Below are positions 1 through 64,000 of a stretch of DNA of 64,000 bases, one piece after another. Numbering within the stretch: position 1 is the stretch's first letter; each line of letters opens with the position of its first letter. A program made the translations under genes and the position numbers. Source of the DNA: Cunninghamella blakesleeana (Eukaryota > Mucoromycota > Mucoromycetes > Mucorales > Cunninghamellaceae); the NCBI GenBank assembly GCA_017871115.1, contig JAFCIZ010000001.1, forward strand, positions 4,817,501 through 4,881,500, written 5' to 3'. The notes under the pieces were generated by a model. The model was not told the DNA's origin. It worked only from the letters and a program-made list of their open reading frames with translations, and made no database searches.

Positions 1-1060
1 CGACTATGTTGACCTTTGGTACTTGAGAAGAGATATCTACCTCTGTGATGTCCAGATCATCTTTTTTTACTTTTTCATCGTAGGATTGTACCTCATCCTT
101 TGATGACTTTTGATTAGTAACAACTTGCTTTTTCTTACGTTGCTCCTCTTTTAAGAGCTCGTACCTGATCATATCCTTTTCTATATCGCTGTTCTTTTCC
201 TTGCAGAAACGAGCGATATGTCCTTTGACCAAACATCTTGAACACGTTATTTGTTTCATGAGTGGACAATCTTTGCGAATGTGGCCAGATTGTCTACATT
301 GGAAACAGACTGGTGGGGCACCTTTATATGACGCTGGCATATAGCTGTCCCAAAAAGAAAGATAAAGCATTCTTTGAAGTGGTTGATACTTCTTTGCTTC
401 GTCTGTATCGTTGGTGTCCAAAAGCACCGAAACTTGACCTTCAAAATATCCATCATTAGTAAGTTTTTTAATTTGGCAAACCTTACCATAAATGCTCATG
501 GATAAGAATATACCATCCATCAATTCAGCTTGCTTTTTTGGAACATAATCCAAAAGAACTCTTACCATCTTTGGTGGAGTTGCTGAATTATTTACTCTAC
601 ATGGACTTGCTTTGTAGAGTATTTCGTCAAGAGTGAAGCCTTTTTCAATAGCTTCCTCTGCATGTTTGACATCTTTAAAATTTACACCTAACAAGTTGGT
701 ACCTCTTGTATTACCATGACGGCTGTAAGGGGTGACGCCTTCAATTTCCCCAATTTGGGATTCAATCAATTTATATATCTCTTTATTTGAGAGTCCATGC
801 TTTTTGGAAAGCTCAAACAAAACCGAGTTTTCTTCCAAGGTACGTTGAGCGATCTGCTCAGCTTTATGAATTCTTAGATGATCTCTAAGAAGATGGTCTT
901 CGTAAATGACTTCATGTATAATATTTATTTGTTCCCCATAAATATCTTTTTTTAACATGGCATTAGGTATTCTTTCTTTCATACCCTTTGCCACTTTCTC
1001 GGCCCATGTTTCCCCAATTCCATTTCGAGGAAGATGGTTAGAATCTTCAGTATTAGGCAT
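1..1060 (-). CDS. LINE ORF1 protein, copy C (partial)
   Basis: The frame is open from the ATG at 1060 to the window edge, giving about 353 residues of a protein that is about 500 residues long in copies A and B. It contains the two CCHC zinc knuckles (around residues 252-265 and 272-285) that are typical of LINE ORF1 nucleic-acid chaperones, which bind element RNA. The start is chosen because the same ATG opens the intact ORF1 of copies A and B. No stop or frameshift is visible in this part. The C-terminus is off the window. Confidence 0.85.
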   Translation of the reverse strand, partial: MPNTEDSNHLPRNGIGETWAEKVAKGMKERIPNAMLKKDIYGEQINIIHEVIYEDHLLRDHLRIHKAEQIAQRTLEENSVLFELSKKHGLSNKEIYKLIESQIGEIEGVTPYSRHGNTRGTNLLGVNFKDVKHAEEAIEKGFTLDEILYKASPCRVNNSATPPKMVRVLLDYVPKKQAELMDGIFLSMSIYGKVCQIKKLTNDGYFEGQVSVLLDTNDTDEAKKYQPLQRMLYLSFWDSYMPASYKGAPPVCFQCRQSGHIRKDCPLMKQITCSRCLVKGHIARFCKEKNSDIEKDMIRYELLKEEQRKKKQVVTNQKSSKDEVQSYDEKVKKDDLDITEVDISSQVPKVNIV

Positions 1061-1250
1061 ATCTGAAAATTCTATAAAAAGCTAGCAATAATTATAACAG
1101 GTATAGAATATGCAGCTAGTGTTTTTAAAATTTTGGTTTTAGAGCTTTAAATAGAGTAAATAAATATGTATATGGTTTTCTTTGAGCGCTTAAAAGTTTA
1201 TCCGTTGTAAAAGTGTTTCTTAAGCGAAAGAGAGTTCTCGAAAGAGTTTT
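1..1250 (-). mobile_element. LINE copy C, 5' end (continues off the left edge)
   Basis: This is the 5' UTR and most of ORF1 of a LINE that runs leftwards out of the window. Its 5' end is near 1250, next to a T-rich stretch and a short hairpin repeat. The 5' UTR (1061-1240) and every ORF1 stretch I compared match copy A (7918-9157) without a difference, whereas copy B differs at many sites. C and A are therefore the youngest pair. C lies head-to-tail behind copy B, so both point away from the palindrome at 7152-7879. How C ends cannot be seen here. Confidence 0.85.
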
Positions 1251-1279
1251 TCTTTTTTTTTTTTTTTTGTATTTAAAGC

Positions 1280-1338
1280 AACACTGCATTACTGTGTAAT
1301 GCTTGTTGTATTTCTTTATTAGGCAAATTATAAGCTCC
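1280..1338 (-). repeat. Short hairpin repeat, copy 1
   Basis: This segment of about 59 bp lies between the tail of LINE B and the 5' end of LINE C. Read on the minus strand it matches 14963-15022 almost base for base and is followed by A-rich sequence in both places. It contains a perfect 7-bp stem, gcattac/gtaatgc, around an ACA loop, and an AATAAAG just upstream. It has no coding potential. It may be a small non-autonomous retroposon or a 3' tail module, but its identity is unknown. Confidence 0.6.
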
Positions 1339-1531
1339 GGTTAAAAATTAAAATAAAATAAAATAAACAAAAAAACAAAAAAAAACTAGCTATATTTTTC
1401 TTTTCTTTTCTTTTTCTTTTCCAAGTTCTTTTGACAATGCATAATTCTTTTTCTTTTTCAAAATTAAAGATCTTCAGACAGCTATTTAAAAAAGTACAAA
1501 AGATAATTAAAACATAGATTGTACATTACTG

Positions 1532-4500
1532 TCAATCTAAGTTAATATCATTATAGTTGTGGAAGACCTTCCATCTTGCTAAAGCAAAATCTGTCCTCCA
1601 AGTTGTTTCTTCAAAGACATGATGCCAGTGTTGTTGCCAAAGTATCAGTAAAACATGTCCTATTAGTACCAAAGTATTGCTGTTGACCTTATTAATACGA
1701 TTAAACGTTATTGATGACCAAATATTATTAAACTTCTCCTGTGGTATATTTTTGGAATAAGGGAAAGCTTTCCAAAATTCCTTTTTCTTTTTACAGTGAA
1801 GAATAAAATGTTGATCATCTTCAAAATCAGGACAGAAGGAACAAAGAGGAGTCTGAAACTTGGTTGGTATCATTTGATGTAGTCTACAATTTGTTGGTAA
1901 CTTGTGGATCAATATTCTCCACCATATTTCTATGGCTTTATGAGGAATATCTAGTTGCCAAAAATTGGACCAGTCAGCTTTCGACATTAACGCACCTGGA
2001 GTTTGCACCAGAGGTGGATGTTTGACAGGATAAATGGGAGAACCTTGGAAGAACCAATATCTACGCAAGGAACTCGGAGAAGCTTTATGCACCATTATTG
2101 TATTGGACGAGGAGGACAAAGAAAACTTCCATTCTTCTAGAACAGTAGAAACAGGAATATTACGACCTACTCTACTGCTTTGAAAGAAATTGTTTTTAAG
2201 AAGAGGATGAATTTTTAGTTGATCCAAAAGTAAAGAGGATATTATAGCATCATACTTTTTCCGACTATGACTATTACTAGGAGGTACTTCCATAAGATCT
2301 TTAGCAAACCAATTAGCTGGTATCAACCTTTTAATATCTAAAATAGGTTTAGATATTCTAGGTGATTCATTTATTACTAAAGCTTTTCTAAGAGGCAGAT
2401 GTTTAATTGTTTCCCTCGACCAGTTTGAAGTAGGTTTTAGTGTAGGTAAGGATACTAACATTTTTATCATATGTTTCATATGTGGCAACTTTTTGAATTT
2501 TTTATTATAATAATGTGGATCAACAAGAATCGGAATGACAGAACACTGATTAGTGTAATAGGTGATTAATTGTTGAAACACATTAAATAAAAAGTTGGTG
2601 ACGTCTGAGGTGATCATCTTATTGATATATACCATATGAAGAGCTTTGAACTGATGATTTATATCAATTAGATTAATTCCACCTTGATTCTTTGGAGCGC
2701 TGAGAAAGTAGTATGACGGTTTTGGAAAGAAAGGAACAACGTATTCATATACTTTTCTTCGAATTGATGCCAACCATTTTTCAGGGACTATTGTAACACG
2801 TAGGATATGCCATAGTCGGGAAAGGATCAACGAGTTCGTCACTATAGATCTACCTCTAATTGATAGTGATCTTTGCTTCAGCACATTAATATGATTGGTA
2901 AGTTTATTTTCAACCGACCATAAAAAGGTGTTAAGCTGCTCTTTGCTAGAGTAAACTGGATAACCTAGATAAGTGATGGCTGTTGGATTTTCCTTGTCAT
3001 GCCATGAAATTTGATCTGCCTTAGCTATCTCTTTCCAGGCATCATGTCTTTCACCTGTTACTGAAAACATGATAGTCTTTTGAAAGTTAACTTTGGCATT
3101 ACTGGCTTCACCATACAACTTTAGGATACCTTTAAGATAGTACCACTCTTTCAAATCCCTAACGAATACTAAAAGATCATCAGCATAGGCTAGTAATTTG
3201 ATGGTAACTGGATACTGTTTATTTTCAACTGTTTCCACCTTTTGATCAAGTATAGGTACACCATAAATATTACTTTCACTTAATATGGTACGTAATAAAG
3301 GTTCAAAGGCAATATTGAAAAGTAAAGGTGAAATTGGATCACCTTGACGTAATCCACGTTTCTGATCTATAGGAGCAGCCAACCAACCATTTACAGACAA
3401 ACATATCTTTGTATTAAAGAAAAGGTCAAGTAAACAGTTTATCAGAGAGGATGGGAAATGGAAACACTCTAATACTTTTTGAAGGTATAATGGATGAATC
3501 CTGTCATATGCTTTCTCTTGATCTAAGAGTAAACCTATGGAAGTATCATCAGGATTTGTATTTACAGTGTGTTGCATCAGAGTTTGTGTAATCCAGCCAT
3601 TATCAGATATCAAACGGTGTGGCATGAAACCAGTTTGATATGGGTTGATAATTTTTGGAAGACAACAGTTTAACCTATTTGCTATAATCTTTGTAAATAT
3701 TTTAGCATCACAATTAATCAGAGATAGCGGGCGCCAATTTTGTAAGAGGGTACGATCACCTTTCTTATATAATAGCACCATCTTGGTTTCTCTCCAAGAA
3801 GTAGGTTGTAATCCATTTAAAGCATCATTCATAATCAAACTAAGAAGTTCCAAAAGCTTGGGATGCATACCTAGGATGAGTTTATAAAACTCGAAACCTA
3901 AACCATCCAAACCTGGACTCTTGTGAATAGGACTGTGTTTGATTATGTTTAATACATCCTCTTGTAAGATAGCAGCGGTTAGAAGATTTTGATCTTGAAA
4001 AGATAGCTTATTATTATCAGGTATATTATTGGTTAGGACATTAATAGCAGCAACATCAACATCCTGAGTGCTATACAAATCTTTGTAATAGCTTCTGGTT
4101 TCCTTAATAATATCCTTTATATCCGTATGGATCAGATGACTTACTGGATTTTGAATAGCTGTTAGGGTCATCCGTTTAGATCTAGTTTTTAAGGTATTGA
4201 AAAAATATTTATTATTTTTTTCACCTTTATCTGACCACATAGTATTGGATCTAATTATCAACTGTTGTGTCTTGATTTTATATAAATCATCAAGTTGATG
4301 TTCTATCTTTTCAATTTCTTCCGTAGATGAAACATTTTGTCTGGCTTCTTGTAACTGTTCAAGATCAGTTTTATACTTTTTGTTCTTTACGGAACTATAA
4401 AGTGTGGTACATATCTTTACTTTTACTTTAATCTTATCCCATAATAATTGCCTATTGATGGTCTGTAGGTCAATATTATCTATCAGATTATGAAGTAACT

Positions 4501-5340
4501 CTGACAGGATAGGATAAAATTCATTGTCATGGAGTAATTGTGGATTAAATCTCCAAGTACCTGGTCCTATTTGCATCGAATCACTAGTATGTATTGACAT
4601 AGCTAGTAAGTGATGGTCAGTCCATTCAGAAGGTAAGTAAGCCAGCAGAGTATTTATCAAATCCTCTTTTAAATTACTAGAGATAAAGATATAATCAATA
4701 GTGGATCTAGTACGACCTCTTTTGAAGGTAGACAGAGGTTTGTACATACGATCAGAGCTATTGTTATTGGCACTAAATGCATCTATGTAATTAGTCAGTA
4801 GGTGCTGTATTCATGGCTGATGATCACAATAGGAATAATGACGATGGTCATATATGTGTATATTGAAATCACCAAGAATCATATGCTTGTTCGGTAAAGG
4901 AGGAGCTATAACTTGTGGGTTATCTAAGATACTGTTATAGAAAGGAATTCTTTGATCTCGATTTGCCGGAGCATAGATATTAGTTATGTAGCACAGCTGT
5001 TGATTATCTTCTGTAGAGATGATAGTACCAGCTGTGATTCTTTCGTCCAGACTAATACTTTGGTCTATAATAGTCAGTTTTGGATTAAGACAAATAATTG
5101 CTGTATATTTAGAAAATAAACAACAAGAATTTGGAAAAAGGTAATGTAGAGTTCGTACATCAGATGGAGATAAATGATTATGTTTCGAAGAAGCAGTTAG
5201 TTCTTGTAGACATAATACATCGGCTTGAGGGTGAATACGTGAACGTAAAAAACGAGAGTATTCTTTTTGAGTTTGAGAATGATTAGATTTGAATACACTA
5301 CGTGCATTCAGAGAGGAAATATTGATTTTTGATAGTGTCA

Positions 5341-5341
<1 letters not shown>
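1532..5341 (-). pseudogene. LINE ORF2 (endonuclease/reverse transcriptase), copy B, one nonsense codon
   Basis: The frame spans 1270 codons and is interrupted only by TGA at 4813-4811 (codon 177), where copy A has TGG (Trp). Without that stop it would be one uninterrupted frame. The APE endonuclease domain occupies about residues 1-230, with QEL at 46-48 and a GDFN motif near 157. The reverse transcriptase follows, with YADD near residue 719 (3187-3176). A zf-RVT-like CxxC...HxxxxC cluster lies near 1160-1195. The product would nick target DNA and copy the element RNA into it. The stop falls at the end of the endonuclease domain, so this copy is probably inactive unless the stop is read through. 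Confidence 0.88.

Positions 5342-5366
<25 letters not shown>
5342..5366 (-). repeat. Internal poly(A) tract immediately before ORF2 (copy B)
   Basis: On the minus strand there are 25 A residues directly followed by the ORF2 ATG at 5341. Copy A has 46 A residues at the same place. The tract therefore varies in length but is a constant part of the element, lying between the ORF1 stop and the ORF2 start. Confidence 0.9.
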
Positions 5367-5374
<8 letters not shown>

Positions 5375-5413
5375 TATTTATATTTATATATAAACACAAA
5401 ACAAAAATTAGAT

Positions 5414-6940
5414 TTAATTCTTGTTCACATTGGAAACTTTCTTGACTGAAAGGTCCTTTGGAACAGAATTATCTTTTTTCCTGTCTAGAATAAGACTTGC
5501 GTGAGGGTTTGACATAGATGAAGCAATAGCTAATCTATTCTTTGCTTTTGCCGTAGTCATACGAAGCATATCCACCTGATTTGATATTACCTTTTCTTGG
5601 TGTACTGACTTGACTGATGATTTCTTTTTACTATCTATGTCCATTGCCATTGTCTCTGGATCTATATCCATAGTGGTACGTTTGGTAATGGGAGCATATT
5701 TAGATGCATTAAGACCATCTTGATCCATTGTAACTTTGGTTACAGTTACATCCTTAGTATCAACCTCCATTGGTGCTGACTTGGTTTTATTACCTCCTGA
5801 TTTGTTCAAGCTGATAATTTTTGTTTCTTCTACGGTAGTTTTACCATCGACCATGTTAGTCTTATGTAAATCTCCTACCTTACCTTCAATAACCTTTGGT
5901 ACTTGAGAAGAGGTATCTACCTCTGTAGTTTCCAAATCTCCTTTTTTTACTTTTTCATCGTTGGTTTGTACCCCATCCTTTGATGACTTTTGATTACTAG
6001 CAGCCTGTTTTTTCTTACGTTGCTCTTCTTTTAAGAGCTCGTATCTGACCATATCCTTTTCTATATCGCTATTCTTCTCTTTGCAGAAGCGAGCGATATG
6101 TCCTTTGACCAAACATTTTGAGCACGTTATTTGTTTCATAAGTGGACAATCTTTGCGAATATGGCCAGATTGTCTACATTGAAAACAGACTGGTGGGGCA
6201 CCTTTATACGACGCTGGCATATAGCTGTCCCAAAAAGAAAGATAAAGCATTCTTTGAAGTGGTTGATACTTCTTTGCTTCGTCTGTATCGTTGGTGTCCA
6301 AAAGCACCGAAACTTGACCTTCAAAATAACCATCATTGGTAAGTTTTTTAATTTGGCAAACCTTACCATAAATGCTCATGGATAAGAAAATGCCATCCAA
6401 CAATTCAGCTTGTTTTTTTGGAATATAATCCAAAAGCACTCTTACCATCTTTGGTGGAGTTGCTGAATTATTTATTTTGCTTGGGCTTGCTTTATAAAGT
6501 AGTTCATCTATGATGAAACCTTTTCCAATTGCTTCCTCAGCGTGTTTATTATCCTTGAAATTTATACCTAACAGTATGGTACCTCTCGTGTTACCATGAC
6601 GACTATACGGAGTAACACCTTCTATTTCACCTATTTGGGACTCAATTAGCTTGTAGATTTCCTTATTTGAGAGCCCATGTTTCTTAGGAAGTTCGAAGAG
6701 CACAGAGTCTTCCTCCAAAGCGCGTTGTGCAATTTGTTCTGCCTTATGAATTCTTAAGTGATCTTTAAGAAGATCATCTTCATACATGACTTCATGAGCA
6801 ATATTTATTTGCTCTCCATAGATATTTTTATTTTGCATGGCATTAGGTATTCTTTTTTCCATACCTTTCGCCACTTTTTCTGCCCATGTTTCCCCGATTC
6901 CATTTCGAGGAAGATGGTTAGAATCTTCAGTATTAGACAT
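5414..6940 (-). CDS. LINE ORF1 protein with two CCHC zinc knuckles, copy B
   Basis: An intact 508-residue frame. Two zinc knuckles (C-x2-C-x4-H-x4-C type) lie at about residues 252-265 and 272-285. The N-terminal half carries a conserved globular region that resembles an RNA-recognition/transposase-22-like fold, although I cannot assign it firmly. The C-terminal third is Lys/Ser/Thr-rich and of low complexity. The protein is expected to bind LINE RNA and form the RNP. Start and stop match copy A; indels in the C-terminal part explain the lengths of 508 and 497. No disabling mutation was found. Confidence 0.9.
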   Translation of the reverse strand: MSNTEDSNHLPRNGIGETWAEKVAKGMEKRIPNAMQNKNIYGEQINIAHEVMYEDDLLKDHLRIHKAEQIAQRALEEDSVLFELPKKHGLSNKEIYKLIESQIGEIEGVTPYSRHGNTRGTILLGINFKDNKHAEEAIGKGFIIDELLYKASPSKINNSATPPKMVRVLLDYIPKKQAELLDGIFLSMSIYGKVCQIKKLTNDGYFEGQVSVLLDTNDTDEAKKYQPLQRMLYLSFWDSYMPASYKGAPPVCFQCRQSGHIRKDCPLMKQITCSKCLVKGHIARFCKEKNSDIEKDMVRYELLKEEQRKKKQAASNQKSSKDGVQTNDEKVKKGDLETTEVDTSSQVPKVIEGKVGDLHKTNMVDGKTTVEETKIISLNKSGGNKTKSAPMEVDTKDVTVTKVTMDQDGLNASKYAPITKRTTMDIDPETMAMDIDSKKKSSVKSVHQEKVISNQVDMLRMTTAKAKNRLAIASSMSNPHASLILDRKKDNSVPKDLSVKKVSNVNKN

Positions 6941-7151
6941 AGCTGAAAATTCTATAAATTGTTAACAGTAGTTGCCGCAAGTGTAGGTTGGGTTACTTTC
7001 TGTTGTTTTAGTGGTATTTTATTTTTTATTTGTTGTGAATGGCTTTGTATTCTGCGCTTAAAAGTTTATCCGGAATAAATGTGAACCTTAAGCGAAAGAG
7101 AGTTTTTTTTGGACCGAAAGAGTTTTTCTATCCGTTGTAAAAGTGATTCTT

Positions 7152-7879
7152 AAGCGAGAGTTTTTTAAAAAAAAAAAAAAAAGTAATGAAAAAAAAACCT
7201 AGATGCCTTTACGCAGTTTTTATCTATTAAATGATTTCTATAATTTTAAATACCTTTCAATATTTTTCTAAATCTAGCAAAATTATAATTATACTTTTAT
7301 ATTTAAACTATTTATATTAAATTATTATTCTAAAATTGAAATAGATTTAAAAAATTAATCTATCATTTATTTTTACATTGGATTATATACTTCTATTTAT
7401 TAAATTTCAGTTACTATTTATAGAGATATAACTTTATAATATTGTCATAAATGGAAATAAATATATTAAATCATAATATTTATAAAAAATTAGTTAGATG
7501 ATATTTACCAAAATTAGAAACAAGTATATTAATAATACTAATTTTTTATAAATATTATGATTTAATATATTTATTTCCATTTATGACAATATTATAAAGT
7601 TATATCTCTATAAATAGTAACTGAAATTTAATAAATAGAAGTATATAATCCAATGTAAAAATAAATGATAGATTAATTTTTTAAATCTATTTCAATTTTA
7701 GAATAATAATTTAATATAAATAGTTTAAATATAAAAGTATAATTATAATTTTGCTAGATTTAGAAAAATATTGAAAGGTATTTAAAATTATAGAAATCAT
7801 TTAATAGATAAAAACTGCGTAAAGGCATCTAGGTTTTTTTTTCATTACTTTTTTTTTTTTTTTAAAAAACTCTCGCTTG
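7152..7879. repeat. Perfect AT-rich palindrome (inverted repeat with 44-bp loop)
   Basis: The left arm 7152-7493 pairs with the right arm 7538-7879, and the coordinates of paired bases sum to 15031 throughout (for example 7198 with 7833 and 7493 with 7538). The only difference I found is one base in a poly(A) run (16 A against 15 T). The loop is 7494-7537. By hand count 7261-7500 holds 30 G/C in 240 bases (12.5%). No ORF or known element was recognised. Outward from each arm the sequence passes straight into the 5' ends of LINE B and LINE A, which diverge. The region could be a centromere core, a fold-back element or a replication fold-back product. Confidence 0.95.
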
Positions 7880-7956
7880 AACTCTCTTTCGCTTAAGAAA
7901 CACTTTTACAACGGATAGAACTCTCTTTCGCTTAAGAAACACTTTTACAACGGATA
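7879..7956 (+). repeat. Two perfect 39-bp monomers at the LINE A 5' end
   Basis: 7879-7917 and 7918-7956 are identical 39-bp units containing TTCGCTTAAGAAACAC and ACAACGGATA. A partial unit precedes them (7867-7878). LINE B has degenerate units at 7061-7166 and LINE C has about one unit (1187-1240). Some LINEs, such as rodent L1, carry promoter monomers as 5' tandem repeats, so these may be the element's promoter. Confidence 0.8.
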
Positions 7957-8094
7957 AACTTTTAAGCGCTCAAAGAAAACCATATACATATTTATTTACT
8001 CTATTTAAAGCTCTAAAACCAAAATTTTAAAAACACTAGCTGCATATTCTATACCTGTTATAATTATTGCTAGCTTTTTATAGAATTTTCAGAT

Positions 8095-9588
8095 ATGCCT
8101 AATACTGAAGATTCTAACCATCTTCCTCGAAATGGAATTGGGGAAACATGGGCCGAGAAAGTGGCAAAGGGTATGAAAGAAAGAATACCTAATGCCATGT
8201 TAAAAAAAGATATTTATGGGGAACAAATAAATATTATACATGAAGTCATTTACGAAGACCATCTTCTTAGAGATCATCTAAGAATTCATAAAGCTGAGCA
8301 GATCGCTCAACGTACCTTGGAAGAAAACTCGGTTTTGTTTGAGCTTTCCAAAAAGCATGGACTCTCAAATAAAGAGATATATAAATTGATTGAATCCCAA
8401 ATTGGGGAAATTGAAGGCGTCACCCCTTACAGCCGTCATGGTAATACAAGAGGTACCAACTTGTTAGGTGTAAATTTTAAAGATGTCAAACATGCAGAGG
8501 AAGCTATTGAAAAAGGCTTCACTCTTGACGAAATACTCTACAAAGCAAGTCCATGTAGAGTAAATAATTCAGCAACTCCACCAAAGATGGTAAGAGTTCT
8601 TTTGGATTATGTTCCAAAAAAGCAAGCTGAATTGATGGATGGTATATTCTTATCCATGAGCATTTATGGTAAGGTTTGCCAAATTAAAAAACTTACTAAT
8701 GATGGATATTTTGAAGGTCAAGTTTCGGTGCTTTTGGACACCAACGATACAGACGAAGCAAAGAAGTATCAACCACTTCAAAGAATGCTTTATCTTTCTT
8801 TTTGGGACAGCTATATGCCAGCGTCATATAAAGGTGCCCCACCAGTCTGTTTCCAATGTAGACAATCTGGCCACATTCGCAAAGATTGTCCACTCATGAA
8901 ACAAATAACGTGTTCAAGATGTTTGGTCAAAGGACATATCGCTCGTTTCTGCAAGGAAAAGAACAGCGATATAGAAAAGGATATGATCAGGTACGAGCTC
9001 TTAAAAGAGGAGCAACGTAAGAAAAAGCAAGTTGTTACTAATCAAAAGTCATCAAAGGATGAGGTACAATCCTACGATGAAAAAGTAAAAAAAGATGATC
9101 TGGACATCACAGAGGTAGATATCTCTTCTCAAGTACCAAAGGTCAACATAGTCGATGGTAAGACTACCGTAGAAGAAACAAAAATTACCAGCTTGAATAA
9201 GTCAGAGGGAAATAAGACCAAGTCAACTTTAATGGAGGTTGATCCTAAAGATGTAACTATAACCAAAGTTACAGTGGATCAAGATGGTCTTAATGCATCT
9301 AAATATGCCCCCATTGCCAAACGCACTACTATGGACATAGATCCAGTGACAGTGGCAATGGACATAGATAATAAAAAGAGATTATCAACCAAGTCAGTAC
9401 ACCAAGAAAAGGTAATCTCGAATCAGGTGGATATGCTTCGTATGACTACGGCAAAAGCAAAAAATAGATTAGCTATTGCTTCATCCATGTCAAACCCTCA
9501 CGCAAGTCTTATTCTAGACAGGAAAAAAGATAATTCTGTTCCAAAGGACCTTTCAGTCAAGAAAGGATCCAATGTGAACAAGAATTAA
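8095..9588 (+). CDS. LINE ORF1 protein with two CCHC zinc knuckles, copy A
   Basis: An intact 497-residue frame from ATG 8095 to TAA 9586-9588. The knuckles begin near residue 252 (codon at 8848). This is the same architecture as copy B, from which it differs by scattered substitutions and small deletions in the low-complexity C-terminal third. The overlap with copy C shows no difference in the parts I compared. The likely role is binding of element RNA in the RNP. That ORF1 is intact while ORF2 is multiply broken suggests the copy is recent and was inactivated only lately. Confidence 0.9.
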   Translation: MPNTEDSNHLPRNGIGETWAEKVAKGMKERIPNAMLKKDIYGEQINIIHEVIYEDHLLRDHLRIHKAEQIAQRTLEENSVLFELSKKHGLSNKEIYKLIESQIGEIEGVTPYSRHGNTRGTNLLGVNFKDVKHAEEAIEKGFTLDEILYKASPCRVNNSATPPKMVRVLLDYVPKKQAELMDGIFLSMSIYGKVCQIKKLTNDGYFEGQVSVLLDTNDTDEAKKYQPLQRMLYLSFWDSYMPASYKGAPPVCFQCRQSGHIRKDCPLMKQITCSRCLVKGHIARFCKEKNSDIEKDMIRYELLKEEQRKKKQVVTNQKSSKDEVQSYDEKVKKDDLDITEVDISSQVPKVNIVDGKTTVEETKITSLNKSEGNKTKSTLMEVDPKDVTITKVTVDQDGLNASKYAPIAKRTTMDIDPVTVAMDIDNKKRLSTKSVHQEKVISNQVDMLRMTTAKAKNRLAIASSMSNPHASLILDRKKDNSVPKDLSVKKGSNVNKN

Positions 9589-9635
9589 ATCTAATTTTGT
9601 TTTGTGTTTATATATATAAATATATATATATATAT

Positions 9636-9639
<4 letters not shown>

Positions 9640-9685
<46 letters not shown>
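9640..9685 (+). repeat. Internal poly(A) tract before ORF2 (copy A)
   Basis: 46 consecutive A, then T, then the ORF2 ATG at 9687. It is preceded by a TA-rich spacer after the ORF1 stop and corresponds to the 25-A tract of copy B. Confidence 0.92.
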
Positions 9686-9688
<3 letters not shown>

Positions 9689-9941
9689 GACACTATCAAA
9701 AATCAATATTTCCTCTCTGAATGCACGTAGTGTATTCAAATCTAATCATTCTCAAACTCAAAAAGAATACTCTCGTTTTTTACGTTCACGTATTCACCCT
9801 CAAGCCGATGTATTATGTCTACAAGAACTAACTGCTTCTTCGAAACATAATCATTTATCTCCATCTGATGTACGAACTCTACATTACCTTTTTCCAAATT
9901 CTTGTTGTTTATTTTCTAAATATACAGCAATTATTTGTCTT

Positions 9942-10349
9942 TGTTGAATTTATCAATTCAAAATTATACAAAAAATTAAAAACAAAGAAATATTGTGAAA
10001 CTTTTGGTTAACCTTTATTCAAATGTAAAAGACAAGGGTTGTATTTATACCTTTTAGTGGATTGGTGACACTGGGCTTAGTTTATATGATATAATATGAA
10101 AATAGAATTATAAAGTTATCTAGTAAAGGTAACGTGAATTAGAATGGAGTTTAAAGTGTGTCTATGGTAATGGATCTGCGGGATTAGAAGATTTAAAGTT
10201 ATAGCAATGCATAAGCTAATAGGAATAGATCATTTTGTATCAGGTACACAGTAGTGATTTTATAATAAATATCAAATATTTCATGTGTATTATAAGTGTA
10301 TTATAGTTATGAAGTCATTTAATATTGTTATTATATGGTAAATACAACA
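9942..10349. mobile_element. Solo LTR (408 bp) with 5-bp target duplication
   Basis: The insertion starts TGTTG and ends CAACA, and is flanked by GTCTT at 9937-9941 and GTCTT at 10350-10354. Copy B (minus strand near 5090) has the uninterrupted site with a single GTCTT. The TG...CA ends and 5-bp duplication are typical of LTR retrotransposons. No internal domain remains, so this is a solo LTR left by recombination. No second copy is seen in the window. Confidence 0.92.
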
Positions 10350-12279
10350 GTCTTAATCCAAAACTGACTATTATAGACCAAAATATTAGCCTGGATGAAA
10401 GAATCACAGCCGGTACTATCATGTCCACTGAAGACAATCAACAGTTATGCTGTATAACTAATATCTATGCTCCGGCAAATCGAGATCAAAGAATTCCTTT
10501 CTATAACAGTATCTTAGATAACCCATAAGTTATAGCCCCTCCTTTACCGAACAAGCATATGATTCTTGGTGATTTCAATATACATATATATGGCCATCGT
10601 CATTATACCTATTGTGATCATCAGCCATGGATACAGCACCTACTAACTAATTACATAGATGCATTTAGTGCCAATAACAATAGCTCTAATCGTATGTACA
10701 AACCTCTGTCAACTTTTAAAAGAGGTCGTACTAGATCCACTATTGATTATATCTTTATCTCTAGTAATTTAAAAGAGGACTTGATAAACACTCTACTGGC
10801 TTACTTACCTTCTGAATGGACTGACCATCACTTACTAACTATGTCATTACATACTAGTGATTCAATGCAAATGGGACCAGGTACTTGGAGATTTAATCCA
10901 CAATTACTCCATGACAATGAATTTTACCCTATCCTGTCAGAGGTACTTCATAATCTGATAGATAATATTGACCTACAGACCATCAATAGGCAATTATTAT
11001 GGGATAAGATTAAAGTAAAAGTAAAGATATGTACCACACTTTATAGCTCTGAAAAGAACAAAAAGTATAAAACTGATCTTGAACGATTACAAGAAGCCAG
11101 ACAAAATGTTTCATCTACGGAAGAAATTGAAAAGATAGAACATCAACTTGATGGTTTATATAAAGTCAAGACTCAACAGCTGATAATTAGATCCAATACT
11201 ATGTGGTCAGATAAAGGTGGAAAAAATAATAAATATTTTTTTAATACCTTGAAAACTAGAACCAAACGGATGACCCTAACAGCCATTCAAAATCCAGTAA
11301 GTCATCTGATCCATACTGATATAAGGGATATTATTAAGGAAACTAGAAGCTATTACAAGGAATTGTATAGCACTCAGGATGTTGATATTGCTGCTATTAA
11401 TGTCCTAACTAATAGTATACCTGATAATAATAAACTATCTTCTCAAGATCAAAATCTTCTAACTGCTGTTATCCTACAAGAGGATGTATTAAACATAATC
11501 AAACACAGTCCTATTCACAAGAGTCCAGGTTTGGATGGTCTAGGTTTTGAGTTTTATAAACTCATCCTAGGTATGCATCCCAAATTATTGGAACTTCTTA
11601 CCTTGATTATGAATGATGCTTTAAATGGATTACAACCTACTTCTTGGAGAGAAACCAAGATGGTGCTACTATATAAGAAAGGTGATCGTACCCTCTTACA
11701 AAATTGGCGTCCGCTGTCTCTAATAAACTGTGATGCTAAAATATTTACAAAGATTATAGCAAATAGATTAAACTGTTGTCTTCCAAAAATTATCAACCCA
11801 TATCAAACTGGTTTCATGCCACACCGTTTGATATCTGATAATGGCTGGATTACACAAACTCTGATGCAACACACTGTAAATACAAATCCTGAAGATACTT
11901 CCATAGGTTTACTCTTAGATCAAGAGAAAGCATACGACAGGATTCATCCATTATATCTACAAAAAGTATTAGAGTGCTTCCATTTCCCATCCTCTCTGAT
12001 AAACTGTTTACTTGACCTTTTCTTTAATACAAAGATATGTTTGTCTGTAAATGGTTGGTTGGCTGCTCCTATAGATCAGAAACGTGGATTACGTCAAGGT
12101 GATCCAATTTCACCTTTACTTTTCAATATTGCCTTTGAACCTTTATTACGTACCATATTGAATGAAAGTAATATTTATGGAGTACCTATACTTGATCAAA
12201 AGGTGGAAACAGTTGAAAACAAACAATATCCAGTTACCATCAAATTGCTAGCCTATGCTGATGATCTTTTAGTATTCGT

Positions 12280-12576
12280 TGATCTGAGAATGAAATAATT
12301 CTTATTCACTATTTTATCAATTTGTCCATAGCGATTTATTATAACTCTCATTATTTTTTTGGTTCATAACTTTAATGATGTTTTGTGTATCTTAAAAAAA
12401 TGTATAAATTCAATTTTAATTCCAATTCAATAAAGACCAGGCTTTTTCTTGTTTCAAAAACTTTTGTCATAACTTTTATTTTAATCTGATATTATCGCTA
12501 AACTACATATCCTAATTTATTTGAACTCTAATCCTCTTATCTGACTTTAATTTTATTATTTTTTTGCTATAAATCA
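12280..12576. mobile_element. LTR-like insertion, family 2, copy 1
   Basis: A 297-bp insertion that begins TGATCTGAG and ends ATAAATCA. It is flanked by TCGT(T) on both sides, with a single TCGTT at the matching site of copy B near 3165. A related 276-bp copy lies at 20716-20991. Its TG...CA ends and 4-5-bp duplication suggest a solo LTR. An AATAAAG lies near 12430. No ORF is present. The boundary base is ambiguous because the flanking T can belong to either side. Confidence 0.8.
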
Positions 12577-14369
12577 TCGTTAGGGATTTGAAAGAGTGGT
12601 ACTATCTTAAAGGTATCTTAAAGTTGTATGGTGAAGCCAGTAATGCCAAATTTAACTTTCAAAAGACTATTATGTTTTGAGTAACAGGTGAAAGTCATAA
12701 TGTCTGGAAAGAAATAGCCAAGACAGACCATATATCATGGCATGACAAGGAAAACCCAACAGCCATCACTTACCTAGGTTATCCAGTTTACTCTAGCAAA
12801 GAGCAGCTTAACACCTTTTTATGGTCGGTTAAAAATAAACTTACTAATCATATTAATGTGCTGAAGCAAAGATCATTATCAATTAGGGGTAGATCTGTAG
12901 TGACAAATTCGTTGATTCTTTCTCGACTATGGCATATCCTACGCGTTACAATAGTCCCTGAAAAATGGTTGGCATCAATTCGAAGAAAAGTATATGAATA
13001 CGTTGTGCCTTTCTTTCCAAAACCGTCATACCACTTTCTCAGCACTCCAAAGAATCAAGGTGGAATTAATCTAATTGATATAAATCATCAGTTCAAAGCT
13101 CTTCATATGGTATATATCAATAAGATGATCACCTCAAATGTCACCAACTTTTTATTTAATGTATTTCAACAATTAATCACCTATTACACTAATCAGTGTT
13201 CTGTCATTCCGATTCTTGTTGATCCACATTATTATAATAAAAAATTCAAAAAGTTGCCACATATGAAACATATGATAAAAATGTTAGTATCCTTACCTCC
13301 ACTAGAAGTAACATCAAATTGGCTTATGAGTGCAATCAAATACTTACCTCTTAGGAAAGCATTAGTATTAAATGAATTACCTAGAATATCTAAACCTATT
13401 TTAGATATTAAAAGGTTGATACCAGCTAATTGGTTTGCAAAAGATATGATGGATACATCTCCTGAAAATAGTCGTAGCCGAATAAAATATGAAGCTATAC
13501 TATTTTCTCTATTTTCTGACCAACTAGGAATTCATCCTCTTCTTAAAAACATGTTCTTTCAAAACAATAGAGCGAGTCGTGATATTCCTGTTTCTACTGT
13601 TCTGGAAGAATGGAAGTTTTCTTTGTCCTCCTCATCCTACACAATAATGGTACATAAAGCTTCTCCGAGTTCCTTGCGTAGATTTTGGTTCTCTCAAGAT
13701 TCTCCCATTTATCCTGTCAAACATCCACCTCTGGTGCAAATTCCAGGTGCATTTTTGTCGAAGGCTGACTGGTCCAATTTTTGGCAACTAGATATTCCCC
13801 ATAAAGCCATAGAAATATGGTGGAGAATATTGATCCACAAGTTACCAACAAATTGTAGACTACATCAAATGATACCAACCAAGTTTCAGACTCCTCTTTG
13901 TTCCTTCTGTCCTGATTTTGAAGATGATCAACATTTTATTCTTCACTGTAAAAAGAAAAAGGAATTTTGGAAAGCTTTCCTTTATTCCAAAAATATACCA
14001 CAGGAGAAGTTTAATAATATTTGGTCATCAATAACGTTTAATCGTATTAATAAGGTCAACAACAATACTTTGGTACTAATAGGACATGTTTTACTGATAC
14101 TTTGGCAACAACACTGGTATCATTTCTTTGAAGAAACAACTTGGAGGACAGACTTTGCTTTAGCAAGATGGAAAGTCTTCCACAACTATAATGATATTAA
14201 CTTAGTTTGGCAGTAATGTACAATCTATGTTTAATTATCTTTTGTACATGTAAATAGCTGATTGAAGAATAATTTGAAAAAGAAAAAGAATTATGTAAAA
14301 TTGTCAAAAGAACTTGGAAAAGAAAAGATAAAAGAAAAAAAAGGAAAACATAGCTAGTTTTTTTTGTTT

Positions 14370-15128
14370 TGAACTTTAATAACATATCCATGTCCACATG
14401 TTTATCGTTACCGCTACTTTTTATGTTTGATAAACTTCCTAAAGATTACTGGTTATTGAATAAAGCATATAAAATTTTACCTACCAATTTTTTCTTTAAA
14501 TACGATCAAAACACCGCGTGTCTTCGTATAAAAGTACATACTGAATATGATCGCCTCCCAAAACTATGTAAACGCTTATATTGTGATATTTTCAATAAGA
14601 AAATTCCTTTTAAACCTTTTGTAGATAGTTTAATCGCTGATGCGAATATTCCTTATGTTGCTATTGAATATACACCTCTTTATCAACAATGGCTAAAACA
14701 AAATAATTCATTAGATATAACTTCTATAGAATACAGAGCCTCCTATTACAAAACAAAAGATAATTCACCTTCGTTTAAACCGAACGTTATTAAAAAATTA
14801 TGGCACGCCCCTTTACCTCCTAACGCAACAACGATCTGGTACAAAATCATCACTAAAAAGATTCCTACTGGTTTGGCTATGAACAGAATCAACCCTCTAG
14901 CTCTTCCCCTATGTATATTATGTCATGAACCTAAAGATACAGCCCATTTTTTCTTCACCACTGGAGTTTATAATTCGCCTAATAAAGAAAATACAACAAG
15001 CATTACACAGTAATGCAGTGTTCTAAACACAAAATAAAAACATAACGCTTTCTGGAAAGCTGTAATCAATTCTGGTATTTTTGGTCCGAGAACGCAACCT
15101 TTTCAGCTGGATATATTCTGAATTGAGG
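14370..15128 (+). pseudogene. Relic of a second LINE family (ORF2 C-terminus)
   Basis: The open frame 14369-15013 encodes a zf-RVT-like end: a WYKII..KIPTG stretch followed by C-x2-C and H residues (C-I-L-C...AHFFF). This parallels WWRILIHKLPT and C-S-F-C...HFILHC of the young LINE but is clearly a different family. The homologous frame continues after the hairpin repeat (14963-15022) with NAFWKAVINSG (15044 on) to a stop near 15120. The relic therefore carries an insertion of roughly 80 bp and has no N-terminus. It begins right where LINE A ends, so LINE A probably inserted into it. Confidence 0.7.
14963..15022 (+). repeat. Short hairpin repeat, copy 2
   Basis: This partner of 1280-1338 lies inside the old LINE relic and splits its frame. 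It contains the perfect gcattac/gtaatgc stem and is followed by an A-rich stretch (15023-15045). Confidence 0.6.
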
Positions 15129-15143
15129 AATTCTCTTTTAATT

Positions 15144-15294
15144 TTTTTTTTTTTTTTTTTTTTTTCAAAAATAAAGATCTTCAATCAGCTATATTAAATG
15201 TACAAAAGATAATTAAACATAGATTGTACATTATTGTCAATCTAAGTTAATATCATTATAGTTGTGGAAGACCTTCCATCTTGCCAGAGCAAAA
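15144..15294 (-). mobile_element. 5'-truncated LINE tail with poly(A) and 15-bp target duplications
   Basis: On the minus strand this is the last 50 or so bases of ORF2 plus the 3' UTR of the young LINE family, ending in about 24 A (T run 15142-15165). AATTCTCTTTTAATT is present at both 15129-15143 and 15295-15309. A truncated 5' end, a poly(A) tail and a 15-bp duplication are the hallmarks of target-primed reverse transcription. This copy also fixes the true 3' end of the family near TTTTTG(A)n. Confidence 0.93.
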
Positions 15295-15309
15295 AATTCT
15301 CTTTTAATT

Positions 15310-15632
15310 AAATATAAAAAAAGAGGAATTTGTACAAAAAAAACAATGAGGAATTTTATAAACTTTGTGTAACGTGTATTACATGACTGTTTTACAATTT
15401 TATGTTACTGCCTTTTTGCTCAATTGTCTGAAGTGACTATTATTGTGATGCGATCGAGAAATTCTAAGTTTAAATTGCCCACTTCATACGTTCATTCTTT
15501 AAACATTATATTTAAAATAGATGGTATAGTAATGCAAATATTGACCTTGGAACTTCTTATATACTATTAGTATTTTTTCTATAAAATTTATTTAATTATT
15601 TTTTTATTATATATTTAAATATACAGATAATA
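15310..15632. other. Intergenic, upstream of EMC1
   Basis: 323 bp of AT-rich sequence with no ORF and no recognised repeat. It would hold the EMC1 promoter. Confidence 0.6.
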
Positions 15633-18600
15633 ATGAGGCACATTTGTTTTACATTTGTGGTATTATTGTTATCCTGTTATAGCTCCTTAACGCTAGCAAT
15701 TTATGAATCCCAGGCTGGCGTTTTTGATTGGTAAATATGTTTATAATGAATTTATTCAAATGAAAGACTTTTCAAACTCCAATTTTATTAAGATAAGTAT
15801 ATTTATTTTTTTGTATTACAGGCATCATAGTTGGATAGGTAAACCACAATGGGTTAGTAGATATAGTCAAGGTTCTTCTCATCATGTCATCGTTTCCACT
15901 GAACGCAATGTATTGGCTTCCTTAAACTCCATGACTGGTGCAATAGGTATACTTATATATTTTGTTTTAGATTAATAATTTTATTTTCTTGCTCACTATT
16001 TCATTTTTTTTATCATTTAGAATGGAGACAATTATTGGATACAACAATTCACAATCCTTATCTAACGGATAATGGTAATTCATTATTATTATTTTTGCTA
16101 TTTTTAAAATATACTTTTCTCATTTTTTTTTTCCTACTGTGTTTTATAGGTTTACTCACTGTTTCAAAATCAAAATCTACTATTCAATTTTGGGATGTAG
16201 CAAATGGCAAATTAAAATGGGAACATATTTTGGACGATGTCAATAACAAAATAGTAGATGGAGACAAGGATATCATAATCACTCAAAAGTCTGTTTTTAA
16301 ACTTAATATTGATAATGGTGATATTTTATGGCAAATTAACCGACCTAGCTTTGTTGAGAGTTTATGGTAAAGAAAGAAAGATGCTTTTTTTAAAAAAAAA
16401 TACTAAAAAGCGGTTTTCATTCATAGGGTATATTTGCATGATGTAAATGATTATGGCACTGCTTTTCTAGTTGAACAGCTGCACGAAAACAACAAACTAT
16501 CAATTCAAATTAGTAGTATTGATAAATTAAATAAAAAAATATCTCAAGTTTCTACCTTTTCTGGGCATATTAAACAACCCATAGTCCATGGTAATTATTT
16601 ATTATGGATTGACAAACATGATAAAACATTAAAATGGAGTGAAATTGGGTCAAAAAAAGTACAATCCTACTCTCTCAAGGTAATTTTTAAGAGAAAAAAA
16701 ATGTAGTTGACCATATAACTTATTTTATTATATTTTAAAAATTAGACACTTAGTACATTAATACCTTCATTTGCTAATGCGGCCTTGGAAAATAGCGAAT
16801 TAGTTACTTTAAAGAAAGTTTCTAAAAGTGATGACGCCTTTTTTATTTGTGCTCCTATTACTGATACGTATGGTGATATTATATCTCAATCTATTGCAGC
16901 ATTATTTATATTTGACAATGGCAAATCAATTGAAGTTGTAGATGACTTAGGAACCTCTGAAGTAAAATAATTATTCAAAAATATCTATTAAAATCTAACT
17001 ATAATTCGATTTATTTACCTTTTTTTTTATAAAATTATAGACTCACTTTGGTTCTATTTCTAAAATTAATGACAATATATATCGTTTCAGTGCTCAATCC
17101 TCTCAATCTACTGATACATTAGTCCAATTATTTAAAAGCAATAAACACATATCTCACAACAACTATAGTAACAAAATAGCATTAGACACAACACTATCTG
17201 GTAATATTGATACTTCAACGTTTATTGGTGATGATTTGGTATTTATATCAACTGATAGTGGATCCATTTATATGTACAACATAGAGTCGTCAGTATTAAT
17301 TTGGTCACGTGAAGAAGCTCTAGCACATACAACGGCTGTTGAAATTATTGATTTACCTGAAAAACAAATGTGGGATCAAGTTGATCAATCTTCATTTACT
17401 TCTCCTTTTTCAAAATATTTACAACGCCTTAGCAACCATATTGTTGCATTACAACAATTGCCAAATTGGTTGATTCATCATTTTATTGAAATGGGCAAAT
17501 CGATCTCTTCAACAAAAGCTCCAAGCGCTACCAAAGAATCACATATACAGTCTCAAGCTTGCTGGAGCAATGATTACAATAACAATAATGCTTCAAATGC
17601 ACTACACCGCGATTCTTTTGGCATGCGTAAAATAATAATTTCCGTTACTTCCACGGGTAAGATTATTGCCCAGGATTCTAGTAACCATGGTAAAATCCTT
17701 TGGACTAGATATATGGATGGTGTGACATTTAACCAGCTATTTATTGTACGTGCTTCAGCTATTGAGTTGCCACCTTTAATTGTTGCTGTTGGTATTGGTG
17801 AATCAACTACGTATTTATATAGACTTAATGGTCTTACAGGTGCAGATTATCACACAAATAACAGCAATATTGCAGATTACTTCGAACCGGTCTTAATAAC
17901 AGATATTTCATTTACCAAAGTTATGATGTTACCTATTGAAGAGCCAGATGAACATACTCATATAATAGCATTATACGATGATGTTGCAACACGCGTTTAT
18001 ATTTATCCCGATACATTAAATTCAAGATCAGTCGCAGCTTCTTTTTGGCAACACTTCTATTTTCAATCAACGTTGAAGAAAGAAATAATTGATAATAAGA
18101 TTGTGACAGTATTGAATGGGTATAAAGTCAAAGAAGGATATCGCGGTAGTTTAACAGCATTTCCCATTTGGAGTTTACAACTTCCAGTAGATGAACAAAT
18201 TATTGCTGTAAATGAATATCACCATTCTAATATGAATGAATACGGCAATGCGAAATTATCTGCATCTTTGGGTCGCGTATTAGGCAACCGAAATGTATAT
18301 TACAAATATCTGAATCCAAATATTATGGCATTTATTACAGGCAATACTCAAAGCCAGACATTGAAGATTCGTATTATCGATACCATTAAAGGAAGTATTT
18401 TATATGAAGCAGTCCATCACCAAGTAACATCATTTGGTCAAACACATCTCATACAAGTAGAAAACTGGATTGTTTATCATTTTTGGAGTAACGAAGGAAA
18501 AAATACTGGACATCAAGTTGTAGTTCTAGAATTGTATGAAGGTGAATTGGAAAATCAAAGAATAGTGAGGTAAGATCTTCTATTTATAAGATTGCGAATT

Positions 18601-19260
18601 AGAATTGAAAAGGCTAACATACTTATTATTTTTCTAATCGCTATAGTACCAATTTTTCCTCTTTTGATTTGATCAAACCTTCTATTCAATCTAATGCGTA
18701 TACTTTTCCATTTAATATTGAAGCTATGGGTGTTACAGTAACAAAAAATGGTGTTTCAACACGTGATATTTTATGTAAATATGACTACTATATATATCAA
18801 AATTTATTAGTACAATTTAATTTTATTAATGTAAAATTTATTAAATAATATAGTTGCTTTATCTTCTCATCAAATATTTGGAGTAAACAAGCGATTTTTA
18901 GACCCTCGACGCCCTATTCTTAACAATGGCCAAAAGCCTAGTAAAAATGAACAAGAAGAACAGCTAATACCATATGGTCCAATTCCCGATGAAAGAAAAT
19001 GGTTTTTAAGTTATGATTTGGAAATTTTGGGTATCAAACATCTAATTTCATACCCTGCTTTGCTAGAATCAACTTCTCTAGTTTATGCTTATGGTTTAGA
19101 TACATTTTTTACATATGATTCACCCAGCCGACAATTTGATGTACTCTCTGAAGATTTTTCTAAATCACAACTTTTATTAACAATTTCGGCTTTAGTAATT
19201 GGTATAATTATAAGTGGTCCAATAGTTAAAAAAAAGCAAGTAAGCGCTTTATGGAAATAG
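15633..19260 (+). CDS. EMC1: ER membrane protein complex subunit 1
   Basis: Nine exons: 15633-15730, 15822-15946, 16021-16074, 16150-16366, 16427-16679, 16746-16961, 17041-18569, 18647-18774 and 18854-19260, giving 1008 residues (the family is about 1000). Residues 1-22 are a signal peptide. The lumenal part is a PQQ-type beta-propeller region. The C-terminal DUF1620-like domain includes a LDPRRP motif and is followed by one transmembrane helix (LLLTISALVIGIIIS) and a short basic tail. EMC1 is the large lumenal subunit of the EMC insertase for multipass and tail-anchored membrane proteins in the ER. Every join keeps frame and restores conserved residues. It is convergent with the SRR1-like gene, 183 bp apart. 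Confidence 0.93.
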
Positions 19261-19443
19261 TTAATTATTTTGTAAACTTAATATTTAAAATACGGATAAT
19301 TTAATTGTGTTTTAATTTAAGGGGATATATTTTTAATACCAATCTTTTATTATTAACCGTGAATATGAAAACATGAAAACGGCGCATAAGTAATAAATAT
19401 TTAATGTTTGAATAACAATATTTCTAATATCACAGCGTATTGG

Positions 19444-20574
19444 TCATTTATTATCATCGCTATCTTGCCAAAATGGAACATTTTCCCAAAAAGAATCGTT
19501 TTTATCTTTTGGAATGCTATTTTCAGGGAAGTACTGAATAGATGTATTATTAAACACATTATTGATTTCGAATAATTCTGAAGGGAACATATAGCTTTTT
19601 ACAATCGTACTTGCGGGGATTAAATAAGGGCATTCTTTTCTCAGGTCTCGTTCTAACTGACTTTTCATGCGTAAACTTAGTCAATGAGTTTATTTTTATA
19701 ATTATTCTATGCCAAATACATATATCATTACCTTCCAACGTAACAATCTTCGAAATCATTACCAATTAATATAATGTTTCTTAAGTTATCATATGACCAA
19801 TTTACGCTTATTGTGTTATTATATAATTGCTTTGCACAATGAGGCATATAAAAAAGAGTAGGCTTGTAGACAGTCCGTTTACAATTCTAAGAAAGACAGA
19901 ATAATTGAGTGATTTATGCATATATATGTATATGTGATAGTTGTCCTTTTTTTATTACTTCATTAATGGAAATCACATCTATCCCATAATATTGGCACAC
20001 TTCTTTATCAAGACAGGTCATTACTGGATCAAAAATAGATACTGAGCCTTTGATCTAAAATCGGTACAAGTTAGTAAATTGTTGTTATAAATTGAAAATC
20101 ATATTATCCTATATTATGTAATATAGTTAATTTTTACATCAAGCATGTCTCTAATTATTAGAGCAAGGATGAATTGATACTTAGCCGCTATTGAATCTTG
20201 TATAGAGCCAATCCCATAACAAACCATATCATAGGGTTGCAGCGGTAATAAATATTCTTCGAGCAAAAGTATTACTCTACTGTAAAAATCAGATTCAAGA
20301 AGCTTCCCTCTATCGAAATAAAAAAGTCAATAAAAAATATTTTGATATATAGTATACTCTTTTATCCACTATACTTATAAATATCGAGATGCTTAACCAT
20401 ATCACTGACAGTCCAAGTACTTGAATCTACAAATTTATACATATTTTGGTGATTTTTCTTTTTTTTCTTTTTATTATTACTAGTCGAATACCGAAATTTA
20501 GATTGCACTTTAATAAATCCATCACTATCTTTGGCTGAATTTCCACTTTTTTTACTATCTTCCACTTCACCCAT
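19444..20574 (-). CDS. SRR1-like domain protein
   Basis: Five exons on the minus strand: 20574-20375, 20309-20138, 20054-19959, 19886-19732 and 19675-19444, giving 284 residues. The SRR1 core shows CYGIGSIQDS..AKYQ, then SIFDPVMTCLDKEV, then PTLFYMPHC and LIGNDF, in the family order. A Lys-rich, low-complexity patch lies near residues 30-45. SRR1 proteins are linked to circadian and cell-cycle regulation in plants and to haem-related regulation in yeast (Ber1); the biochemical role is not settled. The first exon alone reads into an early stop, so the first intron (GTATAG donor) is needed. Confidence 0.88.
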
Positions 20575-20715
20575 TTTTAATTTATATTTCTCAATTGCTT
20601 TCTAAGTTTTTAGCTGAATAACAAAGAAAAATTTTTTTGAATTGTTTATATAATCTATTTTTTAATTCAAACAAAAAAAATTAGAGCTACCGCTACTCTA
20701 TAATATAATATAAAC

Positions 20716-20991
20716 TAATCTGAGAATGAAATAATTCTTAATCGCTACTTTATCAATTTGCCTGTAGTGATTTATTATAATTTTCATTATTTTTTTTGAT
20801 TAATAACTTTAATAATATTTTGTGTATCTTAATTCCAATTCAATAAAGATCAAGCTTTTTCTCGTTTTTAAAACTTTGGTCATAATTTTTATTTTAATCT
20901 TGTTTTATTTCTAAACTACATATTCCTATTTATTTGAATTTTAGCCCTCTTATCTGACTTTAATTCATTTATTTTTTTTTGCTATAAATCA
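20716..20991. mobile_element. LTR-like insertion, family 2, copy 2
   Basis: A 276-bp relative of 12280-12576: both share TGAGAATGAAATAATTCTTA near the start, TTTATTATAA, CAATTCAATAAAG, and GCTATAAATCA at the end. The flanks AAAC (20712-20715) and AAAC (20992-20995) suggest a 4-bp target duplication. It lies in the intergenic space upstream of the SRR1-like gene. Confidence 0.75.
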
Positions 20992-21119
20992 AAACAAAAG
21001 GATTCTATGAGCGGCCATATCTTTAATCCAATTATCTTACTGTATTACCCATTTTTACCCATTTTTTTGTATTAAAATGATAGCTATTTATTTAGAAGGA
21101 TATTATCTTCATATTAAAA

Positions 21120-21890
21120 AATTATGAATAATATCTCCAATAAATTTTATTTTTTTTTCTGTCAAATAATTTTTTTTCTCTTCTGCCTTTACTTTTTCTT
21201 TTTTAATTTTATATTGAAATAACTGTAGACAGCTATTTAATGGCTGGCCATCTATATACATATTACCCAACTAGTAGTATAATCTAATTAATCCATTGGT
21301 ATAGGCAATTGCTCTAAAATCTTTTCATCAATTTTCTTTGCATCTGGAATTTGGTAACTCCAGCACATTAATATTTCGCCATAATATCCAATCTATTGTT
21401 ATATGCCTATATCTATCATGACCAAGGCCTAGGAGCAGAATGATAATTTGTTTGAACAAGAAACCATGAAATGATATTGATTTTAATGTTGCTTTAGATT
21501 TGACATTTGTTTGAATTGTGCTCATTTATGCTCCATAAATGATTCTTTCGATAACGTATTCTATTCATGATTATACCCCATCATATTTCTTTAGTCTTGA
21601 GTCTAGTATTACTTAGTCAAAACTTTCACGGCATTTTCCATGTATACGAATATTTAGATGATGGGTATAAGATATTTAGTATTCTTTTTGTCTTGTTCTT
21701 GCCACCCTGTATTCGTTCTGATAATCAATTATTTCATCTTTTTACTCACCAATGTCTTTGCGACTTTGGCTCTATAGCTTTCATAAGTACGATATGCAAT
21801 AGTATTAAGGACATTTTGCGATTAAAAAAATTAACTTATAGTTCTATCCTAAGAGCAATCTCTCAGCTTTTTTATTTAAAAAAGATATAG
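21120..21890 (-). pseudogene. Old LINE relic 1 (ORF2 C-terminus and tail)
   Basis: Read on the minus strand this decayed frame encodes IIMNRIRY, ITIDWILWRNINVLELPNS, LQLFQYKIKK and KVKAEEKK in order. All are shared with the relic at 45640-47130. Several in-frame TGA/TAG codons sit where Trp is expected. The 3' part also shares AGACAGCTATTTAA with the 3' UTR of the young LINE B. It belongs to a third, older LINE lineage and is not functional. The small plus-strand ORF at 21567-21890 is its antisense shadow. Confidence 0.7.
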
Positions 21891-22095
21891 ATATAAACAA
21901 GAATAAAAAGAATAATCATTTTATTAAGCATAAATTCAAAATTTTATTATAAAAGAGGTAAGGGTAAAATTGATTAAATCTCTTTTTAAAAAAAAGTTTC
22001 ACAATATTTTTTTAAAAAATTCCTGGTGCAGCCGTGGTTCGTTTCTTTCTTTTTTTTTGTAAAATTTTTATTATTAAAAAAACAACATACCGTTA

Positions 22096-23682
22096 ATGTT
22101 GGAGCAAGATTCGCGAGAATGGATTAAACAGAGAATGCTCACACTTCGTAAACAATCAGGAATAAATTTTCATCAAGATGTTTTTATTTCTATATTATTA
22201 TGTTTAATATCTGGTAAAAATAAACATCTTATTCTAATGGCCCCAATTCAACATATACCTCAAGTAACCCAAATGGCATTAGAGGTATATAACAGAAATA
22301 ACAACAATAATAACATTCCAGTTAATTTACCAATTTATTTTGAATATAGATTTGCCGTAGTTTATTTGGGTTTACAACAGCTAATATTAATTGCCAAAAT
22401 ACTCCATCTGTAGCGTCTTTTATACATGATCTTTTCATATCGGCTAATAACGATGAAGATGATTTTTCTATTTCTTCAACAAATAAACAAGTGGCTACTT
22501 TGGGAAGAAACAGTATATATAATAATGAAATTATTAAAAAGCAGCCTTCGACAAACCAATATCAGAACTCCTCCCCAATAAATCCACTAGATTTTACTGT
22601 TCGACCCTCAAAATCATTTTCCTATATAGCAAAACAACACCAGCAACCTATAAACGAAAATCAAAGAAAATATTCGACTGCAACTACAAGTGATAACAAT
22701 ATATCAGGTTCAGGAACCAATCGTATAGCTCAAACTTTGATTATACAACATTTAAATGACGCAAACGACTTTATACAAGCTGCCTTATTAGAAGTAAGTA
22801 TTATATTAATATTGAATGAATATGTATGCATATACTCATATACTCATCTATATTGATGTCAAAATAAATATAATAAATAGTTGATCATTAACAAAGAAAT
22901 ACGGTTAAATAACACTCGATACACTACACCAAGGCCACATTTTTTAACTATTGCTATTATACCTGAATCATCATATCATAATACTATCTCATCGCTCTTA
23001 GTACGTAAATAAATAAAAACTGTTATTGAATATGTAACTATACTTATATATAAACAATTGCTATTTGAAAAATGTACTAATATATATGCAAAGTTGGATC
23101 ATTTTTTTTTAAGTTATCGATTTAAAGAAGAATTTTTCCAATACTCTAGTTCCATACCCTCTCTTTCAAATTTGTTACCAAACGATATTCGATCTAAAAG
23201 TCAAAGTCGTAGAATGGCATTGTTTCAAAATGAAGAAATAAAATCACTAATTGATCATGCTTCCAAAGTTCATATTAATATTGATATTACAAGATATATC
23301 CGTGATATCGTTGTTGGAATTCGAACTCATAACCTTGTTCAGGGTGGTTTAACAGCAAGAACATCTCAAGATATAATCAATGTAACGAGGTAATTATATA
23401 CTATATTTTTTTTTTTTTTTCATTCGCATCTCTATTTTTTTATATACTCTTTTTTTACTTAATATTCATATATATATATATATTAAATGACACTATAGAT
23501 CCTTAGCAGCCGTTTTTAATAAAAAATTCCTAACACCTGATCTTGTTGCAGTAGCTGTTGAAAAAGTAGTTGGACATCGTCTTCGAATGAATATAGATAG
23601 CCAATCCAAACAGGATAATAGTAATAATGTTATTGCTGATATAGTGAGCGATATATTACGAATTGTTTATGCCCCAGTTTAA
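22096..23682 (+). CDS. MoxR/magnesium-chelatase-I-like AAA+ family protein
   Basis: Exons 22096-22284, 22350-22793, 22881-23000, 23094-23389 and 23499-23682 give 410 residues. The N-terminal part (ISILLCLISGKNKHLILMAP) aligns in my memory with fungal proteins annotated as magnesium chelatase-like, but no clear Walker A GxxxxGK(S/T) is visible. The C-terminal part looks like an AAA lid: YIRDIVVGIRTHNLVQGGLTARTSQDI followed by LTPDLVAVAVEKVVGHRLR. The middle is Asn/Ser/Gln-rich. Fungi make no chlorophyll, so the role is unknown. The first join (GAG|gtatat...atag|ATTTGC) is needed to avoid a stop. The family call rests mainly on the lid region. Confidence 0.7.
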
Positions 23683-23879
23683 TGATAAGAGTATTCATAA
23701 TGATAATAATATTAATGTTAACTATTAATGAATAAAGCTTTAATTATATCAAATGATCTGTCATATATTTTACTTTTTTTAATTAATTATTATTGAATGA
23801 AACATGATTTTTTCTATATTTAATAACAAAATAACAAAGATTGATTTTATAAATGTACTATTTATATATGCAACTACTT

Positions 23880-24412
23880 TTATTGGTGAGTGGCAACAAA
23901 ATGTTTTTGAGCTTTAGATACAGAATCTTTGAATTGTTCTACTTCTTGCCAGCAATCAAGTACACGACTTTCATTTTTTCTATAAAAAATTCATAATAAT
24001 AAAATAAGTTTACCACTAATGACACTATTTAATTACTGCTGTATCTGGCTTACTTATAGCATAATACGAGGGCTTCCTGACGTTCAGCAATTTCAGCTGG
24101 AATATCCTTATGTGGTGATCTATTTATATATAAAACAATTTTTAAAATGAATTTACTATAATCTTTATTGAATGTTATGTAAAATGAATTATGTTTATGT
24201 ACCTTTTAATACGTTGAATTAGATTATCAATATCTGTTTTAAGAGCCACCGAATTTTGATCATGATTAATATTTTGCTTAGATAATTCGCCATAAAGTTG
24301 CTGCTGTTGTTGTTGTGTGCGTTTCAATTCTTCTGCAACTCTTTGGCGTACAAGTGATTCAACGTCTTCATCAGAATGACTAGATGTTGTCTAAAAATAT
24401 TTTTTAATATCC

Positions 24413-24445
<33 letters not shown>

Positions 24446-24698
24446 TGCTGCCGCTGTTATAGTAAATAATAAACAATTTACCTTTTGACGTGATTCCAAT
24501 GAATCCACTAACCCTTGAGAAAACTGTATTATAAATATTGTTTTATTTTATTATTATTTTACAAATAAATAAATTATTAAATTTATAAATTAATAACCAA
24601 TTTTATTGATATGTTAATTTTTTATTATTTTATACCTGGAGAGGAACATTTTGATTATAAAAAATGACAGGTTCTGATTTAGATTGTGTAGCACCCAT
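23880..24698 (-). CDS. MIC19: MICOS complex subunit Mic19-like protein
   Basis: Exons 24698-24636, 24523-24482, 24390-24203, 24119-24054 and 23979-23880 give 152 residues. The protein starts MGATQSKS, a good N-myristoylation signal like that of CHCHD3/Mic19. A glutamine-rich coiled coil follows (around residues 55-75). A short CHCH-type end has a single C-x10-C pair (ALVLC...RVLDCW) and an EVEQFK motif, as in fungal Mic19. The protein acts at mitochondrial crista junctions by linking Mic60 to the rest of MICOS. Its end is about 200 bp from the convergent MoxR-like gene. Confidence 0.85.
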
Positions 24699-24789
24699 AT
24701 TATCTTTCAACTATTAAAAGAGCTACAAAGGAAAAAAAAAAGAGCTGTTAAGGAAAAAAAAAAAAATAACCCCTTCAAAAAATAAAAAT

Positions 24790-25213
24790 AAATGTCGTCA
24801 CAAAAGGGGAACTTTTTGTTGAAATTGGTTACACGCAGCTATTTCATGTTTTTACTCAAAAAACAGCGGAAATAGTTGGCCAGGATTTGATTATGCTCCC
24901 AGTATCGTTACACGAATGCCTTTTTATAAGAACATATCCACTTTACATTAAATATCAAGAAACGCATAATAAGCATCGTGGAGGAAACATTGGCTGTGTT
25001 TATTTTTTTTATAAACGAGGATGGTTTAAAATTTTGAAGAGGAAATTTAATATATATATGGTTATAAAAACTAAGCTATTAATGGAAATCCGTATTTTGC
25101 ACAAATTACTACGTATTAAAATCGACAAAATTCCCACTTGTTTACCACATATCATAAAAATAGACGAAAGCATCAAAATATTATTATATACATATAATAA
25201 AATTTTACGATAA
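24790..25213 (+). other. Unrecognised open frame, 141 codons
   Basis: The frame is open from 24790 to the TAA at 25211-25213, with the first ATG at 24887 (108 residues from there). The translated N-terminal part (GELFVEIGYTQLFHVF, then LIMLPVSLHECLF) looks more protein-like than chance, and the C-terminal half is Lys/Ile-rich. No family was recognised. It starts 92 bp from the MIC19 ATG on the other strand. It could be a decayed gene or transposon fragment. Confidence 0.3.
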
Positions 25214-25869
25214 AGTAATTTAAATACTATATGTGATATACAAATAACTGTTTTGTTAAAAAGCTTTTCCTTGAATTTTTTTGTAAATTAATTTTTATTG
25301 TAAATCCCACAGTAATTAACTTTTCTCATTTTTTAATCTAACACTACTAAATATTGTACATAATTACATCATATTACCAAAGGTATTAGTATTTATAAAT
25401 AAAAAATTTAAGTTTTTACAGAAATATTATAAAAATTTTAAGAATAACGTAAATGTACATATTTCATATCTTTGTCCAACGTGTTGAACTCCTTTATTTT
25501 ATTTATTTAAATCACTTAATATAAAAATGTATTTTTTTTATTTTCTTTTTAAAAAAAGGGTTTCAAAAATTACAGTTATAGGGAGTATGTTTTTATATCT
25601 AAATTTTTGTCAATTTGGTTTTTTATGAAGAAGAACATTGTAATTTTTTTATGATAAACGATACTGTGAATCTATTGCGATATTAATTGTTATACAATGA
25701 TATTTTTAATTAATTATGAAGAAAAATGATTGTAAAACAATCAATATCACTTGCTTTCGTGTAATAAGTATTAATATTTTTGTAAATTTGTGTAAACATA
25801 CCATTCACAAATGACCCTCTCACTCTTGACATGTTCAATCCCAGTTCAAAAAAAGAGAGATCAAAAAAT
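25214..25869. other. Intergenic AT-rich stretch
   Basis: About 650 bp without a recognisable gene. Only A/T runs and short scattered frames are seen. Confidence 0.5.
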
Positions 25870-25876
25870 TATATAA
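25870..25876 (+). promoter_or_regulatory. TATA-like box of the ML-domain gene
   Basis: TATATAA lies 59 bp upstream of the ATG at 25935, followed by an A/G-rich leader. Position and sequence fit a strong fungal promoter. In this AT-rich DNA a chance match is possible. Confidence 0.4.
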
Positions 25877-25934
25877 GAAGCAAGAAAATTAAAAGAAAAA
25901 TGAAAAAGAAAAACAAACTCTTTCCTCTTCAAAT

Positions 25935-26504
25935 ATGAAATTCTTATCCTCCTCTGTTACAGTTCTTGTATTGGCTACTTTCTCCAGTGCCAGTATCATT
26001 CCTAAATCCGCTGATGCTACATCTACTTATACACTGTGTGGTGATCCTGCTACTCACCTTTTAGCGTAAAAAAAAGGATTTCATTCCTGTTTTATTTTAG
26101 TTTAGTGTAAAAAGAAAACAAAACAATCATCAAATTATTAACGTTGAAAAATTTATATTTTATATAGTGTTACCTCTGCTGATTATAATCCAAAACCACC
26201 AGTAGCCGGTAAACCCCTTACAGTTGCTGTTGCTGGTAATTTAAAGGCAAATATTGATCAAGGTGCTTCTATCAAGGTTACTGTTAGCGCTGGTGGGTTG
26301 ACAGTATGGCAAGATACTTATGATGTTTGTCAAGAAGCTGAAAAGATAGGCAAATCATGCCCTTTAGCCCCAGGACCATATGAATTTAGTAAATCCGTTA
26401 CTGTGCCATCTATTATTCCCCCCGGAACGTACACTCTCAGAGCTGCCGCAACTACCGTCGATGGCAAAGCAATCACCTGTATTGAAGATAAATTTACTAT
26501 TTAA
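25935..26504 (+). CDS. Secreted ML-domain (NPC2/PG-PI transfer protein-like) protein
   Basis: Two exons, 25935-26065 and 26168-26504, give 155 residues. Residues 1-19 are a signal peptide. The mature part is an ML (MD-2-related lipid-recognition) beta-sandwich: an early Cys in YTLCGD, SADYNPKPPVAGKPLTV, a C...C pair around VCQEAEKIGKSC, CPLAPGPYEF, IPPGTYTLRA and a final Cys in AITCIEDKF. This order matches fungal phosphatidylglycerol/phosphatidylinositol transfer proteins of the NPC2 group, which bind sterol or lipid in vacuole or extracellular space. Exon GC is higher than in the surroundings, suggesting high expression. Confidence 0.9.
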
Positions 26505-27390
26505 ATCAAATTGATATATGATTTTTTAAAGAATAGTATATTTTAAACTGAATATTCAACAATATATATAGTTACTGTTTTATTCTTTTTATCACTGTGT
26601 TATTAATATGTATGCTCAATAAAATCCTTATTTTTTAAAGACATATAAATATATTAAAAAATTAAAAATCTCCTATATAACAGCTTTTATTAATATATAA
26701 AGATTGAAGCAAAGAAAATGTTGAAAGTTTGATGCAAATTATATCACACTTTTAAAATTAGTACTTATTAATTTTGTAACTACTTTTGAACCCAAGAAAT
26801 AAGTTGCAAACTTTTTTTAAGCTAGCTTTGAGCCAAGTACAAAATATACAGGTTTTGTCACAAGTACGTACTTTTTTTAATATACACTAACCATCTCACT
26901 TTTTCTCGCTGGTTTCTTTTGTAATTAATTTACGTTTTATATTTTATTACAATTTTATTATACACTTTCTATAAATTACATACTTTTTTTCTCATATCTA
27001 CCTTAATTCACCTATACTAATAACCCAGAATTAGAATCCGATCCATGCCACGTTCAAGAATTGTTTATGTCTTACAAAAAAAATCCTGCATTGATAATTT
27101 TTTTTTTGCTAGAACTTTATTTTTTCACTCATTCTGGATATCAAAAAAATGTGACGACTATATAGATTTCAGCTTTTTTTTAAAAAATGGGAAATAATTC
27201 TTTCTTTCTCTTGCTTTATATGTGTAAATATTTATTTATATATATAGATATATAAATAAATAAATAAATATCATTATTTATACATACTCTATTTAAATAT
27301 ATATATATATATATATATATATAGATACATATATATATATATATTAATATTTAATTTTATACAAAGGCTTAATATCTCGATTCAAATTCC
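26505..27390. other. Intergenic, with TA microsatellite
   Basis: 886 bp without a gene. It holds a long (TA)n region at about 27297-27345 just upstream of the PP4 gene and several T runs. No repeat family was recognised. Confidence 0.5.
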
Positions 27391-28385
27391 ATGGGACAAC
27401 TAGATCGGTAAAATAATATAGCATTAATATCTGTGAGCAGTTTTCGAAACAATACTATATATTTATTTATATACTATTTGTTTGATTTTTTAGACAACTG
27501 GAAAAGTTACGACAGGGCGAAATTATTACAGAACAAGAAGTAAAAGAACTTTGCAGTAAAGCAAAGGAAATATTAATCGAAGAAAGTAATGTTCAAAGAG
27601 TTGATGCTCCTGTTACGGTAAATAAAAACCCCTTTTCCAACATGATGATTAAAAAATATTATAAGCATATAATGTCATTTATTATAATCAACTTTTATTT
27701 AAAAAATTGGTTTTAGATCTGTGGAGACATTCATGGTATTATTCAAATTAATAAAGGAACACGAAATGATGGAGTTGTACTAGAAGTATATAAATATTTC
27801 GATTTTATTCATTTTTTATAGGCCAATTTCATGATTTAAAAGAATTATTTAGAGTTGGTGGTGATTGCCCTGAAGCTAATTATTTATTTATGGGTAAGCT
27901 AGGCGAAAAATATGATATTATGAATTATACTATTAAATTTTTATAATCTATTTTAATCTATGCACAGTATATTAATTTTATTTTATTTTATTTTGTTTAT
28001 TTTAGGTGATTTCGTGGACCGAGGATTTTATTCTGTGGAAACATTTTTATTATTGTTAGCTTTGAAAGTAAGATATCCTGACCGTATCACTTTAATTAGA
28101 GGAAATCATGAATCAAGACAAATTACACAAGTGTACGGATTTTATGACGAATGTCTACGTAAATATGGGTCCTCCAATGTATGGCGTTATTGTTGTGATA
28201 TTTTTGATTATTTAAGTTTGAGTGCTATTATTGATGATAAAATATTTTGTGTTCATGGTGGTTTATCTCCTACAATTAATACTCTAGATCAGATAAGAAC
28301 TATTGATAGGAAGCAGGAAGTGCCCCATGATGGCGCTATGTGTGATTTACTATGGTCAGATCCAGAAGGTAAGTATATACGCGCA

Positions 28386-28426
<41 letters not shown>

Positions 28427-28869
28427 TCTTTTACTAATAATATGTATAATAAATATTTTAATATTGATATAGAAATTGATGGCTGGGGGTATAGTCCAAG
28501 AGGTGCTGGATATTTGTTTGGTGGTGATGTTGTTGATACCGTAAGTAATCAGGCATCAGATAAATAATAATTATAATAATATATAAATAGTATAGTTTTT
28601 TAATATCATATATTTAGTTTTTACATACAAATGAATTAGAATTGATAGCCAGAGCTCATCAACTAGTTATGGAAGGATATAAGCTGATGTTTAATGATAA
28701 AATTGTAACAGTATGGAGCGCTCCTAACTATTGTTACAGATGTGGTAATGTTGCAGCAATATTAGAATTAGATGATCATTTAAATAGGAACTATAAAATT
28801 TTTGAAGCTGCTTCTCAACAAGATTTTCTCGGATTACCTGTAAAGAAAACACCTGATTATTTCCTTTGA
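27391..28869 (+). CDS. PPP4C: Serine/threonine protein phosphatase 4 catalytic subunit
   Basis: Seven exons: 27391-27407 (17 nt), 27494-27617, 27717-27735 (19 nt), 27822-27893, 28006-28368, 28473-28540 and 28618-28869, giving 304 residues (the family is about 307). PPP-family metal-binding motifs GDIHG, GDFVDRG and GNHE are intact, and the C-terminus ends YFL as in PP2A/PP4/PP6. [12 protein letters not shown] and FRVGGDCPE favour PP4 over PP2A. It dephosphorylates targets in DNA-damage recovery and centrosome/spindle control. The GDIHG motif is encoded by the 19-nt exon. The fifth intron holds a (TA)17 run. Confidence 0.95.
28391..28424. repeat. (TA)17 microsatellite in a PP4 intron
   Basis: An uninterrupted AT dinucleotide tract within the intron after exon 5. 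Similar tracts occur in introns of other genes at 37637-37664, 54358-54386, 59681-59707 and 60980-61002. Confidence 0.9.
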
Positions 28870-29087
28870 TTATATTTTATGTGTTTAACCCCATATATAT
28901 ACATATACAATAACAATAACAATAACAATAATAATAATAAAATTAATTAAACCTGAAAAAGTAATTGCTTTGGGCTTCATATTAAATACAGTATATATGT
29001 GTTATGTAAAATCAATCATTATTTTTATGATTATCTCTGTTCCAAAATTAAAACTCAGCTATTAATTTTTTTAGAAAAGTAAAAATA

Positions 29088-31544
29088 TTGAAACCATTTT
29101 TTAATACAAAAAAAAATATTGAAACCATTTCTTTTTATTTTAATTTTAAAATGACAAACAATACCATATTAAAAAATCAATGCATCAATAACATAACATG
29201 GCAACCCCAAGGTGGTTTAGCCTTTATTTTGAATAAAAATGATATTAAATTATATTCAGCTGCGAACAGCATGATAATTAATATTCCACATGGAGTACAA
29301 ACTTTTAATAACGAATCAGACAAGTAAATAACTATATAAATAGATTCAATCTATTCCTAATTTTATATTTAAAAACTATTATGAATTAGTAAATCTTTTG
29401 TTGAAAACTTTTTTTTAGAAAAAACGATGAATTACTATTACAACAACTAGAAAATGATATATGCAATATTATGCGTGAACGTGTTTTAGCTGGATATTTT
29501 ATGAATGTAAGTAATCAGGTTTCAGTTAATTAATATATGCATCTATAACAAAAACGAATGTTTATTTATACAATATAATTATTAGGGAAAACAAAATAAA
29601 ACTATTATTAAAAATAATAAACAATTAGAAGAGGTATGGGCATGGATTGAAAGTAAGTAAATTAATAAATTCTATATGATATAGCAATGTATGGTATGCT
29701 AATTGCCAACAATATCTATATATTAGATGCAAATGAATTAACAAACAAGACAGGGCAATTTAATAATATGGATCATCAGTTAAGAGGAATTTACAATATC
29801 TGGACAGGTAAATTTTAATAACTTTATAAAATGGCTAGATTTTTAATAGCATTGATAATAACTATAGTTTTATAATAATGTCATATTTTTAATTTAGGAT
29901 CGCAAGGACGTAAATCATCACCATCTAGTACACCAAGGCTGGAAAACTCATTGTCATCTCCTAAACAAAAGACAGTATCTAACATTAAAGGGAAGAAAAA
30001 AGATACACTGCAACCAATCTCACCAGACATTGACTCAATAAACAATAGCTCCTTATATATTATTCCAACAACTTTAAAATTAGATCAACGAAGGCATGCA
30101 TTAAATATATGCGGATTTGATATAACAAATGATGAGTTAGAACAAAAAATCAGCCAATTAGAAATAAAAGGCGACTATGATAAAGCAGCAGCATGGTCAG
30201 TGTTTAATGGACAAATAAATAGAGCTATCCAAACACTCTCACATAATCAGTTAGATCGACAACATAAATTAATGTCAGCTATATTGGCCGGCTATCTATC
30301 AAATACAAATAAGGAAGAGCCAAATAATATATGGCAACAACTATGTACTTCTCTTAGCCAAGATCTATCAAATCAACCTTATTTAAAAGCTATATTCTCA
30401 TTTATTGCATCTAGTCAGTGGAATCATGTTTTAATGGATGATGAAATACCTTTGAAGGAAAGACTAGTTATAGCCCTTAGATTTTTGGATGATGATCAGG
30501 TATTAAATATATAAATATACATGAAATACATAGTAAATATTATAGTATAAAACTAAGAAGCCGAAAAATCTTTTCGGTATGGTAGTTAACGATATATTTC
30601 GTTCGATTAATGGATACTATGATTGCTGATGGTAATATATCTGGACTTATTTTGACTGGATTAAGCACAACTCGTGGCATAGATTTATTGGAAAGGATGG
30701 TAAATAAAAATGGTGATATTCAAACAGCTGCTCTACTCGTCAGCTTTGTTGTTCCTAGAAGGTTGCAGGATGCCCGTGCTGAAGAATGGATTGAAAGGTA
30801 TTATATATATATATATATATACATATTAAAAAAAAAATACGTATTAAGGCATTGTTGTTACTCTTTAGTTATCGGCTATTATTGGATAGATGGCAATTTT
30901 GGCACTCAAGAGCTAAATTTGATATTGAAAGAGGAAAATACTTGAATGCATCGGAAGACATTGCACCACCCCAAGTTTATGTAAGATGTACATACTGTGC
31001 TCAAACATTAGGTCATAGTCTTTTAGCTCAGAATTTACGTAGTCGTGATGGAAAAAGAATGAACGTCCAGGCAAATATATCTCCTTCAGGTGGTGGCCGT
31101 ATTAATGGGAAACAAAAGGTAAACTATTTACATATATTTATGTATACTCTAAAACATTACTCTATATTGATATATCCTTGTTTTAATACATTTTAGGCAA
31201 CGGTATGTCCTAGCTGCCGTAAGCCTTTGCCACGATGTGCGCTATGTTTATTACATATGGGTACCCCCATTGACTCTATAAGACAAGCTATGATATCCAA
31301 TGATGCAAACCAAGGTAACATAAGTTAAATAAAAAGTAAATACATATTTTTATTTTATTATTATCATAATATTATTTATATAAATTACAATAATTTAGAT
31401 CCATCCAACTTTGATTTATGGTTTACTTGGTGTCAAACATGTAGGCATGGTGGTCATGCTATACATATGCTCGATTGGTTTCAAAATCATACAAGTTGTC
31501 CAGTTAGCAATTGTGCGTGTCAATGTCAGATTTTTACAGAATAA
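29088..31544 (+). CDS. MIOS: MIOS/Sea4-like GATOR2 subunit lacking the beta-propeller
   Basis: Nine exons: 29088-29323, 29419-29506, 29586-29652, 29727-29807, 29898-30499, 30586-30797, 30869-31118, 31197-31314 and 31399-31544, giving 599 residues from the first in-frame ATG (29151 is an alternative). The alpha-solenoid is clear (NICGFDI...[63 protein letters not shown]). So is the C-terminal zinc region ([42 protein letters not shown], then [10 protein letters not shown]). GATOR2 regulates TORC1 at the vacuole. Human MIOS is about 875 residues; here the N-terminal WD40 propeller of roughly 380 residues is missing, and only 218 bp separate this gene from PP4. The start is uncertain. Confidence 0.85.
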
Positions 31545-31643
31545 ACAAGACAGTTGATTTAATTGATATTATGAATTTATTTTATTTAACAAATATAAAA
31601 TAATAATTTACGTATATACACATTTATGGGATATTTAAAAGGG

Positions 31644-32189
31644 TTATGATATATGATCAGTATTAAAATTAATAGTATCAACTTGAGTTAATATAGAAGA
31701 AATTGTCATTACACTTGGTTTACCTGTTAAAAAAAAAAATTAGCTTTATATAAACTTCTATATTATATATATTTTTACCTTTTTGAAATGACTCTTTTTT
31801 ACATAAACATTTTTGGTGAATACGATGTTTTTGTCTTTCTTCTCTGCATTTACTACATTGGCTAATAGGTCTACCTTTTTTTCGTATTGGCAAAAGATTG
31901 CGCTCAGTGTGCTTACATCTTGTTGATCGATGGCCCTATACAATAATAAAAAAAAATGAGCAAATTTTGCCATTTGATAGTTTAATTGTATATGATGAGG
32001 TTTTTTTTTCTTTTGCATAAAATGTTTTCAAGATACCTTAACACACGCTATTTAAAATAATCACAGTATTTATGATTTTATATAAAAAATAGCAATTAGT
32101 GTTGTATTTATATATACAATATTATTTATTATACGATAAGTATTTTTATTACAAGTACAAGCATATTTTATATTATTTATGAGGATCAT
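31644..32189 (-). CDS. Small copper-fist DNA-binding protein
   Basis: Minus-strand exons 32189-32153, 32047-32037 (11 nt), 31935-31779 and 31723-31644 give 94 residues. The N-terminus MILINNIKYAC-x2-C joins across the 11-nt exon to KGHRSTRCKH. KKGRPISQCSKCREERQ and IHQKCLC follow. This is a complete copper-fist: the four Cys/His zinc ligands, the KGHR and GRP minor-groove motif and the RK-rich helix, as in Ace1, Mac1 and Cuf1. Those regulators have long C-terminal Cys-rich copper-sensing domains; here only about 24 residues follow the fist. It may be a stripped-down regulator or a gene that has lost its 3' part. It is convergent with MIOS, 99 bp apart. Confidence 0.8.
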
Positions 32190-33069
32190 TATTGTATTAT
32201 TTTATAAACAACTTCGAGTATATCAATTAGTTTAAAAGTTTTATAAAATAAAGAAAAAATAAAAAAAACTCTTTTTTATTGAGCCCTTTTATACAAAAAG
32301 AGTATTTTTTTTTTTTTTTTTTGAGATATTTTTTTAAAACCGATCGAGGCATTTACATTGCTCGAAATGGAAATTAAAAAAACTCTTTATAATAATACTA
32401 CGCAAAAAAGACTCACTATCCCTTTATTACCGTTATTATTATTATTATTATGTCACATTTTATTATCATTACCTATTGTATAAAGCATCATATATATAAT
32501 CTTCTACTAAATCCGCTTTTTTCTATGAAAGATATTTTTTTTCCCTTTTTAAGTTACATTTTATTAATAATATCAATAATAATATGGTTCATTCCGTTAC
32601 AATCGGGAAAGTCTATTCGAATATTAAAATGAATAACTTTATAATAAATATGTATAAAAAATAAGATATAAAAACAGGGTTTCAAGTTTGAAAAAAATAA
32701 AAATCAGGGGCAGTTTTTTGCAATTTTTTTAGCCGTAAAATATTATTTTTATAAAAAAATTTAAATTATTTTTTACTGATCGATATGTAAAAAATAGTAT
32801 GACTATATTCCTTCTTTTTTATATTAAATGACTCTATATTAAATGAATAAGTAAAAATAAGACATTAAATATGAACGTTTAAGATAGCTTTTGATCTTTG
32901 AATTCATATAGAACTTTTTTTACAGTTTATATTCTAGCTATTTTTTTACAAAAAATTGCAATATTTTTAGTTATGTTTTATTATAAAAATGAACAGTTTT
33001 GTTTCCATAATCTATTATTTATTTAATTAGCACAAAAAAGAAAAGGTATACTTATTTGCTATTAAAAAA
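32190..33069. other. Intergenic AT-rich stretch
   Basis: 880 bp between the copper-fist start and the ERG27-like stop. Long A/T runs and one short plus-strand frame (32450-32632) with hydrophobic low-complexity content are present. No gene was recognised. Confidence 0.5.
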
Positions 33070-34279
33070 TCAATTGCAATAGGATTTTTTAAATGATTGA
33101 TAGATATTATCGCAGTTTTTTTCTAATTGGTTTGCAATTGCTCTATCAATATTTAAACATTGCTCTTCAATAAAAGACTTTCCCCATCGATTTGTTGAAG
33201 CCAAGTAACGAACCATATAATCCAAATTAGATAATGGTTCCAAGGCTACAAAAATATCAGCAAAAGCACCATTATAACCTGTTATATTTTGTGAAGTAAC
33301 GCCAATCCATCTCATTATATAATGTAATAGTTTTCTTAGTTCTGTGATCCATCGAGGTAAATCGCCTATATTACTAGCCACTACGCCGGGTGATGTTGTA
33401 AAACAAGATATAGGTAAATTTAATTTTTGATATTTTTCATGGCATGCTACTGACAACAAATCGCAAGCCCATTTTGAAGATTCATAAGGAATAGCACTAT
33501 TTATTTTCACATTAGTCAGACATACTTCTATTTTATATATACTTTTTTTTAAAAAGAAACTCTACCTTTTAATACCTTGCCAATCATTAATATCAAAGCA
33601 TGATGAATTTGCTGTTATAGAACTTGCCCATATCACCCTACCGTCACCAGAATTTATTAACAGTCTTTCTAATTCTCTAAGCTGTAATAAATAAAAATTA
33701 GCTTGCAATATTTAAATATATGATAATGTTTGTTAAATTACCATAACATAATGACCAAGTACATTAGCAGCAAATACTTTCCCAATTCCATTTTCATTAA
33801 TTTCGCCAACTGCTTGATTGGTAGCATCAGCTTTTTCAATTAAGCCGACAGGATCGAGTAAAAGCATCGTTATTGTTTGCTTCCAATTAATTCCTATGGC
33901 ACTCAAAATTCCAGCATTACAAAATAAATAATCAATTGAGGTGTACCTAATATTTACAAAGTTAATATCATAAATAAAGAAATCTAAATATATGTATATG
34001 AACTTTTTATATTACATATAATAACATTTACTTATTTTTAATTGCATCACAAAATTTGAATACAGATATCATATTCCCAACATCGACAAGTTCAATCTCG
34101 ATATTAGCATGAGGGAATTCTTCTAATAATTTATCTCTTGCTTGATTAGCACGAGAGGCATTTCTACAAGCCATCACTATTATTAAATCTTCAAAATTAC
34201 TTTGCTGGTTTAATAAATGCTGAATGGCGCCATAACCTACTCCACTATTGGCACCAGTTATGATTGCACAATGTTTCAT
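33070..34279 (-). CDS. ERG27: 3-keto-steroid reductase-like short-chain dehydrogenase
   Basis: Exons 34279-34032, 33946-33742, 33681-33566 and 33496-33070 give 331 residues. The Rossmann NADP(H) motif TGANSGVG is at residues 9-16 and NAG follows YLFC. The catalytic Ser/Tyr/Lys are present as WASS and YESSK. Features such as SPGVVASNIGDLP and a hydrophobic stretch after it resemble Erg27/HSD17B7, which reduces the 3-keto group during C4-demethylation of sterols in the ER or lipid droplets. Another sterol-type SDR remains possible. All joins restore frame. Confidence 0.85.
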
Positions 34280-35334
34280 TTTTTAAATGTAAACAGATTG
34301 ATAGAGATTATTATAGGTAATTATATTTATTCACAAAAAGAAAGAGACATGTAATTATTTTTTAAAAAATTTAAGTTTGAAAGAGTACCTTTCTTCAAAA
34401 AGTAGGCAAAATGATTGGATCTACTATTATTTTTAAAACTCAATTATTTATTTTTCTAAAAAAGGAATATACTCGATCTTCATGGTTTAATTAGAAAATT
34501 CATTATCACATGTAAATAATAACCGTTTATATTATTGCTCTTCGTATATTTGATAGTATATTTTATTATTTAACAAAAAACGAAAGTAAGTAATAAATTA
34601 TATAAAAAGCGCGTAATAACTACACAATTACAAAATGGTTAATTGCTTATAAAATTATCGAAACAGCAAGTGACAATCAGAAGGTATTTTGCATTTTTAC
34701 ACAGTGTTACATAACTGCAAGCAAATTAATAATTATGTTCCATTATACCAAATAATATCATGTACATAAACAAAAGGCTCAATGATGATGAGAACAAATA
34801 ATACTTAACTCATATGTATATAAACGAAATGAGATTTACTAAAAAAATCATTTGTATCTGAAATTAATTGATTCATCATTTTCTTCATTGTAAAAAAAAA
34901 GAGCCGCTTTATATATTCTCATACTAAAGATATATCTAAAAGAAATTAACTTGGCATTCATTATAATATATATGTTATAAGGCAAGCTTAATTTCTAATT
35001 ATTAGTAAGAATATCTTGCTATTTCCAATGTTACATCTCAGCATTGTTACTTGATTATTTAAGTTAATAAATTATATCTTTTTTATTATAATTTTTTTTA
35101 AAAAAAAACATTATATAAAAAATATCATAAACTTAATTTATTATATAATTATTGCTATTTTGTTTTTTAAAATGAAGTTAAATAGGCATTTGGATGAGAG
35201 AGGCTCAGTTTTTTTAAAAAACGGACCTTAAAATACATTTCTCCTTTTTTTTTTTTTAAAAAAAAAAAAAACCCTTTTCTTGCCTTTCTTTTTTCGCTTT
35301 GTGATAATTAAATTGCATTTATTCTTTGATTTTG
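34280..35334. other. Divergent intergenic region
   Basis: 1055 bp between the ERG27-like and SigF/NTF2-like starts, presumably holding both promoters. It contains A/T runs and a poly(T)/poly(A) pair at 35241-35272. No RNA gene or repeat was recognised. Confidence 0.5.
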
Positions 35335-36276
35335 ATGGATTTTGATGAAATTAATGAAAATTCATGCGAGGAATCTATTGATAGTAAGTAAATATACGAC
35401 GCACCTTTTTTCATTAATAATAATAGTAACAATATTCTACTATTAATAAACTATTTTTTTATTTAGACATTGTAGCAAATATATTTTCTTACGATGATAT
35501 TAAAAGGCTTAATATGCTGGATGGATATTATTTCCATGATGCATTTTTTATATCACCAATAATTAGCATACAAGGCAATTATAATATTAAAAAGTAAGCA
35601 ACTGTAATATTAAAAATTAAATAGCTTAATATTATTGTTTCCCTGAATATAATAATTTAACTAAATATTCTTTTTTTAAAAAATAAAATAAAATAAAAAC
35701 AAAATGAATAGTGTATTTTTATTGTGGAAGGCATTAAATAAGCAAGAACCAACTGTTGACAACGTATGTTTTGATGGAGAAACTTGTGTTATCTATTTAA
35801 CTCAACACTTAAAACCAAGAATATTTCCTTGGATTAGTATTAATATACCAGTAATAGTAACATTATATTTTCGTGAAACAGACTTGGATAGTGGATTATG
35901 GAAAATATATTTACATGAAGAAACATGGACAATAGAAGGAATGATTCAATCAGTTCCTTTATTGGGATATTGGTATAATAATATAGTAAAGCATTTATCT
36001 GGTAAATTAATGGTGTACTCTGGAAAAATGCTACATTCTGCAAATGAAACAGCACTGATATTAAATACAAGGGATCAGGAAATCGAATATGAAACTAGAA
36101 AACTGGCTCAGGAAAATGCAATAATTCGCTCATTATCCACTTCGTCTTCAACAGGTACGAGTTATTTAAACGATAATGGCAAGGATGAATTATTTATTAC
36201 GCCTACATCATCATCTTCACTACTTAATACCAATAATTCACATAACGATTATAAAATTCACAATACAATTTTATAG
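35335..36276 (+). CDS. SigF-like NTF2-like domain protein
   Basis: Exons 35335-35383, 35467-35593 and 35712-36276 give 246 residues. The conserved central block LLWKALNKQEPTVDNVCFDG, then VIYLTQHLKPRIFPW and TLYFRETDLDSGLWKIYLHE with WTIEGMIQSVP, matches fungal proteins annotated SigF-like NTF2-like domain. That is a cone-shaped fold of unknown ligand. A hydrophobic segment (PLLGYWYNNIVKHLSGKLMV) follows and may touch membranes. The C-terminus is Ser/Asn-rich. No biochemical function is known. The third exon needs the acceptor at 35710-35711 rather than the nearby ATG at 35704. Confidence 0.75.
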
Positions 36277-36677
36277 TATTTTATATTTATTCCTTTATTA
36301 TTACTATTATCATACCTATTATAATAACCATTTATTTTCTCGCTTTTGCTGCAATTAGTTTGAACTATTTATAAAACTTAAGTATAATTATATATTATTA
36401 TTATATTATTTATAACAAAAATAAAATAAAAAAATACACTGTTTATTCTTTAACTATCATTTCAATATCTGTTTACAGTATGTTTTAATAATAACATAAA
36501 GTAAATATATAAGGATATTATTTCTTTATTTATTCTCACTAAAAAATGCATTCTAAAGCTTGTACATATTATGTGGTTTAAAACAAGCCAATCAAGTTGG
36601 ATTTTTCTAATTTAGATTTCCACTTTTTTTTTAACCTTTTTTTTTAACCTTTTTTTTATTTTATTTTATTTTATTTT
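36277..36677. other. Intergenic
   Basis: 401 bp of AT-rich sequence with two TTTTTTTTAACC direct repeats near 36625-36655 and a TTTTA repeat run just before the next ATG. No gene is seen. Confidence 0.5.
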
Positions 36678-37633
36678 ATGGATATTGAAAATAGGGAAAT
36701 AGGAGATCAACTTGGTAAATAAAATATTATCGGTATCTAGATCAATTTATTAATTGAAAATATTTTTATCGCTATTGTTAATATTTCTAGAAGAACTGTT
36801 TTCACAAACGTTTACGTTGTTTCGGTCAACGCCTTTAGTGAATTTTCTACAAAAGAAAAAGAAAGATATAATCCGAAGTTTACAAAAAAAGTTAGTAGAT
36901 ATACTAGATCTCAAAGCAGATAGAAATATAATGGGCCCACCTTTAATAAATACTCTAATGGAAATTCAATTTCAAAATATGCAAATTGATGATTGGGAAG
37001 CAGGTAATGGAGAAAAGTGTTTTCAAAGACGAGCTTTATTAAGATATTAAGATATAAAAAAAATTGGTTTAATTTTTTATTAATAGTGGATCCTACACAA
37101 GTTGCTCTGGAAGTTACTATTAAGTTATGGATGAAAGGACAAGAGTTGCCTAATATTCACCGTTTTATATTTTTACCAGCTACTGTAAAAAGAAAAGATC
37201 CACTTGATCCAGCTACAAGAGATTACCCTTTAATATTAGTGAATTCAAAGAATATTGACGTAGTCAACATAGTAAAAGAATGGTTACAATTATATTTTGG
37301 TTGTCATATTACACCATTATGTGTTCTTGGTAGCACTATGTCCGACTTGATAAATTGGTGGGCAGCTTCTCTTGTTCGAATGAAAGATTGTAATATGTTT
37401 ACATATACACAAAAATATATATTTATTAATATCTATTATACTTATTAATTACTGTCTTTCTTCTTTATTTGTAGTTGAAAAATACTCAGCTTTATCTGAA
37501 AAAAACTGTTTGGAACTAACATTTGAAATACTCGCTATACAAGAAATATCAACTATGACAGTCCAGATACCAATGAATCAACTAATTAAAATGCATAGAT
37601 TGTAAGCCTTAATAAACACATAAATAATTATAC

Positions 37634-37664
<31 letters not shown>

Positions 37665-38001
37665 CTATTGTTATTATAAAAATGAATTTAATGGGATTAT
37701 TTTACAATAGGATTTATGGCTCAAAAATATCAATACTGGATTTTATTTACGATTATATTTATGAAACAACAAAGATTAAAGTACGTAATTTCAGTATAAG
37801 TCGAGTAGGGACCCCAATTGCTTACATATCAAATAAAGGCCAATTGAAGGTACAGTAACATTAACATAGATAATAATAATGAAATATTAAATTAATATTA
37901 ACACCAATATGATTGTATAGTTGCTACCAAATGGATTTCCAAGATACCAACATATTGCTTTACTATCAGAACTAAATGATTTGGCCGGTACTCTTTTTTA
38001 A
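36678..38001 (+). CDS. Centromere protein L-like kinetochore subunit
   Basis: Exons 36678-36714, 36791-37003, 37087-37389, 37475-37601, 37711-37849 and 37921-38001 give 299 residues. The order of conserved blocks fits CENP-L (Iml3 in yeast): FTLFRSTPLVNF near the start, LILVNSKNIDVVNIVKEWLQLYFGCHITP, INWWAASLVRMKD, then VQIPMNQL, and a terminal HIALLSELNDLAG. CENP-L pairs with CENP-N in the inner kinetochore (CCAN). All six exons join in frame to 300 codons. The call is from motif order, since the family is weakly conserved. A (TA)n tract fills part of the fourth intron (37637-37664). Confidence 0.75.
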
Positions 38002-38311
38002 AAATAGTTTATTTATAACGTTTATTTGCTCATGTGTATATATATATTGTAACTTGATAATAAAATTATTTTTTGCATAGATTAATTTTTTTTTACTATT
38101 TTGGTTGGTCAATAATCCCCATCCGATATTTTTGTTTTCCGATTTTTTTAAAAATTTATATATATATTTTTTTTTCCTTTCTCTCATTTATTTTATTTTT
38201 TCCTTTGATATTATTACTACTATTATATTTATTTCTAATATTATTTTAGCCTTTATCATCACTTTCTTTCCATATTTTGTACATATAAAATAGTAGTTTT
38301 ATTATCAGTTC
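38002..38311. other. Intergenic
   Basis: 310 bp of T-rich sequence between the CENP-L-like gene and the next start. It includes a long pyrimidine-rich stretch (38140-38290) that could be a promoter or leader. No gene is seen. Confidence 0.5.
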
Positions 38312-39728
38312 ATGAAGGAATCTTCTCAGCCTAAGGCATTAAACATATTACGACCGAATCAAGTAATATCATCTGCAAAGAGTACAACATCTTCAACCTC
38401 TAATGTCATTCCTAATAGAAAGCCTCGTGTTACTACTTATATATCTACAAATAATGATAAACCATCACTTAATATTTATCATCCACCTCAAAAAACTTCC
38501 AGGACTAGTTATAATGAAAAACTTAAAAATAAAAAATCTTCGAGCAGTATAAATAGTAGTGTAGTATCTAACTCATCAGTACATAGTCAACACTACCCAT
38601 ATACATCTTCTACTGTCTCTTCTAATTCACATTATTTACCAAATAATAATAGCATTAATAATAATAATAATATTCAAAAAGATAGACCCACTATTGAAAT
38701 TTATAAGCCCGGTACAGCTCAGTTACAAAGATCAAATTATTCAAAACCATCTTCCATGACTAAATCATATACAGCACCTATCATTGTACCTACAACAAAC
38801 ACCTTTAATAATGGTAACAATGGCAGTAGCAATAGTAATAATAGTGGTAATGTTACTACTAATATCAGTAGTACTAATAGTAACATAAATAGTAATATTA
38901 ATATCAACAATAAAACTAATAGTAATAAAAACAATAAACATTATACAACGGCAGCCACTCAATCACATCAATCATATCGAAGTATTAATAATAGCAATTC
39001 CCAACTTTATCATATCACAACTAATAGTAATAATTATAGTAGTATATCTATTGATCATCAGATTGCTATCACTTCACCAACAAAAATATCCATTTCCCAA
39101 TCTTCTTCAACCTCTACTTTATCAAGTGAAAGTAGCCAAAAAAGCCATTTAAAACAACAGTCAATAAATAACACAGGATATAGTTCGACAGATGACGAGA
39201 ATCAAGAGGAGGATGATAACAATTCACAATTTTCGCAGTCATCTCACGAAGAGAATATATTAAATGAGGCGCGTGTTAATAGAAAGGTAAAACTTATTTC
39301 TGCATTAGAGGTGGCTTTTTTCTTGACTAATTGTTTACATATATATACATATATAGATTGCCGATTTAGAGATATCAAACCAATCTTTACTAGCTGTCAA
39401 CGCCATGTTAGAATCAACTGTAAAAAAGCAAGCATCTGAAATGGCAAAATTAAAAAAAAGGATTCAATTTGGTAAATGTGAAACTAATAGTGAAGGTTCA
39501 AACGTATTATTGGATAGTAACGAGTTGATTCAGCCGTTACCAAATTCTGATTTATCTGAAGACGAATGGGAAAATGATAAATCGTTTCAAAGATTGTGTA
39601 GAATGACAGATAGTTTAATCGAACAAGCACAGTTAGCCATTAATTTTGAATATAAAGGTGCAGGTCGTGTTATCTCAGTGTATAGTAATGACGATGGCAA
39701 TTATACTGCAGATGATAACCATGAATAA
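38312..39728 (+). CDS. Low-complexity protein with repeated short motif and C-terminal coiled coil
   Basis: Exons 38312-39286 and 39357-39728 give 448 residues. The first 320 residues are dominated by Ser, Asn, Thr and Gln and look disordered. Three related short motifs occur at residues 7-15 (PKALNILRP), 50-58 (KPSLNIYHP) and 125-133 (RPTIEIYKP). An acidic stretch (DDENQEEDDN) follows. A predicted coiled coil starts in exon 2 (IADLEISNQSLLAVNAMLE to KLKKRI), then a region with WENDKSFQRLCRMTDSLIEQAQLA. No family was recognised. The short motifs look like docking peptides. Confidence 0.75.
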
Positions 39729-39739
39729 TAGTATGCAAT

Positions 39740-39773
<34 letters not shown>

Positions 39774-39985
39774 TCTTATTAATTATTTTTACTCACATAC
39801 ATTCTCTCAATATACCATTTTTTATTTTCAATATATTACTTATTTTCTTTTAAATTCGAATTTTTTCGTAATGTATATTTATTTTAATATACCAAATATT
39901 CTGCTTTTTTAAAATAATATCAATAAAATAAAAAACATATCTAATAAATAAATAAATAGTGTTTAATGTAATATTATATAATCAA

Positions 39986-41355
39986 TTAATTTGTAGGAGG
40001 AGGAGGTTGATCAAAAATTGATTTTATAGATTTTGTATATGTTGATTGTTGTTGACTTGAAGTAGATGGCTCAGTAGTTAATAAAGTTGATACAGAATGC
40101 TCTGAATGATTATTCGTTTCTGTAATATCTGCATAGCTTTGTAATTGTCGTCCTTGATTTATATCAGGGGAAATATTGGGTGCTGGGTGTGTTTTTTTGT
40201 TTGTACTACGCTTCATTCTAATGCCATTAATTATAATAATTATACAAGTTAATATATAAATCGCTAAATTTGAATGTAATTATATATAAACGTAATATAT
40301 GATGTGAGTTACCTTTTTCTCATTTGACGATATTCTAATTCCTTTTCATCATCTGAAAATTCCATCTCCTATATAAAAGTTGGTTTTATCAGTATTCAAA
40401 ATTATGAAATACCGTTTATATAACTATATTTATATATTATTTAAATAAGCTTACATTTTCGTCAATTTCTTCATCGTACTCATTGCTTGCATCAGATCCT
40501 TTTATCAATTTTAATACTTCCACCTGTACAGTTTGTGATTTGGCATAAGATGGAACCCAAAAAACTTTTGTACCAATTGGCGCATTTGGCATTTCAGCCT
40601 TCGTATTGAATCTAACACTATAGAAAGGTCTTGCAATTGGCCCAAATGTTTCAAAGATTTCACCGAGCATACTTCGATCTTCAAAGCATAACAAAGACTC
40701 CATATTTAATACATTTTTGGGGTCAATATAGCTTTGTATAATTATTGCTTTATCAATCACATTTAATACATCTCCAATATATTCGATGCTAATATCAGGT
40801 GTAATATTATATTCTGGTATTTCAATCCTTGGGATATCTAACATTTCATGCTTAGTTTTTGCTGGTGTTGATGCAAAACCATCATCTTCATCTTCGGCTA
40901 CATTACTAAAATTAAATTAAAAGAAAATAAAATAAAAATATAAGTTATGAATATAATTAAGGTATACGTATAATATACTAACTAGCTGTTTTTGTCATTT
41001 TCCGCATTGGTCAAAGAATCGTCGTCAGAGGACAGTTCCAAGTCACTACTTTCATAGCCATCTTGATCATCCATTTTGTTTTCAATTGCAGTATCCAATA
41101 AATCTTTTACAGAATCTTTTGTTTCCTAAATAATATTGTGGGTTACTGTTTGATCAAAATATTCATAGAATTTAATTTCTCTTGTATATTATTACTACTA
41201 TTTAAACTACTAGTTACCAGTTTATTATTATCACTTTTTGAAATTTCTGATTCTATATCATTACTAGCACCGGAGAATCCAATCGCTGTTGTTTCTATAT
41301 TGTCATTTATAGCAGAGTCAATTTCGTCCTTATTGATAATTGATTTTGGATCCAT
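39986..41355 (-). CDS. NAF1: H/ACA ribonucleoprotein assembly factor NAF1
   Basis: Exons 41355-41218, 41125-40983, 40905-40455, 40368-40313 and 40217-39986 give 339 residues. The Gar1-like core is clear: IEYIGDVLNVIDKAIIIQS, then SLLCFEDRSMLGEIFETFGP, PFYSVRF, and GTKVFWVPSYAKSQTVQVE. The Naf1-specific KGSDASNEYDEE and EFSDDEKE motifs follow, then a Pro/Ser-rich tail. The N-terminus is acidic. NAF1 loads onto Cbf5/dyskerin and brings box H/ACA RNAs to nascent RNPs before Gar1 replaces it. The first donor must be at 41217 (GTAACT); the next one downstream breaks the frame. Confidence 0.9.
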
Positions 41356-43243
41356 TTTATCGATTACAACAAAAAAATAAAAAAAGTTTAAAATTAAAAA
41401 GGAAATAAAATTTTTTTTTTTTTTTTTGACTTATTAAAAAGGAAATAAAATAATTTTTTTCCAAGAAATTTGTGTCTTAGTTATGTCGGAGTTCCGAATA
41501 CAGAAAATAATCTAGAAGGCTTCAATAATTAGTGTCCAATATATAACTACAAATTGTAATCATATCAATGGGTTTAATGGCTAAATTGATTTATGATAAA
41601 TAATTTAAAAATTTCTTTATGAGACATAGGTTGTCAGTTATTATTGTTTCATTTCATTTCATTTCATTTTTTTTAATTAATTATTAAAAATAATGGCAGA
41701 AAATCGATGCTTTCATCATATTGTTTCATGGAATGTGATGATAAAATAACAATTCATACACGATACACTAATCCTGAACTCTATATAAAGTATTCAATAT
41801 ATTATTTGATGTATTTGATTTAATAGTTGTATGGTTGATTGATTGATCCTATTTTGAAGTTGTTATTACTAATATAAATAATTCTCTGTTAAATTTCTTT
41901 TTAAATTATTCGCCTAAGCCATCAATCTTTATTTATCATTTTCTGCCAAGTTGTAAAAGTAACTATTATCACTATCATCGTTTTTATTTTTAAAAGAGTA
42001 TATAGACAAATAAATAAAAGATATATCAATAAATCAAACATATAAGTATATTAAAACGCGCAAAATAATATTATTTTCATAATATTGTATTACCTTTTTA
42101 CTTGAAACTATTTCGATACAAAGCACTGTTTATACGTTCATCAACTATGGCCCTAAGTATTTACTATAATAAACACTCTTAACTATATTACATACATATT
42201 TATATAATAATATACGGGTGAAATTATAATATAATATTGTAATTTTCTTCATTTTCTCTTTTGTGTTTTAAACAAAATCTACCTTGAATTTTACCTACAC
42301 TACATTATTTAAATGACTATAGTTTTAAACAAATACTTTTTTATAACATTTTATGGAAAGATAAGTATATTAAAAGTGCCTAAAAAATAGAGATAAAAAT
42401 AAATTGACAAGTTTATATTATTGACTTCAGTAATAAATAGGAAGAAAAGTGATTAGAAACATGCTTTGACTTTATACTTAAAAAATACAACTCCGATTTT
42501 TTTAAAATCAGGCTACGACCTGAAAGTTTGTTGCAGAATTAATTTGAAATAGGTTTTCCAGAAAAAATGGTTTTCCGGTGAGCATTAAAATCTTATTTTA
42601 TGCTCTTAAAACTATTTGTTATTTAACTTTATTTATTTTTATATGAAGGGGATATAGATCTAAAATAAAGAGATGTAAAAAAAATGGATATTTATTAAGT
42701 ATTGATTTCAATAATATTTTTATTATTTCCTATTTTAGAAAAAGAAAGGGTAAAGCTGATTAAACTTTTTTTGGGGAGCTGGGTAGAAAAAAAATCGTGC
42801 CTAGAATTCACACGCCCTAGTAGGCCCAAATAGTCCCACATACACACACACCTATACACACTCATGCCCTATGAACTTATAATACAACTATCCCATTTGC
42901 GTCCAGGTACATTGCATTGTAAAATGTTTATATAATATTTAACATGTAATTAAAAAAATAAGTAAAACATCTTTTATATTTTAGTCGCAAAAATCAAGGC
43001 TTTTTTAAAAAAAACTAGAAGGATGCGTCTTTAGTAAATCCTTAGGAATAATGATAAAATAAAATACATTTGTAAATAAAAGTAATATTTACATTTCTAT
43101 CAAAAAATTAAAATATTTATTTAATTATTAGTTTTGTATCAATAGTAATAATAGTAAAAAAAGAAACTATTTGCTGATATTACTAATATTATAATTTATG
43201 AATTTACACAATAATATACAAATAATAATTAAGACTATTTTTT
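41356..43243. other. Long gene-free region
   Basis: About 1.9 kb without a recognised gene. It has a poly(T) run (41411-41427), a (TTTCA)4 tandem repeat near 41645-41665, and a short patch of higher GC at 42780-42910 with a CACACA run. No ORF over 60 codons has a recognisable product. It may hold the NAF1 promoter and the 3' end of the MBOAT gene. Confidence 0.5.
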
Positions 43244-45023
43244 TTAATTAGTTTTTTTAATTATTTTAGGATCAACTTCTGGTGGTTGTGCGCCAGTCAG
43301 ATCAGTTACGTCCATATCGATCGCCTTTGGGGTAGATGGAGGGGTTACTATTTTAGATTTATACCCAAATTGTTGGGCACGTTTCTTTTGTAGTTTTAAT
43401 AAGCTACTATAGGCCAATTTTAATAAAATGAATACTAGTAATCCAAGTACATAATGGATAAAATAAATGTTTTTCCATACAAGTAATATAGGATGTAAAT
43501 AAAGTCCAATAAAAGATATTGACATAGTATTAACAATAAAAGCTGTAGAAATCACACCTAAAACATCATAAACGGATTTTCTTAACATTATTGATTGGTT
43601 TTTATCGTCTAACATAAATGGTCGAATCAATCTCCGTGACATTCTACCAACGTTTTGAAATAATGCCAACGATAAAAACATGACTAATATAAAAATATAC
43701 AAGTGTTATTTTACATCCTATTCCCTATATCTTATAATACATAATTATAATTAACAACTTACTATAATAACCGGGATAAAAACCATGCCAGAATGCAGAA
43801 ACTGCATAAGTAGTTAATGTACTCTTTAATCCGGCTTTTTTATTTGGAGGAGTAACACGTAGGTAAACGTAATTTTTCAACCATTTATTAGCACTCATAT
43901 TCCAGTTATCACTATACTCTTTAAGGGACTGTGCTAATTCAATATGGACAGCATTAATATTTGTTACTCTATCCCAAAGAGGTTTTCCTTTTTGATCATA
44001 CCCATTAAACCCAAAACCACAGAGTACACATGCACCTTCTGATAAAAACCATACTGTATAATATTTACATCTTGTAACAAATGCAACTATTTGGATAAAG
44101 AGTAATCTGTACATATACATATATATTGTTAAAACTACACTATTCAAATATCTCAATATAGTTATGATTGCTATTATTTTAAAATACATTACTTTTTTAA
44201 AAAAGAGTGAGCTTGCCATTCAGGTTTTAGCATAGAGGAAAAATTATATTTTGAAGAGCAAGATAGTAATATAGTAATAGAGATTAAACTTTTAGCAATG
44301 ATTGTTAAAGTAGGTATAAGAGAAGATGGTCGTTTTTGCTTATCCTTTTGACTTTCGTGTACAAAACGAAGGTAGTCCATAAATTCACAAGCAGGACCGA
44401 CTAAATATCCCCCAAAGAACAGCATCCAACCACTGAACTCCAACACACTTGGGTACTGACTGATTTTCATTTGATTATTATAATCAGTTAATGATGTCTT
44501 TTTATCATTTCTTCCATCCCATATATTAAATCCATACATTGTCAACTTAATAGTCGCAATCATCATCATGCCGGAATAATCAAGTGTTGTGTCACCTGAG
44601 TTACCTTTTAATTGGCGATCAATGTGACTAATAAAAAAAAGAATGCAATGGTGAATGGATTTAAAAAAAATCGAAGTAAATAGATAGCAAATAATACACA
44701 ACTTACCAAATGGACATAGAAATCATTACAAAAATAAAATTAATCCATGGCCCTCGGTAGCTATGATCGTATTTCATCCAAATATAAGAGAATAAACTTG
44801 TTAGAGATATATGAAGAAAACCAATATATAATTTAAGCACTATTAAAGTTGTAAATAGAGCAATAGTAATGGAATATAAGTGTTTAACTGTAGGCTTTTC
44901 CAAGTTTCGATAAAACATAGCAAAAAAATAAGAGGATAAGATAGAAACCACCAGTTTTAATTGATCACCTGTTACTACACCTCCGCTCAGTAAATATGCT
45001 CCTTTATCGAATAAAGCATCCAT
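43244..45023 (-). CDS. ALE1: MBOAT lysophospholipid acyltransferase
   Basis: Exons 45023-44707, 44627-44193, 44106-43763 and 43683-43244 give 511 residues. This is a multipass membrane protein of the MBOAT family. Motifs include FGGYLVGPACEFMDY, NWNMSANKWLKNYVYLR with the conserved Asn, and SAFWHGFYPGYY with the active-site His. Together they match yeast Ale1/Lpt1 and the LPCAT3 group. It reacylates lysophospholipids with acyl-CoA in the ER (Lands cycle). Its C-terminus is cytosolic and basic and then Pro-rich (TPPSTPKA). The start chosen is the ATG followed by the amphipathic LLSGG segment; upstream sequence is T-rich leader. Confidence 0.88.
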
Positions 45024-45639
45024 ATTTAATTGACTCTGTGATATTAATGGTAATAATAAACCAGTTAATAATATGGGTATTGTCAAAAAAAAAAGAGAAG
45101 AAAAGAAAAGAAAAGAAAAGGAAAGGAAATAAAAAAATGATACGAAGGATGAAAAATTTGGATATATATTTATATATATATATATATAAAAAGAGCAAAA
45201 GTTGGGGGTTTTGGGGGAGAGCATGAAAATTATTAAATAACCGAAATCTAATCAACGATGGGTGAAAATTATAACTAGCACCATAATTAATAACAGTAAT
45301 AATAATAAAAATACTTTATTAAAAATCTTTAATATGTCCTATATATATTTAATTTAGAGTAGAATGATATTTGCAAAACTAATACTATAACTGTTTTGAT
45401 AAAACGGTATATGCTCTTCTACTCACTGAATGAAAATTTAAAAAAAATTATATTAGTTTTCAACCTCCGTTTTTTTTTTTTTTTTTTTTTTTTTCACTCT
45501 TTTGTCTATTCTAACATGTTTCTTTGACTAGAGCCAAATCACAAGAATGAGAATTCATAGCTAATGGATCGGAAATGGCTTAGCATAAAAAAGATAATAA
45601 GCAAGCTTTAATATATTTAGGATACTCTTTATATGCTAA
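45024..45639. other. Intergenic with GAAAA tandem repeat and poly(T)
   Basis: 616 bp upstream of the MBOAT gene. It contains a (GAAAA)n-like tract at 45095-45125, a (TA)n tract at 45165-45188 and a 27-nt T run at 45470-45495. No gene is seen. Confidence 0.5.
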
Positions 45640-47130
45640 CCGATTATAATTAGATTTTTTTCCTGATATTATTTATTTTAAAATCATGAAACACACAATT
45701 TTTAAAACAATCGCTATCTATAGTTGGACGATCTCTGGTGGTGAATTCTTTGATATTATCTAGACTATGGTATATTTTAAGGGTGCTACCGATAAAACAT
45801 AAGTGATTGAAAAAGACTAAAATAACTTTCAATAGCCTAGTTGTCTCATTCACTCCTAAACCAATGGACACGGTAATATTTATGCAAAAATGTAATAATG
45901 GCCCTGGAGTAATAAACATTTATGAACAAGATTTGGTGTTAAAATATATTTTTCTACAAAATTGTTTATTAATTTAAATGGTAATTTTATAGGATCCTTC
46001 ATAGAACTATTTATAAAACTATACATAAATAATTTTTCTATTGTTTCCTTCATAATGTCTCTAAATTCTTATTGGCAAGTATGCAAAAAAGCAGCCTCAT
46101 CTACAAAAAATTATAAAACTGCTACGAAAGTTATCTACACTAGAATTCTCTGAATATTGACCTACTGGTATAACAAATATATACCAATAAAGTAATCAAT
46201 GTATTATATTACTTACTACCTAAGCCTCTTATTAAAAACCTATGAGTGAATCTTACATTAGAAAATGCACAACATTACCAAATAGATACAAATGATATTC
46301 TGTTGAAAAAAAATCCCAATAAAGTATTAGTATGATGGATATTGATGAAATAATAAAATCATTCAAAAGCAAACAAATAGAATGAAATCCAAGAATACAA
46401 AAGTAATTTACTCAAACAGGAAGACCTCTCAATAATAGTATAGCTGACTACCAACGGTTGAATGACTGGACTAATAAAATATAACAAATAATCTTATACA
46501 ATAAGAACAGCCTCGTCAGAGAATATTATATTTCACTGGTTGGACCATAGAATAAAAAATATATTTTGACTAAAATACCTTATGCTCATCATGTAAGTAT
46601 TCGCATGTATGAGAAATATTAGAAAATATTTTGGTCAAGTAATTTCAGACCAAAAATAAAAGAAATATGGTAGCGTATTATCATGAACAGAATACTTTAT
46701 TGAAATAAACTTCCTTCATGGAACATAAATAAATACAACACAGATATATATCAAGTGTGTAAACATCAAGAAGACCAATATCATTTCATGATATCTTGTC
46801 CCAGCAGATTATCTTTCTGATTTCAAGCCTTAGTCTTGAGAGATATAGATAAAACAGTTGATTGAACAACATTATGGCGATATATTAATATACTGGAGTA
46901 ACCAAATTCCAAGTGCAAAAAAAAGTGATGGAAGAACCTTATAACAATTGTTTATATTATTAAAATAATTTGGTTGTATTACTGATTGAGTAATATGGAC
47001 AAAGAAAATTGGTCATTGTATAACCGTCTACAACTTTTTCAACACAAAATAAAAATTAAAATTGAAAAAGAAAAAGCAAAAGCAGAAGAGAAAAATAAAA
47101 ATAAAATAAATGCTTTATTTTTTGCTAGTC
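45640..47130 (+). pseudogene. Old LINE relic 2 (ORF2 C-terminal half and tail)
   Basis: The plus strand encodes a decayed ORF2 end: IIMNRILY, then KLPSWNINKYNTDIYQVCKHQEDQYHFMISCPSRL, TLWRYINILE, LQLFQHKIKIKIEKEKAKAEEK. It is homologous to the relic at 21120-21890 (minus). The C-x-K-H-Q-E-D-QYHFMISC block is a zf-RVT-type end. At least six in-frame TGA/TAG codons interrupt it, nearly all at expected Trp positions (for example near 46666, 46703 and 46866). The part 45640-46640 is too decayed to translate continuously but shows similar Trp-to-stop gaps. Confidence 0.7.
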
Positions 47131-47245
47131 ATCCATAATTTTTTAATGCGGAGATTATATTCATCTTAATAAATAATCTTATCGTTTTAATACAAAAAAA
47201 AATTGGTCTATTATTATTTTTTAAAAAAAAATACGAAATAATATA

Positions 47246-49763
47246 ATGGCGCATATTGAAAAACGATCCCTTAAGCTGAAATCACCATTAGTTAATAAAC
47301 TGCGACGTTTATCGATCGATAGTTTTAAAGTAGTTAATAATGATATTTATCAAAAAAATGATCACAAAGATACAGTAAAAGAAAACAATTTATTAAGTAA
47401 TTTACGTGTAGTTCCTCAATCAAGTCAGACACAACTTCAACAACGGCGTATAAGTAACATGATACCACATACCGGATATATCAGCCCTGCAGCTGAATTA
47501 TTTAATCAAGGTGGAAGCATCAATTTTAAAAAAATAAAAATATTACCAAAAGAAATTAAAGAAACCGAATTTAGAGCTATGGCACAACAAAAAGTTATTG
47601 AGTATTTGCATATGGCTGGATACAAAGGAGGTGGATTAACAACGAGGGAATTGAAAAGCATGACTTTATCAGAATATGAAAAAAAATTCAAATTTTTACA
47701 CCTGAGATTAGATCCATATTATCCATATAAAAGGGGAAAACGTTTTGAAGATGAATTTGTCACTATCTTAAAATCACTAAGGTAATAAATCATAATAATA
47801 AGAATATAATGAAGCAAGCGATTATTTACTAACTAGTTTCTCAATTTATATTTATTATCCTGTTTAATTTCTATAGGTTTCCTTGTGCAGAAGCATTTAC
47901 TAGTAAACAGTTGTATCAAATAGCAGCACCTCATTCATATCCTAATTTTTTATATGTTTTATCATGGCTAACTGATCAATGTATTGTAAGTCCGATATAT
48001 ATATACTTTAATCAGTATCAATGTCATTCCTTCATATAACTTAACATATTTGTGTACATATATTTACTAATGCTACATTAAAAATTATTTTACATAATGG
48101 TATAGGAATTTGATAAAATGGCGGAAGAAGCAGCATCCCAGTTAAATAGCACGCTCAATATAAACCAAGAAATTGGACCAGAGGAAATGGATATGCTCTT
48201 TTTTGATTATACAACTTCGACTTATAATCTATTTATGAAAGGTCATGATGATTTCAAATCAACTGAAGATGAACTATATATCATATTTGAAAGTATCAAC
48301 GAAGGTGGTATGGAACAAATTAGACAGCTGACACTTCAAAAGGATAACCTCAGTAAAGAAATAAAAGAATTAGAAAAACCATTGGTAAAATATAAAATTT
48401 GTTATTATTTATGAACAAAAATGAATGAATAATGGAATATAGCAAGTCAACTAATCATGTTTTTTTTATGGCTACGAGTAGATTTATTTAGAATCATTAA
48501 GAAATAAAAAAAAGGATACTCAGAGTGAAATATCAAGGCTAGAAGATTACATTGAAAAGCAAAAACATAGAGTATTCAAATACAAGGAATATTTAAGTCG
48601 CCTTTCTGAAGAAATAAACCGAATCAGTAATATATATCTACATAGACTACGTATTCATATGACTAACATATTATACTATTATATATTCTTTAACATTATT
48701 ATATAGAAACTGATATAGTTACTCTTGAAGGGAATAAATCAAATTTAAAACTGTCGTTAGTTGGCAAAGATATAACCGATGAAGAAATCAATAGAATGGC
48801 AGAATTACTTGCTCAAAAGGAAAAAGAAAGTGAAGAGCTAAGAGTTGAATTAGAAGAACTACAACAAAAATCATGGGAAAAAGAGATACAAATGGAAAGG
48901 GCACGGACGGATGTAATTGAATTATTGTATATATTAATAATAAGTGATTGAGATAAAAAAAAAAAGTTAAGTTTATTTGTTTATTATTTTAGATTGAACG
49001 CACAGTATTGCAATATAATGAATTGACGCATATAATGAAAAATATACCTCTAGATGAACTTGTTGAAGCAATTGTAAAATCAGATTTAGTTTTTGATCCA
49101 AATTCGGATGAAATGATGTCACAGGACTTGGTCAATGATGTTTTGGTACAAAATAGTATATATAACAAATCCAATAATAATGGTAATAATGATAATTTTA
49201 CTAATTGAATTTTATTTTAAATACAATACTAGCCTGTTTTAAAGAGAATAGAAAGTGATTTAGGAGATAGCATTAGAAATGATCAATTATTGGAACTCGA
49301 ATTAGTGGAACAACTAGGCGACCTTCAAGAAAAATTAAAAGACCACACGAATGAATTTCAACGAATGCTAGACAAATATACAAAGAAATTGACAGAGTAT
49401 GAAATCGATAAAGAAGAAGTTATGAAAGAAAGCGTCAGATATAATGAAAAAATAGACCGAGATCAAAGGGAATTAAGAAATATACATGATAGTGCTATAA
49501 AGCAATTGATTGAAAATCAGCAATATCAGTATAGTTTAGAACAAGAGTAAGAAACAAATTATCATTATGCATACATGCATTTATTTAGCAGCACTACTAA
49601 TAATTTTTATTATATTTTATTTGTTATTTTTAGATTTAACAAATTACAGAGAATAGCCAAGGAACATAAACAGAGACTTTACCAACAAATCAATTTACTG
49701 ATATCGGATACAACTAAAAATATGGATAGCATTAATGAAAAATTAAATAAACTAAATATATAA
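47246..49763 (+). CDS. NDC80: Kinetochore protein NDC80 (HEC1)
   Basis: Eight exons: 47246-47781, 47877-47985, 48106-48384, 48482-48626, 48707-48912, 48993-49145, 49233-49546 and 49634-49763, giving 623 residues (the family is about 600-690). A basic N-terminal tail leads into a calponin-homology domain, with DPYYPYKRGKRFEDEFVTILKSLRFPC and APHSYPNFLYVLSWLTDQC. The rest is long coiled coil. It binds microtubules at the outer kinetochore with Nuf2, Spc24 and Spc25. The sixth exon must end at GTACAA (49146) to keep frame; reading on would put an Asn-rich intron stretch into the protein. Confidence 0.93.
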
Positions 49764-51371
49764 TGTTGCTCTTTTTTTTTAAAAAAAAAATGCCAATAAA
49801 AATTTGTAAATAATACTTTATAAATTTAGTTTAATGATAATTTTTTATACATTACATATATTATATATCATCATACATTATATTTTATATGATATTGAAA
49901 GTATAATAAAATTAAAAAATAACTGTATTATAATCAACTATTTAATAACATGTAAATAATGCTTTCTAAAACATCGATTTTCTTTTTTGCATAAAAAATT
50001 TAATTTAACAGGATTAGTAATACTATAGAAAATCATATATACAATAAATAAATAGATTTGTTTCACAAGTTGACGAATTTTTGTTAGTTAAATAAATTTC
50101 CCATATATCTCTTTTTGACTATGTATATACGCAGTAATATATATATATATATGTATATATTGGTAAAAATGCAGAATTCGGATTTGATTATCTTGCAATT
50201 TGAGTATAAGATTTTTTTTTGCAAGTTCCAAAAAAAAAAAAAAAAAAAAACTATAGCGTGTACATAGTAAAACGCATTTTTACTGATTAAATTATGTCTG
50301 TATTATTTTGAAAATAAAAACAGTGTTCTTTTATATACAAATGATATAAATACAAGGTTATAAATTTAGGATTAATATTTAAGTTGGTACAAAAAAGTGT
50401 GGCGCATTCGGGTTCAGAAATGAACTTAATATTGAATTTCGTATTACAAGCTTGCGTATACCTTATTCACTTGGTTTAACTTAGTTTTGTTCTATATATT
50501 TATAGATACCTAGTTTTAACAGAAAAAGATTAATGTTCATCAAATATATAATATAAGGAGCTGTGAATTATTGTAATTATGGTTACTAAATATAAACTAG
50601 TTTTTAAAATATCAATTTTCAACAAGGCTTTTATTCACCTTGTATAATCTGGTTTTGTTGGTGAAGCGATGATTCAAGCCAAGTATGAGTAACCTCTGAT
50701 CAAAAATATTGCCACCAATTAAGTTTTTGTTTTTCAATAAATTTAATATATTTATCTATTAATATATAAAATAAATACCCACAACGTAATCACTAAATAA
50801 TTGAAAATTAAAAATAAAATGAAAATTTACTTTTGTGTTAATAATAACGATTTAAAAGAAGTGGGTTAGAAAAAAAATTGGGGCAACTCATTGCCAATCA
50901 TCACGATCGTAAACTCAAGGTGCAATGTTATACAAACGTAATTTTTTTTTTTTTTTGAACACCCATTATATAAGTATAATTCTACTCTTAAACTAAATAC
51001 TCGCTAACTATATTAATATATCATCATTGAAAGGTATTTTCAATATATTTAAAATGTTGGATTATATGGAATAATTTACCTTTTTAGGAATGAAAAATGA
51101 GAAATCTCGCCACTTTTTTTATAAATTATTTTATTATTTTATATTCTTTTTTATTTTTTTTTTCCTTTCTTTAATTTAAATTTAATATTTAATGAATTTA
51201 ATTCCTTCAAATAAGTACAACAATAATCACAATACCCTTTTGTATTTAATTATTCTTATCAAATAAAAACATAATTATTTGTCAACGTGAAATAATGAGA
51301 AAATTCATTATATAAAAAACCTTATCTTTTTAATTTTATTTTAATATTTTGTAAAAAGCGATTGAAATTCT
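49764..51371. other. Gene-free region between NDC80 and the GH25 gene
   Basis: 1.6 kb of AT-rich sequence with a (TA)n tract near 50138-50160, an A run at 50229-50250 and a T run at 50942-50956. I see no ORF, RNA gene or repeat copy in it. Confidence 0.5.
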
Positions 51372-51379
51372 TATAAATA
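51372..51379 (+). promoter_or_regulatory. TATA-like box of the GH25 gene
   Basis: TATAAATA lies 83 bp upstream of the ATG at 51455, followed by a T-rich leader. Placement is plausible for a regulated fungal promoter. Confidence 0.4.
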
Positions 51380-51454
51380 CTCCAATTTTTATATTTTATA
51401 TTTTTACTTTATTTTTATTTTTTTTATATTTTAGTTGGTTAATTATTATAAGCA

Positions 51455-52272
51455 ATGGTTTCAATTTTAATGAAAAGTATTGCTGTTTTAGCTCCTTTAT
51501 TAGCCTTGGTAAATGCTCTTCCTAAAGGTATTGATGTTAGTGGTTACCAACCTAATGTTAACTGGTCTACTGCAAAATCCAACGGCATAGTTTTTGCGTA
51601 TATTAAAGCTACAGAAGGTACTGGTTATACTAATCCTTCTTTCAGCAACCAATACATTGGAGCTACTAATGCTGGTATAATAAGAGGTTCCTACCATTTT
51701 GCACGCCCTGATGTTTCTAGTGGTGCTGTACAAGCTAATTATTTCCTCGCACATGGAGGCGGTTGGTCTGCTGATGGCCGAACACTACCTGGTGCTTTAG
51801 ACATAGAATATAATCCCTATAGTTCTAACAAATGCTATGGATTATCAGCTTCTGCTTTGGTAAGTTGGATTAGAGATTTCAGTAACACTTACCAATCTAA
51901 AACTGGTCGATACCCAGTTATATATACAACCACAGATTGGTGGCAAACCTGTACTGGTAACAATGCATCCTTTGGTAGTAACAACCCTCTATGGATTGCT
52001 CGTTACGCTGATAGTATTGGAACATTACCCGCAGGTTGGCAATATACCACCTTTTGGCAGTACGCTGATACAAGCCCAGTAGGAGGTAAAATAAAATTCA
52101 TGAATATATATTAAAATCAATGTATATTGCTAATGCTGTATTTAATATTTTTTCTCTGTAACTGTTTTACTAACTTTTATCTTTTTTAATCTACTTGACA
52201 TCGATATTAGGTGATTCTGATTACTTCAATGGAAGCCTTGACAATTTACAGAAGTTTGCAAAAGGAGGATAA
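51455..52272 (+). CDS. Secreted GH25 muramidase (Chalaropsis-type lysozyme)
   Basis: Exons 51455-52085 and 52211-52272 give 230 residues. Residues 1-21 are a signal peptide. The GH25 barrel shows KGIDVSGYQPNVNW (catalytic-face Asp), FAYIKATEGTGYTNP, YHFARPD, GALDIEYNP with the catalytic Asp-x-Glu pair, YPVIYTTTDWW, PLWIARYAD, TFWQYADT and a final DSDYFNGSLDNLQKF. It hydrolyses the beta-1,4 bond between N-acetylmuramic acid and N-acetylglucosamine in bacterial walls, so it likely acts outside the cell on bacteria. The length fits the single-domain fungal form. A second in-frame ATG at 51470 is also possible. Confidence 0.93.
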
Positions 52273-52797
52273 TACTTTTTTTCTTTTTTAAATAAATCAG
52301 TTGTATTTTATATCAATAATCTGAATTTTCAAACTCTTTATAATCTGATATATTTTTTTTAAAATTTTAAATTTTAATTGTTCATTAATAAATTCAGGAA
52401 ACGTTTTGTTTTCATTCAATATGCAACATATATATTTGTATATATTTACTAAACCTTAATTTTTTTTATTAGAGTATATATTTGGTAATTAACTTTTTCT
52501 TTTTTGAAAAAATATCAAACTGAAAATTAAAAATCAGATCATCTCCGTATTAATGTAAATATTTTCTTTATTCCCTTGATATAAACGTCAATTAAAGTAT
52601 CCACATCTTTTTTTACTATATATTACATTGCAATATCATATGCCTTTTCAATTATATTATGAAAACGATTGTTATTTTAGAAGTACATTTAATTAATGAA
52701 TGAGCGTATCATAATGCATATTTTAAAATATATAATTTTATAGTAAATAAAAAAAAGGTATTTAGAATGTCTTTGATATTTTTTTACTTATAAAAAC

Positions 52798-52834
<37 letters not shown>

Positions 52835-53627
52835 GAATAGTGTCTAATATTAGGATGTGTCCATTTGAATCATATTTAAATGTATCACTTACTTAATTTC
52901 AAATTGATAATACAGTTATTTTATAAAAAGCTGATTTTTTATTATTTTCATTCCTGTTTACTCAATTACCTTCTATTTAATTATATATATATGAATTAGT
53001 ATTGTTTGATCTGTTATTAGCAAAAGTTTTCTAATATTATTATAGAATAGGTCGCTTTATAAGGAAAATATAGAAAAACAAGGTATACATAAATACTGTT
53101 AGAACCCTTTTGATTTCTAATTTTTAAAATCAGACCACTCCCTATCATTTTTTTATCCTTTGTAGAGTAAATTATAATAGATATAAAGTATAATAATTTA
53201 ATACATTGGTATATATATACATTAAACATTATAAATAATATAATTTTATTTAGGAATTTTATTAGTCCATTGAAAATATATTTTTTACATATTTGTATAT
53301 GATAGTTTTATCTATCCACTTAATATATATGTAATTATAACTTGATCGTTATAGCAGTACCTCATAAAGTTCTGTATACATCTTCTTTTATACATCAAAT
53401 GAAAATATATCAGATTATCTTGGTGCTATTGTTCTACTAATACAGCTTGATAATAATAAAACAAAATGATGCTTTTTTTTATTTATTTTTTAAAAAAATA
53501 GCAATACAGACAAATATGGGATAAATGTACAAAGCTAAAAGATGAGGTTTATTCTTAGATTTATTATTATTATTTTCAATACCATTGTCACTACTACTAG
53601 CACTATTATTGTTATTACTATTATTAT
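52273..53627. other. Gene-free region
   Basis: 1.36 kb of AT-rich sequence with a T run of about 31 nt at 52803-52833. One minus-strand frame (53017-53229) has hydrophobic low-complexity content and is not convincing. No element was recognised. Confidence 0.5.
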
Positions 53628-54354
53628 TTAATCATCATTTTTTTCTATTTCTTTTGAAGCATCAAAAAGTATATCTTCTTTTGAAGTTGAGGGATTTAAG
53701 GTATCTAAAGCTGTTGATGAAGACGTTGATGCATTATTAGTTACTGGGGTTACAGTGTTTATTGATGAAGAAGGTATTGTAGATGGTTTTGATAATCTCA
53801 TATCCAATGCTTTTAAAGCGAGGGCTCTTCTTCTTTCAGCTTCTGCTCTTGCACTCCCAGGCAATGATGAGCCACTATTGTTATTTCTACCTAATTGGCC
53901 TTCCAAATCATAAGTGTTTGAACGATGGTTCGTAGATGGAATGATACGTAATTTAACAAAAATATTAAATACAATGTTGGATATAAATCTAATGATAGGA
54001 CTGTTTTTTATATAGATTATTGAATAACAATAGTAGATTAATGATACTTCTCTTTTACCTATTTTCCTTTTCCTTTTCAATTTTTTTTTAAATAAACTTA
54101 CTGTAAAAATTCAGGGAAGAAAGTGACTAAAGCGAAAGCTTCACTACGATCACCTTGAATACCATCTTGGACACGGAAAAATCGAATGTAAACCCAACCA
54201 ACAACCCAACCAATATTTACCAAATTATAAAGTACAATAGCCTTAAAGAATATTAAACAAACAATGCTGATAAATGTTGCCACACCAATAAGATTCTATA
54301 AATTAAAAATAAATGCGCTCGACATTATTCTCTTTTCATACCTACCACTACTTT

Positions 54355-54413
<59 letters not shown>

Positions 54414-55084
54414 TATACATATATACATGTATACATATTATTTCATATTGTTTCACATTATTTTACCTTAACACGTATAGAAACCATGCCACCTAATATA
54501 GCCAATCTATGTTCAGGAATTAAATACTTAAAAGCAACTAAAAAAGCTGAAAAAACACCAGGTAATCCATTGATTTGTACCTTATATAAATAAGTATCGT
54601 CTCCTGATAAATAAAAAGACAAAACCAAACCAAACCATGTTATAAGATTGGATATGATCCCAGTTATGAGAATGAATTTTAACAATTCACGACTTCCCCA
54701 AATTCTTTCTAAATATTTTCCACATAAAAGTAGTACTACAAATGAAAATAAAAACTTGAAAAATAAATAAAATATAATTAATGAAAATAAAAAAAAATGA
54801 TGTAAATGTTATCTGGCTATTTATCTATTTATATTTACCGTAAAAATAGTATTTTCATAAAAAATACTTGTAATAAACGTCCAAGGAGCAGATATCAATA
54901 AGCCAGGTACAATACCAATAAAAGGGCAATGATATAAGATTTTTTCTTCCATTTCTTGTTGTTCCTGTTGTTGCTGTTGATATATATAAATGAATCCCAT
55001 CCCAGAAAAAATTAATAATGTAAATAATAAACTTTTTGTTAAAGTTGGAATATTAGTTACTGCATTCTTTAGTAGAGGTGCCAT
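53628..55084 (-). CDS. TMEM115-like (DUF1751) membrane protein
   Basis: Exons 55084-54839, 54754-54467, 54295-54102 and 53988-53628 give 362 residues. There are several transmembrane helices in the first 260 residues. The family signatures are CPFIGIVPGLLISAPWTFITSIFYENTIF, FVVLLLCGKYLERIWGSRELLKFI, then INGLPGVFSAFLVAFKYLIPEHRL and WVYIRFFRVQDGIQGDRSEAFALVTFFPEFLQ. This is a rhomboid-like, non-catalytic Golgi protein family (TMEM115), tied to Golgi-to-ER traffic. The C-terminal tail is cytosolic and Ser/Thr-rich. The second intron holds (TA)n and (TATG)n tracts (54358-54412). Confidence 0.9.
54358..54412. repeat. (TA)n followed by (TATG)n microsatellite
   Basis: An intronic tract in the TMEM115-like gene: about 14 TA units, then about six TATG units. 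Confidence 0.9.
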
Positions 55085-56179
55085 TTTTTATTATTATTAT
55101 TATTGTTATATTTTTAAAGATATGTATTTGTTTTTTTATACAGTTGTTGAATAAGCTATCTTTATTTTTTTTTTCTCTATATAAAAATGCGTTGTTGTAT
55201 GATTTCAAATATATTTCTGTTTATAAATATATGTATAATCAAATTAAATAATAATAATAAAAATAAATAAATTGAATATAGTATATAATTATATATTATA
55301 ATAAGATGAAAAAAAAAAAAAAAAAAAAAAAGAAAAGGGTGGGGACAAAATATTTTACGCGAAAAAAACATTTATCTTGGTGAGGCGTAATTTAAAGCCA
55401 GCCACCGATTATTATTTTGATATACAAATATAAAAATATAACTATATAAGTGATGTAATTAAATAAATCAGTATAAACATTTTTTGTGGATATTATTAAA
55501 AGTTTATCTTTCTTTTTTTTTTTTAATTTGTCTAAATTATAGTTTGGCTGTTTTATAATAATGGATATCATCATCTCTTAACCTACATATATTAATGCAT
55601 ATAACAATACATGAAACAAAATAAATAGTATTAATTAATTTTTTTTTCAGTAAAGCTTACATGTTATTACCAAGCACTACTATTATAAAATCATTTTTTA
55701 ACCATAAGTTTTTAGCCAACATAGAAGGTTACTCTTGACCAATAATTAATTATATTGTAATGGTATGGTGTATCATGATGTGCGATTAAACAATGATGCC
55801 AACCTTTTTAATATTATATCTATTATAGAAGGAATTACCTAAATCAAGGAATCCGATTATTAAGTTCCGGTAAGTTTCGAAACTTTTTCGCTGTGCACAT
55901 ACTCCAAGATTTTCATAATGCAATTTCTACCTTTTTATTATCTCCTGACTCTCCTATCCCTTATTTTTTTTAAGGTTTTTTTTAAGTGATCCCATCCCCC
56001 AATTTCATAATCATTACTATGATATTCCCTCCCCCCCAAAAAAATAGTGCTAATTTTCCCTCCTTAACATTTTTTTTTAAAAAAATCTTTTTTCTTTATT
56101 TTTCCTCATTTTTCTTTCTTTTATTTTTTCTTTTCTTCTTCGAATTTTCTTTTATTTTCTTTTACTGAATGCTATAATA
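55085..56179. other. Divergent intergenic region with long homopolymers
   Basis: 1.1 kb between the TMEM115-like and Cyc8 starts, presumably with both promoters. It has an A run at 55309-55331 and a pyrimidine-rich stretch at 56030-56165 directly before the Cyc8 ATG. No gene is seen. Confidence 0.5.
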
Positions 56180-56285
56180 ATGACACCAGCACAAACTATA
56201 GCACAAAAACTAACAACTGCCAATGAGCAAGCTTGGTTAACAATAGGTATTGATAAAATTTTTTAATATTTATTACTGTTATTAT

Positions 56286-56341
<56 letters not shown>

Positions 56342-58670
56342 GTTGTTATTATTGTTATTATTATTAAACAAGTTTATGTAATATGGGAAACAAAAAGAAG
56401 AACGTATTAAAAAAAAAAAAGAGAAAAAAAAAAAAAAAAAGAGATGATGGGCATGGTAACCGAGACAAGTTATATTTTTAACAACTCCCTTTTTTTTGTG
56501 TACTAAAATTGATGGTTTTTATCTATTTATTTATATGCGTGATTATTTCATGTGGAACCTAAACTTTTTTTTTTTTTTTTTTTTCCTCCTAACCTTTTTG
56601 TTTCAATCCTACTTTTTTACTTCTTTTGGGGGAGAGAAAGAAATTGAAATATTTGGTTCCTTTTTTTGCGCCACGATCGCTATATAAAGTTAAAACTAAT
56701 TTTTTTTTTTATATACTTATATAATTTTAGGGAATCTTGCAGAGTTAATGTCAGATTGGGAAAAAGCCATCCAAGCATACGAATCAGCACTTCGGCATAA
56801 TCCTTATAGCATTCAAGCATTAACACAGATAGCATCCCTATGTCGAGGAAGGGAACAGTTTGGTCAAGCGGTAGATTATTTTAAAAGGATATTAACAATG
56901 CAAGAAAACAATGGAGAGATATGGAGTAGTTTAGGTCATTGTTATTTAATGATGGATCTTTTACAAGAAGCCTATAATGCTTATCAGCAAGCCTTGTACC
57001 ATTTACCTAATCCCAAAGATCCAAAGCTTTGGTATGGGATTGGTATTTTATACGATAGGTATGGGTCTATTGATCATGCGGAAGAAGCTTTTTCGGCGGT
57101 TACCAAAATGGATCCCCATTTTGAAAAAACAAATGAGATCTATTTTCGATTGGGGATTATTTATAAACAACAACAAAAATATGATCTTAGTTTGGAAGTA
57201 AGTTATAAAGTTGAAAATGAATAATAATAATAATAATAATAATATATAATATTATTTGTTTGTTTGTTTTTAGTGCTTTAGTCACATTTTATCACACCCA
57301 CCAAAACCTTTAACCGAAGTAGATATTTGGTTCCAACAAGGACATGTTTATGAACAACAAAAGGAATACGAAAAAGCCAAAGAGGCATACGAAAAAGTGC
57401 TGGTAGAAAACCCTGATCATTCAAAGGTATTACAACAATTGGGATGGTTATATCATCAACAAAACACAACATTTACAAATCAGCATTTAGCTATACAATA
57501 TTTAACAAGATCATTAAAATCAGATGGGCAAGATGCACAATCATGGTACTTATTAGGTAGGTGTTATATGACAGAGCAGAACTATAGTAAAGCTTACGAA
57601 GCTTATCAGCAGGCGGTTTATCGTGATGCTAGAAATCCTACCTTTTGGTGTTCTATTGGTGTACTGTATTATCAAATCAATCAATATCGCGATGCATTGG
57701 ATGCTTATAGTAAAGCTATTCGTTTAAATCCTTATATCAGTGAAGTTTGGTATGATTTAGGTACATTATATGAATCTTGTAATAATCAAATTCAAGATGC
57801 TTTAGATGCCTACCAAAGGGCAAGTGAATTGGACCCTAAAAATCCACATATTCGTCAGCGTTTGGACTTATTAAAAAGGACCCATGGTGTAAATCATTCT
57901 ACTATATCAACACCTATTCCTCAAGATGTTGATAATATTTATCAATATAATAGTTCATCGTCATCCTCCCACCCATATCAACCTCCTCCACCTCCACTAT
58001 CTTCTTCTAATAATAGCCATTCTACTAGTACATCATCATCTACTATTTTACCTCCACCACCTCCACCACCATCATCATCATCATCCTCAAAATTTTCTCC
58101 CTATCAAAGACATGACCGTTTACCATTGGTAATCACATAATACATAATACATATAAAAAAAAATAAAAGAAGGGGATATATGAGTGAGAAAAAAAAAAAA
58201 AAGGGTATTTATTATGCTAGGAGAAGAAGAGAATTAAGATGTAGGAGGTTTTTTTTTTTTTTTTTTTTTTCTTAAAAAAGTTACATTTCATTATTATTAT
58301 TATTTGGGGGAGAAGATGCAAAGGAAAGGACAAATAAATAAATAACTAATGATATTAATTTGGAAAATATATAAATATTTATGTTGAATATATATATATA
58401 TATAAATAGATGTCACCCAAACAAGAACAAGTTGGAAGAGAATTTCCTTTGCCTCCATTAAATAATAATAAATTAAATAATAGATCATCTCCGCCAATAC
58501 ATCATCAACCTTTAACATCAACTTTATTAACAGGAAATAAAAAAGAAGCATCATCACCTACTTTACGTAGAACTTCAATATTATTTGATGATACGAGAAA
58601 AAGAGAAATAACTTCATCACCCACTAATGAATTAAGAAAAAAACAAAGATTATCTCCCATTCCAATGTAA
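56180..58670 (+). CDS. CYC8: Cyc8/Ssn6 TPR co-repressor
   Basis: Exons 56180-56246, 56731-57197, 57274-58128 and 58410-58670 give 549 residues. There are about ten tetratricopeptide repeats, including WEKAIQAYESALRHNPYS, WSSLGHCYLMMDLLQEAYNAYQQAL, LWYGIGILYDRYGS and VWYDLGTLYESCNNQIQDALDAYQRA. A Ser/Pro-rich tail and a basic end (KREITSSP, KKQRLSPIP) follow. Cyc8 bridges Tup1 to DNA-bound repressors in the nucleus. The first intron is long (484 bp) and contains (TTA)n and several homopolymers. The last exon is joined by a 281-bp intron in phase; if unspliced the protein stops at 58140 instead. Confidence 0.9.
56282..56370. repeat. (TTA)n microsatellite in the Cyc8 first intron
   Basis: An imperfect TTA/TTG repeat of about 85 bp, followed by A runs and a poly(T) at 56567-56584 within the same intron. 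Confidence 0.85.
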
Positions 58671-59296
58671 TATAATATATTAAATATTACCATTATTATT
58701 TTGTAAATAGTATGTTTTATTATTGTTTTGAAATTAAATAAATCTGCGTGAATATATATTATTTTTAATTGTCATTTTTTTTTCTTCGAGTATAATCCGG
58801 TTTTATCAAAAATAACTATAAAGTTCTATCATTTTCTCCCCCAAAAAAAAAAAAATTGGAATAAATTACACTAAACTTTAAAAAAGTTTTTTGCAGATGA
58901 ACTTTATAAATATTTAGAACAATATAGATAAAACATTAAACATGTGTCAAAAAAAAAAAAATAGTAACGTTCAACAAAAAAAAATATTATTCCCTGAAGA
59001 ACTTTAATTCTTTTTTAAGGTTTTACTTTGAAAATAATGTAACTTTTCCAAACGATTGTTGTACAACTAAAATATATATTTTATTTATTTATATGTAAAA
59101 AATTAAAAATAAAATAAAAAAGTTTAAAAAGTATACATGTAACTAAGAATCATTATAATAAGAATTATAAAAATAATAATAATAATAATAATAATAAAGG
59201 GGGGGGAATAAAACTATTATAAATATGTATATTATTATATTATTATATAGATTAAAAAGAAAAAAATAATAAAAAAAATTATATATTATTTATATA
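58671..59296. other. Convergent intergenic region
   Basis: 626 bp between the Cyc8 stop and the exportin-7 stop. It has A runs, an (AAT)n tract near 59177-59198 and a run of eight G at 59200-59207. No gene is seen. Confidence 0.5.
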
Positions 59297-59676
59297 TTAT
59301 GAATCTGCTAAATACATTAATGCCTTTGATGTTGAAAGAGGTGTTAATGATATTTGATTTGAATTTAATTCACGTTTAAATGATAAAGCATTATGTGAAA
59401 AACGTTCTCGATCTTTCTTATTTAAAGTCCAGTTAATACCTTCCATTAATTGATTGAGTGCCTAATGTTAATAAAATAATAACAATAATAATAATTAATA
59501 TAAATGGTTATTTATACTTGCTTTTTTTTAAAAAAATAAATAAATAAATAGAATAAAATTATGTATACCTTTGTAATAAACTCTCTTCTTTCAGGTAGTT
59601 GATGTTGAATAACATAATTCGTATATTTCATTGCATTCTAATAAATAAATATAAATATTCTTGTGTTATTACATTA

Positions 59677-59708
<32 letters not shown>

Positions 59709-62700
59709 AGAATTACCTCTCTTTGAAGTAAAGTTAATACATATAAAGGTCTTGATAATTGCCATTGATCATTATTATCATCAAACAATATTAAACCAAA
59801 TAAAGTAATAAATAAGGACACGATGATATGAGAATTATCTTGTATATATTCTAAACACCAATGAGGATGAGAAGTGGATGAATTTGAATTAACAGATGTA
59901 TTAGATGATGAAGATGATCTACGAATAATAAAAGTGGTGGATGATCTCTTTTGACGTCTACTAACCAAACCTGGATCTTGATATCTTTCAGTCTCTTCAA
60001 CTATAAATGTAAATATATGTTCTAAAGTAGCACAAGCATGCGTACGGATATATGGATCTGGTAATTGTATCCCCTGTTCACACGCCTCCATCATATATAA
60101 AAATGGTTTAACGCCTAATGTTGGTAAGGTTTTTATTTGTTCTAAACTAAATTCATCCATCATTTGAAAATAAGCTTTCGTTACTTTTGGAAAGTTCTAT
60201 AAAGTAATAATAATAGCATAATATATATTTAGTATACCTTTATTTATCCATATTCATATATAAATATATCATTACCACTAAATCAGAAATTGGAATATCG
60301 AGCATCATTTGAAAAATTATATTAAAAGCATCGCTTATAGCACTGTCTTGATATAACCAGAATACACCGAAATTGATATATTTTCCACCTAAACATCTTG
60401 CCAAAATTTGAAAACAAATCATGATTCCTTTATATCTATATAAATCCAATTATATAAATAATAAATATATAGTTGAATATTAAAAAATAGTATTTATCTA
60501 ATTATATCATATTACTTGTCTTGGTATTTTCGATCATCTTGTAGAATATTTCTATCAATAATATGACGCCCTAATAAAAATAATAGTAATAGTAATAAAT
60601 TATAAATAAAAATGAATAAAATAATAAATGATGTTACATATATGCATTTTCTAATTTCATTACCATAAATACTTAAGAGTTGACTTGCATCTTTAAACAA
60701 TAAAATACCATTTGGAGAAGATACATCAAAGTTTAACCGCTGGCTTTTATTATGTACAAGTTCGGCCACAAATTTTAAAAGAGTAGTGGTAACCATAGTG
60801 TCATCAGCCCAAGCTTCTAAACCACGTAAAACAACCGGCATATAATCAGGATAAAACCAATCAAAGAATAAGAGATATTGTTTTCTACTTTGCATAGACA
60901 TAATTAAACCACGCAAATCGCGAAATATATCTTGTAATGCTCTCTATAAAATAAACAAATATATAAATTAGATATAACATCATAAATATATATATATATA
61001 TATACATTTATCCTATATTTTTTTACTTTAACAGGTAATTGTCGGAAAGCTTCTATAGTATCTAATTGTACTAATTCCTCCAACTTTTGCTCAAAAGGTT
61101 TCATAAACGCGTCAAATTCCATTTCATTAACCTCTTCAGCAAACAATATTTTAGATAATATTAGATAATATAACATTCGGTGATGTCGATGAATATTGTT
61201 GTGTGTATGATGATCAAAAAAGGCCAATCCACTGTTCATATGATTTTGTAATAAATATTGAATAGCATCAATTTTACGTAAATTTCTAATTGCACTATAC
61301 CCACTCGCTAAATCATTGAACAAGTCTAATGTATGTTTAATAATAGATTCGTTATCTCCCCAGAATTGAAGATTTGTCAATCTATATAAAAAAAAGATTA
61401 GATATTAGCTCAGATTAATGCAGAAATCTTTTAAAGTCGGAGTTACTTACATTTTCCTTATAATAACATTTAACATTTGAACTTGATCACTAACACCAAA
61501 CACCTTTGTCAGTTGAATATAAACAGATTTTGCTGATGCTTCATTAATATATGATTTACGGAATTGTTGGAAAAAATAAATAAAAGCAGCATCTAACTTT
61601 GCACTTAAAAATGTGACCCCATCTTGTTGTAGCAATTGTTGATTAACTTGCATTAATTGTAACACTTTCGTAGTTATTTCACCATCAACGGTGTCCAAAT
61701 CTTCTGAGCTTAAAAAGGATGGACGATTACCAATAAATACAGCAGCAAAATAAACTAACCAAGCAAATTTAGTTTCTATAATATCTAAAGCTTCTTTGAA
61801 TTGCTCACTTGTTGTCACCATATTACCGGATGTTTGATTTAATAACTCCTTTATAAATATATACAATAAAATAAAAGTAAATAAATGAGAAAACATTCCT
61901 AAACAACTCTTTTTTTTTTCGCAAGTGTATTATATGGGGATATTACCTGATATTCAATAGCAATAGGATCAAATATAGATATAAGAGTGCTACTTGATTC
62001 TCTATATTGTAAACGAGCAATTCTTCCTAACATCATTAATGTATCTACTAAATTGTCTTCATTTTCAAGTGGATCATCCAACATTTCTTCAATTCGTGTT
62101 GGTACCGATTGTATGTTAGTAACAATATAAGTTCCAACTAATTCGACAGTAATAGACTCTAGCTTTTTTACAACGATTTCATCTAATTGCTGATAATAAG
62201 ACATACTTTCCACAATACGTGACCAGAATCCTAACAAGTAATTAGCTGTATTAGGTGACCATTTCCATGATTGAAATGCTTTTAATGTAAAATCTGCTAT
62301 TAAGTGAATCCAATCTTCATAACCTGGTTTTGTTGCCATATCATCCAAAGGAACCATTGTTCGAAAGCGAAATAGTAAACGACAAAATTCATTATAATTA
62401 TCTGAATCATTCATTCCTTGAGATAATATGATGATATTCTGTATTCCGTTCATCATGGTATTAACAAATTGATTTCTTTCTACATCCCCAGTAAATAATG
62501 CTTTTCTTGTAGAGGCTAACATGACGAGACATTCCATTAATTTAGATGTATGTGGTGGTGAGAATTCTTGATAAGCTTGGAAAAAAGTATTTAAAAACCC
62601 TTCTTGTTCATAAATAGATCTCCATGAGGTAGGAACCTAAGAAAAATAAAAGAATAATATAATATACGAAATAGCATAAAAGGGAAAGGAAAAAAAAAAA

Positions 62701-63916
62701 GTTAGATAAACCTCATCCCATTTCTAGCCTCTAGCCCTTTCTCTCTACCTCCCTCTTTTTTTTCTCTTTCTACAAAAAAAGAAAAGAAAAACCCCTCTCG
62801 TAAAAATATAACTCTTACCTGAACAGTACCAATATCTTCACCTGATTCATCTATACTAGTACCGGCAAAGTCATAAGATAAGCAATTTATTAATACTTGT
62901 AAGGTATATTCACATAATCTATTTTCTTGTCCAGGATTATCAAATCGAATCGTATGATCAAGTAAATTTTTTAATGTATCATATGCCATTTTAAAAATAT
63001 CCAATAATTGTGTATCACGAAATCCTGACGCTAAAATTAAAAATTAAAAATTAAAAAAAAGTTATATTAAAAAAAAACTGATATTCAATATTTCAAATAA
63101 ACATCATCATCATGAAGATAAATTACCTGCTTTTCGAAAAGTAGCCGAGTATCTTGGTATAGTTGCAGAATTAATATCCAGAATAATAACACCTAATAAT
63201 TGCATACCAATGATACGATGATCTATGGAAGCATTTAAAAATTGTTGAATATCTTTCAATACTTGTTGATAATCTTCGATCTCGACCCAACCCATTCTTG
63301 TTAAAAGAGCAATCACACCTCCTAATTGGGTCACTATAAACGGCGATATGTCTGGATGTAAAAATGTATATTCTAATAAAAACGTACCTGATCACACATA
63401 AAAAAAAAGAAGAATTAATTCCCACTTGAATAGTTCTCACCACGTTTTTATATAACGACTCGATCTTGTCTTACACACGCAATTTTATCATCCTCTTTTT
63501 TTTTTTTTTTTATCGCATGTTTTTTATTATCTTTATAATATATATATAATATACTGCATATTTATTTACTTACGTAGTTGAAGTTTTGTTTCAATATCAA
63601 ATATAGTAAATTGACCTTTTATTAGTTGTTTCAACCGAGATAAACAAAAAGTTTGTACGTAAGGATTAGGAGTAGCTTCTAATAAGATTCGTAAAGCAGA
63701 CGCAGCTTCTGTAGGTGTTTGAATAACTAAGGATGATGATGAAGTAGGTGAAATGGAAGATAAGAAATATTGTTGCGCTGTTGAATTATCTGTAAAAGTC
63801 GGAAACTCTTTTTCTAATTCTTGTTGCACTTGTATTCTTTTTTCATTGGAACTTGGATTATATAACTGTTCACAGAGTGAAGTATAATATTGAATTCTTT
63901 CATTTTGTTGCTCCAT
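59297..63916 (-). CDS. XPO7: Exportin-7 (RanBP16-like importin-beta family)
   Basis: Twelve exons: 63916-63574, 63387-63127, 63030-62819, 62636-61947, 61848-61451, 61381-61027, 60943-60664, 60570-60516, 60435-60276, 60196-59717, 59637-59569 and 59461-59297, giving 1155 residues (vertebrate XPO7 is about 1090). The LVHNKSQRLNFDVSSPNGILLFKDASQ block is a strong XPO7 signature. The LCEQLYN N-terminus, NYNEFCRLLFRFR and CLGGKYINFGVFWLYQD also fit. It is a HEAT-repeat RanGTP-dependent nuclear transport receptor. A Ser-rich insertion (residues near 980-1000) adds length. An in-frame upstream ATG at 63943 could add nine residues. Confidence 0.92.
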
Positions 63917-64000
63917 GTCTTTCAAAAAAACTATCAATCCCAAATCTATAAAAAGTGATCCTTTCCTTTTTTTTAATAAATAAAACTATTGTTTTTAGTG

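What the first reader, a model, noticed from the sequence alone, without database searches (positions are those of the whole stretch)
1..15309. Candidate mosaic centromere: AT-rich palindromic core with LINEs pointing outwards
Seen: a gene-free block of at least 15 kb; a 728-bp core (7152-7879) of very low G+C (30 of 240 bases in 7261-7500); LINE A leaves it rightwards, LINE B and then LINE C leave it leftwards. Known, as I recall it: in Mucor (Mucoromycota without CENP-A) kinetochore-binding cores of roughly 0.75-1.2 kb, AT-rich and carrying a shared motif of about 41 bp, sit inside pericentric regions full of L1-like Grem-LINE1 elements. Inference: this locus has the same plan, here with a perfect palindrome as the core, which I do not recall being described. 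The 39-bp monomers next to the core are of similar size to that motif; I cannot compare sequences here.
Basis: partly seen in the sequence, partly recalled or inferred. Interest (0 to 1): 0.9.

Follow-up and report, generated by a model that had tools for sequence, protein, structure and literature searches.

The report
Palindromic centromere core, one per chromosome
In a fungus related to Mucor, each of seven chromosome-scale places has a short, AT-rich DNA palindrome ringed by jumping genes that face away from it; this is probably the centromere, and a mirror-image DNA core would be a new way to build one.

Summary
The core (window 7152-7879) is two arms of 342-343 bp, 99.4% matched, around a 43-bp asymmetric spacer. 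The assembly (31.9 Mb, 12 contigs) has seven independent loci of this plan, on C1, C5, C6, C7, C8, C10 (overlapping the end of C2) and C11; an eighth, at the start of C3, is a low-quality duplicate of C1. The three telomere-to-telomere contigs (C5, C6, C7) have one motif pair each. Within a locus the arms match at 95-100% over the inner 250 bp; between loci, globally aligned, they are mostly near shuffled level. Yet a roughly 90-bp block persists: one pattern drawn from it hits 15 places genome-wide, all in palindromes, as one inverted pair per independent locus, 268-290 bp apart. Matches of the centromeric LINE family point outward in 40 of 41 (ORF1) and 21 of 22 (ORF2). No CENP-A was found. 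Best reading: sequence-defined, CENP-A-less Mucorales centromeres whose core is a palindrome with a mirrored pair of binding motifs. Kinetochore binding is not shown, and the published Mucor 41-bp motif could not be compared.

The parts
7152..7493 (+). Left arm of the core palindrome
   Evidence: Self-alignment to the reverse complement, 99.4% with 2 mismatch/gap columns
7494..7536 (.). Asymmetric spacer at the dyad (43 bp); shares a weak motif with the other cores
   Evidence: EM over 6 spacers: 0 of 60 shuffles reach it at widths 16, 20, 24 and 1 of 60 at width 12, but the sites chosen differ between widths
7537..7879 (-). Right arm of the core palindrome
7371..7463 (+). Conserved arm block, left copy, pointing to the dyad; the pattern hit is 7371-7400
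   Evidence: Alignment A2; pattern search
7568..7660 (-). Conserved arm block, right copy, mirror of the left; the pattern hit is 7631-7660
   Evidence: Mirror about 7515.5; pattern search
7879..7978 (+). 39-bp tandem monomers outside the right arm; LINE 5'-end element
   Evidence: Tandem Repeats Finder; element search; context
7952..7969 (+). GGATAAACTTTTAAGCGC, right, pointing outward
7054..7071 (-). GGATAAACTTTTAAGCGC, left, pointing outward
8074..14370 (+). LINE A: ORF1 (8074-9588, zinc knuckle), ORF2 pieces 10529-12298 (RT) and 12681-14216 (zf-RVT); the match to LINE B ends at 14370
14354..15309 (+).
1372..6961 (-). LINE B: ORF1 5414-6961 (zinc knuckle), endonuclease part 4811-5377, ORF2 1532-4810 (RT, zf-RVT)
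1..1253 (-). LINE C, 5' part (continues left of the window); 1-1238 is identical to 7917-9154 reversed
1199..1275 (-). Junction where the poly(A) end of LINE B meets the 5' element of LINE C

Best explanation
The locus is the centromere of this chromosome in a CENP-A-less Mucorales-like fungus. Its core is an AT-rich palindrome (about 580-760 bp over the seven loci) that carries one conserved motif block twice, in mirror orientation, about 280 bp apart, around a short asymmetric spacer. Shown: one such locus per chromosome-scale unit, the motif pair, the arm homogenisation and the outward LINE arrays. Inferred: a sequence-specific protein binds the two mirrored motifs and seeds the kinetochore in place of CENP-A chromatin; the palindrome is kept by gene conversion between arms (or repair through a hairpin) and by selection for the symmetric pair or for a cruciform; an L1-like LINE inserts at the T(n)A(n) border of the core in outward orientation, which builds the pericentric arrays.
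For: A palindrome at the LINE polarity switch in 7 of 7 independent LINE clusters, with one motif pair on each of the three telomere-to-telomere contigs C5, C6, C7. 13 telomeric ends seen; 14 would make 7 chromosomes (arithmetic). The arm pattern has 15 hits genome-wide, all in palindromes: 2 in each of 7 loci plus 1 in the C3 duplicate; reversed control 0. Pair spacing 268-290 bp while spacers run 26-85 bp. Within-locus arms 95-100% against 56-83% between loci, shuffled mean 58%; in 6 of the 21 pairs of loci examined, 89-100% of left-arm differences are mirrored in the right arm. LINE-family matches outward in 40 of 41 (ORF1) and 21 of 22 (ORF2); a second LINE family near the cores only 2 of 11. 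All 11 listed histone matches were read: four H3 genes (three identical, one intron-split and near-identical), H2A, H2B, an H2A.Z-like and an H2B-like gene, no CENP-A (names other than H3 by recall, H2B-like). LINE ORF1 kin in Cunninghamella echinulata, Halteromyces, Absidia. Mucor cores are about 1 kb, motif-bearing, in transposon-rich surrounds, without CENP-A (PMC9089191, passages).
Against: No kinetochore, chromatin or Hi-C data. The Mucor 41-bp motif sequence could not be obtained. Ribosomal-protein genes lie next to the core on C6 and C11, unlike the gene-free surround described for Mucor. Pfam searches for Mis12 and the CENP-C cupin found nothing; exon-by-exon search is weak for such genes, and H4 was not among the histone matches either, so the missing CENP-A is not proof of absence. 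Contigs C3, C4, C9 and C12 have no independent core of their own, and LINE remnants of the family occur outside the clusters (C7:1018k, C1:7157k). The pattern was drawn from these cores, so only its lack of other hits is a test.
Confidence: 0.85

Rival explanations
1. The palindrome is not a kinetochore site but a LINE platform: a symmetric promoter or insertion hotspot from which the LINEs are copied outward.
For: The LINE 5' element lies just outside the arms, and inner LINEs sit at the core border.
Against: LINE copies away from the core lack the arm pattern, which occurs nowhere else; on C6 and C11 a ribosomal-protein gene, behind a remnant of the element, comes first on the right side, with LINE pieces only further out; LINE clusters alone do not explain one locus per chromosome.
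Confidence: 0.08
2. The palindrome is another once-per-chromosome element, for example a replication origin or termination site.
For: AT-rich, hairpin-prone DNA with paired motifs would suit it.
Against: A chromosome of megabases needs many origins (established knowledge); the LINE-rich surround fits published Mucor centromeres.
Confidence: 0.04
3. Assembly fold-back artefact.
For: The C3 copy is indeed an error-rich duplicate of C1.
Against: Seven loci with different arm sequences (C5 and C7 the most alike), asymmetric spacers and different sequence on the two flanks; arms end at the core border.
Confidence: 0.03

Closest known systems
Mosaic centromere of Mucor lusitanicus/circinelloides and seven further Mucoromycota species (Navarro-Mendoza 2019, not held; PMC9089191 and PMC12925627, passages seen)
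   Same: AT-rich core of similar size, conserved motif in all cores, L1-like Grem-LINE1 surround, no CENP-A
   Different: Described there as a 41-bp motif followed by a downstream AT-rich stretch; here the core is a near-perfect palindrome with the motif block twice in mirror orientation, and genes can lie next to the core. 'palindrom' and 'inverted repeat' and 'Cunninghamella' have 0 occurrences in the main text of PMC12925627
Inverted-repeat centromeres of Candida tropicalis (starts of abstracts), fission yeast and Komagataella (recalled)
   Same: Inverted symmetry kept by homogenisation
   Different: There, repeats flank a central core of kilobases (recalled) with CENP-A; here the arms meet at a 26-85-bp spacer and no CENP-A was found
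Budding-yeast point centromeres (CDEI-II-III)
   Same: Short, AT-rich, sequence motif per chromosome
   Different: No CDEI or CDEIII match in the cores (motifs recalled); two mirrored motifs; no CENP-A found

Membership tests
Mucorales mosaic centromere | One locus per chromosome | tested here: met
   7 independent loci; one motif pair each on the telomere-to-telomere contigs C5, C6, C7; C2/C10 counted once, C3 excluded; the other contigs are not telomere-to-telomere, so there it is inferred
Mucorales mosaic centromere | AT-rich core of about 1 kb | tested here: met
   Core stretches 582-830 bp, G+C 13-18%
Mucorales mosaic centromere | One conserved motif in every core | tested here: met
   Conserved block in all 7 loci
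Mucorales mosaic centromere | That motif is the published Mucor 41-bp motif | not testable with these tools
   Navarro-Mendoza 2019 is not held
Mucorales mosaic centromere | Surrounded by L1-like Grem-LINE1 elements | tested here: met
   zf-CCHC ORF1, endonuclease, RVT_1 and zf-RVT; ORF1 kin in Mucorales; domain set as in PMC7377519 (passages). Grem-LINE1 sequences themselves were not compared
Mucorales mosaic centromere | Gene-free pericentric region | tested here: not met
   Holds for the window; ribosomal-protein genes start about 80-150 bp from the core on C6 and C11. A trait of the Mucor cases, not known to be essential
Mucorales mosaic centromere | CENP-A absent | tested here: met
   None among the 11 listed histone matches, all read; H4 was not listed either, so the search is not exhaustive
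Mucorales mosaic centromere | Kinetochore proteins bind the core | not testable with these tools
   Needs ChIP-seq
Inverted-repeat regional centromere | CENP-A chromatin on a unique mid-core between the repeats | tested here: not met
   No CENP-A found; spacer 26-85 bp
Saccharomyces point centromere | CDEI and CDEIII elements | tested here: not met
   0 exact matches in 8 of 8 cores, C3 duplicate included (consensus recalled)

The most novel reading that the evidence does not exclude
A genetically defined centromere whose information is the palindrome itself: two mirrored motifs at a fixed distance, or the cruciform they can form, replace CENP-A as the mark, and the symmetry is renewed by gene conversion between the arms while the arm sequence drifts from chromosome to chromosome.
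Probability: 0.35. Interest if true: 0.95.

Novelty: new variant of a known kind. Interest (0 to 1): 0.85.

Why it matters
How a lineage that lost CENP-A still marks its centromeres is an open question. Seven related palindromes that have diverged far between chromosomes, yet keep mirror symmetry, a motif pair and its spacing, name the DNA that a CENP-A-independent kinetochore would read and give a natural experiment on what matters in it. They also suggest a simple model for why the centromeric LINEs face outward.

Tried and rejected
39-bp monomer as the counterpart of the Mucor motif: rejected, it marks LINE 5' ends. Spacer flipping between loci as evidence of recombination: rejected for C1/C3, since C3:1-14473 is an inverted duplicate of the whole C1 locus (98.1%, 219 gap openings); not pursued for C5/C7. 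C3 as an eighth locus: rejected for the same reason. Weak matches at C7:966031 and C2:2320253: no long palindrome there. First mirrored-substitution count gave only 17 of 90 and 14 of 105 for the C1 pairs; the C1 arms differ by one base at the spacer edge, which shifts the index, and a recount allowing 2 positions gave 110 of 110 and 109 of 111. Mis12 and CENP-C family searches: nothing found, not informative. Species: LINE kin point to Cunninghamellaceae, but the EMC1 exon's best named kin are Apophysomyces (44%) and Rhizopus (43%), so only Mucorales is claimed. Nine paper searches (listings and abstract starts) showed no palindromic Mucorales centromere; several were broad, the library lacks most subscription journals, and no supplements were read.

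Limits of the statistics: the real arms got up to 2000 EM starts and the 20 shuffles 500 each; the real arms beat all shuffles at all four widths (barely at 12), but only width 41, chosen with the published length in mind, gave one position in all six loci. Between-locus identities are global; local BLAST finds more, e.g. C7-C10 71% over 201 bp and C6-C11 67% over 369 bp. Orientation: first gave 39 of 40 and 20 of 21; a recount of the rows within 60 kb of a core added one ORF1 and one ORF2 row. Rows are matches, some of them pieces of one copy. The families were split by identity (ORF1 33%, ORF2 44%); all rows together give 41 of 45 and 22 of 29 outward. C3, and C2 (which repeats C10 rows), were left out; two searches listed 72 and 53 rows in all.
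Full report
What is there. The window is C1:4817501-4881500 of a 31.9-Mb assembly in 12 contigs. At 7152-7879 two arms of 342 and 343 bp, 99.4% matched, surround a 43-bp asymmetric spacer. The core holds 110 G+C in 728 bp and is the lowest 600-bp stretch of the window. As single-stranded DNA it folds at -342.5 kcal/mol, against a mean of -65.4 for 20 shuffles. LINE A points right, LINE B and LINE C point left; ORF1 has a zinc knuckle, ORF2 an endonuclease, a reverse transcriptase and a zf-RVT domain.

One per chromosome. ORF1 and ORF2 searches of the genome place this LINE family mainly in single clusters, on C1, C2, C3, C5, C6, C7, C8, C10 and C11, with small remnants elsewhere (C7:1018k, C1:7157k); a different LINE family (35-38% ORF2 identity) is dispersed along the arms (the tool calls its counts lower bounds). 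In C1, C5, C6, C7, C8, C10 and C11 a palindrome sits where LINE polarity switches: arms of 265-357 bp, spacers of 26-85 bp, arm identity 100% in C6, C8 and C10, 98-99% in C1, C5 and C7, 84% in C11. The end of C2 overlaps the start of C10 (same matches at a nearly constant offset), so these count as one; no long palindrome was seen in the last 10 kb of C2. C3:1-14473 is a 98.1% copy of C1:4822716-4837379 with 219 gap openings, a low-quality contig start that I exclude. C5, C6 and C7 have telomeres at both ends and one motif pair each; 13 telomeric ends were seen in all, and 14 would make seven chromosomes (the last step is arithmetic, not assembly).

Symmetry kept while sequence drifts. Over the inner 250 bp the two arms of a locus match at 95-100%. 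Between loci the 21 global comparisons give 56-83%; outside the C1/C5/C7 trio they are 56-63%, where shuffled arms give 58% on average and at most 61.5% (30 draws). Local alignments do find shared inner parts, e.g. 67-71% over 200-370 bp. In six of the 21 pairs of loci, the ones examined, the arm differences are mirrored in the other arm: 110 of 110, 109 of 111, 41 of 44, 112 of 112, 113 of 113 and 103 of 116 left-arm differences. So arms are homogenised within a locus much faster than between loci. I infer gene conversion or hairpin-mediated repair.

A mirrored motif pair. EM over the arms of six loci (C7 left out as a near copy of C5, C3 excluded) found at width 41 a motif scoring 231, against at most 190 in 20 shuffles, at 85-112 bp from the spacer in all six (fewer starts were used for the shuffles). 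It lies in a block of about 90 bp with 24 invariant columns among 8 aligned rows, the C3 duplicate included. The pattern TTTTRCATN{8,9}TAMWTCYWTWTWT, drawn from that block, hits 15 places in the genome: two in each of the seven loci, both pointing to the dyad, and one in the C3 duplicate; none elsewhere, and none for the reversed control. The pair spans 268-290 bp (mean 280, s.d. 8) although spacers vary from 26 to 85 bp; permuting the arm distances among loci gives as small a spread in 0.57% of 20000 trials. Descent from one ancestral palindrome would also keep this spacing, so it is suggestive of constraint, not proof. The spacers share a weaker asymmetric motif (0 of 60 shuffles reach it at widths 16, 20 and 24; 1 of 60 at width 12; the sites chosen differ between widths).

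LINEs face outward. Of the family's matches within 60 kb of a core (C2 and C3 left out), 40 of 41 for ORF1 and 21 of 22 for ORF2 point away from the core; the exceptions are C6:3442371 and C7:1223326, the latter probably a piece of the second family. The second family's matches near cores point outward in only 2 of 11. The 18-bp element GGATAAANTTTTAAGCGC, with up to one mismatch, occurs 34 times in the genome: 33 in these clusters and one at C8:1152602; reversed control 0. Read from that listing, 32 of the 33 point outward, or 28 of 29 without the C2 and C3 copies. It begins the LINE 5' end and lies just outside the arms; the poly(A) end of LINE B meets the 5' element of LINE C. I infer insertion by an L1-type endonuclease at the T(n)A(n) border of the core.

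The organism and CENP-A. The LINE ORF1's best named relatives are Cunninghamella echinulata (77% over 59% of the query), Halteromyces, Chlamydoabsidia and Absidia; the EMC1 exon's best named relatives are Apophysomyces and Rhizopus. The histone search listed 11 matches (14 candidates), all of which I read: three identical H3 genes and a fourth, intron-split H3 with near-identical exons (two of the 11 matches), two H2A, two H2B, an H2A.Z-like and a diverged H2B-like gene, but no CENP-A. H4 was not listed, so the search is not exhaustive. Ndc80 is present, in the window itself. Mis12 and the CENP-C cupin were not found, which is weak evidence because searches go exon by exon.

Compared with what is known. 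[quoted passage not shown] The surrounding L1-like Grem-LINE1 elements have the same kinds of domain as here (PMC7377519, passages). A 2025 study predicted cores in eight Mucoromycota species as motif plus downstream AT-rich region (PMC12925627, passages); its main text has no occurrence of 'palindrom', 'inverted repeat' or 'Cunninghamella'. The original Mucor paper is not held. What differs here is the near-perfect palindrome, the doubled and mirrored motif block, and host genes that lie next to the core on C6 and C11.

Verdict. Centromere: likely (0.85), pending kinetochore ChIP. That the symmetry itself is functional: plausible (0.35 for the strong form).

Noticed in passing
C6:3470576-3470755 (L022 6077-6256) and C11:723287-723658 (L025 3288-3659): Complete ribosomal-protein ORFs (Ribosomal_L29e; Ribosomal_L29, i.e. 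L35 type) start about 80-150 bp outside the palindrome, behind a remnant of the LINE 5' element.
   Followed up: partly
window 47225-47785: The Ndc80 kinetochore gene lies about 40 kb from the candidate centromere on the same contig.
   Followed up: no
L048 11-343 (C1:5697110-5697442): A diverged H2B-like histone (best solved match an H2B chain, 8grq_D, E 6.6e-30) in a genome where no CENP-A was found.
   Followed up: partly
window 9942-10349: A 408-bp insertion in LINE A; similar copies (92-99%) lie in or near the clusters on C2, C5, C7, C8, C10 and C11 (through the C3 duplicate), so it is a repeat of its own.
   Followed up: no
window 12281-12576: A second insertion of about 300 bp in LINE A, 80% like 20718-20991.
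   Followed up: no
C7:1222k-1223k, C10:38-63k, C6:3460441 and the arms: A second LINE family, 35-38% alike in ORF2, is dispersed along the arms and also sits near some centromeres, mostly pointing inward there.
   Followed up: partly
C3:1-14473: Error-rich inverted duplicate of the C1 centromere at a contig start; an assembly problem of the record.
   Followed up: yes
C11 end (L043): The contig seems to end in 28S rRNA sequence (recognised by recall).
   Followed up: no
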